A DNA stretch of 64,000 nucleotides from Zingiber officinale. Lineage: Eukaryota; Streptophyta; Magnoliopsida; Zingiberales; Zingiberaceae. The position numbers and the translations under genes were made by a program. Position 1 is the first letter of the stretch. The number at the start of each line of letters is the position of its first letter. The stretch is from assembly GCF_018446385.1 (NCBI RefSeq), contig NC_055988.1:166740837-166804836 (forward strand), given 5' to 3'. The notes under the pieces are model-generated. The model searched no databases. It had not been told where the DNA came from and saw only the letters and a program-made list of their open reading frames with translations. Of the stretch, positions 1-64,000 are shown one piece after another.

Positions 1-895
1 CGGAACAGGCTGATGGCGCCGGCTTCAGTGCAGGGAGGAGAACGAAAAAGTCTTGGGGTCGGCAACTCTTCCAGATCGGGTTGATTAGCCTGACGGGTGG
101 TTTGTTTCTCAGTGCCGTCAACGATCTAGCCATCTTCCATGGGTGTAGCAGGTGCGACTTCACTTCCTGCTCCCTTGTTACTTCTAGTTCCTCTTACCCT
201 GTGGATTTTTCCTAGAACTCAAAATTTGATCTTGCTGGTTAACTTGATTGCATGATGCCGATTGATCAGCTACAGCACCACTTATTTTATGCCTTGTGAT
301 AGAGAGAATGGATATCTCCTGATGGTCTGTCTTCTGCATAGCCGCAGTCCTCGTTCCAAGAAATAGTTTTCGGTTTTCCTGTATACAAAGATTTCATTTT
401 TTTTTTTTCGATTGGGTTCCAAATTCTGGATTAGGTTGAATCATAATAAGGATAGTTGATCTTTGCTAGAAGTTTGAGACAATTGTAACCAGTATAAATG
501 GCCTACAAAAATTTGTGACCAAAGTAGATGCTAATTGAATTTGATGATTTTATCACATGGATTACCATTCTCATAGCTGCTCAAATTCATGTTAGAATTT
601 ACCAAAGAACTCATAATCGATTGATAGTTTTTTTTTTTTTTTTTTTAAATTGAGCTGTTTTCGTGATGAGAATCTTATGGTTTCCCTCTTATGTTCATCT
701 AATTCAGTAAGGCAATTGAAAAGGCTAGCCAAAATCAACAGATAGTGGAGTTGCTTGGCTTGCCGATTATAAGGGGCCCGTGGTATGACGCTTCTCTTGC
801 AGTAGGCCGCAGAAAACATTCAGTGTCTTCTACATTTCCTGTTTCTGGACCTCAAGGAACTGGCATTTTCCAGTTGAAGGCAATCCGTCGAGGAG
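1..895 (+). CDS. Coa1/TIM21-like mitochondrial protein, 5' partial (exons 1-151 and 708-895)
   Basis: Two exons read in one frame across a GT-AG intron (152-707). The first is cut by the window edge and encodes a membrane-spanning stretch (about LISLTGGLFLSAVNDLAIF) ending in FHGC. The second encodes KAIEKASQNQQIVELLG, then PIIRGPWYDASLAV and FPVSGPQGTGIFQLKAIR. A membrane anchor followed by a short domain with a GPxGxG loop resembles the Coa1 family of cytochrome c oxidase assembly factors and its TIM21-like plant relatives of the inner mitochondrial membrane; this assignment rests on pattern recognition. The second exon ends at a donor after 895 with one base of a split codon. I could not find the expected last exon (about 50 residues in relatives) anywhere up to 7 kb, so the gene is either interrupted by the repeats that follow or uses a distant exon. 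Confidence 0.55.
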
Positions 896-1799
896 GTTTA
901 CCTTTTGTTCAGCAGCTTGTTTTTTTATCGTACATATTTCCATTTACTTGCATACTTTGCTGATTTACTCTATGTTTAAGGTGCTTGACGTCACTTTTTC
1001 TACTGATTCCTTATTTAGACACAAGTTTTCGTGCATGACGTTTTGTAGTAGGATTTTCTTACAAGAACTTTTCTTTCAATGAGAACCAAGGGAGGATATC
1101 CACACGATGCTTTTGTTTGGTGCTCTAGATAAAATTTTATACCTTCCATGAAATTAGGAAAATGAAACCTGCTATTAATATCTCAGTCCTCACTTTAATT
1201 AAAATTCAATCGACTATCAGCCATCCCATATGGCAATAAGCATTCAAAAGTTTCCATTCTTTGCATTCTCTTCTAGAGGTCAAATCACCAAGAACATCCA
1301 CCTAACACTATAAGAGGAACTTATTGATTCTCTAAGTTAATTTTTATATTCCCTCTTCTGGATGGCAATAGAACATTTTCAATCGATATCCTTCCGTTGT
1401 CAATGGTTTTGAATTCTTGCAAATTTGCTTTATCGTCGATTTCTTGGGTCCAACTACTGAACACTTCAAACTTGGTTTCATTTCCATTAGACAGTTTGTT
1501 TTTTATTTCTACTTTTTTATTTTGTTTGTTCTCTTTGTGGCCAGTCATTGTTAAAACATTCAAAACTTAGAATAAATGACGAAAACTTCATGGCTACCTA
1601 GTCGTACTCAGTGTTGATCTAGATATCGATGTCCCCTCTAGATATCTATCCGATTAAGGACTGTTTTCAGATTAATATACCCATTAATCCGTGGGACTTT
1701 ATCATTAATCATATACGTACAGAAAAGTAAATAATTAATGATAAATTCTTGCCTTTATTAAATAATTATCCACAAAATACATAAGGAGTGTCTTGGCAC

Positions 1800-1945
1800 A
1801 TAAGTGCACACACTAACAACAAGTACACAGGTCATAGGCGCATGGTGGGGTAAACCCCAGGCTGTCAGTTCCTGAGAATTGACCTCTGGCTATTACGCTA
1901 GAGATGTCATGCACTCACCATCTACGCTACGCCCGGGGATAAAGT
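1800..1945 (-). mobile_element. SINE-like unit with tRNA-type internal promoter
   Basis: Read on the minus strand, the unit begins near CCCGGGCGTAGCGTAGATGG, which resembles a pol III A box, followed about 50 bases later by GGTCAATTC, which fits the B-box pattern GGTCRANNC. This arrangement is typical of tRNA-derived plant SINEs. I could not see a clear target-site duplication, so the ends are approximate. It could also be a fragment. Confidence 0.45.
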
Positions 1946-2429
1946 TCATGCCCCTAGTTGGAACTCGGATGACTTTGTTACCTTATATGGTAAGGGGTCA
2001 ATTCCTACTAACTCATTCTTGGAGGATTAAATATCTTCCCATTTAGGAGGCGGCTCGGTAACATAATTTACCTTCCCTTATCTTATTATGGGACTGGTGA
2101 TGAGGGGTATTTGGGCGAACAAAATCATCTTTTTACTTCATTATCGAGTATATTCTTGAATATTTTATTCAACTCATTTTTTTTTTTTGGGTAATCTAAT
2201 TATCCAATTCTTGGAACTGACTAATCTTTGCGGACGCCTATCCAAGCAGTTAACTTTTTTAATTTGTCATCCCACTAAAGGAAAATGCCTAAAAACTCTG
2301 TTGGAATTTAAACCTTAGATGTTTGATTATTTACTGTTTAAGAGGTCTAATCGTAGCCCATCCATTAGCTGATTTTATCCGGTTTCGACCAACAATCAAA
2401 AGAAAATCCATAAAATAAGTAAGAAGATA

Positions 2430-3235
2430 AAAGAATCACTTAGTTACAACGTAAGTGGTTGTTAATCCAAGGCAAGTGAAAGTACACTAGAAATTCTCCT
2501 TCATTGAAGGCAGAGTAGTCTTTTATAGACTTTGAAAGTTCACAAATTAGCTAGGAAATGATTACAGTGTTTGTTATTGAATTCCTAGCTCCAAAGAGTT
2601 TTTTATAGCCTCTAGAAAAAGAATTATCGTTACTTGAGGCGTCTGTAATGCCATCTAGGACCTCTCCAATGTAGATAAAGTTTTATTCACGTTCTAACGA
2701 TCAGCCAACGACTCTGACAGGTTGGAGGCGCCTTCAATGTCATTGGAGAGGTCTCTGCACTTCTACTTGAGGCACCTTCGAACTTGTTCGAGGCGCCTTT
2801 ATGCCTTCTTCATCCAAGCCGCCTTAAACACATTGGAGGTACCTCAGACACTAAAATTTGACAGATTTACTCTGGCACCTGAGGCACCCTCAATCATAAA
2901 TGAGGTACCTCGGGTCTTCAAGATCAACCTCTAAATTAATCTTCTTCGATCCCGCTCGCTTGAGTGATGTTCCGGTCGTTCGAAATTGAGCTCACCCGCA
3001 TCCAACTCTGATTTTCTCCTCGAGTAAGCTTCCTCCTCGGCTTCTTGTCCCTCTCGTCCATCGGTGTACCCTTCCGCAACACCTTGTCCCTCGGATGCAC
3101 TGAACCTGTCAACTCGCTTCTCGTGTCATCTTTCTTGCTAACTGTGTCTTCTGCTCGACTTCTTATGTTCTTAATTTTTTGCACACTCAGACACAAGGCA
3201 TCAAAATATCAGGACCTAACTTGACCCTGTTTTTT
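2430..3235. repeat. LTR-like retroelement remnant
   Basis: The stretch is rich in repeated GAGGCGCCTT-like and GAGGCACCTT-like motifs (about 2720-2910), followed by a CT-rich segment (2940-3190) without a usable gene. It has the look of an old LTR from a plant retroelement but has no coding domain and no matching partner in the window, so the family cannot be stated. Treated as a fossil of uncertain type. Confidence 0.35.
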
Positions 3236-3261
3236 CATATCAAAACTATCCCCGGGTACTT

Positions 3262-3930
3262 ACAAATGGACTTAGAGAGCTCGAAATGACATAAAATCAT
3301 GTCTTATGTGTTCATATACTTCTTTTGATATATTCATGCCCTCAAATATTAATTTGACATATTATATTGAGAGCAGTGATTTTTAAATACGAATCAAATT
3401 TTTTTAATCAATTCATGTTCAAAAAATTATCATTCAAAATATATTGTGTCAGGTCATGAATTTAATAGGAGAACTAGACGAATACATATGATCTAGCTAG
3501 TTTCATGTCATTTCGAGTTCTCTAGATTTATCAGTCAATTTTGTCTAGTTTCGATCAAAAGTAATTGATAGACCTAGAAAACTCGAAATAATATGAAACT
3601 AGATTATATGTATTCGTCTAATTCCCCTGATTATATTATCTTCTTAAATATCATTTCCATACGTCATTTTGAGAGCAACAATTTATGAACACAAAATGAA
3701 TAAAAAACATCTATTTTGTGTTAAAAAATTATTTTTCAAATAATATATTCTATCAAATTGATGTTTGTTTAAAGTTATGAATATAATTAGGAGAACTAGA
3801 AAAATATATGAAACACTCCTTAGGTCTATCAGCCGATTTTAACTTGATCTTGATTAATGGAACTAGAGAGATCGAAATGACATAAAACTATATATTATAT
3901 ATTATTATTTTAACTTTTTGCATACTATAT
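3262..3930. repeat. Array of inverted-repeat (MITE-like) elements
   Basis: A first unit (about 3265-3540) starts with CTTAGAGAGCTCGAAATGAC and ends with the reverse-oriented partner GTCATTTCGAGTTCTCTAGA; its two arms match imperfectly over about 75 bases, including internal segments near the ATTCATG motif. A second unit starts at about 3571 (CTAGAAAACTCGAAATAATA) and closes near 3830, and a third partial arm begins near 3850 (ACTAGAGAGATCGAAATGAC). Each unit could fold into a long hairpin. No protein is encoded. This is best read as a non-autonomous DNA element amplified in tandem. Confidence 0.6.
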
Positions 3931-4205
3931 GAAAAGTAATAATTTTTACAAGTTGTTTTTATGGAGTTAAATTTCACAAATTACCGATTCTTACACGACC
4001 ACGGAATTATTCCCAATCAATTTCTATACTATCGATGGGCATTGATAGATGATTTTTTTTTTTCATTTTTTAAATTTAGGTACGTGATTCCAGAATTTTG
4101 TTAAGTGATTTGCCGTTAATTTTCAAAATATAAGGAATAATTAGAAATTTAACAAAACAAACTATTCTTTTAGCATTTTGCCCCCTAAATATAAGCATTA
4201 TTATC

Positions 4206-5178
4206 ATGGCAATCGAACAAGATCATCATCAAGTCTTCAACGACTCCAGCGATCTGTTCGTCAAGGTTCGTCTCCTTCCCACCCGCCTGCTCACGGTTCC
4301 ACTAATTGACTAACGGAGCTCCGATTGCAGCAAAAGGCGGAACCCTCGCCCTACCCACGGTCATTATGAGAGAGATAAATCATAGCACCCGAGTTAACAT
4401 GGGACGGATTGGATGAGATAGGAATAGAGGATTTATTCTCCCGTTGCCACTGAATTTCGACCCGATAACCTCATTGCAGCAACTTCCGTCCCATGCCATC
4501 TCCGATGACCCGGGGTCGACTAGCGGAGCTCCAAGCCGCAGGAAATGGTGGAGCAAGAGCGTAGGTCGTAGGAATCCAAGGGCGTCCGCATCTAGCACGC
4601 GTTCCGCACCAGCCGGAGCGGCTACCAATCCACCGCTTTCCCCCAAGGCCTCGAGTAGCCCTACGCTGTCGATTGGGGTTTCGTCGCCATCTTCGACGCC
4701 GAGTTCCAACCCCGACCTCGCTCTGGTGCAGGTCAGTTGTAAATTTGGTGAGCCTAGTTGCAAAATCGAATTCTCTTGATCCCCAATTCATGCATTGTTG
4801 AAGCTTTAAAATGTTATGCTATCTTTGCTCATCGATATGAATTCGCAATCGTGCAATGTTGGAGTTGAAAAAAAGAAGTCATCTTGGTTTCGACCTAAAA
4901 AGCTCATCTTAGTGATGAATGCATGCTGACACAACTCCAAGACGTGGGATCATCGTCTACCCACACATTTTTCAGATACAATGGTGAATTCTGCTAGCTT
5001 CGCAATTGATCTTTAGTACTTGATCTCAGGTTTAACTTAATTGCAGGGACTTCTGGAGTGTGGAGGATGCAAGCCCTGGCCAATGCCGGTGGATGGAAAG
5101 ATCAAACCACTATTGGAGACATGGATTTGGCTATTAGAGACTCCTGAAGGCTGGAAATTTCTGTTCATTGAAACCTAG
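4206..5178 (+). CDS. Unrecognised spliced gene (exons 4206-4265, 4480-4731, 5047-5178)
   Basis: I do not recognise this protein. A frame of about 147 residues can be built from three exons, all joined in phase 0 by GT-AG introns. Exon 1 begins ATGGCAATCGAACAAG and encodes [20 protein letters not shown]. Exon 2 is GC-rich and encodes a Ser/Pro/Ala-rich, probably disordered stretch with a basic patch ([13 protein letters not shown]), ending at a strong donor GTCAGT. Exon 3 encodes [14 protein letters not shown] and [14 protein letters not shown] before TAG. An alternative acceptor after 4330 would end the frame quickly. Exon-like segments continue to 5.83 kb, so the true 3' end may differ. No signal peptide or transmembrane segment is apparent. 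Confidence 0.4.
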
Positions 5179-5256
5179 CAGGGGTTTGTTTTTTGCTTGA
5201 ATTATGTTGTTCAAATTTTGAGGTGTTTTTTTGCTTCCAAAGTTTGTACCTTGCAG

Positions 5257-5826
5257 GCAAAAAATGAACTACCGAGCATGTTCAAGATATATACATTTCA
5301 GCAACACAGATGGTCTTGACTCGTGTCGCCCTGCAAATTTGTTTAGTAAGATGTTCAAAGAAACAATACCCTGCAAGGTAATACGATTTGTTTCAATGAT
5401 ATACTCATTGTCAAGTTCTTCTACTTCAAATTTATGAGCACAACAAAGACGATGATCTAACACCTCTCGCAGTCAATCCAAATGAAATTTAAACCTTGAT
5501 TGAATCATAAAAAGAATACCAAGCTCAAGAAAGCTTCCTAATGGCACAAAGTTAGAAGAACAAATATAGAAACAACAAGTTAGGGTTGGAACATTTTGCT
5601 GATAAATTTATTCCAGAAAGTTGAAATTGTTAGATAACTACTGAATTTGTTTGTTTACAATTCAAAGTTGGAATGTTGCAGAGGGTTTCAGTGTGGAAGA
5701 AAGTTCATCTATTCTATGCATTTTTCTTTGCAGGAAGGCCTTTTTCGTCTATTGAGTGATCATTCCAGCTTCCACTCTGCTATCAGAAGTTCATCATCCA
5801 AATTTTATCGCTGTATATATTCCACG
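5257..5826 (+). CDS. Two further exon candidates of the same or an adjacent gene
   Basis: Segment 5257-5377 lies between a TTGCAG acceptor and a GTAATA donor and stays open in the frame QKMNYRACSR to FKETIPCK. Segment 5734-5826 follows a CTTTGCAG acceptor, continues in phase (EGLFRLLSDHSSFHSA to KFYRCIYST) and ends at a GTATAT donor. The clean joins and the plausible residue mix suggest coding sequence, but the 5' join to the preceding exons would need a two-base phase that exon 3 of the model above does not give. The product is unknown. Confidence 0.3.
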
Positions 5827-5889
5827 GTATATCAACTCCTTTTCAGTCACTTGTTTAAGATCGAACCTACAGCTTTAAGTAATTAACCA

Positions 5890-6870
5890 CAATGCATGGC
5901 TTCTCAAGCAACACTCTCAAGAATGTTATTTACTACTTTATGTTTACAGTGCAGGGCCTTTCATCTCATCATCTCCTAGATCTTGTTTGAGAATGCCATA
6001 GCAATGCACTTGCCAAAGGAAACCATATCTACGAATCGATCGTCACTGCAAAGCTAGGGAATCTGCAAGAAATAAGAGCAATTTCTAGATCACAAAAAAG
6101 ATATCATTGCCACATCACACACAAAGGTATGCCATGAAAGATCAACATGGAGCCTTATACACCATGTACCTTTTGTGTATCAGGATTCACCCAATGAAGT
6201 CTCGTCGACTTGTTCATCCAATCTATGCCATTCTTCCTCATGAGATTCAGTAGATGTGTTTCCAACTGATGAAGATGATGCTCATTACCTTGGTCAACAT
6301 CAATGGAGTAAGAAAATATGTTCATAATGTTAAGATGAGTATTTGTTGTTTATGTTGATGAATATGGTTCATAAGCTTTATTCGTGGATACTTTATCGTC
6401 TCTACCAAAACGAACATCAAATTTTGTATGTCTAATTGTTTATGTCGATGAATATAGTTCATAAGCTTTATTTGTCCAGACTTTATCATCTCTACCAAAG
6501 TGATTATTTTGTATGTTTAATTTGTGTGCAACATAATTCTTTTAGATGTTTTTTTAGGCATAATAATAATTTATTATAGAATATTTTTTTTCTGAACAAG
6601 ATATTTACTTCCATTATACTGGTAATGTATTATCCACTCTCTTTTTATTTATATGTATAAAAAATTATTTACCCATTCGGGTGCTGCTACGTGTCGCAGC
6701 GTAGCGAACTCTTCTCCTGTGATGGTCCACATCGGACGGCTCTCCTGCGCCCGCCAAACCGCCACCGCACGTATTATCATTGCCTGCATGACCGTCTCGT
6801 AACTAATGCGTGAGAATCACCCGCTTCTTCACCGATAATTTCTATTGGCTGTTTTTGAGGAAGAGCATTC
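5890..6870. other. Intergenic stretch with an ~89-bp tandem duplication
   Basis: No coding exon was identified. Two adjacent copies of an approximately 89-bp unit lie at about 6350-6438 and 6439-6525; both contain ATAGTTCATAAGCTTTATT-like and CTCTACCAAA blocks and differ at several positions. The segment after 6670 becomes GC-rich and forms the upstream region of the HIPP gene. Confidence 0.6.
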
Positions 6871-6913
6871 TTAATTACATGGGTGTTCGTTGGGTACGTT
6901 GGCGCTATTGATG

Positions 6914-6923
6914 TCTATATATT
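6914..6923 (+). promoter_or_regulatory. Likely TATA box of the HIPP gene
   Basis: TCTATATATT lies about 100 bases before the start codon at 7021, a suitable distance for a short 5' leader. No other TATA-like string stands closer. Inferred from position only. Confidence 0.45.
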
Positions 6924-7020
6924 GCCTTCGGCCACCCCTCCGATCACCCCCTTCGCCAGGTTCCATTTCCTCTCGATCCACATCGAAAAGGAGAAAGAGA
7001 GAAGGCGAAGAGTGGCCGCC

Positions 7021-8547
7021 ATGGGAAAGGTACGATCGAGTTCCATCCTCTCCTTCTATGCATCCTCCGATCGATCGTTTCTTTGATCCATTGTATGCTC
7101 GTATTGGCTTTCGCCGCAGAAGAAGCAACAGAGCGAGGACGGGCCGGCGATGGCCGGCAACGCTGTGGTCGAGGCGACGGACGAAGGCGGAGAAAACGAT
7201 GAGGAAAAGGAAAACAGAGTCGGAAGCAAGGGAAAACCGGAGAAGAAGGACGATGGAAGCATCACTGTCGTCTTAAAGGTCGACATGCATTGCGAGGGCT
7301 GCTCCAAAAAAGTCATCAAATCCGTCCGAGGCACCCAAGGTATGAGCCATCTCGTCGTCTCTTCCTTAATGCATTCCTCTTCCGATCGATATCTCCGTCG
7401 AGGGTAGGGGTGGAGGCGGTGAAGGCGGATGCTGGGATCGGGAAGCTGACGGTGGTCGGGAAGCTGGATCCGTGGAAGCTTCGAGATCAGGTGGAAGCGA
7501 AGAGCCACAAGAAGGTCGAACTAGTCTCGCCGGCCAACTTCCCCAGGAACGCCAACGCCGCCAAAAAACCCTCAGCCGCCAAGCAAACCGACGAGAAGAA
7601 GAAACCTCAGGAAAAAGTATACCATCATTTCTATCATTTTTTTTTCAAAAACAAAACAATTATTAACATTAATTTTCAATTATTTTTTCACGATCCAAAA
7701 ATCTTCAGCTGGTGGTGACGACGGTGACGCTTAAAATTCGATTGCACTGCGAAGGATGCATCCGTCGAATCCGCAAAACCATCCTCAAAATCAAAGGTGA
7801 GTTTTAATTTCCAATTTATTTCTTCATGTTTTTTTTGGGTGCAAAATTCTCGCGAACTCGAAAACGTAGAAATGACTTTTGGCTGACAAATTTCACTCTA
7901 CCCGTCAATTTTTTTTGTTCAAAATTTTCAGTAATACTCCTATAAGTTTCTTCAAAGCATCAGTTTATTGTTTTTACGATCGATGATGAAACGAACGGAT
8001 TTGAAAATCGAAATTCCAAGGGGCTAAGTGAAATTCCATCAGTTTTTTTCTGTTGCGCCGGATTGAACATGTACGGCTTATAACGTACCTTCACCAGCAG
8101 CATCGAGGAATATTCGCAGGCTTTTGGCTTTCTGCCTCCTTTCCGATTCGACCCTGGTATCGACTCTAATTACCGTTGTGCCACTCAGGTGCCGAGAGCG
8201 TTGTATTCGACACGCAGACGGATCAGGTGACCGTGAAGGGGACGATGGACGCGAAGCCGCTGCCGGAGAAGCTGAAGTCGAAGCTGAAGCGAGACGTCGT
8301 GGTGGTGCAGCCTAAGAAGGATAAAGACGTCGGTGGTGGCGGCGACGGGGAGAAGAAGACTAAAGACGGCGGCGTGGATAAAAAGAAAGGCGGAAAGGGA
8401 GGAAGTGGCGGCGGAGGGGAGAAGGAGGAGATTTGGAATCCTGCGGCGGCGGGGGGTGCGCCGGCCGGATACGCGATGGAGTACTACGGTGTGCACGCAC
8501 CGCAGCTCTTCAGCGACGAGAACCCCAACTCGTGCTCCGTTATGTGA
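7021..8547 (+). CDS. Heavy-metal-associated isoprenylated plant protein (HIPP), two HMA domains
   Basis: Five exons (7021-7029, 7120-7339, 7408-7616, 7709-7796, 8189-8547) join through GT-AG introns into 294 residues. A Lys/Glu-rich lead is followed by a first HMA domain with the metal site MHCEGC at residues 59-64 and the diagnostic GVEAVKADAG and GKLTVVGKLDPWKLR segments. After a Lys-rich linker a second HMA domain begins near 147 with LHCEGC (159-163 region). A Gly/Lys-rich stretch leads to the C-terminal CaaX box CSVM, a prenylation signal. HIPPs bind soft metal ions through the Cys pairs and are tethered to membranes or move to the nucleus; roles in metal buffering and stress are known for the family, the metal here is not known. 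The first coding exon has only three codons, a common HIPP arrangement. All motifs are intact. Confidence 0.95.
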
Positions 8548-8777
8548 ACCAAACCGGTTCAAAGACGATGTAAATAACATAGTTCATGCGTTTTGATATC
8601 AAACAAATGTTACGATACGGCAATATACCGCCACGACCCGGATGTGGTACCCTCTTCGTGGGTCTTTTTCTGCTACAAGCGTTACCCGGATGGTGTAGCA
8701 CTCTTATTACAAATTAGAATTTTTGATTTCGCGTCTGAATTTTGTATGAGAAAATGTACGAGTTGTTCACCTCAAAC

Positions 8778-9135
8778 TAGGGTGGTCAAGGAGCCCAGCC
8801 GAGTTCAAACCCGCCTAAGCTCGAGCTTGACTTGGCGATTTATGCTGGTTCAACTCGAGCTCATTTGAACCTATAGAACTGATATTTAACTATGAGCTCA
8901 AGCACAAGTTTGATTTTTTTTAAAAAAAATTAATAAATAAATTTATATATATATATATAAATATAAATTATTACCAGCTCATTTGACCGAACAAATCATT
9001 GAATCAGTAATAATTAGATTTAACCTCGGTTTGATTTCTAATCAAGCTGATTTGAACTCAGCTCCATCAATTTTGAACTTGAGTTGAATTTTGATCAAGC
9101 GGCTCATGACTTGATTCACTTACACCGATATCTAA
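8778..9135. mobile_element. Probable hAT-type MITE (GAGCTCGA-rich)
   Basis: The stretch opens with TAGGGTGGTCAAGGAGC and closes with GATTCACTTACACC, whose reverse complement GGTGTAAGTGAATC loosely mirrors the start. The inside is full of CGAGCTC/GAGCTCA words, as in the better-defined element at 23855-24434. No clear target-site duplication is visible, so the limits are approximate. Confidence 0.45.
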
Positions 9136-9579
9136 AACTATTTAAATCACATCCTTGCAACAATCACACAACCACACGCAATATTTAAGAAGGGTAAAAT
9201 GAAAAATTCAACAACTCAAGCAACGTAATTTAGACAATTTCAAAACCATCTAAATGATTTGGATAAATAGCAAAATCAACTACATTATTTAGAAAATCAC
9301 CGTTAAATTAATTATAATTTTGTAACTAATAATATTAGATCATATAACCATTGCAACTATATATTAATAATTATGTAACTTATACAATATAATATTAATC
9401 AAAAATAAAATATTCATATTATAAAATTTTAAACTTTAATTATTATAATATAATTTGATTAGTATTGATTTAAATTAAAATATTCATGTTATAATAAATC
9501 CTTTATCTGCTACAATAATATTTAAAATAAAAATATATTTTTTATAAAAATATAATAAGATAAAATATCATTTTAATAA

Positions 9580-10065
9580 AAAATGAGAAAGAATTCTCTA
9601 TTAACCATTCGAATAAAAAATATTTTTTTTTATTTTTGCCCTAAGAAAGCAATACATGGTTTAATTGAATAAGGATATTATATATCTTTATTTATTTTTT
9701 TTTTGTTGTCAATCATCGCGATCGGCCTCTTCTTTGGCTTTCTGCGCCTATGTCTATGTCGATCGGCGTGTTATCCCTCGCCTAGGCCCGGCCAACCCCC
9801 TCCAAACTTCTTCTGATCGGACGAGGACGAGGGGCCTTCTGTCACCGACTAGTCTCTCGGTTGACCACCCTTGACTTCGACATCTACCAAAGCACTGAAC
9901 TTTCTTAGAGAACTTCCTTGGAGATGGACCCTTCTGGGTCATCACCGGATCAAATATTATTTAATAATAAATAAAAAAGAGTTCTCTATTAACCATTCGA
10001 ATAAAAAAATGTTTGCTGTTTAAATTTTTGCCCTAAGAAAACAATACATGGTTGAATTGAATAAG
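9580..10065. repeat. Direct repeat of ~95 bp flanking a ~290-bp GC-richer segment
   Basis: A block containing TTCTCTATTAACCATTCGAA, then TTTTTGCCCTAAGAAA and CAATACATGG, occurs at about 9593-9675 and again at about 9980-10063 with few changes. The intervening segment (9700-9940) is markedly more GC-rich. It looks like insertion with segmental duplication, or two copies of one repeat flanking a third. Origin unknown. Confidence 0.6.
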
Positions 10066-10102
10066 GTTATTTTTTCACATTTTCAATTGTCTTATTCAAA
10101 AC

Positions 10103-10476
10103 TAGGGGCAAATAATTCGATTTGTTAAAATCGAATTGTTCACTAACTTTCCAAACCGAAAAAATATTCAAACCATATTTGAAATTATTAAATTCAAACC
10201 AAACTCAAATATATGTTCGATAATTTTTTTAAACTGAATTTAAATCCATCATATTTCATTCAAATATCTACAAACCAAACTCCAATTAAATTCTAATTAT
10301 TTTTTCATAATTTTAATTTAAATAACTAAATTTAAATTTAAATTATTTCAAATTATAATAAAAATATGCTCAAATTAAGATTCTAACAAATTGAAATTTT
10401 ATTTCAAATCAAGTTCAATTCAAAATTATTTGTATTTTCATATTATTCCACCTGATTCCATTCGTTTGCATCCCTA
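10103..10476. mobile_element. Probable hAT-type MITE
   Basis: The left end TAGGGGCAAATAATTCG and the right end CGTTTGCATCCCTA form imperfect terminal inverted repeats around an AT-rich core with no coding capacity. Flanks TTCAAAAC and TCCCAAAC resemble each other but are not an exact 8-bp duplication. The limits are uncertain by a few bases. Confidence 0.45.
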
Positions 10477-11173
10477 TCCCAAACTCATCTTTTTCTTACC
10501 AAAGTCGTCTCATTTGTTTTAACTTACGAAGCGAGTCTGATCCTGATCTGACTCCGGCTCCCCACGTATTTTGGATCAATAAATAAAACCTACCAATGGT
10601 TTTGATGACTCAGAGTACATACATACTAGAGCAAATCAACTGATGAAAATATTTTCCAAATGTCAATAGTCTGGGTTTCATGCATGTCGATGTGTTCGAG
10701 GTTTGAATGCTTCTGTACAGACATCGTTTTTTTGAAGTTACCTACCAGCGACGGCTACGTTAACATAAATGCATAATCAAATTTAATTTGTCTTACTGCT
10801 AGCAGCCTGCCTACAGATGATCGTGTCCCATCAGTAATCAACAATAATTATGGATATAGTAAAGTTCCGCGTCCACTAAATTCGTGTGAAAGACAAACGA
10901 AACAAACTTCTTGCTGGAACAAAACTCCAGGGACAAATTTTAGAAGCTGTAAAATGGTTAATGCAGAATATATTTGATCCCAGGATTTTGCAAGAATTTA
11001 TACCTGCAGATGAGACGTGCACCTTAATAAGGCTTGCATGCCCACTTACAGATGATTGACAAGTCGTTTAAGAATTTGTAGGACCTATGCAGCATTCAAT
11101 TTCCTATCATTATAGAAAATTTGTCAGAAACGTGAAAGAAAAATGGATAAGAAAATCATCATCTACCTATCAG

Positions 11174-14100
11174 TCAGTCCAAATTCTGCCTGTCCAGTAA
11201 TACCAGTGTAGGTAAAATAGCTGTCGTTTCACCACCAATAACAAGAGAACCCCCACCGTTTGTTGAACATTTTGAAGTAAACTTCACACTGTACGCTTAC
11301 AAAAACAATTAGAAAAAAGGTAAAAGTAAATTTTGAAATGAATATAGTGAATTATTGATTGCATCATACATGTATCTTTTCTTGTGTTCCCGCAAGTATG
11401 TTGCTTCTACTTCAGCGAGAACCTCATCACCAATGTAGACTGGCGAAATAAATTTTAAAGTCTGAGAAACATATACAGATCCTGGCTGCATGTACATTTA
11501 CAAAAATGTGAGAGCACATGAAACCGCGGTGAGTCACGGAAGGCAAGAATACCAAAGGCATGCATGCATGATCCATTGATAAACAACTAGTTTAAATTGG
11601 TCTTCTTTGATTTAGGAAACCACAAATTAAAAATCAATTTCAGTTTTTATCAAATAGGTGCCTTAGAAAGACACCTATTCTATCTAAAAGAGAAATCATT
11701 CCAAAGAATATTCATAAGATCATGAATTACTTTTTCTCTAGAGCTAGCTTTGGTGTTCTTCTCCTAGCTATTTCATATGTTTTATCCTTTGATGTTTATA
11801 ATTATAAACCTAAAATGCTCAACATTGAAAGAGTCTCTGACACCTCTCAAAAAGCAATTGTCGTCGACATGGATATCACCAGTCGAATCCTTAGGCCGCT
11901 AGAGAACTAGATCAAACCCACATGAGTCTCAGAACCTCATCTTATGGTAGAGCTTTAGCTTGTCTTTGTGTTCTATTTCTTTATTTATTTATTTGATTAA
12001 TTTGGTTTTTACCTTTTATAGGTTTTAATCTGTTGATCAAATTTTGGTGTAAGTGCGCATTTGTTCAATCATTTAGAAGTATTTATATGATTTTCCCCTG
12101 ATAATCTCCAGTTAACCTCTCCTTTATTTTGATCTTGAGATCCAATAGCAACACTTTTAAATTTGTCCTACATAAGCTATATAATGGCTTAACAATCACA
12201 GTCTGCCACTGACATGGGATCTCCTCCTCTTTGGCTCAACAGTTGAAGATGTCGGAGTTCCATCCCACGAAGATGATGCATCGTCATATAATCTCCAGGT
12301 GTTACATCGGATGAGTACCATGTGGTATGGATTCATCTGAGCTGGAGCTTTGCCTAGTTCTTGGTGGGGCTGATCTCCATCAACAATGCCATTGTTTCAC
12401 ATGCAGCAGTGTAGCATGCATTGGTTTCATGAAACAAGTGGTGGCATGGTTCAATAAAATATACATCCAATTCCTCATAAACTTCCTTTGAGTAAGAATG
12501 TTGATCAAGAAGGAAAAATATGTACAAACTAATGGATTCATTTGCACGTCATCCTGGGGTGCAAAACCAAGTGAAGTGTACTATAACTACTTACATTACA
12601 TATCATCATTATTAATTTCATTTAATATTTGAATCATGATCGTTTAGACCATGTGATCCCACTGAATGTGTTGAATACAGAAGCAACCCACAGATCTTTT
12701 CTTTCCTCCTCCTTAGTGACTCTCCCTATTCTAACTGTCACCTCCTTTAATAAAAGGGCAGGCCGATGCATGAAGGTCCCACCAATGCGGGGTCCCGAGA
12801 AAGGGTCTATTGTACGTAGCCTTACCTTGCTTTATAAGAGGTTGTTTCCGAGTGTTACCTCCTTTAATGCTACATAAAAACCCACCCTTCTCTTCTTAGC
12901 ACTGTAAAAACTCTCTTTGATCATGGGAAACACCATTGAGTAGCCGAAGAGTGTGTTCTTCCTCCGATCTCTCAAGCAATGGTTTCCTCTAGCACTTGGA
13001 TGATTTTTGCCTGTAATATGCAAGGCAATGTGCATCCCACCAGTAATTCATGAGGTGGTTTCTGCTTGTTGCCCTCCAAGCAGTAGTCTTGTGAACTTAG
13101 GTTGGTTGTCGGCAGTTGAGAGCTCCATTCAATTCAAAAAGTTGGATTCCTCACTATCTTTTTGATGTCTCCTACCACTAGTCTCCTGATCCTTTCTAGC
13201 TCCATGATCATCACCACAAATAATTGAATTTGAAGAGCCATGCTTAAAGAGTTGTAATGGCTTTAATTTGTGATTGGTCAAAGCTAGAGCACCTCACTAC
13301 TCATCACCCAAGTTATCAAGATGTTTAAGTCCAAGACCTAAGAGAGTGCATTGATGCTAGGTTATATGCTCTCCTTTGGCAACATTGATACCAACCTAAT
13401 GAGCATTTTCTATTATTTCTTCTCTTGTCACAAGGCTTGCACATAAGCTAAGGATCTATATATAAGGCGACATCCCTGATCAATTTGGTGTCTGGTTTTA
13501 TAATTGGAAGACAATACTCATATTGGCTAATCCTAACCTTTTGCAGTTGATTTTAGCGACATTTCCTAAAGCAATTCATATTGTCGGGTCATGCAATAGC
13601 GCTGATAAGCTCCTGAACATCATGTTCCTTCACAATGCTCTTCCTGAGTTTAAGACAATGAAGAGTAAAATTTTATGCACTTTTATTCCACCCACGTGTA
13701 CATGCAGGTCTCACAAACTTCTAACTCAGTCCCATCATTTTCTAATCTAACAGTGGATCAATCCACCACTATAATGGTCTAGTTTCCATCTAGAGGATCA
13801 CATGGAAGTGAAAGAGATTATCAAAAGACTGTGGCTAACAATCTAGTGGGCAATGCAAGCCTAAGTGACCCCAGATGATAAATTTGGCAATCTCAAGAAT
13901 GCTTGCTAGTCTCTCTATGGTACCCATCTCCATCCTTTATACAATTCATATAGTCCAGTAAGATGCTACATCTCAGGAGGTCCATCAACCCATACCTACA
14001 ACTAGTTTGGTTCCACTAATGTAGTTCTTCCTAAGAAGTATTTACACTTCTTTCAATTCTATGCTATTTAATGCTTCATCTCAGACCAAGGTACCTCTTA

Positions 14101-17100
14101 TAGCCCAAAAGGCGTACATCTATTATCTTCTTATTTCATATATATAGATCATTCCCTCAAATTCTAGATGTAGGAGCCTCTAAACACATTTCTAGTACCA
14201 TCTCTTTTTTCTCCACTCTTAACCGCCAGCATATCTATCAATGTCACAATAGCCAATGAGTCTCACTAATGGGTTAAGAGTATCAAAAATGTTACTCTTT
14301 CACTTGTTATCTTTATCCTTAATATTGATGTTTCTCTCTCACTTATTGCCTTTATATAGTATCTGCTTGAACTTCCATTGCTTTTATTGTCCATCAGTAA
14401 CCTCAATAAATTCTTGAATTGTTCCATAACATTCAATGACACTTTTTGTTTTAATTCAAGACTAAGGGTGGAAAAGATGAAGTAAGGCACATAAGGTTTG
14501 AATCAACTTCAATTCTTGCATTTAAGTATTCTCTAGATGACTATTCTTAAATAACATGTTTTCCTATGAAAGAACAAAATTTCTTTAAAACATGAAAGAA
14601 AATTGAAGAAAATTTTGCAATAGTTTAAAGATTAAGATCTTATGCAAAAGGTGATCTTGTTCTTATTTATTAACCATTCTTATACCTCCCACCACTAGAG
14701 CATACACCCTCAACAAACCGTCTCTACAAGTTTATAGCTAAAGGTGCATGCTCCAATACTTCTTTTCCTTGACACTATACGACCCTCTGATTACCTACCT
14801 CATCCTAGATGCGATTTAGACCCTCCCTTTATTTTTTGCAAAGATAATTCAAAGTGTTCTATTGCACATCCATTTTCTTATTATTTATCTTATGTCACAC
14901 CACAACAACAGCAACCAAATCTAATCCCACTAGATGGAGTCGGCTATATAGATCCTCATTGAGCTCTATCCCTTACTATATCATCATTTATACTTGAATA
15001 AATTTTATCTTATTTTATTATTGCTAACCAAGTCTCATGTACTTTGTTATTTATTTTATGTTTCATTGACACCTAAATATTTGGCATTTATAAAATCTTT
15101 AGTTTTACAATCAAATTCTAGACCTATCTTAGAGGCACTTCCAAATTTAGGTGGGTGGCAAGTTAGGTTGATGCTCTATAATCTAAAAATATGTTTAATT
15201 TCTACTTCTCAAGGAAAGTATTGTGGGCACAAGTGAATTTTTACTCTCCAATGTTGGAATACACTATTAAAACATGAACATGATCAAACCAAAATGACTT
15301 TGGAAACTTAATTAATCTAGCTTTCATTAATCCTATCTTGATTCCTAGAGATTCACATGAGAGAAAAAAAGTAGAGTCTTTCTTACCCTCTTTAATTACC
15401 TAGCATCGCCACAACTTGAGATTACAAGATCAAGGATCATTCATTCAGCCTTGTCATCACTCATTAGACTTGATGACCCTCATATTTTTCTTGCTAAATA
15501 TTTGTCCAGCATGGTTATTATGCATTAACTTTCATCTATATGAGGTTGGCTTTACAATTTTATCCCTCTATTGAGCTCAATGCTAGACAATAAAACCCAA
15601 GCAATATATATACACACATATATATAACATGATTTTCAGCATCAAGATACGAAAGAGTATCACAATTTGAGGAATAAAAAATTTGTAGTCCCAAATTGTG
15701 CTAATAGATCTCATAGTAGTTGAAAGGAGGAGATTGTGGTTTTGCTAAAGCTAGCTAAGTTATCCTATTTTCTGATGAAAAGAGTAGAGAGCTAATAAAT
15801 AGGCCTGCACTACCAAGATTATTAATAATGCAAAAAAACACTTATCTGTATCGAAATTTTATAACTATGTGGCAGAACACTAATTGGATAGAAAGTCCTG
15901 ATGAAGTAAAAATTGTCATGGTTTGGAATATGATTACTTAGGAGGATAGATTCCCATTCCATGGAATCACTCTAACGAATCATAGTTATTTAAGGTGTGA
16001 GGCGTCCAAAAGCATATAGGTGTTATGGGGTCTGAGGCGCACGACGCAAGGTGAGGTGCATGTGTTACCAAACTAAGACACTCTGGGTATAACTTTTTTA
16101 TAATTCAAACATATATAGGGAATTTCTGCTAAAATATTTCACTAACAACACACTATAGTCCATAAAATATTAAACAATAATATAAATATAAAATTCACTA
16201 GCAAATAAATATGTTATACACACAATTCAAATTAAAAAAAAATAAATATTTATATCTTCATCATCTTTCTCAATCATATCGTAATCATCATCAACATATA
16301 TTTCATATTTATATAGCTAAATCTTCATTAGTTTCCTCAAAACCAATTTCTACCTCCTCTTCATCAATAAGTTGACTTTAGAAGATCTTCTCTTAGTTCA
16401 TTTTGATGTAGTTGTCCTTTTGAAGAAGATGAAACTCGAGATCCAAAAACATTTTCACCAACTCCAAAAACTCGTGCAACTTCACTCCCAATCAAATTGT
16501 CATAATCAAATACTAAATCATTTTCTTCATTAGTGTTATCATTCAATCCCCCATCAACCATTCATTACTATCGTCTATCACATTCAAAGAAATAGGATCA
16601 AGAATGTCTCGCATATGGACGCCTCAAAGTCCAATTATACTTAATAAAAACTAAATCATTTAGTCTTTTTTGATTCAATCTGTTTCTTCTTCAAACAAAA
16701 AAAAAATTATTTTAATTTTAATTTTATAATAAATGTATTTAATATTTCCTTAAATATTTATACTTGCATGTTCAAAAACACTCCATTTTCATTCACAAGT
16801 AGAGAAATAAGTGTCGCATGGATGCTACATAATTAATTCAGAGGATAACTAAAGGTATGAGCTGGGCTTTAAAGAGGAAAAATGGCCTGATGTGCATCTT
16901 CGATGAGGGGAGAAAAATCACACGCGCACTTAAGTCGACTAGGCGCAAGAGGCTCGCTAGGCGAGCGCCTTTAATAACTATGTAACGGATTATAGATAGA
17001 ATGGACTCCACGGATGATTATGCAAAAGGATTTGGACAAATTTTGCTTCCTCCCAAATATGTATGACAATGAAAGAAAAAGTAGTCAAATGGGCAAAAAG

Positions 17101-18073
17101 ATCTCTTTGCCTCCATGATCCAATATAATGCTCATCGTTGATGATCCCAGATGTGGACTAGGAGGGATTTGTCCTCTAAATGATGAGCATTGCCACTGGA
17201 ATGGATTTGGAAAGATGGATTTAGTATAGAAGGTGAAAGATTGTGTTCCTTCTTATCTCACTTCCATTTTTCCTTATGATCATCAAGCAATCCACCTTAT
17301 GGTTTTCTCCACTCTGTCACAAAGTGTCCCTCTCTCACACAGCCTTTTCTCACCACTAGGAGTACGGTTGTTCCAAAGGGTAGCTGGAATCCTAATGATA
17401 ATATGTTGATCATTGGAATCCAACTGATTCAGTGGCTATGACATTGTTTTTTTTTTTTTTTTTTGTGCTGCTATATATCCTAAATTTGCCTCTTTATAGT
17501 TAATAATGCTCACACATTTAAGGGTTTTCATCAAGTAATTTCACTGCAGATCGTTCAGTCATTCGTCCCCTTCATATGTTCGATAAAATTTCCAAGAAAA
17601 GAACCATTATTTATCGATCAGATTTATCCTTAATATTTCAGACAAATCTTGTCGTCATGTATTACATGTTCTACAAATGTTCGAAGGACAACCAAGGACT
17701 AGAAACATCCTTAAAAATAGAATAAGACGGAGAATACGAAGAAAAGAGTCGAAGGACGTACGACATGCGAAGCGATGATGGAAGAGAATAGCGAAGCGAC
17801 GAGCATTCCATGGACGACGCGGCCGCGGTCGAAGCAGCCGATATCTCGTGCGAAGCCGTCGTCCAGGTGGATGGGGTTGCGGTCGCCACTGATTTCGGAG
17901 AAGCGTGCCACATCCGACTCAGAGAACCGCCTAGACTCCCTGAGCACGTCGCCGACACGGAGAAGACGCGCGGTTGCTCGAGGTGAGGAGGAAGAGTAAC
18001 GCGAAGAGAAGAAGAGGAGAGCAGGGTGAGGGCTAGCGGAGACGATCCGGAAAACCCGACCAATGCGAGTCAT
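11174..18073 (-). CDS. Mitochondrial MaoC-type (R)-3-hydroxyacyl-thioester dehydratase
   Basis: Three exons (17762-18073, 11370-11485, 11174-11288; minus strand) join into 180 residues. The start is the ATG at 18073. Residues 1-38 are Arg/Ser-rich without acidic residues, a good mitochondrial presequence. The hot-dog core carries FSEISGDRNPIHLDDGFA, with the hydratase dyad Asp64 and His69, then GRVVHGML, VYVSQTLKFISPVYIGDEV and EHKKRYIVKFTSKC. This matches hydroxyacyl-thioester dehydratase type 2 (mitochondrial fatty-acid synthesis, dehydrating 3-hydroxyacyl-ACP to the trans-2-enoyl form on the way to octanoate for lipoate). Exon 1 ends at a consensus GTACGT donor. Intron 1 is 6.3 kb and packed with mobile elements; intron 2 is 81 bp. 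All parts are intact. The gene lies head-to-head with the thioredoxin gene at 18540. Confidence 0.92.
12752..12855 (-). mobile_element. SINE fragment in the dehydratase intron
   Basis: Read on the minus strand, the sequence contains AAGGTAAGGCTACGTACAAT, GACCCTTTCTCGGGACCCCG and a terminal CCTGCCCTTTTA, blocks I recognise from a widespread tRNA-derived plant SINE. The 5' part with the pol III boxes is degraded or missing, so it is a fragment. It sits in intron 1 of the MaoC gene, opposite no coding exon. Confidence 0.6.
13280..14560 (+). mobile_element. Ty1/copia fossil (protease region recognisable)
   Basis: On the plus strand around 14.15-14.20 kb a stretch reads like the copia protease core (ILDVGASKHIS), followed by blocks such as LLSISNLNKFLNCSITF, typical of the segment between protease and integrase. 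It is heavily broken in many places and old; neither LTR can be defined. It lies within intron 1 of the MaoC gene. Confidence 0.5.
14900..14965 (+). mobile_element. SINE-like fragment
   Basis: The segment CACAACAACAGCAACCAAAT followed by CTAATCCCACTAGATGGAGT and CGGCTATATAGATCC matches the block I know from a common plant SINE (A/C-rich tract, then CCCACTxxxTGGxGTCGGCTA). Only this part is recognisable. It lies in intron 1 of the MaoC gene. Confidence 0.5.
15981..16982 (-). mobile_element. hAT element with 8-bp target duplication, carrying a transposase tail
   Basis: The ends CATAGTTATTTAAGGTGTGA and (reverse complement of the right end) CATAGTTATTAAAGGCGCTC form terminal inverted repeats. 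Flanks TAACGAAT (15973-15980) and TAACGGAT (16983-16990) are an 8-bp duplication with one difference, the hAT signature. At 16364-16561 (minus) a frame of 65 codons includes NEENDLVFDYDNLI and RVFGVGENVFGSRVSSSS, which looks like the acidic C-terminal tail that follows the dimerisation domain in plant hAT transposases. The rest of the transposase is missing, so this is a deletion derivative that cannot move on its own. It sits in intron 1 of the MaoC gene. Confidence 0.75.
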
Positions 18074-18539
18074 CACAAATAGTCCAACTCCAGGAAACGG
18101 AGGCGATTTTGGCCCGAGGAAGACGATGCGATGCTCTCGTCTTTGGGCTCGTGGCAGCTGTGAAGAAAGCGGAGGCAGCGGCGTCTACAGTGAGGAGGGA
18201 CGACGGTGGCGACGTGAGGAGTAGCAACGGCGACGACGGCGACGGCGGCGTGAGTGTGAGAAAATATGGGATTGGAGGAGAGAGTTAGGGTTGGAGAGGT
18301 TTAAAAAGTGGGAGGAAGAAGTCACGGCACGAGAGCGGAGAGGAGAAGACAACCCACTTTTGCAAAAGATCCAATAGTTTTAAAATAGTACGACTGCACC
18401 CCTATTTTTAGATTTTTTATCGTAAATATAACAAAATATATTTACAGCATTTATATGGTAAATATTTAAACTTCGGGGCCACGATGTAAATATCTGTCAA
18501 CAGAGGATAAAATGGCCAAATTCGTCCGCTGTTTTTTCC
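18074..18539. promoter_or_regulatory. Short divergent promoter between MaoC and thioredoxin genes
   Basis: Only 466 bp separate the two start codons, which point away from each other. The MaoC-proximal 230 bp are GC-rich (leader-like); the centre and thioredoxin side (18360-18480) are AT-rich. No obvious TATA box is placed correctly for both genes. A shared bidirectional promoter is the simplest reading. Confidence 0.55.
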
Positions 18540-19800
18540 ATGGAAATCTCCGCCGTCCTCGTCCCCGGCACCGCCTCTCGCCGTCTCCACTGCCCTCCTT
18601 CTCGGCCGGACCACCACCACGTACGGAGGTCTCCTCTTCTCCTTCTCTGCCTTGACCGCAAAAGCCCCTCCTTCTTGACTTCCTCGATCAGGCCGCACAG
18701 CGGGGCCGTTTCTGCTTGCGTCACCAGAGGCACTGCCTCGTGGAGTGAGGAGGAGGTCGTGCCCTCGAGGGAAGAGAATGAGTCGCCTACCTCCGTCCCA
18801 CTAGAGCCTATCGCCAACGAGGAGCAGTTCAATCGGGTCATCGCTGAAGCACATCGACTCGAGCTTCGGGTCATTATTCTATGGTTCGCTACTTTTCCTT
18901 TCAATGCTTCCTCATCTTGATCCCAACTTGTGAGTTGGTATGTTTAATGTCTGCTCGGCTTTTCTGTCAAGAACACCCTAGTTTGATTTGATTCTTTGGT
19001 GACGGTAGTTAAGCTGCTGGTCAAACTAGGGTTATTGTTTCAGCCAAGGGGAAAAATTGTTGGTAGTTAGTTGGCATTCTATGCTCACATTTCACCCAAT
19101 GATTAGATAGCACAAGTGGATCACAGGGAATCTGTTCTTCGTATTCCATTATTCATAGTGTTCTATGGTATGGTAACAGATCCTAAAGAGCTTCTGAGTT
19201 CAGTTTCAGTGTTCTCCTAATTAATGGCATTCAGAGCTGAAAGAATGGGAAAATTTGGCACCTACTTGACTAAAGGCTTCTATAGTTGATTGACCGAAAT
19301 GTTGATGCCAAATTGGATGATAAATGAGTTTGACATGTTTCCAATAAATATTTACCTTGTCTATTTCATTAAGAACTAAACAACCAGCTCAGAAGCCAAC
19401 AACTATGTAGTATTTTAGAGGTTGAAATTTTGGTCCTTGTATCATTTTTCCCCTTTCACCACTTGGGTTCTAAGGTGCATATTGATGTTTGTTCAAATAT
19501 GTTAGGGCTTCAATCCCATAGTAAGGGAGAACAACTGAATAAGGAAAGAAAGATATGGGTGATATGCTAGTGGAGAGTAGTGTGTTGTAACAAGCTGAGT
19601 CGAGCTTGATTGTGTTCGAACTTGTTTGATTATCTTATTGAGCAACAAATGTGGTAAATCTTAGTTATTAAAACGTGAGCTCAAGCTTTCACTGTGACAA
19701 GATTGTCTTTATAACTTACTTAAAATATAGGACCAATAAATGAAGAATAAATGAAGAGCTTTATTCGTAAATATTAACGAAATGAGCTCACTACTGTTCA

Positions 19801-19862
<62 letters not shown>

Positions 19863-22800
19863 TGATCATTCTTACGATACTACAAAGCAGGTTCCAAAAG
19901 CCACATGACTAATATATATTAGATTGTGTCACAACAAAAGACCAAGAGAGGTAACTTGTTGGAGGAAATTAAACTTTTTCTAACAGAGAAAATAGAACAA
20001 ACTACTAATTCATTGTTCAATGGGTCATCATATTGACCCGTTCCAAAGCTGGATCATATCATTTTGTTGTCCTTAAAAACAATTTGAACAGATATGAACT
20101 GAGTTTCTCAGTAAATTTCTCTTAAACCTTGTCAAAATTCTCCCATTTCCCCTATTCTCCTATTCCTCTCATGTTGAATTTTTGTGCTAGCTTGCATAAA
20201 ACTGGCTCTTGCAGATCGCTTGAGACTTCTCAAGTCAGGTAAGGCTAGGAGAATGTGCTCGAGTCTTCATCAAGTGGAGGAGTGGCTGTTGAAGGTGATT
20301 GAGTCAAGGTGACATAGTTGGGAAGGCTATGACATGGCACACTGGTATAGATCTGTAGGTGGTCATGAATGAGGACAAGGCCACTAGATGGGATGACTTC
20401 AACCTTGTTGTGATGATTGCAGTGCCTTTTCCCATTAATGTAGATACTTTGTTTGATGATGTGCTTGTTAGGCGATTTGACTGAGCTCTGATTCCAAGTA
20501 GAGGGTTGTTTGAACTGCCTTGCTTGGGTTGGAAAATATTGTTGTGGGAATTGAGACAGATGGTTTTAAAAATGAAGTTAATGATGGTGGTTTGTGTAGA
20601 ACTTTAGTGCACTAACTTTGGGTAAGCAAGTCAAGAGCCCATGACAGCTATGACTGATAACTATGTTCTTTGTGCCACTCCTAACAACCCAACAAAGGTT
20701 GGATCAATGTGCCATCTAATTTGAGTGATTGAACCAATTAGCCACTGGTTTGTCGATATAGGCAAAATCAAGGGAGGTGCTTGTCTACAAGAAATATTCT
20801 AATAGAAATTAAAAATAAATGACTAATTATTTATTGAATGGTCATCCTATTGTGCCTTTGTAATAGGGTTTGCATCACTGTATTTTCATTGAATTGTGCA
20901 TGTTTAAATCTGATAGATTAAAATTACCTACGTATCAACTGATCTGAATGTTGCATTTGATTTAATGCAAATAATGAACTAGTTCCTTTCCATATGTAAC
21001 AAAATGCTTCTAAGAAACATCCTCACCTGTTGAACTTCTTAGATGAAGTTATTCTGTAGGAACAACCTCCACATGGCACCTAATCATATTAGTGATATTT
21101 TAGAATTTTGACCTATCTTTGTATTAAGGTTGGCAAGCTGGTGCAGAAAATGTATATACTTGAAACCCAAATTGGAAAGACTGGCAGCTGATTATTACCC
21201 AAGGTCAGGAATTGATTTTTCTTGTAATAGATTCACCTTTGTAATTTTAGACTAATTCACAGAATTTTTATGTTCTTTAAGTAAATTTTTATGTTGTTTT
21301 GAGATGCAGCATAAGGTTCTATAGCATTGATGTCAACACAGTTCCTCAAAGGCTTGTAAATCGTGCTGGAGTTACTGTAAGGCCTTGTACCTCCATTGTC
21401 CTGTCCCATCTTCTTTCTGATATTATTTGCTTTAAATATGGTTATCAATTGTCTGATCTGATGTTTGTGACTTTGTTCACCTCACTTTTGTTTGCTTGCA
21501 AAAGTTTAATCATAATTAATTCAAAGTGCTGAACAGTTTGTAATCTGCCATAACTAACTTAATGCCAAGTGGTTGGGAGGGCTGACTACTAACAGATTTG
21601 TTAGAAACATATCTGTCCATGAAATCTCACGAATTAGGACTGGTATTGTTTGTTCCTAAAAGTTGTGAGACCCTTCATCATTAGCAACAAAATTGTGAAA
21701 ACAATGATAGATCAGATGATGGAACATGCCTCCTATCCAAAAAAAAAAATAATAATAATAAAACAGATAATCCCAGTTAGCCTCACTGACTATCTCTGGG
21801 GTGACCAGTCCAGTCCCACGGAAGTTTCCCACTGGTCACCAGGGTAAATCAGGAAGCGCACGCGGCGCCCAGCCCAGGTTCGAACCGCAGGTACCTAGGT
21901 GACAACCTGGATGTCCTACCGCGGCACCATGGCCCCGGGAACATGCCTCCTATCTAGATGATATTGTTGATGTCATTGTTACATGAGGAATTCAAACTTC
22001 CATCTGTACCAAGACAAATGGGTTGAATTTGTAAGTCTCTCTGCTTTCCATCTAAGGTTTGAAATATCATTTGGAGCTGGGGTTTGGTCCCTGGCCAAAA
22101 ACGATATACTATGGTGTTGTTTCACCTATGCCGACACATGATGCCAATGACACCCATTAGGAAGAGGAAGGTGCTGCTTTGCAAAATCTAGATCAGTCTC
22201 AAGTCAAACTCTAATAGTTAAAGAAGAAGAAAAGGAAGAGGAGCAGGAGCACCTTGTGAGCCATCTCATTAAACATCGACGTAGTTGAGACAAATCCTCA
22301 TTTTCACCTTGTGAGCCATCTAGCCACGGAAGCTTATCCCTTTCACCCTGTTGCAGCTTGTAGAAGTTTGAAAGAAGCGTCTGCATCTAATTGTGGGTCA
22401 AGGAGGCCTGGAAACTCATTGCTGAGCTCTATATCTTGTGACTCACTTCATTCTAAAAGCTCATCGTGAAACCCTATTGCTGTTGCGGAAGGCTAGAAGT
22501 GGCCCTTGCTTCATGTTGCAGCTCATGGAAGGCCTGAAAGCTTGCTCTTCTCTCACCTTGAGTCTCGAAGGAGTTTCGTGTGATGGCCAACAAGTGGAAT
22601 GATATTTTTACCTGTGCCAACAGAAATAGGACAAGATATGAAACCCAGTCTATGCCTTTATTTGATCCAATAAATGACCATATGAATTATTATTCCAATG
22701 GTTCAAAAAGCTATCACAGACATCTTATGAGATGCATTTATCAGAATGACAGTAGAAACTTGACGTCATTTCTCGATATGTTCCACCTATGAGATCATTA

Positions 22801-23184
22801 TGCTTTCAAAGTTTCAATCATGTTTTAGCTAGTTTTTTATCATCTCTTCAACTAGAGATACATAAACATTCATTTTTGCACAGAAAAGAGATTGTTTTTG
22901 CTCCACACTACTCAATCAATGTAGTGTGTAATCGATTAATTTTCCTAATGGTTTCCCTTTTTGTTGCAAATCGTGGAACTCGAGCAGAAAATGCCGACAA
23001 TACAGGTAGAACTAGCAACCTTTCTTTGTTGAAGTGGCGTGCAATTTTTAATTTTTTTTCTGTTTGATAATTTCGATCTGTACAGTTGTGGAAGGACTCT
23101 AAACTTCAGAACGAGGTCATAGCTGGATATAAAGCATGGATGGCCGTAGATGACATTCGAAAGATGATCGAAAATGAAGAGTGA
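18540..23184 (+). CDS. Thioredoxin-like protein with WCRKC active site, chloroplast-targeted
   Basis: Five exons (18540-18883, 21129-21203, 21310-21376, 22988-23005, 23086-23184) join into 200 residues. The first 50-60 residues are rich in Ser, Arg and His, poor in acids, fitting a plastid transit peptide. The thioredoxin fold starts at [20 protein letters not shown] and carries the active site ASWCRKC (Cys120 and Cys123), then [33 protein letters not shown], the cis-Pro loop KMPTIQLWKDS and a final helix DDIRKMIE. This matches the plant thioredoxin-like 3-1/WCRKC family, stromal thiol-disulfide oxidoreductases. Exon 4 is an 18-nt microexon (KMPTIQ) that supplies the essential cis-proline. 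Intron 1 has a long AT/AC microsatellite and intron 3 a SINE. No break is seen. Confidence 0.94.
19804..19862. repeat. (AT)n followed by (AC)n microsatellite
   Basis: About 23 AT units pass into about 6 AC units inside intron 1 of the thioredoxin gene. Alternating purine-pyrimidine sequence of this kind is highly variable and can form cruciform or Z-type structures. Confidence 0.95.
21738..21937 (-). mobile_element. SINE with perfect 17-bp target-site duplication
   Basis: GGAACATGCCTCCTATC occurs exactly at 21721-21737 and 21938-21954, flanking a 200-bp unit. Read on the minus strand the unit starts GGGCCATGGTGCCGCGGTAG (A-box-like), has GGTTCGAACC as a textbook B box, and ends with a T-rich tail (TTATTATTATTATTTTTT). 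This is a complete, pol III type SINE with a T-rich 3' end. The intact duplication suggests a recent insertion. It lies in intron 3 of the thioredoxin gene. Confidence 0.88.
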
Positions 23185-23854
23185 TCTGGTAAAACTTTTC
23201 TATTTCACTAATGATGCCATTTTGTGATAACTAGGGGAAATTCCACAACCAACGAAAACTCCGAGTTCATCTGTTCTCGTAAACGACATCGACGAGAAGA
23301 TTTGAATCTTGTTGATTAATTAGCAACACTGCAGTTTGCTGTATCATACTGAACTGTTAACTTCATCTTCTGTATTAGATGGTTTTGAGTTTTGACTCAG
23401 TCGCGAAGATTATATCTTCAGTTTTAAGATCTTGTTAGAACTGGCCACGGGTTAGGGTTTCTGCCTTGTGAAGTTGTTGGACTTCACCTCGGGTCGTTGG
23501 ATCAATGAATTCACCAAAAAAAAACCTTTTAATTCTGGTGTGGTTGCATAGAGGATCGCCGTCAACCTCTGGTTAGTGTTTGGTCATTCGGTTTTTTGTT
23601 GTGATTGCGTAGTGGACCATCAAGATATCGCGTGCTTTTGGACATGAAGACTTTTTACATTAGTTTTTTCTTCTCATGTGGACACTTGAGTATCGATTGG
23701 AGGAATTGAACACAAATAGAAAATAAGACAAAGAAACACGAATTGGTCGACATGACCCTAAACACAAAGTCCACTTCATGGACTTGACTAATGCTCTTTG
23801 TTCTTTCAATTGGAATAAATTTAGAGATGAAAACGCTGAACAAGTACTTTTTAT

Positions 23855-24434
23855 TAGGGTTGTAAATGAACCAAGTGTTCGTGAACAAGTTTGGTGTTCA
23901 GTTTGGTAAAAATTTATTTATGTTCGTTCAATATACACAAAATTAATTAAACAAACAAGCTTGAATAGCTTGTTAAGTTAAACAAACAAACTTGAACACA
24001 TATGTGATCAGCTCGTTAACGTTCGTGAACAATGTTTATGAATAACGTTCGTGAATAATGTTTACAAATCATATTTATTAATAAAACTCATTTAAATATG
24101 TTAAATAAATAAATTTAAACTATCAAACTCAATAACCAATCAAATAACTAAAAGTTTCAAACAATCAAACATACTTAAATTGAGAGCTCGATAATATCTA
24201 AATGAACCAAGCTCAAGTCAAGCTTGAATTGAGAGCTTGATAACATCTAAATGAATCAAACTCAAGTTAAGTTTCAAATGAGTTCAAGTTCATAAAAAAT
24301 AAACCAAGCTAAGTTTGAACACTCATTTCAAAAACTTGGTTCATTTTAAACTCGACTCGGCTCAGCTCGATTATCTTATCAAACAAGTTTGAACATCTCA
24401 AAGCTCGACTTAGCTCGACTTATTTACAACCTTA
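23855..24434. mobile_element. hAT MITE with exact 8-bp target duplication
   Basis: The ends TAGGGTTGTAAAT and ATTTACAACCTTA are inverted repeats with one mismatch. CTTTTTAT flanks both sides exactly (23847-23854 and 24435-24442), as hAT elements produce. The 580-bp inside is AT-rich with many GTTCGTGAAC and AGCTCGACT words and no reading frame. It is a non-autonomous element. Confidence 0.85.
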
Positions 24435-25107
24435 CTTTTTATGCACACACACTGAATTGGTTTTACCTTTTTTCTTTTTTAATGATATTTTACTGAACCC
24501 CATAAGTTTCGGTATTACCTCTTCTTTCTTTGATAAGTGTTTCATCGGATGGATTTAGAGATTTGAATCGTTCCAAATTAAAATCAATATATTTCATACT
24601 ATTTGAAAATTTTAAAGTTTGGTATTTTAATAGATCTAGAAAGAAAGAGAGATATTTCAAAATTATGGTATGTGATTTGGGTATTATAAAAATTGAATAT
24701 CTAATTTAGGCTAAAAAAAAAAAAAAATCTAAATTCTGTTATTGCCAAAATAACCCATATCTTTAAACCTCATTAAATTGCTCAATCCTAATCCACCGGA
24801 AAGTGAAACCTATAACAACATGAAACACAAGCCTCTCCTTTATCACGTTCTCAGTCAGCTGAACTCGATCCGATCCAATTGAACCGAGAGAGCTGCGACT
24901 TGAAGGAAATGTCGAACGTGAACTCCAACTGATCTAATTGAATTCTGAAATGCAACTTGAGGAATGATCGGTCGAATCTAATAAATGAACCGCGAATTGA
25001 AACACTAGAGATGTGACTCGAGGATGATCGATGGATTAGAACATCGAAGGTGAAATCCACTTGATTTAGTCGCGAACAACAATTACTAGAGGAATGATCA
25101 ATAGAAT

Positions 25108-25265
25108 CTAATAGTTGTCGCCTTGGGACGGTTTAATGACTATCGCATTAAATGTTGTCATCATAAAATTTAAGGTTCGAATTTCGATAAAATCGAGGTA
25201 TATGTTTTCCTTATGTGTTAGTCATTATTCTAAAGACTAGTAGTTATCCATGATTTACCTTCTCT
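25108..25265 (+). mobile_element. SINE-like unit
   Basis: TAGTTGTCGCCTTGGGACGG resembles an A box and is followed by GGTTCGAATTTC, a good B box, then GAGGTATATGTTTTCCTTAT and CATGATTTACCTTCT, blocks I associate with a plant SINE family. No target duplication was found, so the limits are approximate. Confidence 0.5.
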
Positions 25266-25459
25266 GTGATTACTCGATTCGATCAGATCAAATTGAGAAA
25301 TATAGCGGGAGGGATGATTAAGTCAAATCGAACCTCCGGTTCAACAAAATTTCCGACCGGTAGACGTGGTCGTGCTCGTCGCCTTCTTCTTCCTCTTCAT
25401 CAGCGTTTGCCTTGTTTCGTCTCTTTAATCATGGCGCTAAACTTTTTGCTCTTCCAGTG

Positions 25460-25486
25460 ATTTCTCTCTCTCTCTCTCTCTCTCTT
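25460..25486. repeat. (CT)n tract in the ATL leader
   Basis: About 13 CT units lie some 35 bases before the ATL start codon. CT-rich tracts are frequent in plant 5' leaders and can act as promoter-proximal elements. Confidence 0.85.
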
Positions 25487-25521
25487 CCTCCTCTTCGTCT
25501 GTTTTGACCTTTTCCGGTATC

Positions 25522-26436
25522 ATGTCACGGAACGAATTCCGGCAGCCGACGAATCTTTCACCACTCATCCCGTTCCCGTTCCAGTTCCCGCTCCCGTATT
25601 TTCCACCGTCACCGCCACCCCCGCCACCCCCTACGTCGTCCGGTAACTTCCCCGTGCTGACCTTATCCATCCTCAGCATCCTAGCCGCCGCCATCCTCCT
25701 CCTCGCCTACTACTTCTTCGGCGCCCCGTGCTGCTTCTGCCGGCGGAGGCCCGACGCCCTCGGCGGCTCTCGGCGCCGCCTCCGCGACAACTTCTTGATG
25801 TTGTCGATGGGGGCCCGCGGCCTGGCGGCGTCGGAAATACGCCGAATCCCCACCTTCCAGTACCGCAAGGAAAGCGGCGCCGGCGGTGGCGTCGGCGACT
25901 GCGCGGTCTGCCTCGGCGAGTTCCGAGAGGAGGAGACCATCCGGTTGCTGCCGGATTGCTTCCACGTCTTCCACGTGGACTGCATCGACACGTGGCTTCA
26001 TTCCAACGCCAACTGCCCGCTCTGCCGAGCCACCATCACGCCGGCGGGAGCCGGCGCCCCTCTCCCCGTCGACAGGCTCCCTGCTTTCGTCCGGAGCAGT
26101 GGATTTGATCAGAGGAATCGTTCCGACGACGTGGTGATCGACGTGAAAGATGATGAACGGGAAGTCGAGCGGCCGAGGCAGCTCCGGCGCTACCGGAGCC
26201 TCGGCGCACGGCGCCCGCTCCCGGCCTCCGGGCCCATGCGGCGGTCGTTCTCGGTGGGCTCGGCGGCGGCGACTGACCGGCGGCTATACGGGGAAGTGCA
26301 GAAGATAGTGCAGGACAACCCGCACTTCCAGGAAGCGGCGGCGGCAGCCGGGGAAGGGAGCAGCGGTGCCAGTAGAATCCGACGGGGGTTATTTTCATTT
26401 CACCGGCGATCGAGCAGTGCGGCGGCGTTGAATTAG
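25522..26436 (+). CDS. ATL-family RING-H2 E3 ubiquitin ligase
   Basis: A single intronless frame of 304 residues from the ATG at 25522; an in-frame TTG farther upstream is not a plausible start. A Pro-rich N terminus (residues 20-38) leads to one transmembrane helix (about 42-66), then a Cys/Arg-rich stop-transfer stretch. The ATL hallmark GLAASEIRRIPTFQY (GLD-type motif) stands between membrane and RING. The RING-H2 domain spans about 127-168, with CAVC, CFHVFHVDC, the E2-binding DTWL and CPLC. The C-terminal tail is basic and Ser-rich (RRSFSVGS). ATL proteins are plant membrane E3 ligases that often act in stress and defence; the substrate here is unknown. Lack of introns is typical for the family. 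All zinc ligands are present. Confidence 0.96.
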   Translation: MSRNEFRQPTNLSPLIPFPFQFPLPYFPPSPPPPPPPTSSGNFPVLTLSILSILAAAILLLAYYFFGAPCCFCRRRPDALGGSRRRLRDNFLMLSMGARGLAASEIRRIPTFQYRKESGAGGGVGDCAVCLGEFREEETIRLLPDCFHVFHVDCIDTWLHSNANCPLCRATITPAGAGAPLPVDRLPAFVRSSGFDQRNRSDDVVIDVKDDEREVERPRQLRRYRSLGARRPLPASGPMRRSFSVGSAAATDRRLYGEVQKIVQDNPHFQEAAAAAGEGSSGASRIRRGLFSFHRRSSSAAALN

Positions 26437-26589
26437 TGGATTAGTTTAGAGGTAAAAAAGAGAATGGAATATTAATTAATTTAGAGAATATAATTTTGGT
26501 GGCGATTTCCTTTGTTAATACAAGTTTTCTTTTTAATGTTTAGCCTCCTAACAAATTTAGTAATATATTTTAAAAAATAATGAAACATA

Positions 26590-27400
26590 TATATATATAC
26601 ACACACGACTATCAAGGCGAACCTCAAAAATAAGTTAAAATAGGAAAGACCGATTGATATAGTAGTCAAAGTTAAGAAGGAGTCAAAGACACCAACAATA
26701 ATAGAGGCGTGCCCAAACTGGTCACATGGTCGGTCAGATGTAGGTGTCCAACAGGGAGTCCCGCTCGGTCGAACTTTGTGTCTCAACCTAGGATAGGTAG
26801 CCCTCCTCATCACTAAGTATTGAGTAACTTGACTAGCGCCCACAGTCGACCGGGGATGTGAGTCGATCAAACATGATGTTCCTTTATGGCCAAATAAGAG
26901 GCCAAGTGAAGATCAGGTCATCGGTGACAACCCATAGGGCCGAGTCAACGGTCTCCCTCAGTGACGGTTGGTCAGCCTAACGCGGGTCTCATGTTCCTTC
27001 CATATCTTACTTTTTTTGGAAGTTTGTGCTATAAAGGATAGAGAATATCCTGTAGGTAAATCGTATTTTAAAAGTTTCCAGTTTATCAAATTACATAGAT
27101 TTATGCGCTAGTTTAAAGAAAGATGTCAAAAGCACTTTATAATATGTTCTTTCTTAGAAAAGCTTTGAAAGAAAACGTTTTGAAAAACATGTAAATACTT
27201 TGAGATGCATGTATAAATACAACAGTGACATTATAAAAGAGATTTTCATTTACAGGTAAAGGTTCGTGATGCTCTATAATTTTGCACGCTCATTTACTAC
27301 TATTCATCTCTACTCTTTTCTTCTCGAATTGTGCACTGATTTGAATATCGGAGGATCAACGTCGAGACAAAAACACCCCTTGCTCACAGGCCCATCGGCC
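26590..27400. repeat. Degraded LTR-like sequence
   Basis: The stretch contains GACCGATTG, CCGCTCGGTCGAA and, near its end, a TATCGGAGGATCAACGTCGAGA block that resembles the CGTCGGAGGGTC-type block in the LTR of the Tat element at 46.6 kb (there on the minus strand). It may be a solo, decayed LTR of a related Ty3/gypsy element in the opposite orientation. No coding domain is attached. Confidence 0.4.
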
Positions 27401-29004
27401 GCCTACGGGCTAGCTTGATCATGAGCTTGCTACATGCCTTCGAGCTCATTGCTGAGCCTACAATCTTGCTCATTGTCATTAGTTTGCGAGCTCACCATCC
27501 GGCGATAAATTTATTCCTATCTATGAGCCCATCGGCCGCCTCAAGCCAAGATGTTACTCATGAGTCTATCACTCCGTGTCCGGCGAGACCATAACTTGCC
27601 ATCCATCTTTTGACGAAAGGATCTTTAGTCAAGCTAGTTCTATGAAAGATGACAATATCGATTAAGGGTGTAGGATCTTGAAATTAAGCTGTTAAACATG
27701 GTCTGACCTTCCTATTGCTCAAACAAGATAAGAAGAGAGAAGAACATGGAACCAAACAAGGAAAAATATACATTTTATTCTATTTAAAAGTCAATATACT
27801 ATTTTTCTATAGAATAAAATAATAATGTAAATAATTAGATACTAAAATGGTAAGAGATTAAAATGAAAATTTGAGAGGGAAAATAGACTTTTCCTTGGAA
27901 GTATCGACATCATTTCAACCTCTAGATTAGACTTTGAAAATGAACAAGTTAAGAGAAGTAATTAATGGTTGACTTTGATCATGAGCCCGACTGGCTTTGC
28001 ATTGTTTGACTAATTAAATAAACTGATCATTGAGAATGACTTTGACAAGTATCTCATTGTTGAAAACATGATTGGTGTTTTGTTGGGAAATGATTCATTA
28101 TTTTATCTTTCAAGGAGCTCTAACACAAGCTTCATCACAAGAGAATAATTAATTTTTAGCGAGTTCAATTTTTAAGAATACATCTTGCGTTATACGAAGG
28201 GGAACTAAAACAACTTTTTACAAAATATAAAATAAAATCATCTATAATATTATCATGAATAGATTAAAAATAATTTTAAAATATCAATAAAATTATTATT
28301 CTCTAATGATACAAGGGGCGGAATGAATTAAGCAAATTTAGTAGATGGAAAGGGTGGCGTCAACCTTGCAAGCTAAAGTCCAGGTGCATTGTGGAGCTAT
28401 GACCAAGGGTAAGATGACTTGAAAGAGGTTCTTCGAAGGATAATTTAGAGAGAAAATTTACAACAAATGAAGCTCGATGATGATCAATGATTAGTAATAC
28501 GCCATAGAGATGTACATAAATGATTCGAGAGCGCCCCGAGACAATCAATACTAATAGTATAATGGCAGAATGCCTTCTTAATTTTTTTTAAGCATCTTGG
28601 GATAATTTAAAGAGAAAACTATAACAAATGAAACTTGATGATGATTAGTAATACGCCGTAAAGACGTACATAAATGACTGGAGCAAAATTATGTTAGGAA
28701 TCATAATTTGAATTTGGATAGTGATGAGCTAAGGCAAAGGTCCTCTTAAAAATTAGTGAAGACATCTAAATCCTTTTTTTCTCCGCTTGGTATAGAGTTC
28801 TTGAAAAAGATAAGATCCAATAATAAATATATAATGACGACGAAGCTTCTCTTCATAAAAATAAAGAGGGCTAGGAGCAAAGTGACCATAAATCAAAGCA
28901 CAACAAATGGATAGGTTTGGAGCATTATGCATATGCTTTCCGTCTTCTATATGCGCTGCTCGGCACACTTCAAAGATGGAAATGCCTTCACTCTGTCGAC
29001 GTTC
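27400..29004. other. Gene-free stretch downstream of PIG-L, with a direct repeat
   Basis: No exon was recognised. Two copies of a block of about 85-98 bp lie at about 28438-28535 and 28599-28682; both contain GGATAATTTA, AACAAATGAA and ATTAGTAATACGCC. The second copy is slightly shorter. It probably includes the 3' untranslated and flanking sequence of the PIG-L gene. Confidence 0.55.
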
Positions 29005-32000
29005 TTACTCTACATTGATTTTACGAAGTGTGTTCATGTAAGTATAAGTGGAGAAGCCAACGAACAACTTCCGAAACCTGTAAAGCCATCTTTGATCAAA
29101 CACCAAATGGGAGAAAACTAAACTAATAACACAAGAAAGACGACACTGAACAATTGGAGATAAAGTCGATGCCCTAAGATTGAAAACAAATGATGTGCAA
29201 GTGAAAGGACTTCAATATTGAGAATCCATCCTATATAAAATGAGGAAATATCTAAGATTGTTGGTGTATAATGATCTAAATTTGTAACTTTAGGAAAAAG
29301 ATTGTGGTTTTTCTCCATGGAGAAGATTGTCATGTTTGGATCTTCCTTCTCACACTATGAAATTTTCATGTTTTTGTTTGCATTGTGAATTTTCTATCTC
29401 CCAAGAAACTTCTACATTCTTTTTGATACTCTCGAACCGATGGCAGCAAAATAGAATGGATGATTTTGGTTGTTCATTCCTGTTGCCTTCTCATACAGCA
29501 TATAGGTCATGAAGTATATATTCCAAAGGATGCAAAAATACAATTATATTTAGAAATTTGAAACATATTGTTATTATCGCCATCATATTTTTAATCATGG
29601 ATAGAAAGTTACATACCAAATCCATTGGCTTCGGTGCGCAGCCATTGCGAGAAAACTTAGGGATGGATTATTGTTGAGCAAGCAATAGATCTGTTTTCGT
29701 AAATAAAATGAAGAGAAGATAATAGATAGCCAGACATCAACCGGGCCAGAGTATTTTCGGAAAATGCTTAGGCTGACCTGAAATCAAGATTGACAATATA
29801 AAAAAAACAAATTCAACCTTTTATATATGGCTAAGAAAGAAGGTTGATTGAAGGTTAACAGCATGGATAGAAACAAATTCAACATTTTAGTATACACCAA
29901 GTTTTACAAACTATTAACCCAATTTGAATTTTAGGTAGCATATTATATTTATCATCACAACTATCCACTATAATTTTTTTTCTTGAACATATTATCTTAT
30001 TTCAAGTTGCTAACTAAATACTATAATCATAGACTAGCTTGTTTGACACTGGCCTAAAACAATGCAAAAGTTGTAATCCTATAATCATTTGTCTATTAAT
30101 TATGTAAACCTTGAATAGAACTATTAATTTAGGCAGTTTACACTACGACATAACTGAGGGTAGAAAATTTTGAAGTTTCATATAGCTATTACCTAACAGT
30201 TTGCAGAGTAAAGCTTAAGGTGACCAAGGCCTTTCTCTGTATAGACTCAAAAGTGATATCACAACCCAAACAAAATGATTCCAACAAATAAAATTCAGTT
30301 ATGAAATAAATTAGTGAGCAATTGACCAAATATCTTCTACGACATAATTGCTATCACATGCTAAATGATGGAGTATAATAATTCTTTAGAAAATGCAAAC
30401 GTACTAGTTGGAAACAAAAAAAAAATGAAAAATCAACACAAATTTCTGGAGAAAGATCCTTACAAGTTCCCAGGCTTCAATATACTTCTGATTACTATCA
30501 GATAAAAGCATGCTGTTCACCAATCAGTAAAGAAAGTAATTAGTAAAAACTATCTTGTAAAGAAAGTAATTAGTAAAAAATGTCTTGTAAGCAAATCCTC
30601 TGAGGTTCCTTTTGATTATTCAGTAGTCAATTAAATTATTCCACTTCTAAGGAAGGATATGATATGAAATCTTAAGATATTAATGATTAGCATGAGAATT
30701 ATCCTTCATAAGTTTAATTGCAATACACAGTTTATAACTGCTGTAGTTTATCTTATTGGCATCATCAAGTCATGTCAATGCCACCTATTTGATATTCACT
30801 ATATGGATCTTATTCCTCTATTGAATATTAAGCAACGTAATATCTCATCTAATACAAGCATGGCCACGCTAAGGGAAAAAACCAGGATGAGATGGCATGG
30901 TAAGAAAACTCGTGTTGATCTGACTTTCTTCATGTAATAAAGTGCTGCAAATGGAATTATGTTGTCACAAAGGGAGAATGCAGCAAAAGATGATTGACAG
31001 TTGATATGAGTGATAGGAGGGATAGAGTGATGGATGAATGGCTTGTGTGAAGCAAATAGATGAAGGTGATCAGTGTTGGGTAAGGGAAGGCTATGGTGTG
31101 GATTGGATGGTCTCACCGGCAGTGAATGTAGGGGTCAAGATAGAAGCATATGAACCAAATTGCCACAGAATAGGAGGCTGTAATACCTAACTAATATATG
31201 GAACTGATATGGCACCAAATTGATACAGAACGAGTTTAGGTAGGTACGAAGGTAGAGGGACAGGGAAGAAAAGAATCGAGAAGCATGGAAAGTAGAGAGG
31301 ATAAAGGGAAAGAGGGGAAGTAAATGGAGAGAAGAGAGATTACGAAGAAAATATTTCCATTTACAATTCGTAACTTAATTTAACTAATACCTATATGACT
31401 TCACACTCAAAATAAAAGAACTTAAATGACAAGAAATATGGAATTGCTAGAGATCGTGAATATCCTCATCAGTTGTCTCATTCTAGACCTCTTACATAAA
31501 ATAAAATAAATAATCATCATTAAGAAGTCTATATCTTGGCAAGGTTTCTGAATCACATTATTTTAAAATGATGTCATGACTCATGAACATAACAATAATT
31601 TAACGACTAACGAAGCCTCTTGCTAACATATTGATGGTTATCAAAAGAGTTATTGGAAAACACTATACCGGTAACAACTTTATCTCAAGATTGCTTCAGA
31701 ATTGCAAAAAATAGAATCTGATCTTAAGTATTCAAGGTGGCATGACATCTGACTCTTGGATATCTTGTCTAATACTAGCACATGATATTGAGAGGGAACT
31801 TACTGCATTTATATTAAGATATATTGATAGGACCCAAATTATCGTATAAAATACTTCAAATGTCAAAAGAAAACAATTAAAGAAATAACATCCGTGAAGA
31901 TTGTTGGCCACGAAGAAATAGCTTCACTAGCACACAAATATTCTTCAAAAATGAAAACAAAGGAAAGATTCTGTCCATAAGCATTCTCGAATTAAGGGAA

Positions 32001-35000
32001 AAAACCTAACCATATTCCATGATGAACAGCACGGTGGTTTGGATGACCTGACACTCCAAACTTATCAAATGAGATTAGCTGAAAGAAAAAAGGAGAATAA
32101 TTTAGAGTATAAAATGTAATCCACCCAGCGTGCTAGAGTTAATAAAACATAACAGACATAGCTATAGCACCCTCGAGTTATTAGATTATTGTAAAATGCC
32201 AATGTTCTCAGTACACACAGTGAATAATCTTTTCACTGTTCATATGATTAAAACTTGAGAATCAAAGAAGCGAAATAGGTTCCTTCTTTGGATGTAAAAT
32301 AATTTTTAAGATGTCTAAGAGAACTATGTATATGCAGTTGTCACTAATAGATACATATCAGATTGAGTCATTTTTTAATCTACGAGTTATATATTGGAAA
32401 TGACCCAATAAGGAAACTATCTGCAATGGAGCATTCCTCAAGAAAGGTTTATACATTCTATGGTTATAGAGTATGTTCATATAAAATGTTCAGCTGTGAC
32501 TGTAAAGGAACCTAACCAGCATGTTTGTTATTCAAGTCTATTAACATAAGAAAAGTAGATAACTTTCTTAAGTTACTAGATTATTGTAAAATTAAAGCCT
32601 TTACAAGGTGATATAAACCCATGCTAATTCTACATACCACATTGTTCTTCAATCTAATTGCATTATTCCTTTAGCTGAAGTGTCTGAGATTGCTTCACTT
32701 TATGAAAATCTTACACAACACTGAACTGGAGCAATGAATACAGCATTATTTCTCTCAACTAACACGAGCAACAAAAATAGGAGATTCAGCAATTGGAACG
32801 AACACAAAAATGCCAGAGGGGTTCCAATTGGATAAATCATATACGCAACTGATTAGAACACCTATGAATGGAACTTCATTAACAACTTCATCATCCTACT
32901 CCCATTTTTATATGTAGCCAAACGAGAGATCATAATGGTCAATGTGAAAATATTTTTGAAAATTATCTCATCAAAAATCCAACAGGCCATTTTAAGATAC
33001 CCATCATTCATGCATGAATCACAGGATTATGTGCAGCAACATTACAAACCACATTTCTCTAATTGATCTGTACATGAAGGGCATATATCCCAAGGAAAAT
33101 GTGCCAATATCAACACAAGCAAAGAGGGCACCCAAGCCTGATCAAGAATATGATCCTCTGATTTCTATTTCTATTGCTTCAACTCAATTACTTCGCTTGA
33201 GGATGCAGATTCTAATCCCACTCCAAGTACCCATGCACATATTTACAAGATACATTATGAGCATACTCCATACATCCTTTTTTTACATCTATCCACTACA
33301 CTGCTAATACTGTGTCGTCTTACAAGTTTCAATGGGACACCATGTCATGAAACACCTTTCTAACTAAATTGTGGCTGATCCTGCCAAAACCCAAGAGGGC
33401 TCCAACAACAAAGCTATTAGGAAAGCCACCTGAGTGAATGACGCCAGAGAACAAGGATAATGCTTTGAACATGGGATCTAATGCAAAGCAAAGCTAGTGA
33501 TGGAGATAAGGCAAAAAAAGTATCTTGTAAAGGTTATAGGTGTTAGCAGTGCCATCAAAATAGGAATAGGCACTAAGGTTATTTCAAGAGAGGGTTTCGA
33601 AGTGGGGAAGGAAGCCTGTCCATGGTTGAATTACTTCAAGGTGGGGCATTTCCTTTGGAGGAAGTGGCAGTAGGTAGTGAGACGAGAATATTCTACTTTC
33701 TGAAAAACAAAAATGTTATCCAGTTCTCTTAATGAACATAACCAGATCAAACAGTTCCTAAAAAATAAAAATGGCAAGATAGCACACTTAACACATGCAG
33801 GAAACTCAGACTACTATCTAAAAGCCATCTGTTATTGCTCATAGAAAAAAATCAATCAGTTAAATAGGCTTACTAAGTCAATATTCCACACTCTCACTTC
33901 ATTTTGAATTAGTTTAGCTAATAAGCCAAGGTCCCAAGTTTCATTAAATCCATCCTGTTAAGATCAAACAAAATCAAATGCATCGCATGGTAAGTGATAT
34001 CCGATAAATTTCTCCAAATGCAACATATACCTGCAAACCTGGATGATCTAAGACTTTCACTTGTTGGAGGGGAACCTACCAGTAAATGGAAAAACAAGAA
34101 CTAACACTATAGGAAACATAAAACAAACAATTAAGCATCTTCTAACAACATTTAAAAAAAATAAATTAAAAAAAATCACCTTTAATATAGAACATGCCCG
34201 GTAGATTTCGTCTTTTCGAGTATTTCCAACTCCATCCGCATTACCTTTTGATTCACCATTGAGAAGTTAAAATATGCAACAACTAAAATTCGAACTTCAA
34301 ATAATGTTGAAAGAATAAGATCTTCAAAACTTGACACTACTTAACTGTGTCAATAGAATGACAATGGTACATCAGCATAGTGCTAGAGGAAGTTTGCTCC
34401 ATATTGCAAGTAAATCTTGATTTTATATCAGTTACACAACATCATAATTGAATCTAATTGATGCCAAGGTATGAAATGTCATTCCGTGCCGCCCGGCACG
34501 GATGATTTTTACCGTTCCGTCGGACGGTCGAAACCGGCACAGGAAACATCCCCGTCTTGGCGGCGCCGGAGGAGACGCGGGACGCCTCCGGTGGCGGGAC
34601 GCCTTTGGCACAGAAGGCGTCACCGAAAGCATCCGGCGACCCTGCCGGCATCGCCAGACGCTTCCGGCGACCCTTCCGGCGCCACCGAAGGCATCCGGCA
34701 GCGCTTCCGTTACTGCCAGACACCCCCTGCGAGATCACGAGTGATCTCGCATCCGCAATTTTTTTATTTTCAATAATTATTTATTTTATTTAATTAATTT
34801 AAACATTTCCTAAAGAGGATGTGTGATATTTCGAAGAGACTTTTATAAACCCTAATTAAATTATCCTAATAAAATATATAAAAAATATATTTAAAATTTA
34901 AATAAATTTAATAAATTTTATTAATTAATATTCTGAAAAAAATAATGTTTTAAATTTCATTTATTTTTTATTATTTTAAACTTCATTTAAATTTAAAAAA

Positions 35001-38000
35001 TTTCTTTAAAAATTCTAAAAAAAATAAAACATTCTAATAAATTATATTTATATTCTAATATTTTTTTTATTATTTTAAATTTTTTACTTGATATTTTTTA
35101 CTATTTAAAATATATATTATTTAATTAATAATTAATTAAATGAATAAATAGTTAATTTATATAATAATAATAATAATAATTATTATTATTATGATAGATA
35201 CTTCCATTTTAATTTGAATTATTGATATATCAATTCTATTTAAATAAAACTATGTTTAATTATTTTTTCTAACAATATTAAATTATTCAATAATTGAGAA
35301 CTTATAATAAATCAATATACAACTTATTTTTATATACACCATAAATATATTTATCTTATAATTACTATATATAAATAAAAAAATACCGAAACTGTATTGG
35401 CACGGCACGATACGATACTAAAATCATATTGTTCCGGTCTGAGACCGAAACCTCGGTACGAGTCGAAATTTTAAATCTTGATTAATGCTTTAAAAAGTTG
35501 TCTAGGCAGTCATACATACAACTGCATATGTGGAGATCAGGGGACCAAATCCCATATAACATGTTCCCCTATAACATGTGTGGTTAGCTTCACTACGCAT
35601 GATCAAGCAATCTATCAGTTTGCATACACTGAGACAGAAAATTGAGACTGCAGTAGATTCTAATCAGTTTGGTTCAACCAATCAAATAAAAAAGTTGTGC
35701 TAGCCTCTGCTAGAACAATAAGAATTTCTGTGATTTTTTTCTTCTCTAGGGTAATTATCAATCTGCAACTCCAAAATTTTGTTTTTCATAGTGCCAAGAA
35801 AAATTAAATTAAGAAATTAGGAGAAAAACTCGTGGCATCACGCATGTCAAGCAATATAACAGCCTATTAACCTCAACCGGATTCAAATTGAATTGCAGGT
35901 AGTATCCGTAAATCGGATTCCCCTCCATATGAGATACCTAAAAGTCATAACAGCATCCGGAACATACAGTGACAGGATCAAACACTGATAGGATCAAACA
36001 AATTAAAGTTCCCTATGTAACCAAAGAGGTTCAGATTTCTTAAGAATGTAGAAGTTGGCTTAAAATAAAAACAGAAGGAACAAGCAAACCAACATTCTCC
36101 TCTCTATCCCATTATATTATTCATTGTTCTGAATGAACTTGTCTAAGTCCTTGCAGATTAAGAAAATGGTTTTAGAGTTTGATTCACTTATGCCATGGTT
36201 ATTCACTGCAGCCATGTCTTCTCTGGTTCTGGAAAATATCATTCAGAACTTTCTACTTGGAGAACATTTATCAGAACTTTTCATATGGGAGTTAAGCTTG
36301 CTAACTGCTCTAACAGCCCCAAAAAAAAACTTATCCCTTTTGAACCAAACTTCCATAACACTTGGGAAATAACTAGGCAAGCTCTATATCATGTTTCTCT
36401 TAGATTAAATTTGCTATTGGTGTCTCAATTAGAAAACCCCTGTTGGCTACCTTTGTTGGGAGGATGTCAAGGAATCTGCCATCTCGAGTTCATCCTTACT
36501 TGACTATCATTGGAACAGTAGTTGATGGTCTCTCTTTCATTCATACATGAATAAACAATTTATTCACTTTAGATTTATACGGTTGTACAGTTTGTTTAAG
36601 AAGCCTATTCTGGAATTTTGTGGTATTTTGTTAGAACTCTGATTGGTTTAGAGTTATTATGTTCCTCAATTTTGTTATGACTTCTTTGATATAGTCATAT
36701 AACTTAAAGTAAATGAGGACATGATGAGATCTATGCCCAAAAATCTTACAATCACATAACTCTGCATTTTTCTGATGATATCAACGATAATCTATGAAAA
36801 CTCCTACAAATGTTTTTCTTTGTAGTTTTGATAGGATTTCATAAATAAATTTTTGAAAATTTAGATGTCAAATAAGACAAAAAGCAATAGTTCCACAGTC
36901 ATCACTAACAAACCACGTATTTTGGGTAAAGTGAAATTAGACGCTTTAAACATGCTAATACTTTGAATATCCCAATTCCGACCTCCCCTTGCTTCTTTGT
37001 TAAATAGAAAGGACAAATATGATTGTCCAATATAACAAATATGCAAATTGACCTGCCAAATGAATTCAAAATATTCATACCGGTTGACATGCATAAAATG
37101 TGGATATTGTGTCCTCCATATTTCAAGAAAAGAATAGTTGGGGTGAAAAACCTGTGTGAATCAGAAAAAGGAATTGTAAATGCTATGTAATTATATTACG
37201 AAAAACATGATGTTCCATCAAATTGCTACATCACATTGTATTTGTGTGAAGTCAGTGCATGGACAAACGTAGCCTTATGATATGATAACTTGATTCTGTG
37301 TAGTTGTATATCTACATACACTAGAATGAAAAGATAGCATGATCGTATGCAAGAAAGAAGGAAAATTATGCCATAGAACTGTATCTAGAGGGAAGCTTAA
37401 AAATACAACAAAATGGCTATTAATTATCTAATTGTTGAGAAATATATATATGGTTCTTTGGAGTCTGAACTGTAGGTAAATCCCTATATTTTTATGTTAG
37501 TACCGGCTCAATCCACCAACCATATTCAAGTTCAGTCTCTTTGGTTTTACATTTGCAGAAGTTATTGTATTAATTGATATAATAGTTTAATCTAGAAATC
37601 TAAATTGTAGGGGGAAAAAGAAATAGATAGTAAACGAACCCTAGTTAAATATAACCAAAATCATATTGTCAAATGTAGTTTCACAGTAAGAAAAGAACGG
37701 ATGATATAGATAGCATGGATGGAGATATATGTTGAAGATATAAAAGTGACTGGGGATTGGTTGAAATGGAGAAATGCTTCTGAAATCTTGTGTGATTGTC
37801 ATGAATCTCTTAGGCTAAAAGAAAATTTTTGTAAAGTTATTTTACAACCTAGTTTATTGTTTAAATTGTAGGATTAATAGAAAATTGTATATATATAGAC
37901 ACATACACTCTATTAGAAAGGAAAAAATAAAAAAGTTTATTATGCAAGAGCAATTAGCTATAACTCCAAATATGGTTTAAAATCTCGACCCTAAGGGTTC

Positions 38001-39624
38001 GGTCCTAGACCGAAACGATAGAATTTCGGTACCGTATTGCGCCGACATGCTTTCAGCAGTGTTCTAAAAATTGGCCTAGCCCGCCGCCTGGGCACTAGGT
38101 GCCAACCAACCGCATCGAAAATATGCTAGTCGGTTAGCCTAGGCGGCCTTAGCACCTAGGCAGGATTAGGCGGCCCTTGGCGCCGACTAATTAGTTGAAT
38201 CGTCTAGGCACCATGGAAATAGTGTAGGATTTTCATGATTTTTTTTACTTTGGCCTTTTAAATTTAAAGCCCAATTAAAAAAACTGAAATGTCACTTTTT
38301 TTTGTTGGGCTTAACTTCTATAAGCCCTGAACTTTGGTCCAATAAGAAAAATAATTTGTTGGCTTGCCGACTAACACCAAACTTCATCTTCATCGTATTG
38401 AGTAACAAAGCTGGAGAAATCAGAGCGAATGAAGAACCTCACATTTTGGAGAAATCAGAGTTAAAAGGTTGGAGAAATCGATTTGAAGAAAAATTTGTTG
38501 TCAAATCTTTCTTAGCGACTTAAAAGGGATTGAATTGAAGGTTGGTCAAAGCCTCCTCCTTTAAAAACGTCGTTTCATCATACACTCGCAATATTCATTG
38601 AAGTTGAAATGAAATTTGTGTTAATTATTATGTAATTTATGTTGATGTCGTGGAATCCGCCTAGCGGTGCCTAGTCCCCGCCTAGGCGCCAGACGCTGGT
38701 CTGACACCCGACCAACACTTAACGAATTTTAGAACCTTGGGTTTCGATATTTTTTAAATATAAAATATATTAATTAAAAATAAACAATTTAATCTAAATA
38801 TTTAAAAATAAAACGTATAAACAAATAAAAAAACATTATATATATATATGGGGTAATTCTATTAGGCTTTAATTAATCATATTTAAATTATCTTAATCAT
38901 AGTTACAAGTTGATTAAATTTATTAACCTAAATTTTTAATTAAACTCTAAACCCCCTCCTATTTCGTTGTTTTCTGCAACACTCCCGGGATTGCACGACT
39001 CGTTCGGAGGCATCATTGGGCTCACGTGATGCTTTCGAGCGCGTCACCGAGATCACGCGAAGCACCCGGACACATCATCGGGCTCGCGTGAAGCGTTTGG
39101 TCGCGCCGCCGAGCTCATGGGGCCTCGAGGCGCGCCAACGCCGGAGGAGCGCCTATGCCAGTCCACAAGCGGCAATTTTAATCTACCAATATAACATAAA
39201 CAATGGCTCGAGATTTTAATCCACCAATATAACATAAATAAAGGAAAATAGGTTTCCACCGAACAAGTTGAATTTATTGGATTGGAAGGTGTAAGAACTA
39301 GAGAGACAAATGAAGTAAGATCCATATAGTTAATCGCAAATCCAGAACAAGGCTTACATGGATTCGTCATCAGGATGAGCAATAACCAGGAGGACATTCC
39401 TTCTCTTTCCAAAGCCTACCGGAGAGAAAAAGTGTGTCAAAGAGACGAATTGAAAGATTTTGCATTTGAATCAGCTAAGAAAAGGCAGATTAATCTAGGC
39501 AGAACTCACCAGAATGGAGGAATCCAGGATCTGATGGCACACAAGAAGAGGAAGACAAAATTCTTGCCAGAGAAATGACCCAAAACGAGATCACTGCAGC
39601 AACAGCAGCCAATAACCAAGACAT
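29005..39624 (-). CDS. PIGL: GlcNAc-phosphatidylinositol de-N-acetylase (PIG-L), ten exons
   Basis: Ten minus-strand exons (39510-39624, 39358-39415, 37081-37151, 34180-34244, 34031-34075, 33874-33954, 32011-32078, 30464-30512, 29617-29777, 29005-29077) join in phase, all with GT-AG introns, into 261 residues. The N terminus MSWLLAAVAAVISFWVISLA is one membrane helix. The LmbE/PIG-L core follows: VIAHPDDES (residues 49-57), FFTPTILFL, IHILCMSTGNADGVG, TRKDEIYRACSILK, QVKVLDHPGLQDG, ISFDKFGVSGHPNHRAVHHG (HPNH at 157-160), IEAWEL, SIFRKYSGPVDVWLS and SQWIWFRKLFVGFSTYTY. HPDD and HPNH hold the zinc and the catalytic Asp. The enzyme removes the acetyl group from GlcNAc-PI on the ER, step two of GPI-anchor synthesis. 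Exons are 45-161 nt, so no long frame shows it. Introns 2 and 3 carry hAT-type elements. Length and motifs are as expected; no break is seen. Confidence 0.95.
34465..35480. mobile_element. hAT-type element with GC-rich minirepeats, in PIG-L intron 3
   Basis: The left end CAAGGTATGAAATGTCATTC and the right end (reverse complement) CAAGATTTAAAATTTCGACT are imperfect inverted repeats. ATTGATGC (34457-34464) and ATTAATGC (35481-35488) form an 8-bp duplication with one difference. The left 280 bp are strongly GC-rich with repeated GCATCCGGCGACCC and GCCTCCGG-like words; the right 700 bp are extremely AT-rich. No frame shows a transposase. It is a non-autonomous element, related to the fragment at 37974. 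Confidence 0.7.
37974..38850. mobile_element. Second copy of the 34465 family, interrupted by another element
   Basis: GGTTTAAAATCTCGACC and GGTTCGGTCCTAGACCGAAA match, in the opposite orientation, the right end of the element at 34465-35480. After about 83 bp the copy is broken by a different unit (38057-38739), and AT-rich sequence resumes with GGTTTCGATATTTTTTAAAT. The far end is not clear. It lies in PIG-L intron 2. Confidence 0.55.
38057..38739. mobile_element. MITE nested in the preceding element
   Basis: The ends CAGTGTTCTAAAAATT and (reverse complement of the right end) CAAGGTTCTAAAATTC form terminal inverted repeats; next to them lie GC-rich subterminal segments with GCCTAGGCGG-like words on both sides. 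Flanks GCTTTCAG and GGTTTCGA agree at five of eight bases, a weak duplication. The interior has one 73-codon frame (38302-38523) without recognisable motif. Confidence 0.55.
38860..39250. repeat. GC-rich minirepeats and a 41-bp duplication in PIG-L intron 2
   Basis: Two ~62-bp units share CATCATxGGGCTCxCGTGA and GCGCCGCCGAGCTC-like blocks (about 39010-39118). Just after, TTTTAATCxACCAATATAAC occurs twice, about 41 bp apart (39176 and 39216). They may belong to one further small insertion. No coding function is seen. Confidence 0.5.
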
Positions 39625-42281
39625 CCTTTGATGGAAATTGAATATTGCAGAGATCTAGAACAAAGGCAAAGCTTTAAAACCTGTAAGTAGTTGTCAAAGC
39701 AGTTGAGTTAGGGCACAGAGCCCAACCATGTCAAGCATAATAAATTTATACTAATCCAGAGTTTAAGCTACAGACTAACAAGGCCAGATAGTTGCAACTA
39801 TAGGCACAACTTGAACTCAACATGATTAATGTGAGTCTAACCAAACCTAAATCAAGCCTGACTAAATGTTTGTTCTTCAATTTTTACTTGCAAATTCTCA
39901 AGCCTCCACTGTACCTTGTGTTCCTAATAGTTTCTCCAAATCTACACTTTGACACCCATGCATTGATTAATTAAGATTTGGACCAAGTCAGTTAACATAA
40001 TCTCATATGCAAAGCATACAACACCAGGCAAAGTTCTCATTATCTCCGTAAACTTATTGTCATGCCCTGCATGAGCTAGGCTTGTCATGACACTAACTTT
40101 GCTCGTCACGTGTGAACTGCAATAATATCATAGTAAAATATACACAAAGGCTAACTAAACTAACTAATGCATACCTTTGGGGGAAAAACTCCACTAGTAG
40201 CTAGTGTTATGTAATCATCACAACAATATAACCTAGAGGCCAAAAACTCTAGAAGTGAACATAAAATGCAAAGCAAGTATAAGAAAGAAGTGCATGATAT
40301 AAATATATCATAAAAGAATCCAACATATAACAAATAATCAAGATTTAATCTCATTAATGTGTCAGTACAATTTTTTTAAAAACAATCCCTTATACGATTT
40401 CATCATTTCTCGTGTTTTCTCTTTTACACTCTTACAAGAATGTTCTTTTAAATTTCTCAAGGAATCAACCACATATATATACACATTATATAAGAGCAAA
40501 AACCCTACAATTTGCCCAATAAAGGATCCTTGTATATAGGGATGAACGATCCACAATCCATATAGAACGAAGTGCATCATAAACACATGGTAAAGATATA
40601 TCTTATATTGAACAACCCATAATCCATCCAATATGAAATACACCATATATAAATATAAGATATAGGTGAACTACCTCCAATCCATCAATGACCTCACATA
40701 AGAATAGAGTGAACAACCCGCAATTCACTCAATGAAAAATTATCTCATATAAAATGACCAAAACTTACCCATATGCGAAAAGACTCAAGGACCCTTTTTT
40801 AGCATAGAGCCAATGTCTATAGTATAAGCAATCAATTTGCTTCATTAATTCAATACAAGTCGTTACACAACTCCTTTAGAGTGCATATATATATAAACAG
40901 AAAACAGGTATACTACATGAAGCCAGCATGCTCAGTAAGATATATAAACATACAACATTCAAAGCAAGTAAACATAGTATCTAGTATCTGTATATATCCA
41001 ATATCTAACATACAAATGGATGTATATATCTATACATCTATTCACTACTAATTAATCTAAGCATAGATAAAGCCCTACAATCCATTAAACAACCTAATTT
41101 AGCAACATACAAATGAGAAAACCAAAAATACATCACTGGAAGACACTTACCTTGAGGTAGGGCAACTAATCCAGTAGCTCACAGCCCTACAATCCACTGT
41201 CCGGAAACTACACAAGAACATCCACACACCAATCTTCCAAGAATCAGTATAGAACTGATCTATAAGTAGTAGATTGCTAAACCCTAACAAACTAGACAAC
41301 ACTTACCTCAATAGAACCCACACCTCCTCACCCGAGACCTCCACAGCTTCAAGAAGTGGAATTGGCAGTGACCGACAACAGGGAAGGTCCACCGTACACT
41401 GACCCAATGCTTCCTCTAATCCAGAACAGGAAGATCATCACGAAAAGAAACAAATTCACACAAGATTCTTGAATCCACCGAATTTCTCGACAAAGCCTTA
41501 CCTAAATCAATCACCTACAGCTGGTGTCGCGCGATCCACCTCAGCTGGCGACGATCTGCAATGCCCTCCAGTGAACAGATCAAGGAGGAGAAATGAAGAG
41601 GATCGATCTGCTGGAGCCGACGCGAGTCCCGTACCTCGCGATGCCCTAGATGCCGAATCCTGTCGAACGCGCGCAAGAATCTGTCGAGGAAGCGATCGCT
41701 CCACCGGAGGTAGCTTGGACAACGTCAAAACCGTCGAGATCCGGTGACGTTCTTCCGGTGACGCGGCGAGGACGAGATCGTCGGGGAAGATCCATCATCC
41801 ATCTGCGTCGGATCGTCCGAGAGAGAAAATCGAGAGAGAGAGGAAAATAAGAGGAGAGGAAGAAGAATTGGTAGCTTGCTTCCTCCTCAAAGCTCCGGTG
41901 GTTGCTTTGCGCCGGCGCGTTCGCGAGCAAAAAGAGGAGGAGGAGGACGTCGGTGACGGGTTCGTCCGCGCGAGAGAGAAAGAGGAAGAAGAGAAGAGTC
42001 GGGTGATTTAGTTAAGGAAATTAAACCCTAAATAACACCTCAATTAAAAACTAATAATACGTATTTTTAAATCGGCTTCTTTCCCCCTAATAAATTTATC
42101 CCCTTAAATGATTTATACCTCATTTAAATTTAAAAAAAATAAAAATTCCTAAAAAAATCTAATAAAATTATTTCTCAAATTACCTTATTATTTAATTTAC
42201 GATATCTTACACATCCCAACCTACATGAACAAATATATGACCAACATATAACAAATATATAACAAGCATTGACTGTAGGAG

Positions 42282-42515
42282 AACGCTTTATCACGAATAG
42301 TCTGATGGGCAGCTAGGTAAACAAATAGTCACCGTTTACAGGTAAACTCGCTACCACGAAGGGTCTCGTGGATAAGCCAGATAAGTAAATAGTCACTATC
42401 TATAGGCGAACTCGTTACCACGAATAGTCTCGTGGGCAGACAGAGTATATATGTAGTTGTATATCTACAGACTGCACGCGAACTCGCTACCATGAATGTC
42501 TCATGGGTAGTCGTA
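42282..42515. repeat. Four diverged tandem units of 60-72 bp
   Basis: The word GAACTCGCTACCACGAAxxGTCTCGTGGGxAG recurs in four versions beginning near 42282, 42341, 42407 and 42479. Spacing varies between 59 and 72 bases. Each unit contains a small inverted repeat (CACGA...TCGTG). Function unknown. Confidence 0.75.
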
Positions 42516-42530
42516 TGTATTATGATCCCT

Positions 42531-42710
42531 GACAACTCTCTCAACCACAAATGGGAGACAATGGTCGACAAGATATATCAAAGGTCACTAACGACTCTCT
42601 CAACCACAAATGGGAGATAATGATCGACAGGCTATAACAACGATTGCTAACAACTCTCTCAACCACGAATAGGAGACAATAATCCACAGGGTATAACATT
42701 GTAGGTCTAA
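42531..42710. repeat. Three tandem units of ~60 bp
   Basis: ACxACTCTCTCAACCACxAAT followed by GGGAGAxAAT recurs near 42532, 42592 and 42651, directly after the previous array. The units are more alike than those of that array and unrelated in sequence. Confidence 0.8.
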
Positions 42711-43140
42711 CATCACTAGCGTTTATACATGAGCCTAAATAACAATCAAAGTCTAGTAGGATACCAGGTATCCTACAATATGGTATGATCCTACTAATAC
42801 CCAGGCATGAATAAATATTAAGCTGATAACTTAGTCTGATATTTTATAGCTATGCTACAATATAGTGTCGCTAGCATAATGGTACGAGCATAAATGATCA
42901 TAAATAACATGGATAACGAGACTACAAAGATATCAAAATAGATCAATATACAAGATCAAGCTCAAGAAATAAGAGTGAATAGAGTCAAAGTAAATACAAC
43001 AATCAACCAAAATAATAAGTCATGCACTAAGGTCAATGAACTATGAAAGCAAGGGAAAAAAGTACCCGCCTTTATCTATAGTTTGTATTGAAATAAATCT
43101 CATGTCAAGATGTCTGTCTTATATCAATGTCATGCATAAC

Positions 43141-43143
<3 letters not shown>

Positions 43144-43192
<49 letters not shown>
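43144..43192. repeat. (AT)n microsatellite
   Basis: About 24 uninterrupted AT units in a gene-free stretch. Confidence 0.95.
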
Positions 43193-43198
<6 letters not shown>

Positions 43199-44439
43199 TA
43201 ACTAATTTCCAACATAAGCCAAATAGCTAAATCTAATCCTAAACCTATTAGACAACCATGTTTTAATTCCATTTAACAACCCATCACTTCCTTCAAGCTA
43301 ATCTTCTTATGAATTAATCCAACCCGATTAGTTAACTATTCATGTTAACATACTTCAATTATTCAATAAGATATAAACTAACAATTCAACTAATGAGTTC
43401 AACTAATGAATGAATCTCCCATCCATTATCTCTTAACACTGTAATTGATTAAGCATCATGCATCATTTATCCAAATCAATCCAAATAGCTATTAATTCTT
43501 CACTTAATCAATTAATCCACATATCTATGAGTTAATCCATAATTCCAGTATCTCTTATCAATTCCATGATTCAATTAATCACAACATCATTTTAACTAAC
43601 AACCCAATGCAGAAAATGAAATCTGATACTAAACACATCTTCCCATTATCAACTAATTAATCAATCCAATGAATCTGTAAATCCATTTAATCACACGATT
43701 CACTAACCTAATGTTCCAATCAACCATGAAAATGGATCTACCCACTTATTCCATAAACTAAAACAATCACGTTTACACAACCCTAGAAATCAAAATCAGA
43801 AATTACCTTATCCGGCCTATCCCTCTCCGATGGTGGATCCCTGGCGGCAGTACACGACGACAACAATAGTGAGCAGAAGGGGTCAACAATTTGCTCACAG
43901 TGAGATTCCGACAACATGCTATTGTGGATGACGCGCTTCAGTCCCGATCGAAATAGAAAACTTGCAACAGGGAATATAGCAGAAGCTATGAAACTTCAAA
44001 GCTTTCTAATGAAGTATACCGTGGATGGATGGGACAGGGAGGAGTTGTCAGCGGTGGAATAGATAATGGCCTCATATTAGAAAGAAAGCTCTCCGGTGGT
44101 AGCACCTGGTCTGGACTACGCTGGAGGTGGCGTCTAGCGTAGGGCTCTCTAAGATGGGCATGGCACGACAAAGAGGGGCGGTGACGAGAGCGATGGCGTC
44201 AGAGCGATGGTAGAGGTCTAGGGCACGACAAAATGGTTGGTTGGTTGGTTGTATTAGTCGTGCCCCCTGGCCGCTGCTACGCTGGTAGCGTTAGCCTCGG
44301 AACTGCCCGACAACTGGCGGTGAGGCACGGACGGCGGTCGACCAGTCGACGCAGGAAGGAGAGGATGAGAGACAAATCGGGAAGAGGAATCAGGAAAATG
44401 ATTTTTTTTTATTTTTAAATGTTTTTCCCAAAACTTGGA

Positions 44440-44935
44440 ATAAAGCTGTCAATCCCGCAAGAACATATATTAATAAATCTAGATCTGAAATTGGATGGTC
44501 AATTGTAGCTAAATTATTGACAACGGTCTTGATTGGTTGTATATATTCATTGATAGACTTATCTCTTCATTGCACCTATTGTAACTGCATGCGAAGTTGA
44601 AGAACACGTGCTTGAGAGTGTGAAGCAAAGGTTTGAGCAAGAGCTTCCCATATTTGACGAGAACTAACAAGCCTTACAATTGTAGGAAGTATAGGTTTAC
44701 TAATCGTTGAAATCAGTCATATCATAATTAGTTGATCCTTCTTACTCTATATAGTATAGTTTGAATCATCTTCTTACGGTTTAAGAGACATACCATCAAC
44801 AATTCTGAGTAAATCATGAACATGAAGTAGCGAAATAAATTGCATCTTCCAAAACATATAATTATCATTGTTGAGTTTGATGAGTAAATAAGACATGTCA
44901 TTTAGGGGTAAGGAAGAGAGTTGTGTCGCAAAATT
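44440..44935 (-). mobile_element. Ty1/copia gag fossil
   Basis: On the minus strand the stretch reads like the N-terminal copia gag domain (blocks such as NYMFWKMQFISLL, IWEALAQTFASHSQARVLQL and SINEYIQPIKTVV). It is broken in several places. The same orientation as the copia pol fragments at 45.8-46.6 kb suggests it could be from a related insertion, though gag lies on the wrong side for one intact copia copy. Confidence 0.65.
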
Positions 44936-45799
44936 TGTTTCTATGGTGAATGATGGAGAAGAAAGTTATGACATTATAAAAATAATGAGTTGTGTAATGA
45001 TAATTTATCTGTGACGAAGGATGAAAGAGAGATTAGGAGCAAAGGAGCAAATTTATAGTTGTGAGCAACGTGAACAACAAGTTTCTTTGGCGTGGCAGAA
45101 AACCAGGAAGAGTGACAAATAGAAGGCCAGAGCTTCTCGTGGTAGAAAACCAAGATAAGCAGTAAATAAAAGGCTGAAGCTTCTCCTATTGGTGGCTTGT
45201 CTTGGCCGGAACAGTGATTGGACGGCAGAGAGGATGCAGCAGCAATGAGTGACGTCAACAGTAAAGAAAGGAGAAAATCACTTCTCGACTACGACTACTA
45301 CTGGAAGATCCCTTGGCTGCTGCTACTAGCAGAAGAGAGTCCTCCTGTCGGTGTCGCACAAATCTTGGTTGTAGATTACTGGTGTCGCACAAAGAGTTCT
45401 TGTTGGATGGCGACGGTGGAAGAAAGGTTTTCCTTCATTTCGACGCAGAAGAACAAAAAAAGGGAGAAGTATGAGAGAGAAAGAGAAGGCTAATTAAAAA
45501 ACGATGGAGCATTTTAGAAAAGCATGAAACGAGGGATTTTAAAAAGATGGCAACAGTGCAAGCATCAAATGCACAGACATAGCAAAAACGAGAAGAGAGA
45601 AGAGGTTAATCAAGAGTTTGTCTTTTATTAGATCTCTACCTCAAGAAGTTGAGGGAAGAGAAAAAAAGATGACCCTGATACTGTGTAAGAATGACTTAGC
45701 GAAAGGATCTGCCAGGTTATCTTGATGCAATCTTAGTGACAACAACATCTCCTCGTATTAGGTGGTACTTGTACTCTATGTGTTTACTTGTTTTATGGA
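44936..45799. other. No recognisable gene
   Basis: The stretch between the two copia fossils contains no motif that I recognise; the 91-codon plus-strand frame at 45218-45493 has a composition like shadow sequence. Confidence 0.5.
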
Positions 45800-46599
45800 C
45801 TCATGGTTCTTTCGAGTTTGCTACTGCACCACTATTATCACAATAAATTGTAATAATTTTGGGCAAACCAGGAATCACATCAAAGTCCATTATGAAGTTT
45901 CTGAGCCATACAACTTCTATGGTTGCCTCAGAGGCTGTCACATACTCAGCTTCCATGGTGGAGTCCGAAACACATTTCTGCTTAACACTCCTCCATTGCA
46001 ATAGCTCCACCTCCTAAAGTAAACACAAAACTCCGAGGTTGACTTACTATTGTCCCATTCAGTCCGAATCTGTGTAACCCACAGGGAGTAAATCATCTAC
46101 CTTGTAAACTAGCATATAATATCTAGTCCTTCTCATGTACTTTAATATATGCTTTATGACAGTCCAGTGTCCCGGTCCTGGGTGACTTTGATATCTGCTA
46201 ACCATGCCCTAACAAAACAGATATCCAGTCTCGTACATAGCATTGCATACATTAGGCTTCCTAGAGCCGAAGCATAAGGAACCACCTTCATCTCCTCTAT
46301 CTTTGATGTTTGAGGAGACATCTCTTTATATAAGGGTACTCCATACCGTAAGGTAAGAAACCTTTCTTGGAGTTTTGCACGCTAAAACGAGCAAAGATAG
46401 TATTAATGTATGAAACTTGAGATAAGGACAATATCCTTTTCTTGCGATCCTTATTACTTTGATCCCAAGAATATGTCCACATTCTCCCAAGTCCTTCATA
46501 CCAAAACACTTGAACAACCATACCCTTACGTCTGACAATCGCTTTGACATTGTTACCAGTGAGCAAAATGTCATCTACGTATAGTACAAGAAATACCAC
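45800..46599 (-). mobile_element. Ty1/copia fossil, reverse transcriptase to RNase H (left part)
   Basis: Minus-strand blocks FLVLYVDDILLTGN and MKDLGE (reverse transcriptase) are followed at lower coordinates by STMEAEYVTASEA, VVWLRNFIMD and IYCDNSGAVA (RNase H). It is an old copia copy with several breaks. Its reverse transcriptase domain is cut at 46599 by the Tat element and resumes on the other side at 57249. Confidence 0.85.
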
Positions 46600-47453
46600 T
46601 GATCCTGTCTGAACGCTGACTCAACGGACGCTGGGCACGGGGCTCTCTCCTTGTCGCTGACGTAGATCTTCGGCCAGTCTCCCGAAGCTCTGGCGAACCT
46701 GCACAGAAGTCGGGCCGGGAAGGGGTTCCCGGCGGGGACCCTCCGACGCTCAAGTCAGGCAAGCAAGCAACAAAGCAGCGGCTCCAAAAATCGTAGAATG
46801 CGTACCTCCGGCGAAATCTGCGGCTCTTTATATAGAGCGGTGAAAGAGCCTCTACACGCCCACCGAGGCGCGTACGTGTCCGCAGCCCATACCTCGGTAT
46901 GTGCTTGTCAGAAAACTTACCTGACGCCATACCGCTACAGTCCAACCATGTCTTCGATGGGACAACAGAACACCTTGTTGTCAGACTTGGAGTATGGCCT
47001 AGCCATAGGACTTGACGGCTGTCAGAAGATGTTCCTGTCCTTCTTTACCCACCACCGACCGGGACGTCCGTCCGGCCGGCTGGACGAAAAGCTCCGTCCG
47101 GACGGCCCTCATCCCCTGCGCCGGCCGGGCGGCACGCCCATCACGTCCCGCCTGTCATTTGCATTGATATGCTGGGGAGACTTCCGGGCGGGTGCTACGT
47201 AAGGACTGTTAGCAGTATGTCACCTTCTCTTAGGCCTTCCACTTGGCTCTTAGCTATTGTTTCATTGAGCGTCGGAACCCCAATCCTTGTCAGGGCGCCT
47301 TTTACTATCAGATATTTACTGGCAAACCGATCGGCTTGCCCTTTTCTCATGAGTCCGGTCGGCTCACCCTTCTTCGACGGACCACCTGGCCTTTTGACCT
47401 CCACGTGGCGTTGACCCCTCGTTAGGGGGTCCCGGGCTTTTACCACCGGATCA
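46600..47453 (-). repeat. 3' LTR of the Tat element
   Basis: 854 bp, TGATCC to GGATCA on the plus strand, matching the copy at 56390-57243. Just inside it a purine-rich tract on the element strand (GAGGGGAAGG) is the probable polypurine tract. Confidence 0.92.
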
Positions 47454-48083
47454 CTTGCCTTCCCCTCGAGTCTAGTCGAAGGAGGCGAAGTCCGACTGAC
47501 TGGACTGCCGATCTGATTGAGCAACGATCACTGCATTAGGCCGTTCGGCCAGGCATAGGGATACTCATCCGTTCGGCGATATCTTGTCCATGCCTTGTGT
47601 TCTCTTGGAATCCATGTCCGATGCTCTTCCCTAATACCCATCACGTGCGCTGCGCACGGTAAGGGGAGCTCATTAAATGCAGCCAGTATCCTGCTGACAC
47701 GTGGCAATCGTGCGTTTGTCAGAGTATGGCGGTGACGTCACTTCCGATGGGACATCCGCCGTTTGAAATGAACGGCTGGATGATGACCTCGTTATCGTCG
47801 ACCTGGATCGGACGGTGTAAATTGATCGCGGCCGCCCTTATAAAGCTCCCGACCCCAGCTCTCCGCCGCATTTCGGCCTCATCTCCTCCCGACGTTTCGC
47901 TGCTCCTTTCTTCTCCGGCGACCCCACAACCCCCTTCGATCATCCTCTTTGCCCGTAAGGATTCCTTTTCCTTGCCGCCTCTCCTTTTTTCTCTCTATTA
48001 GCTATTTCTTTCATCATCCCGCATTCTTTCCCTGTTTTTATTTCTCCCTCCTTCCATCACACGTCCATCCCTAGCCTTATACC

Positions 48084-50263
48084 ATGACCAATACCTCACA
48101 GCCGACCGGCGGTGCTCCGGGTCTTTGGTATTCAGCCATGGAAAGCCAGTTCAACGAGGAGGACGCCTTGCGCCTCACTCGAACCTATGATCTACCGACC
48201 GACCACCAAATAGTGTTAGCCACACCGACCGATCGACCTCATGAACCGCCGCTCGACACCGTTTTATTCTTCCGAGACCAATTTTTGGCCGGGCTACGCT
48301 TTCCACCCCATAAGTTCTTCTTACAAATCTGTAATTATTTTCGCATTCCGCTCGGCCAGGTAGTCCCTAACTCCATTAGGCTGCTGAGCGGAGTGATAGT
48401 CCTTTTTAAACTGAACAACATCCCCCTCGACCCTAAGATTTTTCACTACTTTTTTTATCCCAAGCAAGCCGAGTGGGGTACCTTTATTTTCCAATCTAGG
48501 ATAGGCTTCGTCCTCTTTGATAATATGCCGAGCTCCAACAAACATTGGAAGGAGCACTTTTTCTATGTGTGTTTTCCCGAGCGGCCAACTTTTCGCGATG
48601 CCGGCGCAACCGGAGCTCGGCAAATTTAGAGGCAATGCAGCCTACCTTCATGCGGCCGAGCGGTTGGTGGGTCAACGCTATCACATTGACAAGCTGCTAC
48701 TCCCAGGAGTAATGTACATATTTGGCCTGTCTTCCACCCCAGCCGATCTGCCTTGCAGCATGAGTAAGCGATTCTCATCCCTCCTTTTTCTTTTGTTCTA
48801 ATTGATTTAATCTTTGTTTCTGCAGCTGAAGTCATGTGGCGTGCTAAGGCGACCGAGAAGCTCAAACTGAAAGCCGCTCAGATTGAGGCGGTGAAGAACA
48901 AGGAGGTCGCCGAGCGGGGCCTTGATCCAGCCGATTCGACCGGCGAATTAGGCGAGGGGACCCAGGATGCCCCTGAAGCCTTAGCAGCTACTACCTCTCA
49001 CAACGAGGCAGCGGGCGGCACAGAACCTTCTACCCAAGCCAAGGTGGAGGGTCGTTCGGCCGATGATGTTCCGCTAGTCACTCGGAAGCGCCGACGACCG
49101 GAATCTGCATCTGCCTCAATTCCACTTTATGATCCACAGCCCGAGCGGGGCGCGGATGCTCCGGTGTTGTCCGGGACGGTTTCCCTAGAGAGTACCCCGA
49201 CCCTACATGGCTCTCCGAGGGCAAGCTCCGAGGTGCTGCCGTCCAGCCCTTCAAGAACTCTGCGCCGTATCAGGCGTTTGGGCGAGCTTCCTTCCTCGTC
49301 CACCGGTGGGCCATCCGGTAAGACTGATGCTTCTCAGGGCGAGCCGAGCGGCTAGAACTTAATTAAAACCGTCCTACACCTCCCCTCGGAGGAATACATG
49401 GCTGCTGCTGATCGGCCAGTGGTCCCCGAGCAGCAGATCACCTTGATGGGCCCTCTTGCAAAAGCTTGGGAGGACGCTCGGCGCCGAATAAAAGTAATGA
49501 CTCCCGGGCAGCTCGGCGACAGCAACCTTCAACAGGCCACCGGGGTATGCTCTTTTTCTTTGTTCGTGTATTTGAATTAAGTTTTTAACTCGTTCACTTT
49601 TGCTCGTAGAATTGGGTGGAGCAAATTGCCGTTAGCAATCGGTTGGCCGAACTGGAGGATGAATTGAAAAAACTCAAGGCCGCGGGGGACAGCCAACAGT
49701 CGACGGCCACTCTGGAGAAGGCCAAAAAATTACTGGAAGCCGAACGGAAACGGGCTTCCGATTTGGCGAGCAAGGTCGTTCGACTTGAAGCGATGGTCAA
49801 ACAACGAGATAAGGAGATCAAGACGGCGATCACTCGGAAGCGACAGGCCATCGATGACATGGATCGAATGAAGGTGGAGATCAGAGGGCTAGAGCAACGC
49901 ATCAAGGATCTGGATGCCCTTCTGGCCACCGAGAAGGAGGGCCGCTCGGCCGATCTTCAAAGATTTGATGGAGATTTGAAGGATCTTCAAGCCGCCAGCG
50001 ACGCTGCCCATGCCGAGCTCAAAGAGTATCAAGAGGGGGAGTCGGCTCGCTCCGACGAGGTGAGGAAGGCATTCGTCCACTCGGATGCCTTTGGGGAGAA
50101 ATTTACTGACAAGATCTCCCTCACCTTTGAAGAGGCGATCAAAGCGGCTGTGGATCACTTAAAGGCCAAAGGCCACCTGCCCGCCGAGCTGACCATCCCT
50201 CCCGAGGACCTCGCGACCGTGATGGGCGCCATCCCTGATCCTCTTTTTGATTTCGACGCGTGA
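48084..50263 (+). mobile_element. Additional opposite-strand gene of the Tat element
   Basis: On the strand opposite gag-pol, exon-like segments separated by plausible introns cover 48.08-50.26 kb. The first encodes a domain like the plant 'putative gypsy-type transposon' family (DTVLFFRDQFLAGLRFP, FRIPLGQVVPNSIRLL). A Ser/Pro-rich middle follows, then a long Glu/Lys/Leu-rich coiled coil (about 49.62-50.1 kb). Extra genes between integrase and the 3' LTR, sometimes antisense, are known in Tat elements; their role is not understood. Part of a fossil retroelement; I do not try to restore its exact product. Confidence 0.7.
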
Positions 50264-50708
50264 GGAGTATTTCTTATGAACTTTTTTGTATCCCCGCCGT
50301 TCGGCCAAACTTATTTCTGCTGTAACCTTTTTGGTTAGCCCTGTGCTTAATAGATAATCTTTTCCTTTCCTTCAACTTTTGTTTTGGCAAGAAATTTCTT
50401 TCGTCACATTCAAGTGTTCTTTAAAACCCCTCCGCTCGGCTTCATACTCTAATACGGACTCAAGTCGATTGTTTTCAGAAAATGTCTTTTCCCCATGCGC
50501 CTGCATAGCCGCTCGGCGCGCGAACGTCGCACGCTCACGTGCTCCCATCTTTAATTCTTATTAACCATCTTTTGCTTTGCACCTTACCTCACAGAGGTTT
50601 TCCATATATTCTTGCTAAGCGAGCCGCTCGGCTGTATGTTGGCCTTCAAGCACAGGCTCTGTCGTCGGTCGGCTCTTACCGCCGGAATGTATCACTTGGA
50701 TGGACATC

Positions 50709-51089
50709 CGCTCGGACGTTTATAGACGCCGGCTCGTCTCTCGATATTTAACGTCGGAGCTCGACGGTCTTCCGCTCGGACGTTTATAGACGCCGGCTCG
50801 TCTCTCGATATTTAACGTCGGAGCTCGACGGTCTTCCGCTCGGAGGGTATATAGACGCCGGCTCGTCTCTCGATATTTAACGTCGGAGCTCGACGGTCTT
50901 CCGCTCGGACGTTTATAGACGCCGGCTCGTCTCTCGATATTTAACGTCGGAGCTCGACGGTCTTCCGCTCGGACGTTTATAGACGCCGGCTCGTCTCTCG
51001 ATATTTAACGTCGGAGCTCGACGGTCTTCCGCTCGGACGTTTATAGACGCCGGCTCGTCTCTCGATATTTAACGTCGGAGCTCGACGGC
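50709..51089. repeat. Six tandem copies of a 64-bp unit inside the Tat element
   Basis: Unit starts (CGCTCGGACG) fall at 50709, 50773, 50837, 50902, 50966 and 51030, so the period is 64 with one 65-bp copy (the third unit, with GGAGGGTATATAG). The other copies are almost identical. The array lies between the end of the integrase region and the extra gene. Such 3' tandem arrays are known from Tat elements and can seed satellite DNA. Confidence 0.95.
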
Positions 51090-51219
51090 CTTTATGGCTA
51101 ACTTCGATACTACCGATCGGCGCAACCCTTGGCCATCCTTTGAATTAATTTTGATTCCTGCATTACAAGGACACGGACTACTAGCATATACACAAAAATG
51201 AGTTACATTCGTGCACCTT

Positions 51220-54200
51220 TCATCCAGCTCGATAAGGCTGGAGATGATTTGCACTCCACGATCGATCTAGCTGCCGCCCGTCTTCATCCTCCAAATAATA
51301 TGCGCCCGAGCGGAGCTTTTCAATAACCTTGAAGGGGCCCGCCCACGGTGCCTCCAGTTTGCCGACGTTGCCGACCGACTTGACTTTCTTCCAGACAAGA
51401 TCGCCGACTTGGAATGATCTGGGGATTACACGGCGGTTGTAATTTTGCTTCATCCGTTGCCGGTACGCCATCAGCCGGACGGACGCCTTGGCTCTTTCTT
51501 CTTCGACCAGATCCAGCACCATGTTCCTCCGCTCGGCATTGTCCTCATCGTAATGTTGGATCCGAGCGGACTCGACGCCGACTTCGACCGGAATGACCGC
51601 TTCGCCACCATACACCAAATGGAACGGCGTGACGCCCGCCCCTTCTTTCGACGTCGTTTGGATGGCCCATAAGACGTCCGACACTTCATCCGGCCAACTT
51701 CCTCCCAAATGGTCGAGCCGGGCGCGCAGAATGCGAAGAATTTCCCGATTGGCTACTTCGGCTTGACCGTTGCTCTGGGGATAAGCCACGGACGTGAAGT
51801 GTTGCTCGATGCCGTAGCTTTTGCACCAACCCTCTAGCATCTTCCCTGTGAATTGCCGCTCATTGTCGGAAACCAATCGGCGAGGGATGCCCAACCGACA
51901 GATGATGTGTTGCCAGATAAATTTTTTGACCATCTGTTCGGTGATCTTGGCTAGCGGCTCGGCCTCCACCCACTTGGAAAAATAATCAACCGCCACTAGC
52001 AAAAATTTCCGCTGCCCGGTCGCCATCGGAAATGGACCGACAATATCCATTCCCCATTGATCGAACAGACATGAAACGGTTGATGCCTTCATTTCCTCTG
52101 CCGGTCGGTGGGAGAAGTTGTGATACTTTTGGCACGAAAGGCACGTAGATATTGTCCGGGAGGCGTCTGCTTGTAAGGTTGGCCAAAAGTACCCGGCCAA
52201 GAGGATCTTCTTGGCCAACGATCGTCCGCCCGGATGTCCTCCGCACGATCCTTGATGTACTTCTTGGAGGATGTAAGCCGAGTCCTCCGAGCTCACGCAT
52301 TTCAACAACGGGCGTGAGAAAGCCTTTTTGTAAAGCTGATCACCGATGAGTGTGAACCGACCGGCTCTCCTCCTTAGTAGCAGGGCTTCATACTCATTGG
52401 ATGGTGTGGCGCCCGAACGGAGGAACTCTATGATGGGTGCCCGCCAGTCGCTTGGAAATGTGAGGCCTTCCATCCGGTCGACGTGCGCCACCAACAGTAC
52501 TTTTTCAATTGGCTGCTGAATGGCGACCGGCGTTATTGAGCTCGTGAGTTTGGCTAACTCATCAGCTGCTTGATTTTTTGCTCTGGGTATCTTCTGGACA
52601 ACAACCTCTCTAAAATCGGCTTTGAGCTTCTCGAAGGCTTCAGCGTAGAGCTTGAGCCGAGCATTATTGATTTCGAAGGTACCAGAAAGCTGCTGAGCGG
52701 CCAACTGCAAATCTGAGTGAAGTGTTACCCGACCGGCTCCCACATGCTGGGCGGCCTGCAAGCCAGCTATGAGGGCCTCATACTCTGCTTCATTGTTGGT
52801 AGCTTTATAATCCAGCCGGACGGATAAGTGCATCTTTTCTTCTTGAGGGGAGAGCAACAATATTCCAATCCCGCTTCCGAGCCGAGTGGACGACCCATCC
52901 ACATATATTCTCCACATAGCTTCCGGCTCTGAATTCTGAACTTCAGTCACAAAATCCGCCAAGGACTGCGCTTTGATCGCCGAGCGGGGCTGGTATTGGA
53001 TATCGAATTCACTTAACTCCGTCGTCCATTTGATGAGTCGTCCGGATGCCTCTGGATTTAGTAGAACACGTCCGAGCGGGCTATTGGTTTTGACAATGAT
53101 CGTATGCGCCAGGAAGTATGGACGAAGGCGCCGAGCGGCGAGGACCAGAGCGAAAGCTAGCTTTTCGAGCCCAGTGTAGCGAAATTCAGCATCTTTTAAA
53201 ATGTGACTAAGGAAATACACAGGCTCCTCTCCGCTCGCCCTCACCAGTGCTGAGCCGATTGTCTGCTCGGTCGAGGATAGATAAATACAAAGTGACTCCC
53301 CAATAGTCAGCTTGGCTAATACCGGGAGCGAATTCAAATATGCCTTTAAATCTTCGAACGCCCGGTCGCATTCTTCGTCCCAGTGAAATTTTGTAGCCTT
53401 TCGTAAGATCCTAAAAAAAGGAAGGCTCCGGTCGGCGGTTTTGGAGATGAATCTGGACAGAGCGATTATCCGACCGGTCAAACGCTGCACTTCCCTTGTA
53501 TTTCTTGGAGGCGGCATATCTTGTAGGGCTTTCACCTTGCTTGGTCACTATGTACCCCAAGAAACGCCCTCCTTTTGCTCCGAACAGGCACTTCTGGGGA
53601 TTTAGCTTGACTCCATATTTGCGTAGCGTTCGGAAGGTTTCTTCCATACCCTTGAAGAGATCGGCCGCTCGGACGGACTTAATGAGAATGTCGTCCACAT
53701 AAACTTCTAGATTTCGCCCGATCTGCTCTCTGAATACTTTATTCATCAAGCGCTGATATGTGGCCCCCGCGTTCTTCAATCCGAATGGCATCACATTATA
53801 GCAATAAGTACCGTCAGCAGTCACGAAGCTGACTTTTTCTTGATCTTCACGGGCGAGCGGCACTTGGTGATATCCCTGGTAGGCGTCGAGCATACAGATT
53901 AATTCGTATCCGGCCGTAGAGTCCACCAGCTGATCTATCCGGGGCAGAGGATAAAAATCTTTCGGGCAAGCTTTGTTGAGATCCCGAAAATCTATGCACA
54001 CTCTCCACTTGTTGCCTGGCTTGGAGACTAATACTACGTTAGCCAACCAGCTCGGGAACTGCACCTCTCGTATATGGCCGGCCTCCAGAAGTTTTTCCAC
54101 CTCCGCTCGGATGATGGAATTCTGCTCGGCGCTGAAGTCCCTTTTTCTTTGCTTTACGGGCCGTGCGTCTGGTCGGACATGTAGCTCATGCTGCGCTATG

Positions 54201-54895
54201 CTCGGCGAAATTCCAGGCAGCTCATGCGTCGACCAGACGAAGACATCGTGATTTCTTCGGAGGCATTGGATTAGCTCCTCTTTCTGCTTCTCCTCCAGAT
54301 CGGACGCAATAAAAGTCGTGGCCTCCGATCGGGATGGGTGAATCTGCACTTCCTCTTTTTCTTCATAAACTAAAGAGGGAGGCTTTTCTGTGATGGCGTT
54401 TACCTCGATCCGGGGCGCCTTCCGAGCGGAATTGGCTTCTGCTCGGACCATCTCGATATAGCATCGCCGAGCTGCTAGTTGATCTCCCTGTACTTCTCCC
54501 ACTTTGTCCTCTACGGGGAACTTGATCTTCTGATGGAAGGTTGAGACGACCGCTCGGAATTCGCTGAGCGTCGGTCGTCCCAAAATGATGTTGTAGGACG
54601 AGGGAGAGTCGACCACCACGAAGTTTGTTGTTCTTGTCCTCCTGAGCGGCTCTTCTCCCAGCGAGGTAGCCAGCCGGATCTGTCCGACCGGCTGAACTTC
54701 GTTACCCGTAAACCCGTAGAGCGGAGTTGTCATGGGCAACAGCTCGGCTCGATCAATTTGCAGCTGATCGAACGCCTTCTTGAATATGATGTTGACTGAG
54801 CTCCCTGTGTCAACAAATACGCGGTGAATAGTGTAATTGGCTATTACCGCTTTGATGAGTAGAGCATCGTCGTGGGGTACTTCAACTCCTTCCAA
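51220..54895 (-). mobile_element. pol region of the Tat element
   Basis: On the minus strand, from high to low coordinates: aspartic protease (FVDTGSSVNIIF, near 54.8 kb), reverse transcriptase (VDDILIKS, about 53.5-54.3 kb), RNase H (YVDGSSTRLGSG and NNEAEYEALIAGL, about 52.7-52.95 kb), and integrase with the zinc-binding part and the DDE core (WGMDIVGPFP, about 51.5-52.3 kb). All expected domains are visible in order; the region is largely open, with very few breaks. Confidence 0.93.
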
Positions 54896-55117
54896 GTCCC
54901 CGGGCCCGAAACTAATTTCGGGTCCTTCCGCTCGTTCTTGGCTACAACCGACCGCATGAATCTGGAGCTGCCGGACGCTCGCCTTTCTAGCTCGGTTGGA
55001 GTCTCCTCCGGTCGGCCCGCCAGCAATAACGTTGATCTCGCCTCGGGAAGTATTGCTTCTATTTTCCTCTTCCCGAGCGGACGGTCGAGACCGTTCTCTG
55101 GACGCTCGGCGATTCTC

Positions 55118-56344
55118 CTACCTTGGAGAACGATGCCGATCGGGAATCTGTTGTCGTGGCCTATCAGCTCGCGTCCGATCGGCTTCATGAGTTCTCTGTT
55201 GCCTGTCGACTGAGGGAGACCGTCGTCCGGCTTTCCGGGGCACAAGATGAGCCACGAAGGGAAGACTTCGACAATCCCTTGTGTTGTGCGTATCCGTCCG
55301 GTGGAAGGAGCAGAACATCGGGGTCCATCTCTTCTTTGGCTTGGGCCGGGCGGCAGCTACCTCTTGCACATGGGACCTGGCGTGGGGGGATCGGATTGCT
55401 TCGGCCCTTGATCCTCTAGGCGGTTGATGAGCGGCGTGCTATTTCCGCTCGGCCGGAGGAGCCCGCTCGGCTGGAGTTTCCTTTTTCCTTGCCGCTTGCG
55501 CTTCTTCCACGTTGATGTATTCGTTAGCCCGGTGTAGAATGTGATCGTAATCTCGGGGCAGCTTTCGGATGAGTGATCGGAAAAAATCCCCGTCCACTAG
55601 GCCTTGTGTGAAGGCATTCATCATGGTTTCCAAAGTGGCCGTTGGAATATCCATCGCCACTTTGTTGAATCGCTGAATGTAAGCTCGGAGCGATTCACGG
55701 GCTTCTTGCTTGATGGCGAACAGGCTCACGCTCGTTTTCTGGTAGCGTCGGCTGCTTGCAAAATGGTGGAGGAAGGCCGTTCGGAAGTCCTTGAAGCTTG
55801 TGATGGATCCGTCCGGCAGCCTCCGAAACCACTGTTGAGCCGATCCCGAGAGTGTGGTAAGAAAAACTCGGCATTTTACTCCATCTGTGTATTGATGGAG
55901 AGTAGCTGTGTTATCAAACTTACCCAGATGATCATCTGGGTCAGTTGTCCCATTATACTCGCCGATCGTCGGAGGCACATAGTGCTTCGGCAGAGGATCT
56001 CTCAGAATATCCTCTGAAAATTGGCGATTAATCCTCTCGGGTGATGCGTCCGCTCGGGGGGCTTTCCCCTTTCTGTCATCTCGTCTAGGCATCTCATCCG
56101 AAGAAGATCCCCTATCTCTATGAGCTGGTACGGCTTCAGGGGTGCGGAATAGGGCTCGATGAAATGCAACGGTGGTCGGTAGTGCTTCCGCTCGACCACC
56201 AGACGCTGATGTTGCTTGCTGCTCCGGCCGCTCGGCTATGGCTTTCTGTTTTTGCTCCACAAGCTTGGCGGCCCTTATCTCGATCAGAGCGTCGAGTTCC
56301 TCGTTCGAAAGCGTCACCATGTGTTGTCGTCCAGTCTCGTCCAT
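55118..56344 (-). mobile_element. gag region of the Tat element
   Basis: The N-terminal part includes the retrotransposon gag domain (ITSFKDFRTAFLHHF, ESLRAYIQRFNKVA); a zinc-knuckle-like CSFHRTDTHNTRDC follows near the protease side. It sits just inside the 5' LTR. Part of the same element and mostly open. Confidence 0.9.
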
Positions 56345-56389
56345 TGCTTCCGATCGGATGCAGGAGCGTTCCCACAGACGGCGCTAAAT

Positions 56390-57243
56390 TGATCCTGTCC
56401 GAACGCTGACTCAACGGACGCTGGGCACGGGGCGCTCTCCTTGTCGCTGACGTAGATCTTCGGCCAGTCTCCCGAAGCTTTGGCGAACCTGCACAGAAGT
56501 CGGGCCGGGAAGGGGTTCCCGGCGGTGACCCTTCGACGCTCAAGTCAGGCAAGCAAGCAACAAAGCAGCGACTCCAAAAATCGTAGAATACGTACCTCCG
56601 GCGAAATCTGCGGCTCTTTATATAGAGCGGTGAAAGAGCCTCTACACGCCCACCGAGGCACGTACGTGTCCACAGCCCATACCTCGGTATGTGCTTGTCA
56701 GAAAACTTACCTGACGCCATACCGCTACAGTCCAACCATGTCTTCGATGGGACAACAGAACACCTCGTTGTCAGACTTGGAGTATGGCCTAGCCATAGGA
56801 CTTGACGACTGTCAGAAGATGTTCCTGTCCTTCTTTACCCACCACCGACCGGGACGTCCGTCCGGCCGGCTGGACGAAAAGCGTCGTCCGGACGACCCTC
56901 ATCCCCTGCGCCGGCCGAGCGGCACGCCCATCACGTCCCGCCTGTCATTTGCATTGATATGCTGAGGAGACTTCCGGGCGGGTGCTACGTAAGGACTGTT
57001 AGCAGTATGTCACCTTCTCTTAGGCCTTCCACTCGGCTCTTAGCTATTGTTTCATTGAGCGTCGGAACCCCGATCCCTGTCAGGGCGCCTTTTACTATCA
57101 GATATTTACTGGCAGACCGATCGGCTTGCCCTTTTCTCATGAGTCCGGTCGGCTCACCCTTCTTCGACGGACCACCTGGCCTTTTGACCTCCACGTGGCG
57201 TTGACCCCTCGTTAGGGGGTCCCGGGCTTTTACCACCGGATCA
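56390..57243 (-). repeat. 5' LTR of the Tat element
   Basis: 854 bp, TGATCC to GGATCA on the plus strand, differing from the partner LTR at about 20 sites. CTCTATATAAAGAG on the element strand is the likely TATA box of the element promoter. The following TTTAGCGCCGTCTGTGGGAA is the probable primer-binding region; I could not name the tRNA. Confidence 0.92.
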
Positions 57244-57248
57244 ACCAC

Positions 57249-57430
57249 CATGTTTCCGTTACTTTTCTTGTATACACAAGATCCATCCAGTCACTGAATA
57301 AATCCATAAGACTGGATCACTTCATTAAATTGGATGTTCCAAGATCTCTTGCTTCATTATATGTCCATGGATCAAGTTCATGTTCACCAGAGATCAAGTC
57401 CAAAGACTCTCCCAAAAACTACCCTCCCAC
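57249..57430 (-). mobile_element. Ty1/copia fossil, reverse transcriptase (right part)
   Basis: Minus-strand blocks SWNIQFNEVIQSYGFIQ and SCVYKKSNGN are copia reverse transcriptase that directly precede, in family order, the VLYVDDIL block at 46.6 kb on the other side of the Tat element. Integrase, expected at still higher coordinates, is absent, so the copia copy was already deleted or rearranged. Confidence 0.8.
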
Positions 57431-58273
57431 TACGATGAGGCATTTCTTGTGCACCATTTGTGACACGTGTTGTAGTTTCTTATGGTATCCCATTTTGTAC
57501 CGTTGGTTCTAAAGTAGGCGTGTCTTCTCTAATAAGAATCACATTGGTCAAATGTCTACATTTATGTTAAATGTAGTTGTCCATTTAATTTATATTGTAG
57601 ATAACATGGTGTGTGGTGTCACACAGAAGATCATGTTATCAGTTCCTGATAAATTATAATTAGTAGCTCATAACCAAGATGGATTGGGACAAACCATTAG
57701 AATGATTGTAGTATAATTTGGTATTAGTTTATCTTGACTATAAAGTTACACTAGTACACTATGTGTGTATTGAGCAGGACCATCTGAGGTTGTTTCTTTT
57801 TATACTGACTGCATAAAAGAACAAAACCTCTGTTATTATGGATGTGCGTACTCTTAATCCCGATATAATAACAAGCACATATACTTAGTATTTATTTCTT
57901 TAATTTATCAATGTGTGAGATTTAGTTCGTTAAATCAATAGACCCGATAAGTTGGGAAATGATATTATTTATATGGTGTGTTGTTGATTATAAAAAGAAA
58001 TTGTGTCCTAGTAATCTAGGTTGATGATGCCCCCTTGAGGAGCTCATAAGGATTGTCATATAAACCCTGCAGGTGGACTTAGTTCGACATGACAATAAAG
58101 TTGAGTGGTACTACTCTTGGAGCTAGATATTAATTAAATGAGTTGTCAGTAACACATTTAATTAATGTGCATTCAATATCTTAAACATAGGGAGACTGAC
58201 ACACTCATAATAAGAAGGAGTCCATAATGTAATTTGGGATTGGTGCGATAGTTCAATAATAACTCTTTAGTGG
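57431..58273. repeat. Probable LTR fragment of an older retroelement
   Basis: No coding content. The text (AGTTCGTTAAATCAATAGAC, CCTTGAGGAGCTCATAAGG, GAGTGGTACTACTCTTGGAG, AAGAAGGAGTCC) looks to me like an LTR seen repeatedly in monocot genomes, but no partner LTR is present here, so family and limits are uncertain. A Tat LTR begins at 58274. Confidence 0.4.
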
Positions 58274-58557
58274 TGATCCTGTCCGAGCCAGAAGTCAACA
58301 GACGCTGGGCATGTGGCGCTCTCCGGCTCGCTGATGTAGATCTCCAACCGGTGGCACGATGCTCCGGCTAACTTGCACAGAAGTCGGGTCGGGAAGGGGG
58401 TTCCCGGCGGCGACCCTCCGACGCTCAAGTCAGGTAAATTACGATGAACAAGGTGGCTCCCAAAGTCTCAGAATACCTCTCGAAAAATCCCCCCCTCCAG
58501 CGAAGTCTGAGGCTCTTTATATAGAGATGTGAAGGGTTTGGGCACGTGTACCGAGGT
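58274..58557 (-). repeat. Second Tat-type LTR, left part
   Basis: The sequence starts TGATCCTGTCCGAGCC and matches the LTRs of the 46.6 kb element clearly but imperfectly (GACGCTGGGCA, GCACAGAAGTCGGG, GCGACCCTCCGACGCTCAAG, CTCTTTATATAGAG). It is cut by the CACTA element and resumes at 63828. It belongs to a different, related insertion that continues beyond the window. Confidence 0.85.
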
Positions 58558-58574
58558 CACTAGTAGAATTTTAG

Positions 58575-58810
58575 CTTTTTACTTCGGCACTCTTTACTTC
58601 GGCGATTATGAATTACGAAGTAATATATAACAATCAACTTCGTTAATAATACTAGCGAAGTAAAATATTATTTATTACTACAGAATTTTAAAAACAAGTG
58701 CTTCACTATTAATTTTAATACTATTTTACTTCGGTATATTATTTTTGATAAAGTAAAAAAGTTTCAAATATATAGATAATTTTTGTTATGAAGTAAAAAA
58801 AATGAACCGG
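58575..58810. repeat. Left subterminal repeats of the CACTA element
   Basis: ACTTCGG/ACGAAGTAA words occur repeatedly in both orientations after the left end. In En/Spm-type elements such repeats bind the element's own DNA-binding protein and bring the ends together; the same role is inferred here. Confidence 0.75.
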
Positions 58811-60192
58811 ATAGGAATTAATTAGACTTCTAATTCCTATCTCAATTCTAATTGTTACTAATCTTAATTAAAATTAGAAAAAATTAGAATCTTTTTATTA
58901 ACAAGCCACGCAAAAAGTAATTCCAAGCCCTAGCCCTAGAAATTACTCGTGCGTGCCGTCTCCTGCCTTCTACCGCACCTCGCCGTTTTCCCACTTGCAT
59001 CTTCTTCCTCCGCGTCTTCAGCCACAGCTCCATTTTTTCAGCTCTAGCTTGTGTCTCCATCATCCGCGTCTCAAGCCTTGCATCTCCGTTCTCGGATCTG
59101 CATCGCCAGCCTGCATCTCCAGCTTTGGGCTCCTACATCCTCTGTTTTTTACGTCTCCAGCGTGCGTCTCCGTCCGCCATTTGTGCGTCTTCAGGCTTGC
59201 ATTATATAGGGTCAGTCTTCTACTGCCCTCTCTTGGATCTAGTTTGATGCTTATTGAAATGTGCTTTCTAAGCTATCAGTGAATCGTTGAATCGTTGATG
59301 CTTATAGAAATCTGCTTTGACTGATTTCTAGTTCATTGTCTTCTATTCTCAAGAAATCAGTAATCGTTGAAATTTTGAGGGATTATTTAGGAATTTGATT
59401 GTTGATATATCTATTCAAGTATGGTCGATATACCTTTTTTAATATGGAAGATTTAACAAAGGGATGTTCAAGGTATCGAGGATAAACAAATTGAGGATAA
59501 TAATGAACTAATTAGGTCAGGTCAAGATCCTACAGTTCACACCATAATCTTCCTACAGTTATTTGCAAATTTATACTAATTGATAAATTTTGCAGTAAAT
59601 CAATTCCAATAAAACTAGACGGTGATTTTTTTTAAAAAAATTGATTCCTTTTGTTGATTACAATTTTGTTCAAATATTAGGTAGTCAATGGCAAAGAGAT
59701 ATGCTTGTTGAAGTTCCTAATATCTTAATTTCATATCATGACAATTCACTTCTATGTCTTCTCATAGTTTATTATTAGCTTGTATAGGATATTGATGGTT
59801 TTTACTGCAGTTGCTGCTAGGTTCTGTCACATGATTCATGGTTTTCTTCCACTAAATATCTACCTTCAATATGCATGGCTTTTCCTATTTATATATATGT
59901 CTGTAAATTTTCATTCATTATTGTGTATTGTAATTAACACATGCATGTTATTAATTAACACAACTTGAGTACGAAGATGAGAGAATCCTACAGCAGATTC
60001 ATAACCTACACAAATTCTCTTCGCCCATGCTAAATGCTAATGCTAAATTGATTAGGATGCTAATGCTAATGCACCACTAGTATTGAACTGCCTTATTTTT
60101 ATTTATCAATTTGCTCTTTCATTATATGTTCATATTATTATATTGTTAGTTCCCTTATATTTCATTTATGTTCTATTGCAGGAAAGAGCATA

Positions 60193-62016
60193 ATGGGTCG
60201 TAAAAAGGAGGGGAAAAAACCTACAGTTGAAGAGCTACAAGACTTAAATGAAGATAAGCTGCATGGAGGTATTGATGCAGAGCAACATGGACTTTCTAAT
60301 GAAGAAGAAGGTCTTGTAGATGTGCAAAAGAAGAAGAGAGGACCTACATTGATGGGTAAACTAACTGCAGCTGCAAGATGGGGCAAAAAAGCAAAGATTG
60401 ATTATGATAACATGGGAAGGCCAGCATACAATGCAAATGGAAGGGCTTTACAATCATACATTGGCTCTATTGCTAGATCTATGGTGCCAATTAATATAAA
60501 GTCCTGGCCTGATGTTCCAGAAAACATAAAACAAAAAGTTTGGGAAGAGATCTCTGTAAGTATAAGATTAGATTTTATATATTGTTCATTTAAATTTGTT
60601 AATTTAGTTTATACATAAAGTGTATATAACAGCAAGGGTTTAGATGCAATTCAACATCTTTGTATGCTAATGCTTGTTATACTACAAATGTCTTAAGGCT
60701 GAATTGCAAGTGTTCATTAACTGCAAAAATCTGTAATGCTTAACAGAAAGTATAATGCTTGTTATATAATTTTTTCGTAATGTCTGTTATATTGCAAGTG
60801 TCTTAATTATAACAGCAAGTGTTCATTAACAGCAAGTGCTTGTTAGACTGTAATGCTTATTATACAAATCTGTAATTGTATCAACATCTCTATAATGCTT
60901 GTTATACAAATCTTCATTACCTATATACAGATTTCAGCATGTCTTAATTACCTACTGTAATGCTTGTGAGTCTGTTGTAATATTTTTTTTAGTAGAATTA
61001 CTAGTAGAATTTAGTAGAAATCAGCATGTCTTAATAGTACCAACTAATATTTTTTTTTGCAGAATGTCTTCGAACTAGCTCCACAAAGTGAGACTACTGT
61101 AATGAGTTCAGCAGCTCAAAAGTGGCGAGATTTCAAAAACAAATTGACCAGCAGATTTGTATGGCCGAATAGGAAAAATCCTGAAAAGTTAATTTCTCCC
61201 CCAAGTCAGTATCAGCTCCTAATAACAGATTGGAAAGCATTTGTGGATGCGAGACTGGATCCATCATGGGAGGTATAATTTATAAATTGTCATGTTTTTT
61301 TTAAGAACTATTAATTTCCATACTTAAATAAAAAACATAATGATGTAGGTTATTCATGAAAAACAAAAAGAACGGACCATGCATTGTAAATATCACCATA
61401 GAATGTCTCGTAAGGGTTACATCGGCTTGGAGGCTGAAATGGTAAGATATATATGGAGTATTCTATTTGTTATTTTAAGTAAGTTTTTCATGTTCTTAAA
61501 CTGATGAATTTTGAATTGTAGAGAGAGAATAATATAATTGCTGAAGACGAGGAAGTTGATAGATCAGTGCTTTGGCGTAAAGCCCGGGAAGATAAATCTG
61601 GCAACATAACAAATGTGGAGACGTCAGAAGTTGCAGGAAAAATTGTAAATGTTTAGTTTTATTCAATATCCATATTGCCTAGATAAATAAAAATGTAGTT
61701 TTTGGATTGATTGTTATGTCTTCAATTGTAGGATGACTTGTTGGAAAAGAAAGAGAAAGGAGAGTTTAAATCTTCTGGAATGAATGATGTGCTAACCACT
61801 GCTTTAGGAAGCCAAGAACATTATGGAAGGGTTCGAGGTGTGGGAGGGTTCGTAAAACCTCAAGTCTACTTTAAAACTCCAAGAAAGAAGAGAGAATCAG
61901 TCCCAAACACTATGGCCGAAAACTTCAAAGAACAATTGGAAGAGACTAAGAGGTTAAAGGCTGAATTGGAGAAATTGAAAGCTCAACTTGCTAGTGTTAT
62001 GCCAGACAAATTTTGA
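60193..62016 (+). CDS. Plant transposase-24-like (Ptta/En/Spm) protein of the CACTA element
   Basis: Five exons (60193-60555, 61063-61272, 61349-61441, 61522-61644, 61732-62016), all phase 0 with GT-AG introns, give 357 residues from an ATG in MGRKKEGKKPTVEELQDLN. A Lys-rich start is followed by GRPAYNANGRALQSYIG, SWPDVPENIKQKVWEEI, AAQKWRDFKNKLTSRFV, then SVLWRKAREDKSG, and the diagnostic LTTALGSQEHYGRVRGVGGF with VYFKTP; a short coiled coil (EQLEETKRLKAELEKLKAQL) ends the protein. This order is that of the Transposase_24 family, a non-catalytic partner protein in CACTA elements, probably a binder of the subterminal repeats. No stop interrupts it, so it may still be expressed. Confidence 0.85.
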
Positions 62017-62133
62017 TTTACATGGGGTATGTTATGTCTAACTTACAATATTTGTTTGCATTTTAATATTTTATTTGGAACTTGCCCACACTTTGAAACA
62101 TTTCTAACCAAGTTATATAATCTTTGAGTGCAG

Positions 62134-63003
62134 TTATCTCTATAAATATTTGAGTGATGAAGACAGGGCTGATTATGTTTCATTTGTGGATCCCGGCAAC
62201 ATACCTACATGCCCACTTGGTAAAGATGGTCGTGACATATCACAACATATTGCCGATCAGTTGAAAGCAGTGTGTAGAGACAGCATCTGCCTCATCCCAT
62301 ACAACACTGGGTAATATTTTAATTATTTATCGATTCTTATTACATATTAGTCAATGTTATATTTTTATTTTTGCAGGTACCATTGGATCTTGACTATTGT
62401 CAATGAAGATAAAAATATGATATATTTATTGGACTCTATGTCTAATAGAAATCGAGACGATGCATGGAAAACTATGGTGACCAGGTAAGTAGTAGATTGT
62501 GTTGATTTTGAATGCATTCACTTATAAATATGAAAAATATAACTTTTTTACTTTTTAAAATGTAGTGGGGTCAAGATGTACAATGCCTCAAAAGGTATTG
62601 CTAAAGCACCAGGTTTTAAGCAATTGACGATATGTATTGTACATATATATTAACACATGAATGGATAGTTCTTATTATTTGGATTGTAATTGTTGCATTA
62701 CTTTTTTGATTACATTATAGGGTAATCTAAAACAAAGTGGTTCTGTTGAATGTGGATATTGTGTGATGAGGTACATGAAAGAGATAGTTGAATGTGAAAA
62801 TCCACAGTTAGAGAAGATGGTGAGTTTCTTCTTTATGATATATAATATATGAATGTAATGATTTTATAAATCTAATGCATTTTTGTATTTTTTTTACATA
62901 ATAGTTTGCAGGAACAATCAAGAATCAATATTACAACCAATCTCAATATGATGAAGTCAGAAGTGAATGGAGCGAATTTATCTACTCGTATCTAGATGTC
63001 TAA
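62134..63003 (+). CDS. Ulp1-like (peptidase C48) cysteine protease domain of the CACTA element
   Basis: Exon-like segments 62134-62310, 62377-62484, 62566 to about 62630, 62721-62819 and 62905-63003 carry a C48 fold: YLSDEDRADYVSFVDPG, then GYHWILTIV with the catalytic His, IYLLDSM with the Asp, and QSGSVECGYCVMRYMKEI with the oxyanion Gln and nucleophile Cys. The chain ends SEFIYSYLDV-TAA. Ulp1 proteases cleave SUMO-like proteins; plant transposons have captured the domain several times. The join to the gene before it passes a TGA at 62014, and the donor of the third segment is not a clean GT, so it may be a second gene, an alternative C terminus, or slightly decayed. All catalytic residues are present. 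Confidence 0.75.
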
Positions 63004-63234
63004 ATGAGTCGTGTAGGTTAGGATAAATATTTTATTTTACATTATGAATTTTTGGACATACATACTTGTGGATACACTTTTGGTTTGTGGATGTATTTTT
63101 TAGTTATGTTTGTGGAGTAATGGATATATATATACTTGTGGATTGATGGATAAATTTCTAGATTGTTATGGTATTTGTCATTTTGTTATATATATATATA
63201 TATTGTTTAATTTTGATGAAGTGAAAAATATATT

Positions 63235-63800
63235 TTTACTTCGTCACATTAAAATTGTGTCGAAGTCAAAGGTAACATTTACTTCACCACATTTAATAAT
63301 TGCGAAGTCGTATCTTATCAATTACTTCAGTATAATATAAAACAATGAAGTCTTGACAATCAATTACTTTGTTAATAAATATAAACTATGAAGTAACATA
63401 ATACCAACTACTTCGATTAATATAAAATATGGTGAAGTTATAGATTATATTTACTTCGCCAATCAATATAAACCGTGACGTTACATATCATCTATTACTT
63501 CAGCACATTACACAACCGATGAAGTAAAAGATACTATTTTACTTCGGCAATCCATTTAAATCATGCAGTTGTATATCATTTTTTACTTCGGCACTTTATA
63601 AAACGAACTAAGTAAAAGATGTTTTTTTACTTCAGCATTGGTCCAACTTTGAACCGGTTTTGCCTCCTTGAACCGGTCAAAGACTTCGCTTTTTTCTTGG
63701 ATACGACTTCGGTAATAGGATGAAGTAAAATATTACCCTATTACTTCACGTGCGTCTACTTCGGTAATTATCTATCTATGACTTCGGTGAATATACGAAG
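63235..63800. repeat. Right subterminal repeats of the CACTA element
   Basis: More than ten TTACTTCG-type words in both orientations fill the right end (for example TTTACTTCGGCAATC, CTTCGGTAATTATC). Their similarity to the left end defines the element together with the inverted repeats. Confidence 0.8.
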
Positions 63801-63827
63801 TAAAAAGCCATAATTCTACTAGTGGGT

Positions 63828-64000
63828 GCATACGTGTCCTCTGTCCTTTCCTAGGTATGCGGCTGTCAGAAAGCTTACCTGACCCATATCGCTACAGTCA
63901 AAGCATGCCCTTGATGGGACAGCAGAATCCCCTGTCACAAGATTTGGAGCATGGCACACACGTGAAACCTACCGGTTGTCAGAGAAAGGAGTCCCCTGTC
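63828..64000 (-). repeat. Second Tat-type LTR, right part, running off the window
   Basis: GCTTACCTGACCCATATCGC and GATGGGACAGCAGAA match the LTR of the 46.6 kb Tat element, continuing the LTR cut at 58557. The remainder lies beyond the window end. Confidence 0.8.

Follow-up and report, generated by a model that had tools for sequence, protein, structure and literature searches.

CACTA (En/Spm) transposons are recognised by inverted ends starting with CACTA, a 3-bp target-site duplication (TSD), subterminal repeats in both orientations and, in autonomous members only, a Transposase_21/TNPD gene. The dSpm-type derivatives of En/Spm have kept the ends and subterminal repeats, have lost the inner coding part and are mobilised in trans. 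The element studied here lies in a 64-kb stretch of DNA analysed as a whole (the window); it resembles such internal deletion derivatives and seems to be one of the usual sort, not an element keeping a protease on purpose. A six-domain layout has already been published as CACTA domain type 4 ("CDA Type 4") for Jozin of Chenopodium iljinii and C. vulvaria, with the full complement of domains recorded there from Caryophyllales alone (PMC8978399). As far as that text describes it, the full-length siblings of the window copy have the same domains in the same order, namely TAD/Transpos_assoc, Transposase_21, DUF4218, DUF4216, Transposase_24 (T24) and Peptidase_C48 (C48) (PMC8978399); the sibling family belongs to type 4 by these six ordered domains, whereas the window copy, unlike Jozin, retains only T24 and C48, mutually out of frame, and falls outside it. 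The available text on the grapevine CACTA-ULP elements (Cactavine-2, -3, -4, -5 and -13) likewise places a ULP1 domain on CACTA elements and mentions rice proteins with Tnp2 and ULP1, but the terms 'Transposase_24' and 'TNPA' are absent from its main text (PMC2528002). A further parallel may be drawn with the KIU/Kaonashi VANDAL MULEs, in which an Ulp1 domain sits in a transposon protein other than the transposase, although these are another superfamily; the same review mentions reported anti-silencing by the VANC group (PMC13317346). A literature search for CACTA together with SUMO protease and transposase returned no match.

The window copy is a whole element of 5267 bp (58558..63824, + strand), as established from its ends, inverted repeat, sibling comparison and empty site. 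The 13-bp end CACTAGTAGAATT is found exactly at 58558-58570 (+) and again at 63812-63824 (-), and the terminal inverted repeats (58558..58586, +, and 63796..63824, -) extend over 29 nt at 93% complementarity. The duplication GGT stands on both sides (58555..58557 and 63825..63827), and the joined flanks match uninterrupted LTR copies. The subterminal motif TWACTTCR, which was picked after inspecting the element ends, occurs 32 times in the 64-kb window, with 20 of these matches inside the 5.27-kb element (6 at 58579..58796 and 14 at 63236..63803) and repeats in both orientations; the chance expectation is 10.05 for the whole 64 kb and about 0.8 for the element. An earlier note on this DNA had proposed just such a whole, probably non-autonomous CACTA element, with perfect ends, an exact GGT duplication, dense subterminal repeats and no TNPD-like transposase, and these points are borne out. 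In a tblastn search of the element with sibling TNPD frames, the best match reached only E 0.59, which also rules out the hidden TNPD that the note had named as fatal to its reading. The copy is without a Transposase_21/TNPD gene and is therefore classed as non-autonomous, which it probably is.

The element is nested in a partial long terminal repeat (58274..58557, +); the retrotransposon at 46600-57243 has an LTR related to this repeat at 83%. A 230-nt empty-site query, composed of the flanks and a single GGT, matched all 40 listed LTR copies (40 scored of 3324 candidates) at 95-98%; 38 of them span positions 1-230 entirely, and the remaining two span 3-230 and 1-225. On the homologous chromosome, what is probably the corresponding site has neither the LTR nor the CACTA element. 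As judged from the 28 mismatches to the sibling L009 over 5328 aligned columns, the window copy is young.

Siblings were sampled as the best 20, the window copy aside, of 44 listed matches (40 scored of 577 candidates), and younger copies are therefore over-represented. Four of them, L010-L013, measure 10.2-10.5 kb and are 97.2-99.3% identical to the window copy per aligned piece; the full length of the family is roughly 10.4 kb. Each has a TNPD block, comprising Transpos_assoc, Transposase_21, DUF4218 and DUF4216, followed on the same strand by a single gene for T24 and C48, whose product of 746 aa carries Transposase_24 in the N-terminal half and ends with an Ulp1-type C48 domain (Pfam domains of the TNPD block on L011, those of the second gene on L010, all above curated cut-offs). 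The T24-C48 frame of L010 is unbroken over 746 aa, with GT/AG at all inner exon borders, and is the one open frame among the eight siblings read for this gene; in L012 and L019 the sole stop adjoins a doubtful exon border. TNPD frames are broken or unproven in all 10 siblings scanned. None of the siblings examined combines an unbroken T24-C48 gene with a single unbroken TNPD frame, so that the living source of transposase is one that we infer.

Among the 10 siblings with both ends found, C48 is present in all, T24 in six and TNPD in five; five others among the 20 fetched have C48 in whole or in part, and its insertion as a one-off piece of host sequence, the other possibility on which the earlier reading was staked, is thereby ruled out. 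TNPD occurs in 10 of the 20, five of which are only 83-90% identical in the first 600-720 bp. The TSD is an exact 3 bp in eight of the 10 two-ended siblings, has one mismatch in L013 and is lacking in L026. Further, a second deletion derivative, represented by L015 and L016 (5277 bp, 99.5% alike), shows by its TSDs TCT and AAC that a further deleted form has moved as well; in both, the frame that opens at the start ATG of TNPD ends ahead of C48. Genome-wide, Transposase_21 gave at least 150 scored matches, all families together.

Two scars separate the window copy from its full-length siblings. At the scar of deletion 1 (59951..59961), 4.3 kb with the entire TNPD block is gone and a 9-bp filler, TAATTAACA, repeats sequence about 20 bp upstream; in L010-L013, an additional stretch of about 4.3 kb with TNPD frames sits exactly at 59951/59961. 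The scar of deletion 2 (62000..62005) is a 6-bp microhomology, TGCCAG, at which 786 bp has been lost relative to L009 and L010; it took about 200 residues from the middle of the T24-C48 gene, so that C48 is now out of frame and preceded by a stop at 62014-62016. When the whole genome was searched for both scars with up to 2 mismatches, that of deletion 1 was found at two places, C3:33.58 Mb (TSD CTA) and the window (TSD GGT), and that of deletion 2 at a single place, the window copy. The deletion-1 lineage consists of the window copy and L009, which is without TNPD and now has two premature stops. That L009 kept all its T24-C48 exons despite this loss fits a part for the protein in escape from silencing, a reading taken up below.

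The truncated T24 gene of the window copy (60193..62016, +) has exons at 60193-60555, 61063-61272, 61349-61441, 61522-61644 and 61732-62016, with borders predicted from GT/AG and sibling alignment. Its frame of 357 aa has no inner stops, its final codons and stop were created by deletion 2, and the spliced frame contains Transposase_24 (PF03004, E 1.1e-10, above the cut-off), in agreement with the T24-type gene first noticed here. The C48 exons follow at 62134..63003 (+; 62134-62310, 62377-62484, 62566-62629, 62721-62819 and 62905-63003) and, spliced with exon 3 read to the border used by siblings, match Peptidase_C48 (PF02902) at E 7e-9, above the cut-off. Thus, of the arrangement described earlier, a T24 gene followed by a C48 segment, both members are present, but in siblings they form one gene and here they are mutually out of frame. 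The codons for His (62381), Asp (62432), Gln (62733) and Cys (62751), presumably in their C48 roles, are all there in that order, as had been claimed. A PDB sequence search with the C48 domain gave only weak matches, the top one (E 0.021) being a chain annotated as conserved membrane protein and the best SENP1 match reaching E 0.044, so that they contribute little to the Pfam result.

The splice donor after C48 exon 3 (62630..62631, +) is lost: it reads AT here and in L025, and GT in 12 of the 13 aligned siblings. If the intron is read through, a stop comes ahead of Gln and Cys. At 62022, upstream of the C48 exons and downstream of the T24 stop, there is an ATG in frame with C48, and two of the nine GT sites tried as donors keep the frame open through Cys; the cryptic donor at 62639 would do so with all four residues and a nearly whole domain, in a 186-aa C48-only product. 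The C48 of this copy has no open frame running on from the gene start with all of its normal splice sites. What is left of the protease here is most likely a vestige, and a truncated T24 protein would be the chief product that the copy could make.

Selection was gauged from codon counts in which the majority codon was taken as ancestral, the sequences (11 for T24, 12 for the middle part, 14 for C48) being mutually related; sibling exons matched over less than half their length and one inserted L013 base were dropped, and missing bases became gaps. In C48, amino-acid changes among the older, shared changes fall below neutral (ratio 0.26, p 0.0018), which suggests purifying selection in the family; among single-copy changes, constraint is not clearly seen (ratio 0.76, p 0.22). 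The shared-versus-single difference is fragile, with Fisher p 0.038 for all, 0.062 without the window copy and 0.34 without L025 and L026, whereas the shared-change deficit alone holds (p 0.0018, 0.0018 and 0.015, respectively). The middle-part counts cannot be relied on, as the placement of exon D7 is some bases off in L012 and L019; with L012, L018 and L019 left out, the ratios are 0.40 for shared (p 0.14) and 1.03 for single changes. Where signs of selection appear, they concern changes that are older and shared within the family.

Taken with the scars, the sibling comparison makes it very probable that the window copy is a young non-autonomous internal-deletion derivative of the roughly 10.4-kb TNPD plus T24-C48 family, reached via two deletions. 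Deletion 1 removed TNPD from a full-length element, probably by incomplete copying during excision-gap repair, given the filler; the TNPD-less derivative would then have moved with transposase supplied in trans, because the shared scar occurs in two copies whose sites and TSDs differ, although transfer of the scar between sites by gene conversion is conceivable. Deletion 2, at the microhomology and in this copy only, cost the second gene its middle and the C48 its frame. In intact copies, the T24-C48 protein would play the TNPA part that binds subterminal repeats, with C48 as an accessory domain. The distinct arrangement proposed by the earlier note thus finds no support, since the siblings make it a full-length element minus two internal pieces, and two deletions, rather than a selection-built arrangement, account for the missing transposase and the lone protease. 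An ancestral TNPD-less state, with TNPD acquired later by the siblings, has a negligible probability and no point in its favour was found: the filler repeating nearby sequence and the microhomology joint are both signs of deletion, TNPD is in half of the fetched siblings, including the five more diverged at their starts, and Transposase_21 matches occur across the genome.

The four residues, the C48-only product possible from 62022 and 62639, the presence of C48 in every two-ended sibling and the constraint on older changes would all suit the earlier note's reading, a separate kind of element in which selection maintains a working deSUMOylase even though the transposase is gone, so as to affect silencing or transposase stability. 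This is nonetheless very unlikely: the kept protease had been taken as a sign of selection, but here it is out of frame with T24, behind a stop and without its normal donor; its ATG follows the T24 stop, so that re-initiation would be needed; the deletion-2 form is single-copy; L015 and L016 stop before C48; single-copy changes are without clear constraint; and C48 lies nearest the 3' end, so that internal deletions spare it by position. It is unlikely, too, that a truncated T24 protein is made and binds subterminal repeats in trans, competing with full-length elements or repressing them. The open 357-aa frame, the kept 5' region and the 20 subterminal motifs would allow it, and the available text of one study describes TnpA as a binder of subterminal repeats and uses Transposase_24 as its mark (PMC8195511), but the copy is young and its open frame therefore needs no selection.

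In this family, C48 and Transposase_24 belong to one protein, of which C48 is the C-terminal end, and older changes show signs of constraint; the right object for asking how transposons use Ulp1 domains is this intact fusion rather than the window copy. By analogy with what is reported for the Ulp1-bearing VANC proteins of MULEs, the fusion might be a TNPA-like protein whose deSUMOylating domain helps escape silencing, the deletion-1 lineage having spread as transposase-less carriers of the factor and the window copy perhaps making the halves apart (the 357-aa T24 and, starting at the ATG at 62022, a product with C48 alone); we regard this as distinctly improbable. The constrained look of the shared C48 changes, and the existence of a C48-only frame given the cryptic donor, fit with it.

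It is highly likely that the CACTA element at 58558-63824 (5267 bp) is a non-autonomous, internally deleted derivative of a full-length CACTA family, and that its protease part is a remnant. The 13 bp CACTAGTAGAATT at both ends are enclosed in an inverted repeat of 29 nt at 93%, and GGT flanks the element on the left and on the right. Across the window (C3:166740837-166804836 of a 3.09 Gb genome), the motif TWACTTCR, picked only once the element ends had been read, has 32 matches where chance would give 10.05. The element holds 20 of these, with 6 towards its left end and 14 towards its right. The ends, the duplication and the dense subterminal repeats described in the earlier note are borne out. 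The host sequence is a high-copy genomic repeat with similarity to a retrotransposon LTR in the window. Since a query of the joined flanks with one GGT matches uninterrupted copies of this repeat (95-98% identity in 40/40 listed, 40 being scored among 3324 candidates, and 38 of them across the full 230 nt), the insertion is clean.

The first 543 bases of the element have at least 44 matches in the genome, including the window copy itself and four short second matches, and the best 20 other places were fetched as siblings (L009-L028), 11 of which were extended. Both ends could be located in 10 of the 20 (L009-L013, L015-L017, L019 and L026). Exact 3-bp target duplications flank eight of these ten, while L013 is one base off and L026 has no match; the outer terminal base is altered at the 5' end of L013 and the 3' end of L012, and the ends of L026 differ too. 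L010-L013 are 10.2-10.5 kb long, with 97.2-99.3% identity to the window copy per aligned piece, and L019 is 11.1 kb. All three TNPD query frames are covered in each of L010-L013, and the frames in L011 match Transpos_assoc, Transposase_21 (E 6.3e-88), DUF4218 and DUF4216. The gene joining Transposase_24 (T24) and the Ulp1-type Peptidase_C48 (C48) is open in one of eight siblings, L010, where twelve exons with GT/AG at all inner borders encode 746 aa without a break, Transposase_24 occupying residues 177-306 and Peptidase_C48 residues 615-710; the sole stop in this gene in L012 and L019 adjoins a doubtful exon border. The TNPD frames are broken or unproven across the 10 siblings scanned, and no proven autonomous copy was found among the siblings examined (T24-C48 gene read in 8, TNPD scanned in 10).

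On the evidence of sequence comparison, the combination of T24 and C48 without TNPD results from two deletions within a CACTA element of a kind already known; that it is a distinct arrangement is not supported. About 4.3 kb present in L010-L013 are missing between element bases 1394 and 1404 (window 59951/59961), and this stretch is the site of the TNPD block in the siblings. The absence of a TNPD-like transposase is confirmed, as a search for a hidden remnant in the window element with the sibling TNPD frames gave no trace. The scar of this first deletion carries a 9-base filler duplicating sequence about 20 bp upstream and occurs (up to two mismatches) at two places in the genome, the window copy and L009 at C3:33.58 Mb, whose target duplications differ (GGT and CTA, respectively). 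The second deletion removed 786 bp relative to L009 and L010 and sits at a 6-bp microhomology (62000-62005); a genome search at the same threshold of two mismatches finds its scar in the window copy only. Since L009 has the first scar without the second, the 4.3-kb deletion came first. The window copy and L009 differ by 28 mismatches over 5328 aligned columns.

Derivatives of En/Spm that arose by deletion are mobilised in trans. A second derivative of this CACTA family, found as L015 (C2:175.11 Mb) and L016 (C3:21.12 Mb), has kept C48 and lacks T24; its frame from the TNPD start ATG ends after 48 residues, ahead of C48. The two copies are 99.5% alike across 5277 bp with different target duplications, and therefore this deleted form moved too. 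Internal deletions spare C48 by its position nearest the 3' end. Among the two-ended siblings, C48 (178-180 of 180 residues) is present in 10/10, T24 in 6/10 and TNPD in 5/10, and given that position, requiring a 3' end selects for C48-bearing copies. In the other ten fetched places, at least 156 C48 residues are found in L014, L018 and L025, 84 in L027 and 115 in L028; L020-L024, for which the 3' end was not found within the fetched stretch, have 0 or 1. A one-off insertion of host sequence as the source of C48 is ruled out by its presence in all ten two-ended siblings and, wholly or partly, in five others.

The earlier note saw a T24 gene followed by a C48 segment with its catalytic residues, and read the element as a distinct one that keeps a working protease under selection without a transposase, which is now very improbable. 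The catalytic codons are indeed kept (His 62381, Asp 62432, Gln 62733 and Cys 62751), and the T24 part is an open frame of 357 aa. However, the two parts form one gene in the siblings, and in the window copy residues ~355-556 of its protein are missing, a stop at 62014-62016 ends the T24 frame after the second deletion, and the C48 exons lie in a different frame from T24. Behind the third C48 exon the donor position reads AT, as in L025, where 12 of 13 aligned siblings have GT. In favour of a C48-only product, an ATG at 62022, directly behind the T24 stop, is in the C48 frame, and a donor at 62639, adding three residues, would give a predicted 186-aa product with all four catalytic residues. 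Yet with intron 3 retained the frame stops ahead of Gln and Cys, and seven of the nine GT sites tried as donors lead to a stop ahead of Cys; of the two that stay open (62570 and 62639), the former removes most of C48 exon 3. Such a product would require re-initiation behind a 357-codon frame together with an unproven donor, and appears unlikely.

The claim of selection for the protease fares better for the older lineage than for the window copy, where C48 is out of frame and its normal donor lost. Summed over sequence pairs, pN/pS is 0.56 (T24), 0.69 (middle part) and 0.39 (C48). From small counts in sequences related to one another, C48, like T24, looks constrained in the older lineage, because changes shared by at least two of 14 C48 sequences show a non-synonymous deficit (11 synonymous, 12 non-synonymous; 0.26 relative to the site ratio under neutrality, p 0.0018), and single-copy changes stand at 15 and 48 (ratio 0.76, p 0.22). 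The corresponding ratios for T24 (11 sequences) are 0.34 (p 0.007) and 0.74 (p 0.13). The C48 deficit persists when the window copy is left out (p 0.0018) and when L025 and L026 are (p 0.015), while the difference between shared and single-copy changes is fragile (Fisher p 0.038 for all, 0.062 and 0.34, respectively). Constraint on the middle part, where the alignment is partly misplaced, is not significant. The C48 constraint fits a protein that worked in the source elements.

CACTA elements have been sorted into four domain types by Belyayev et al., and the six-domain Type 4 is reported, in that naming paper, from Caryophyllales only (PMC8978399). The ginger genome also has this layout: L010, grouped with L033 (C4:72.76 Mb), is a full-length sibling with an unbroken 746-aa T24-C48 frame. 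ULP domains occur in five grapevine CACTA families according to Benjak et al. (PMC2528002). A lettuce study takes Transposase_24 as the mark of tnpA, describes TnpA as binding subterminal repeats, and states that neither frame is present in most CACTA elements (PMC8195511). VANC proteins of MULEs, some with Ulp1, are presented as anti-silencing in a review (PMC13317346). The intact T24-C48 fusion of the sibling family is a more useful object than the window copy.

Both haplotypes appear to be represented in the assembly, because a low-copy probe (20001-20600) has a second place on contig C4 at 100% (rounded), with relatives at 70-78% on C13 and C14. For the segment that precedes the LTR (57500-58274), the best second match lies on C4, 26.7 kb past the place of that probe, and the segment's first 32 bases match only there; this counterpart place is probable rather than certain, since its 95% identity is no higher than that of other copies of the repeat. 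It tracks the window to 58274 and then diverges (501 bases seen), and neither deletion scar is found on C4 (genome search, up to two mismatches). Nearby, a retrotransposon at 46600-57243 carries terminal repeats of 854 bp (97.7% identity) and long minus-strand frames of Gypsy-like appearance by eye; its LTR and the one at 58274 in which the CACTA element is nested are related (83% over 162 bp). Within this retrotransposon lies a tandem array (50707-51092) with a spacing of ~64 bp and copies 97-99% alike. Further, a 331-aa open frame at 25441-26436 has a RING-like cysteine/histidine pattern by eye and may be a host gene of ATL type.
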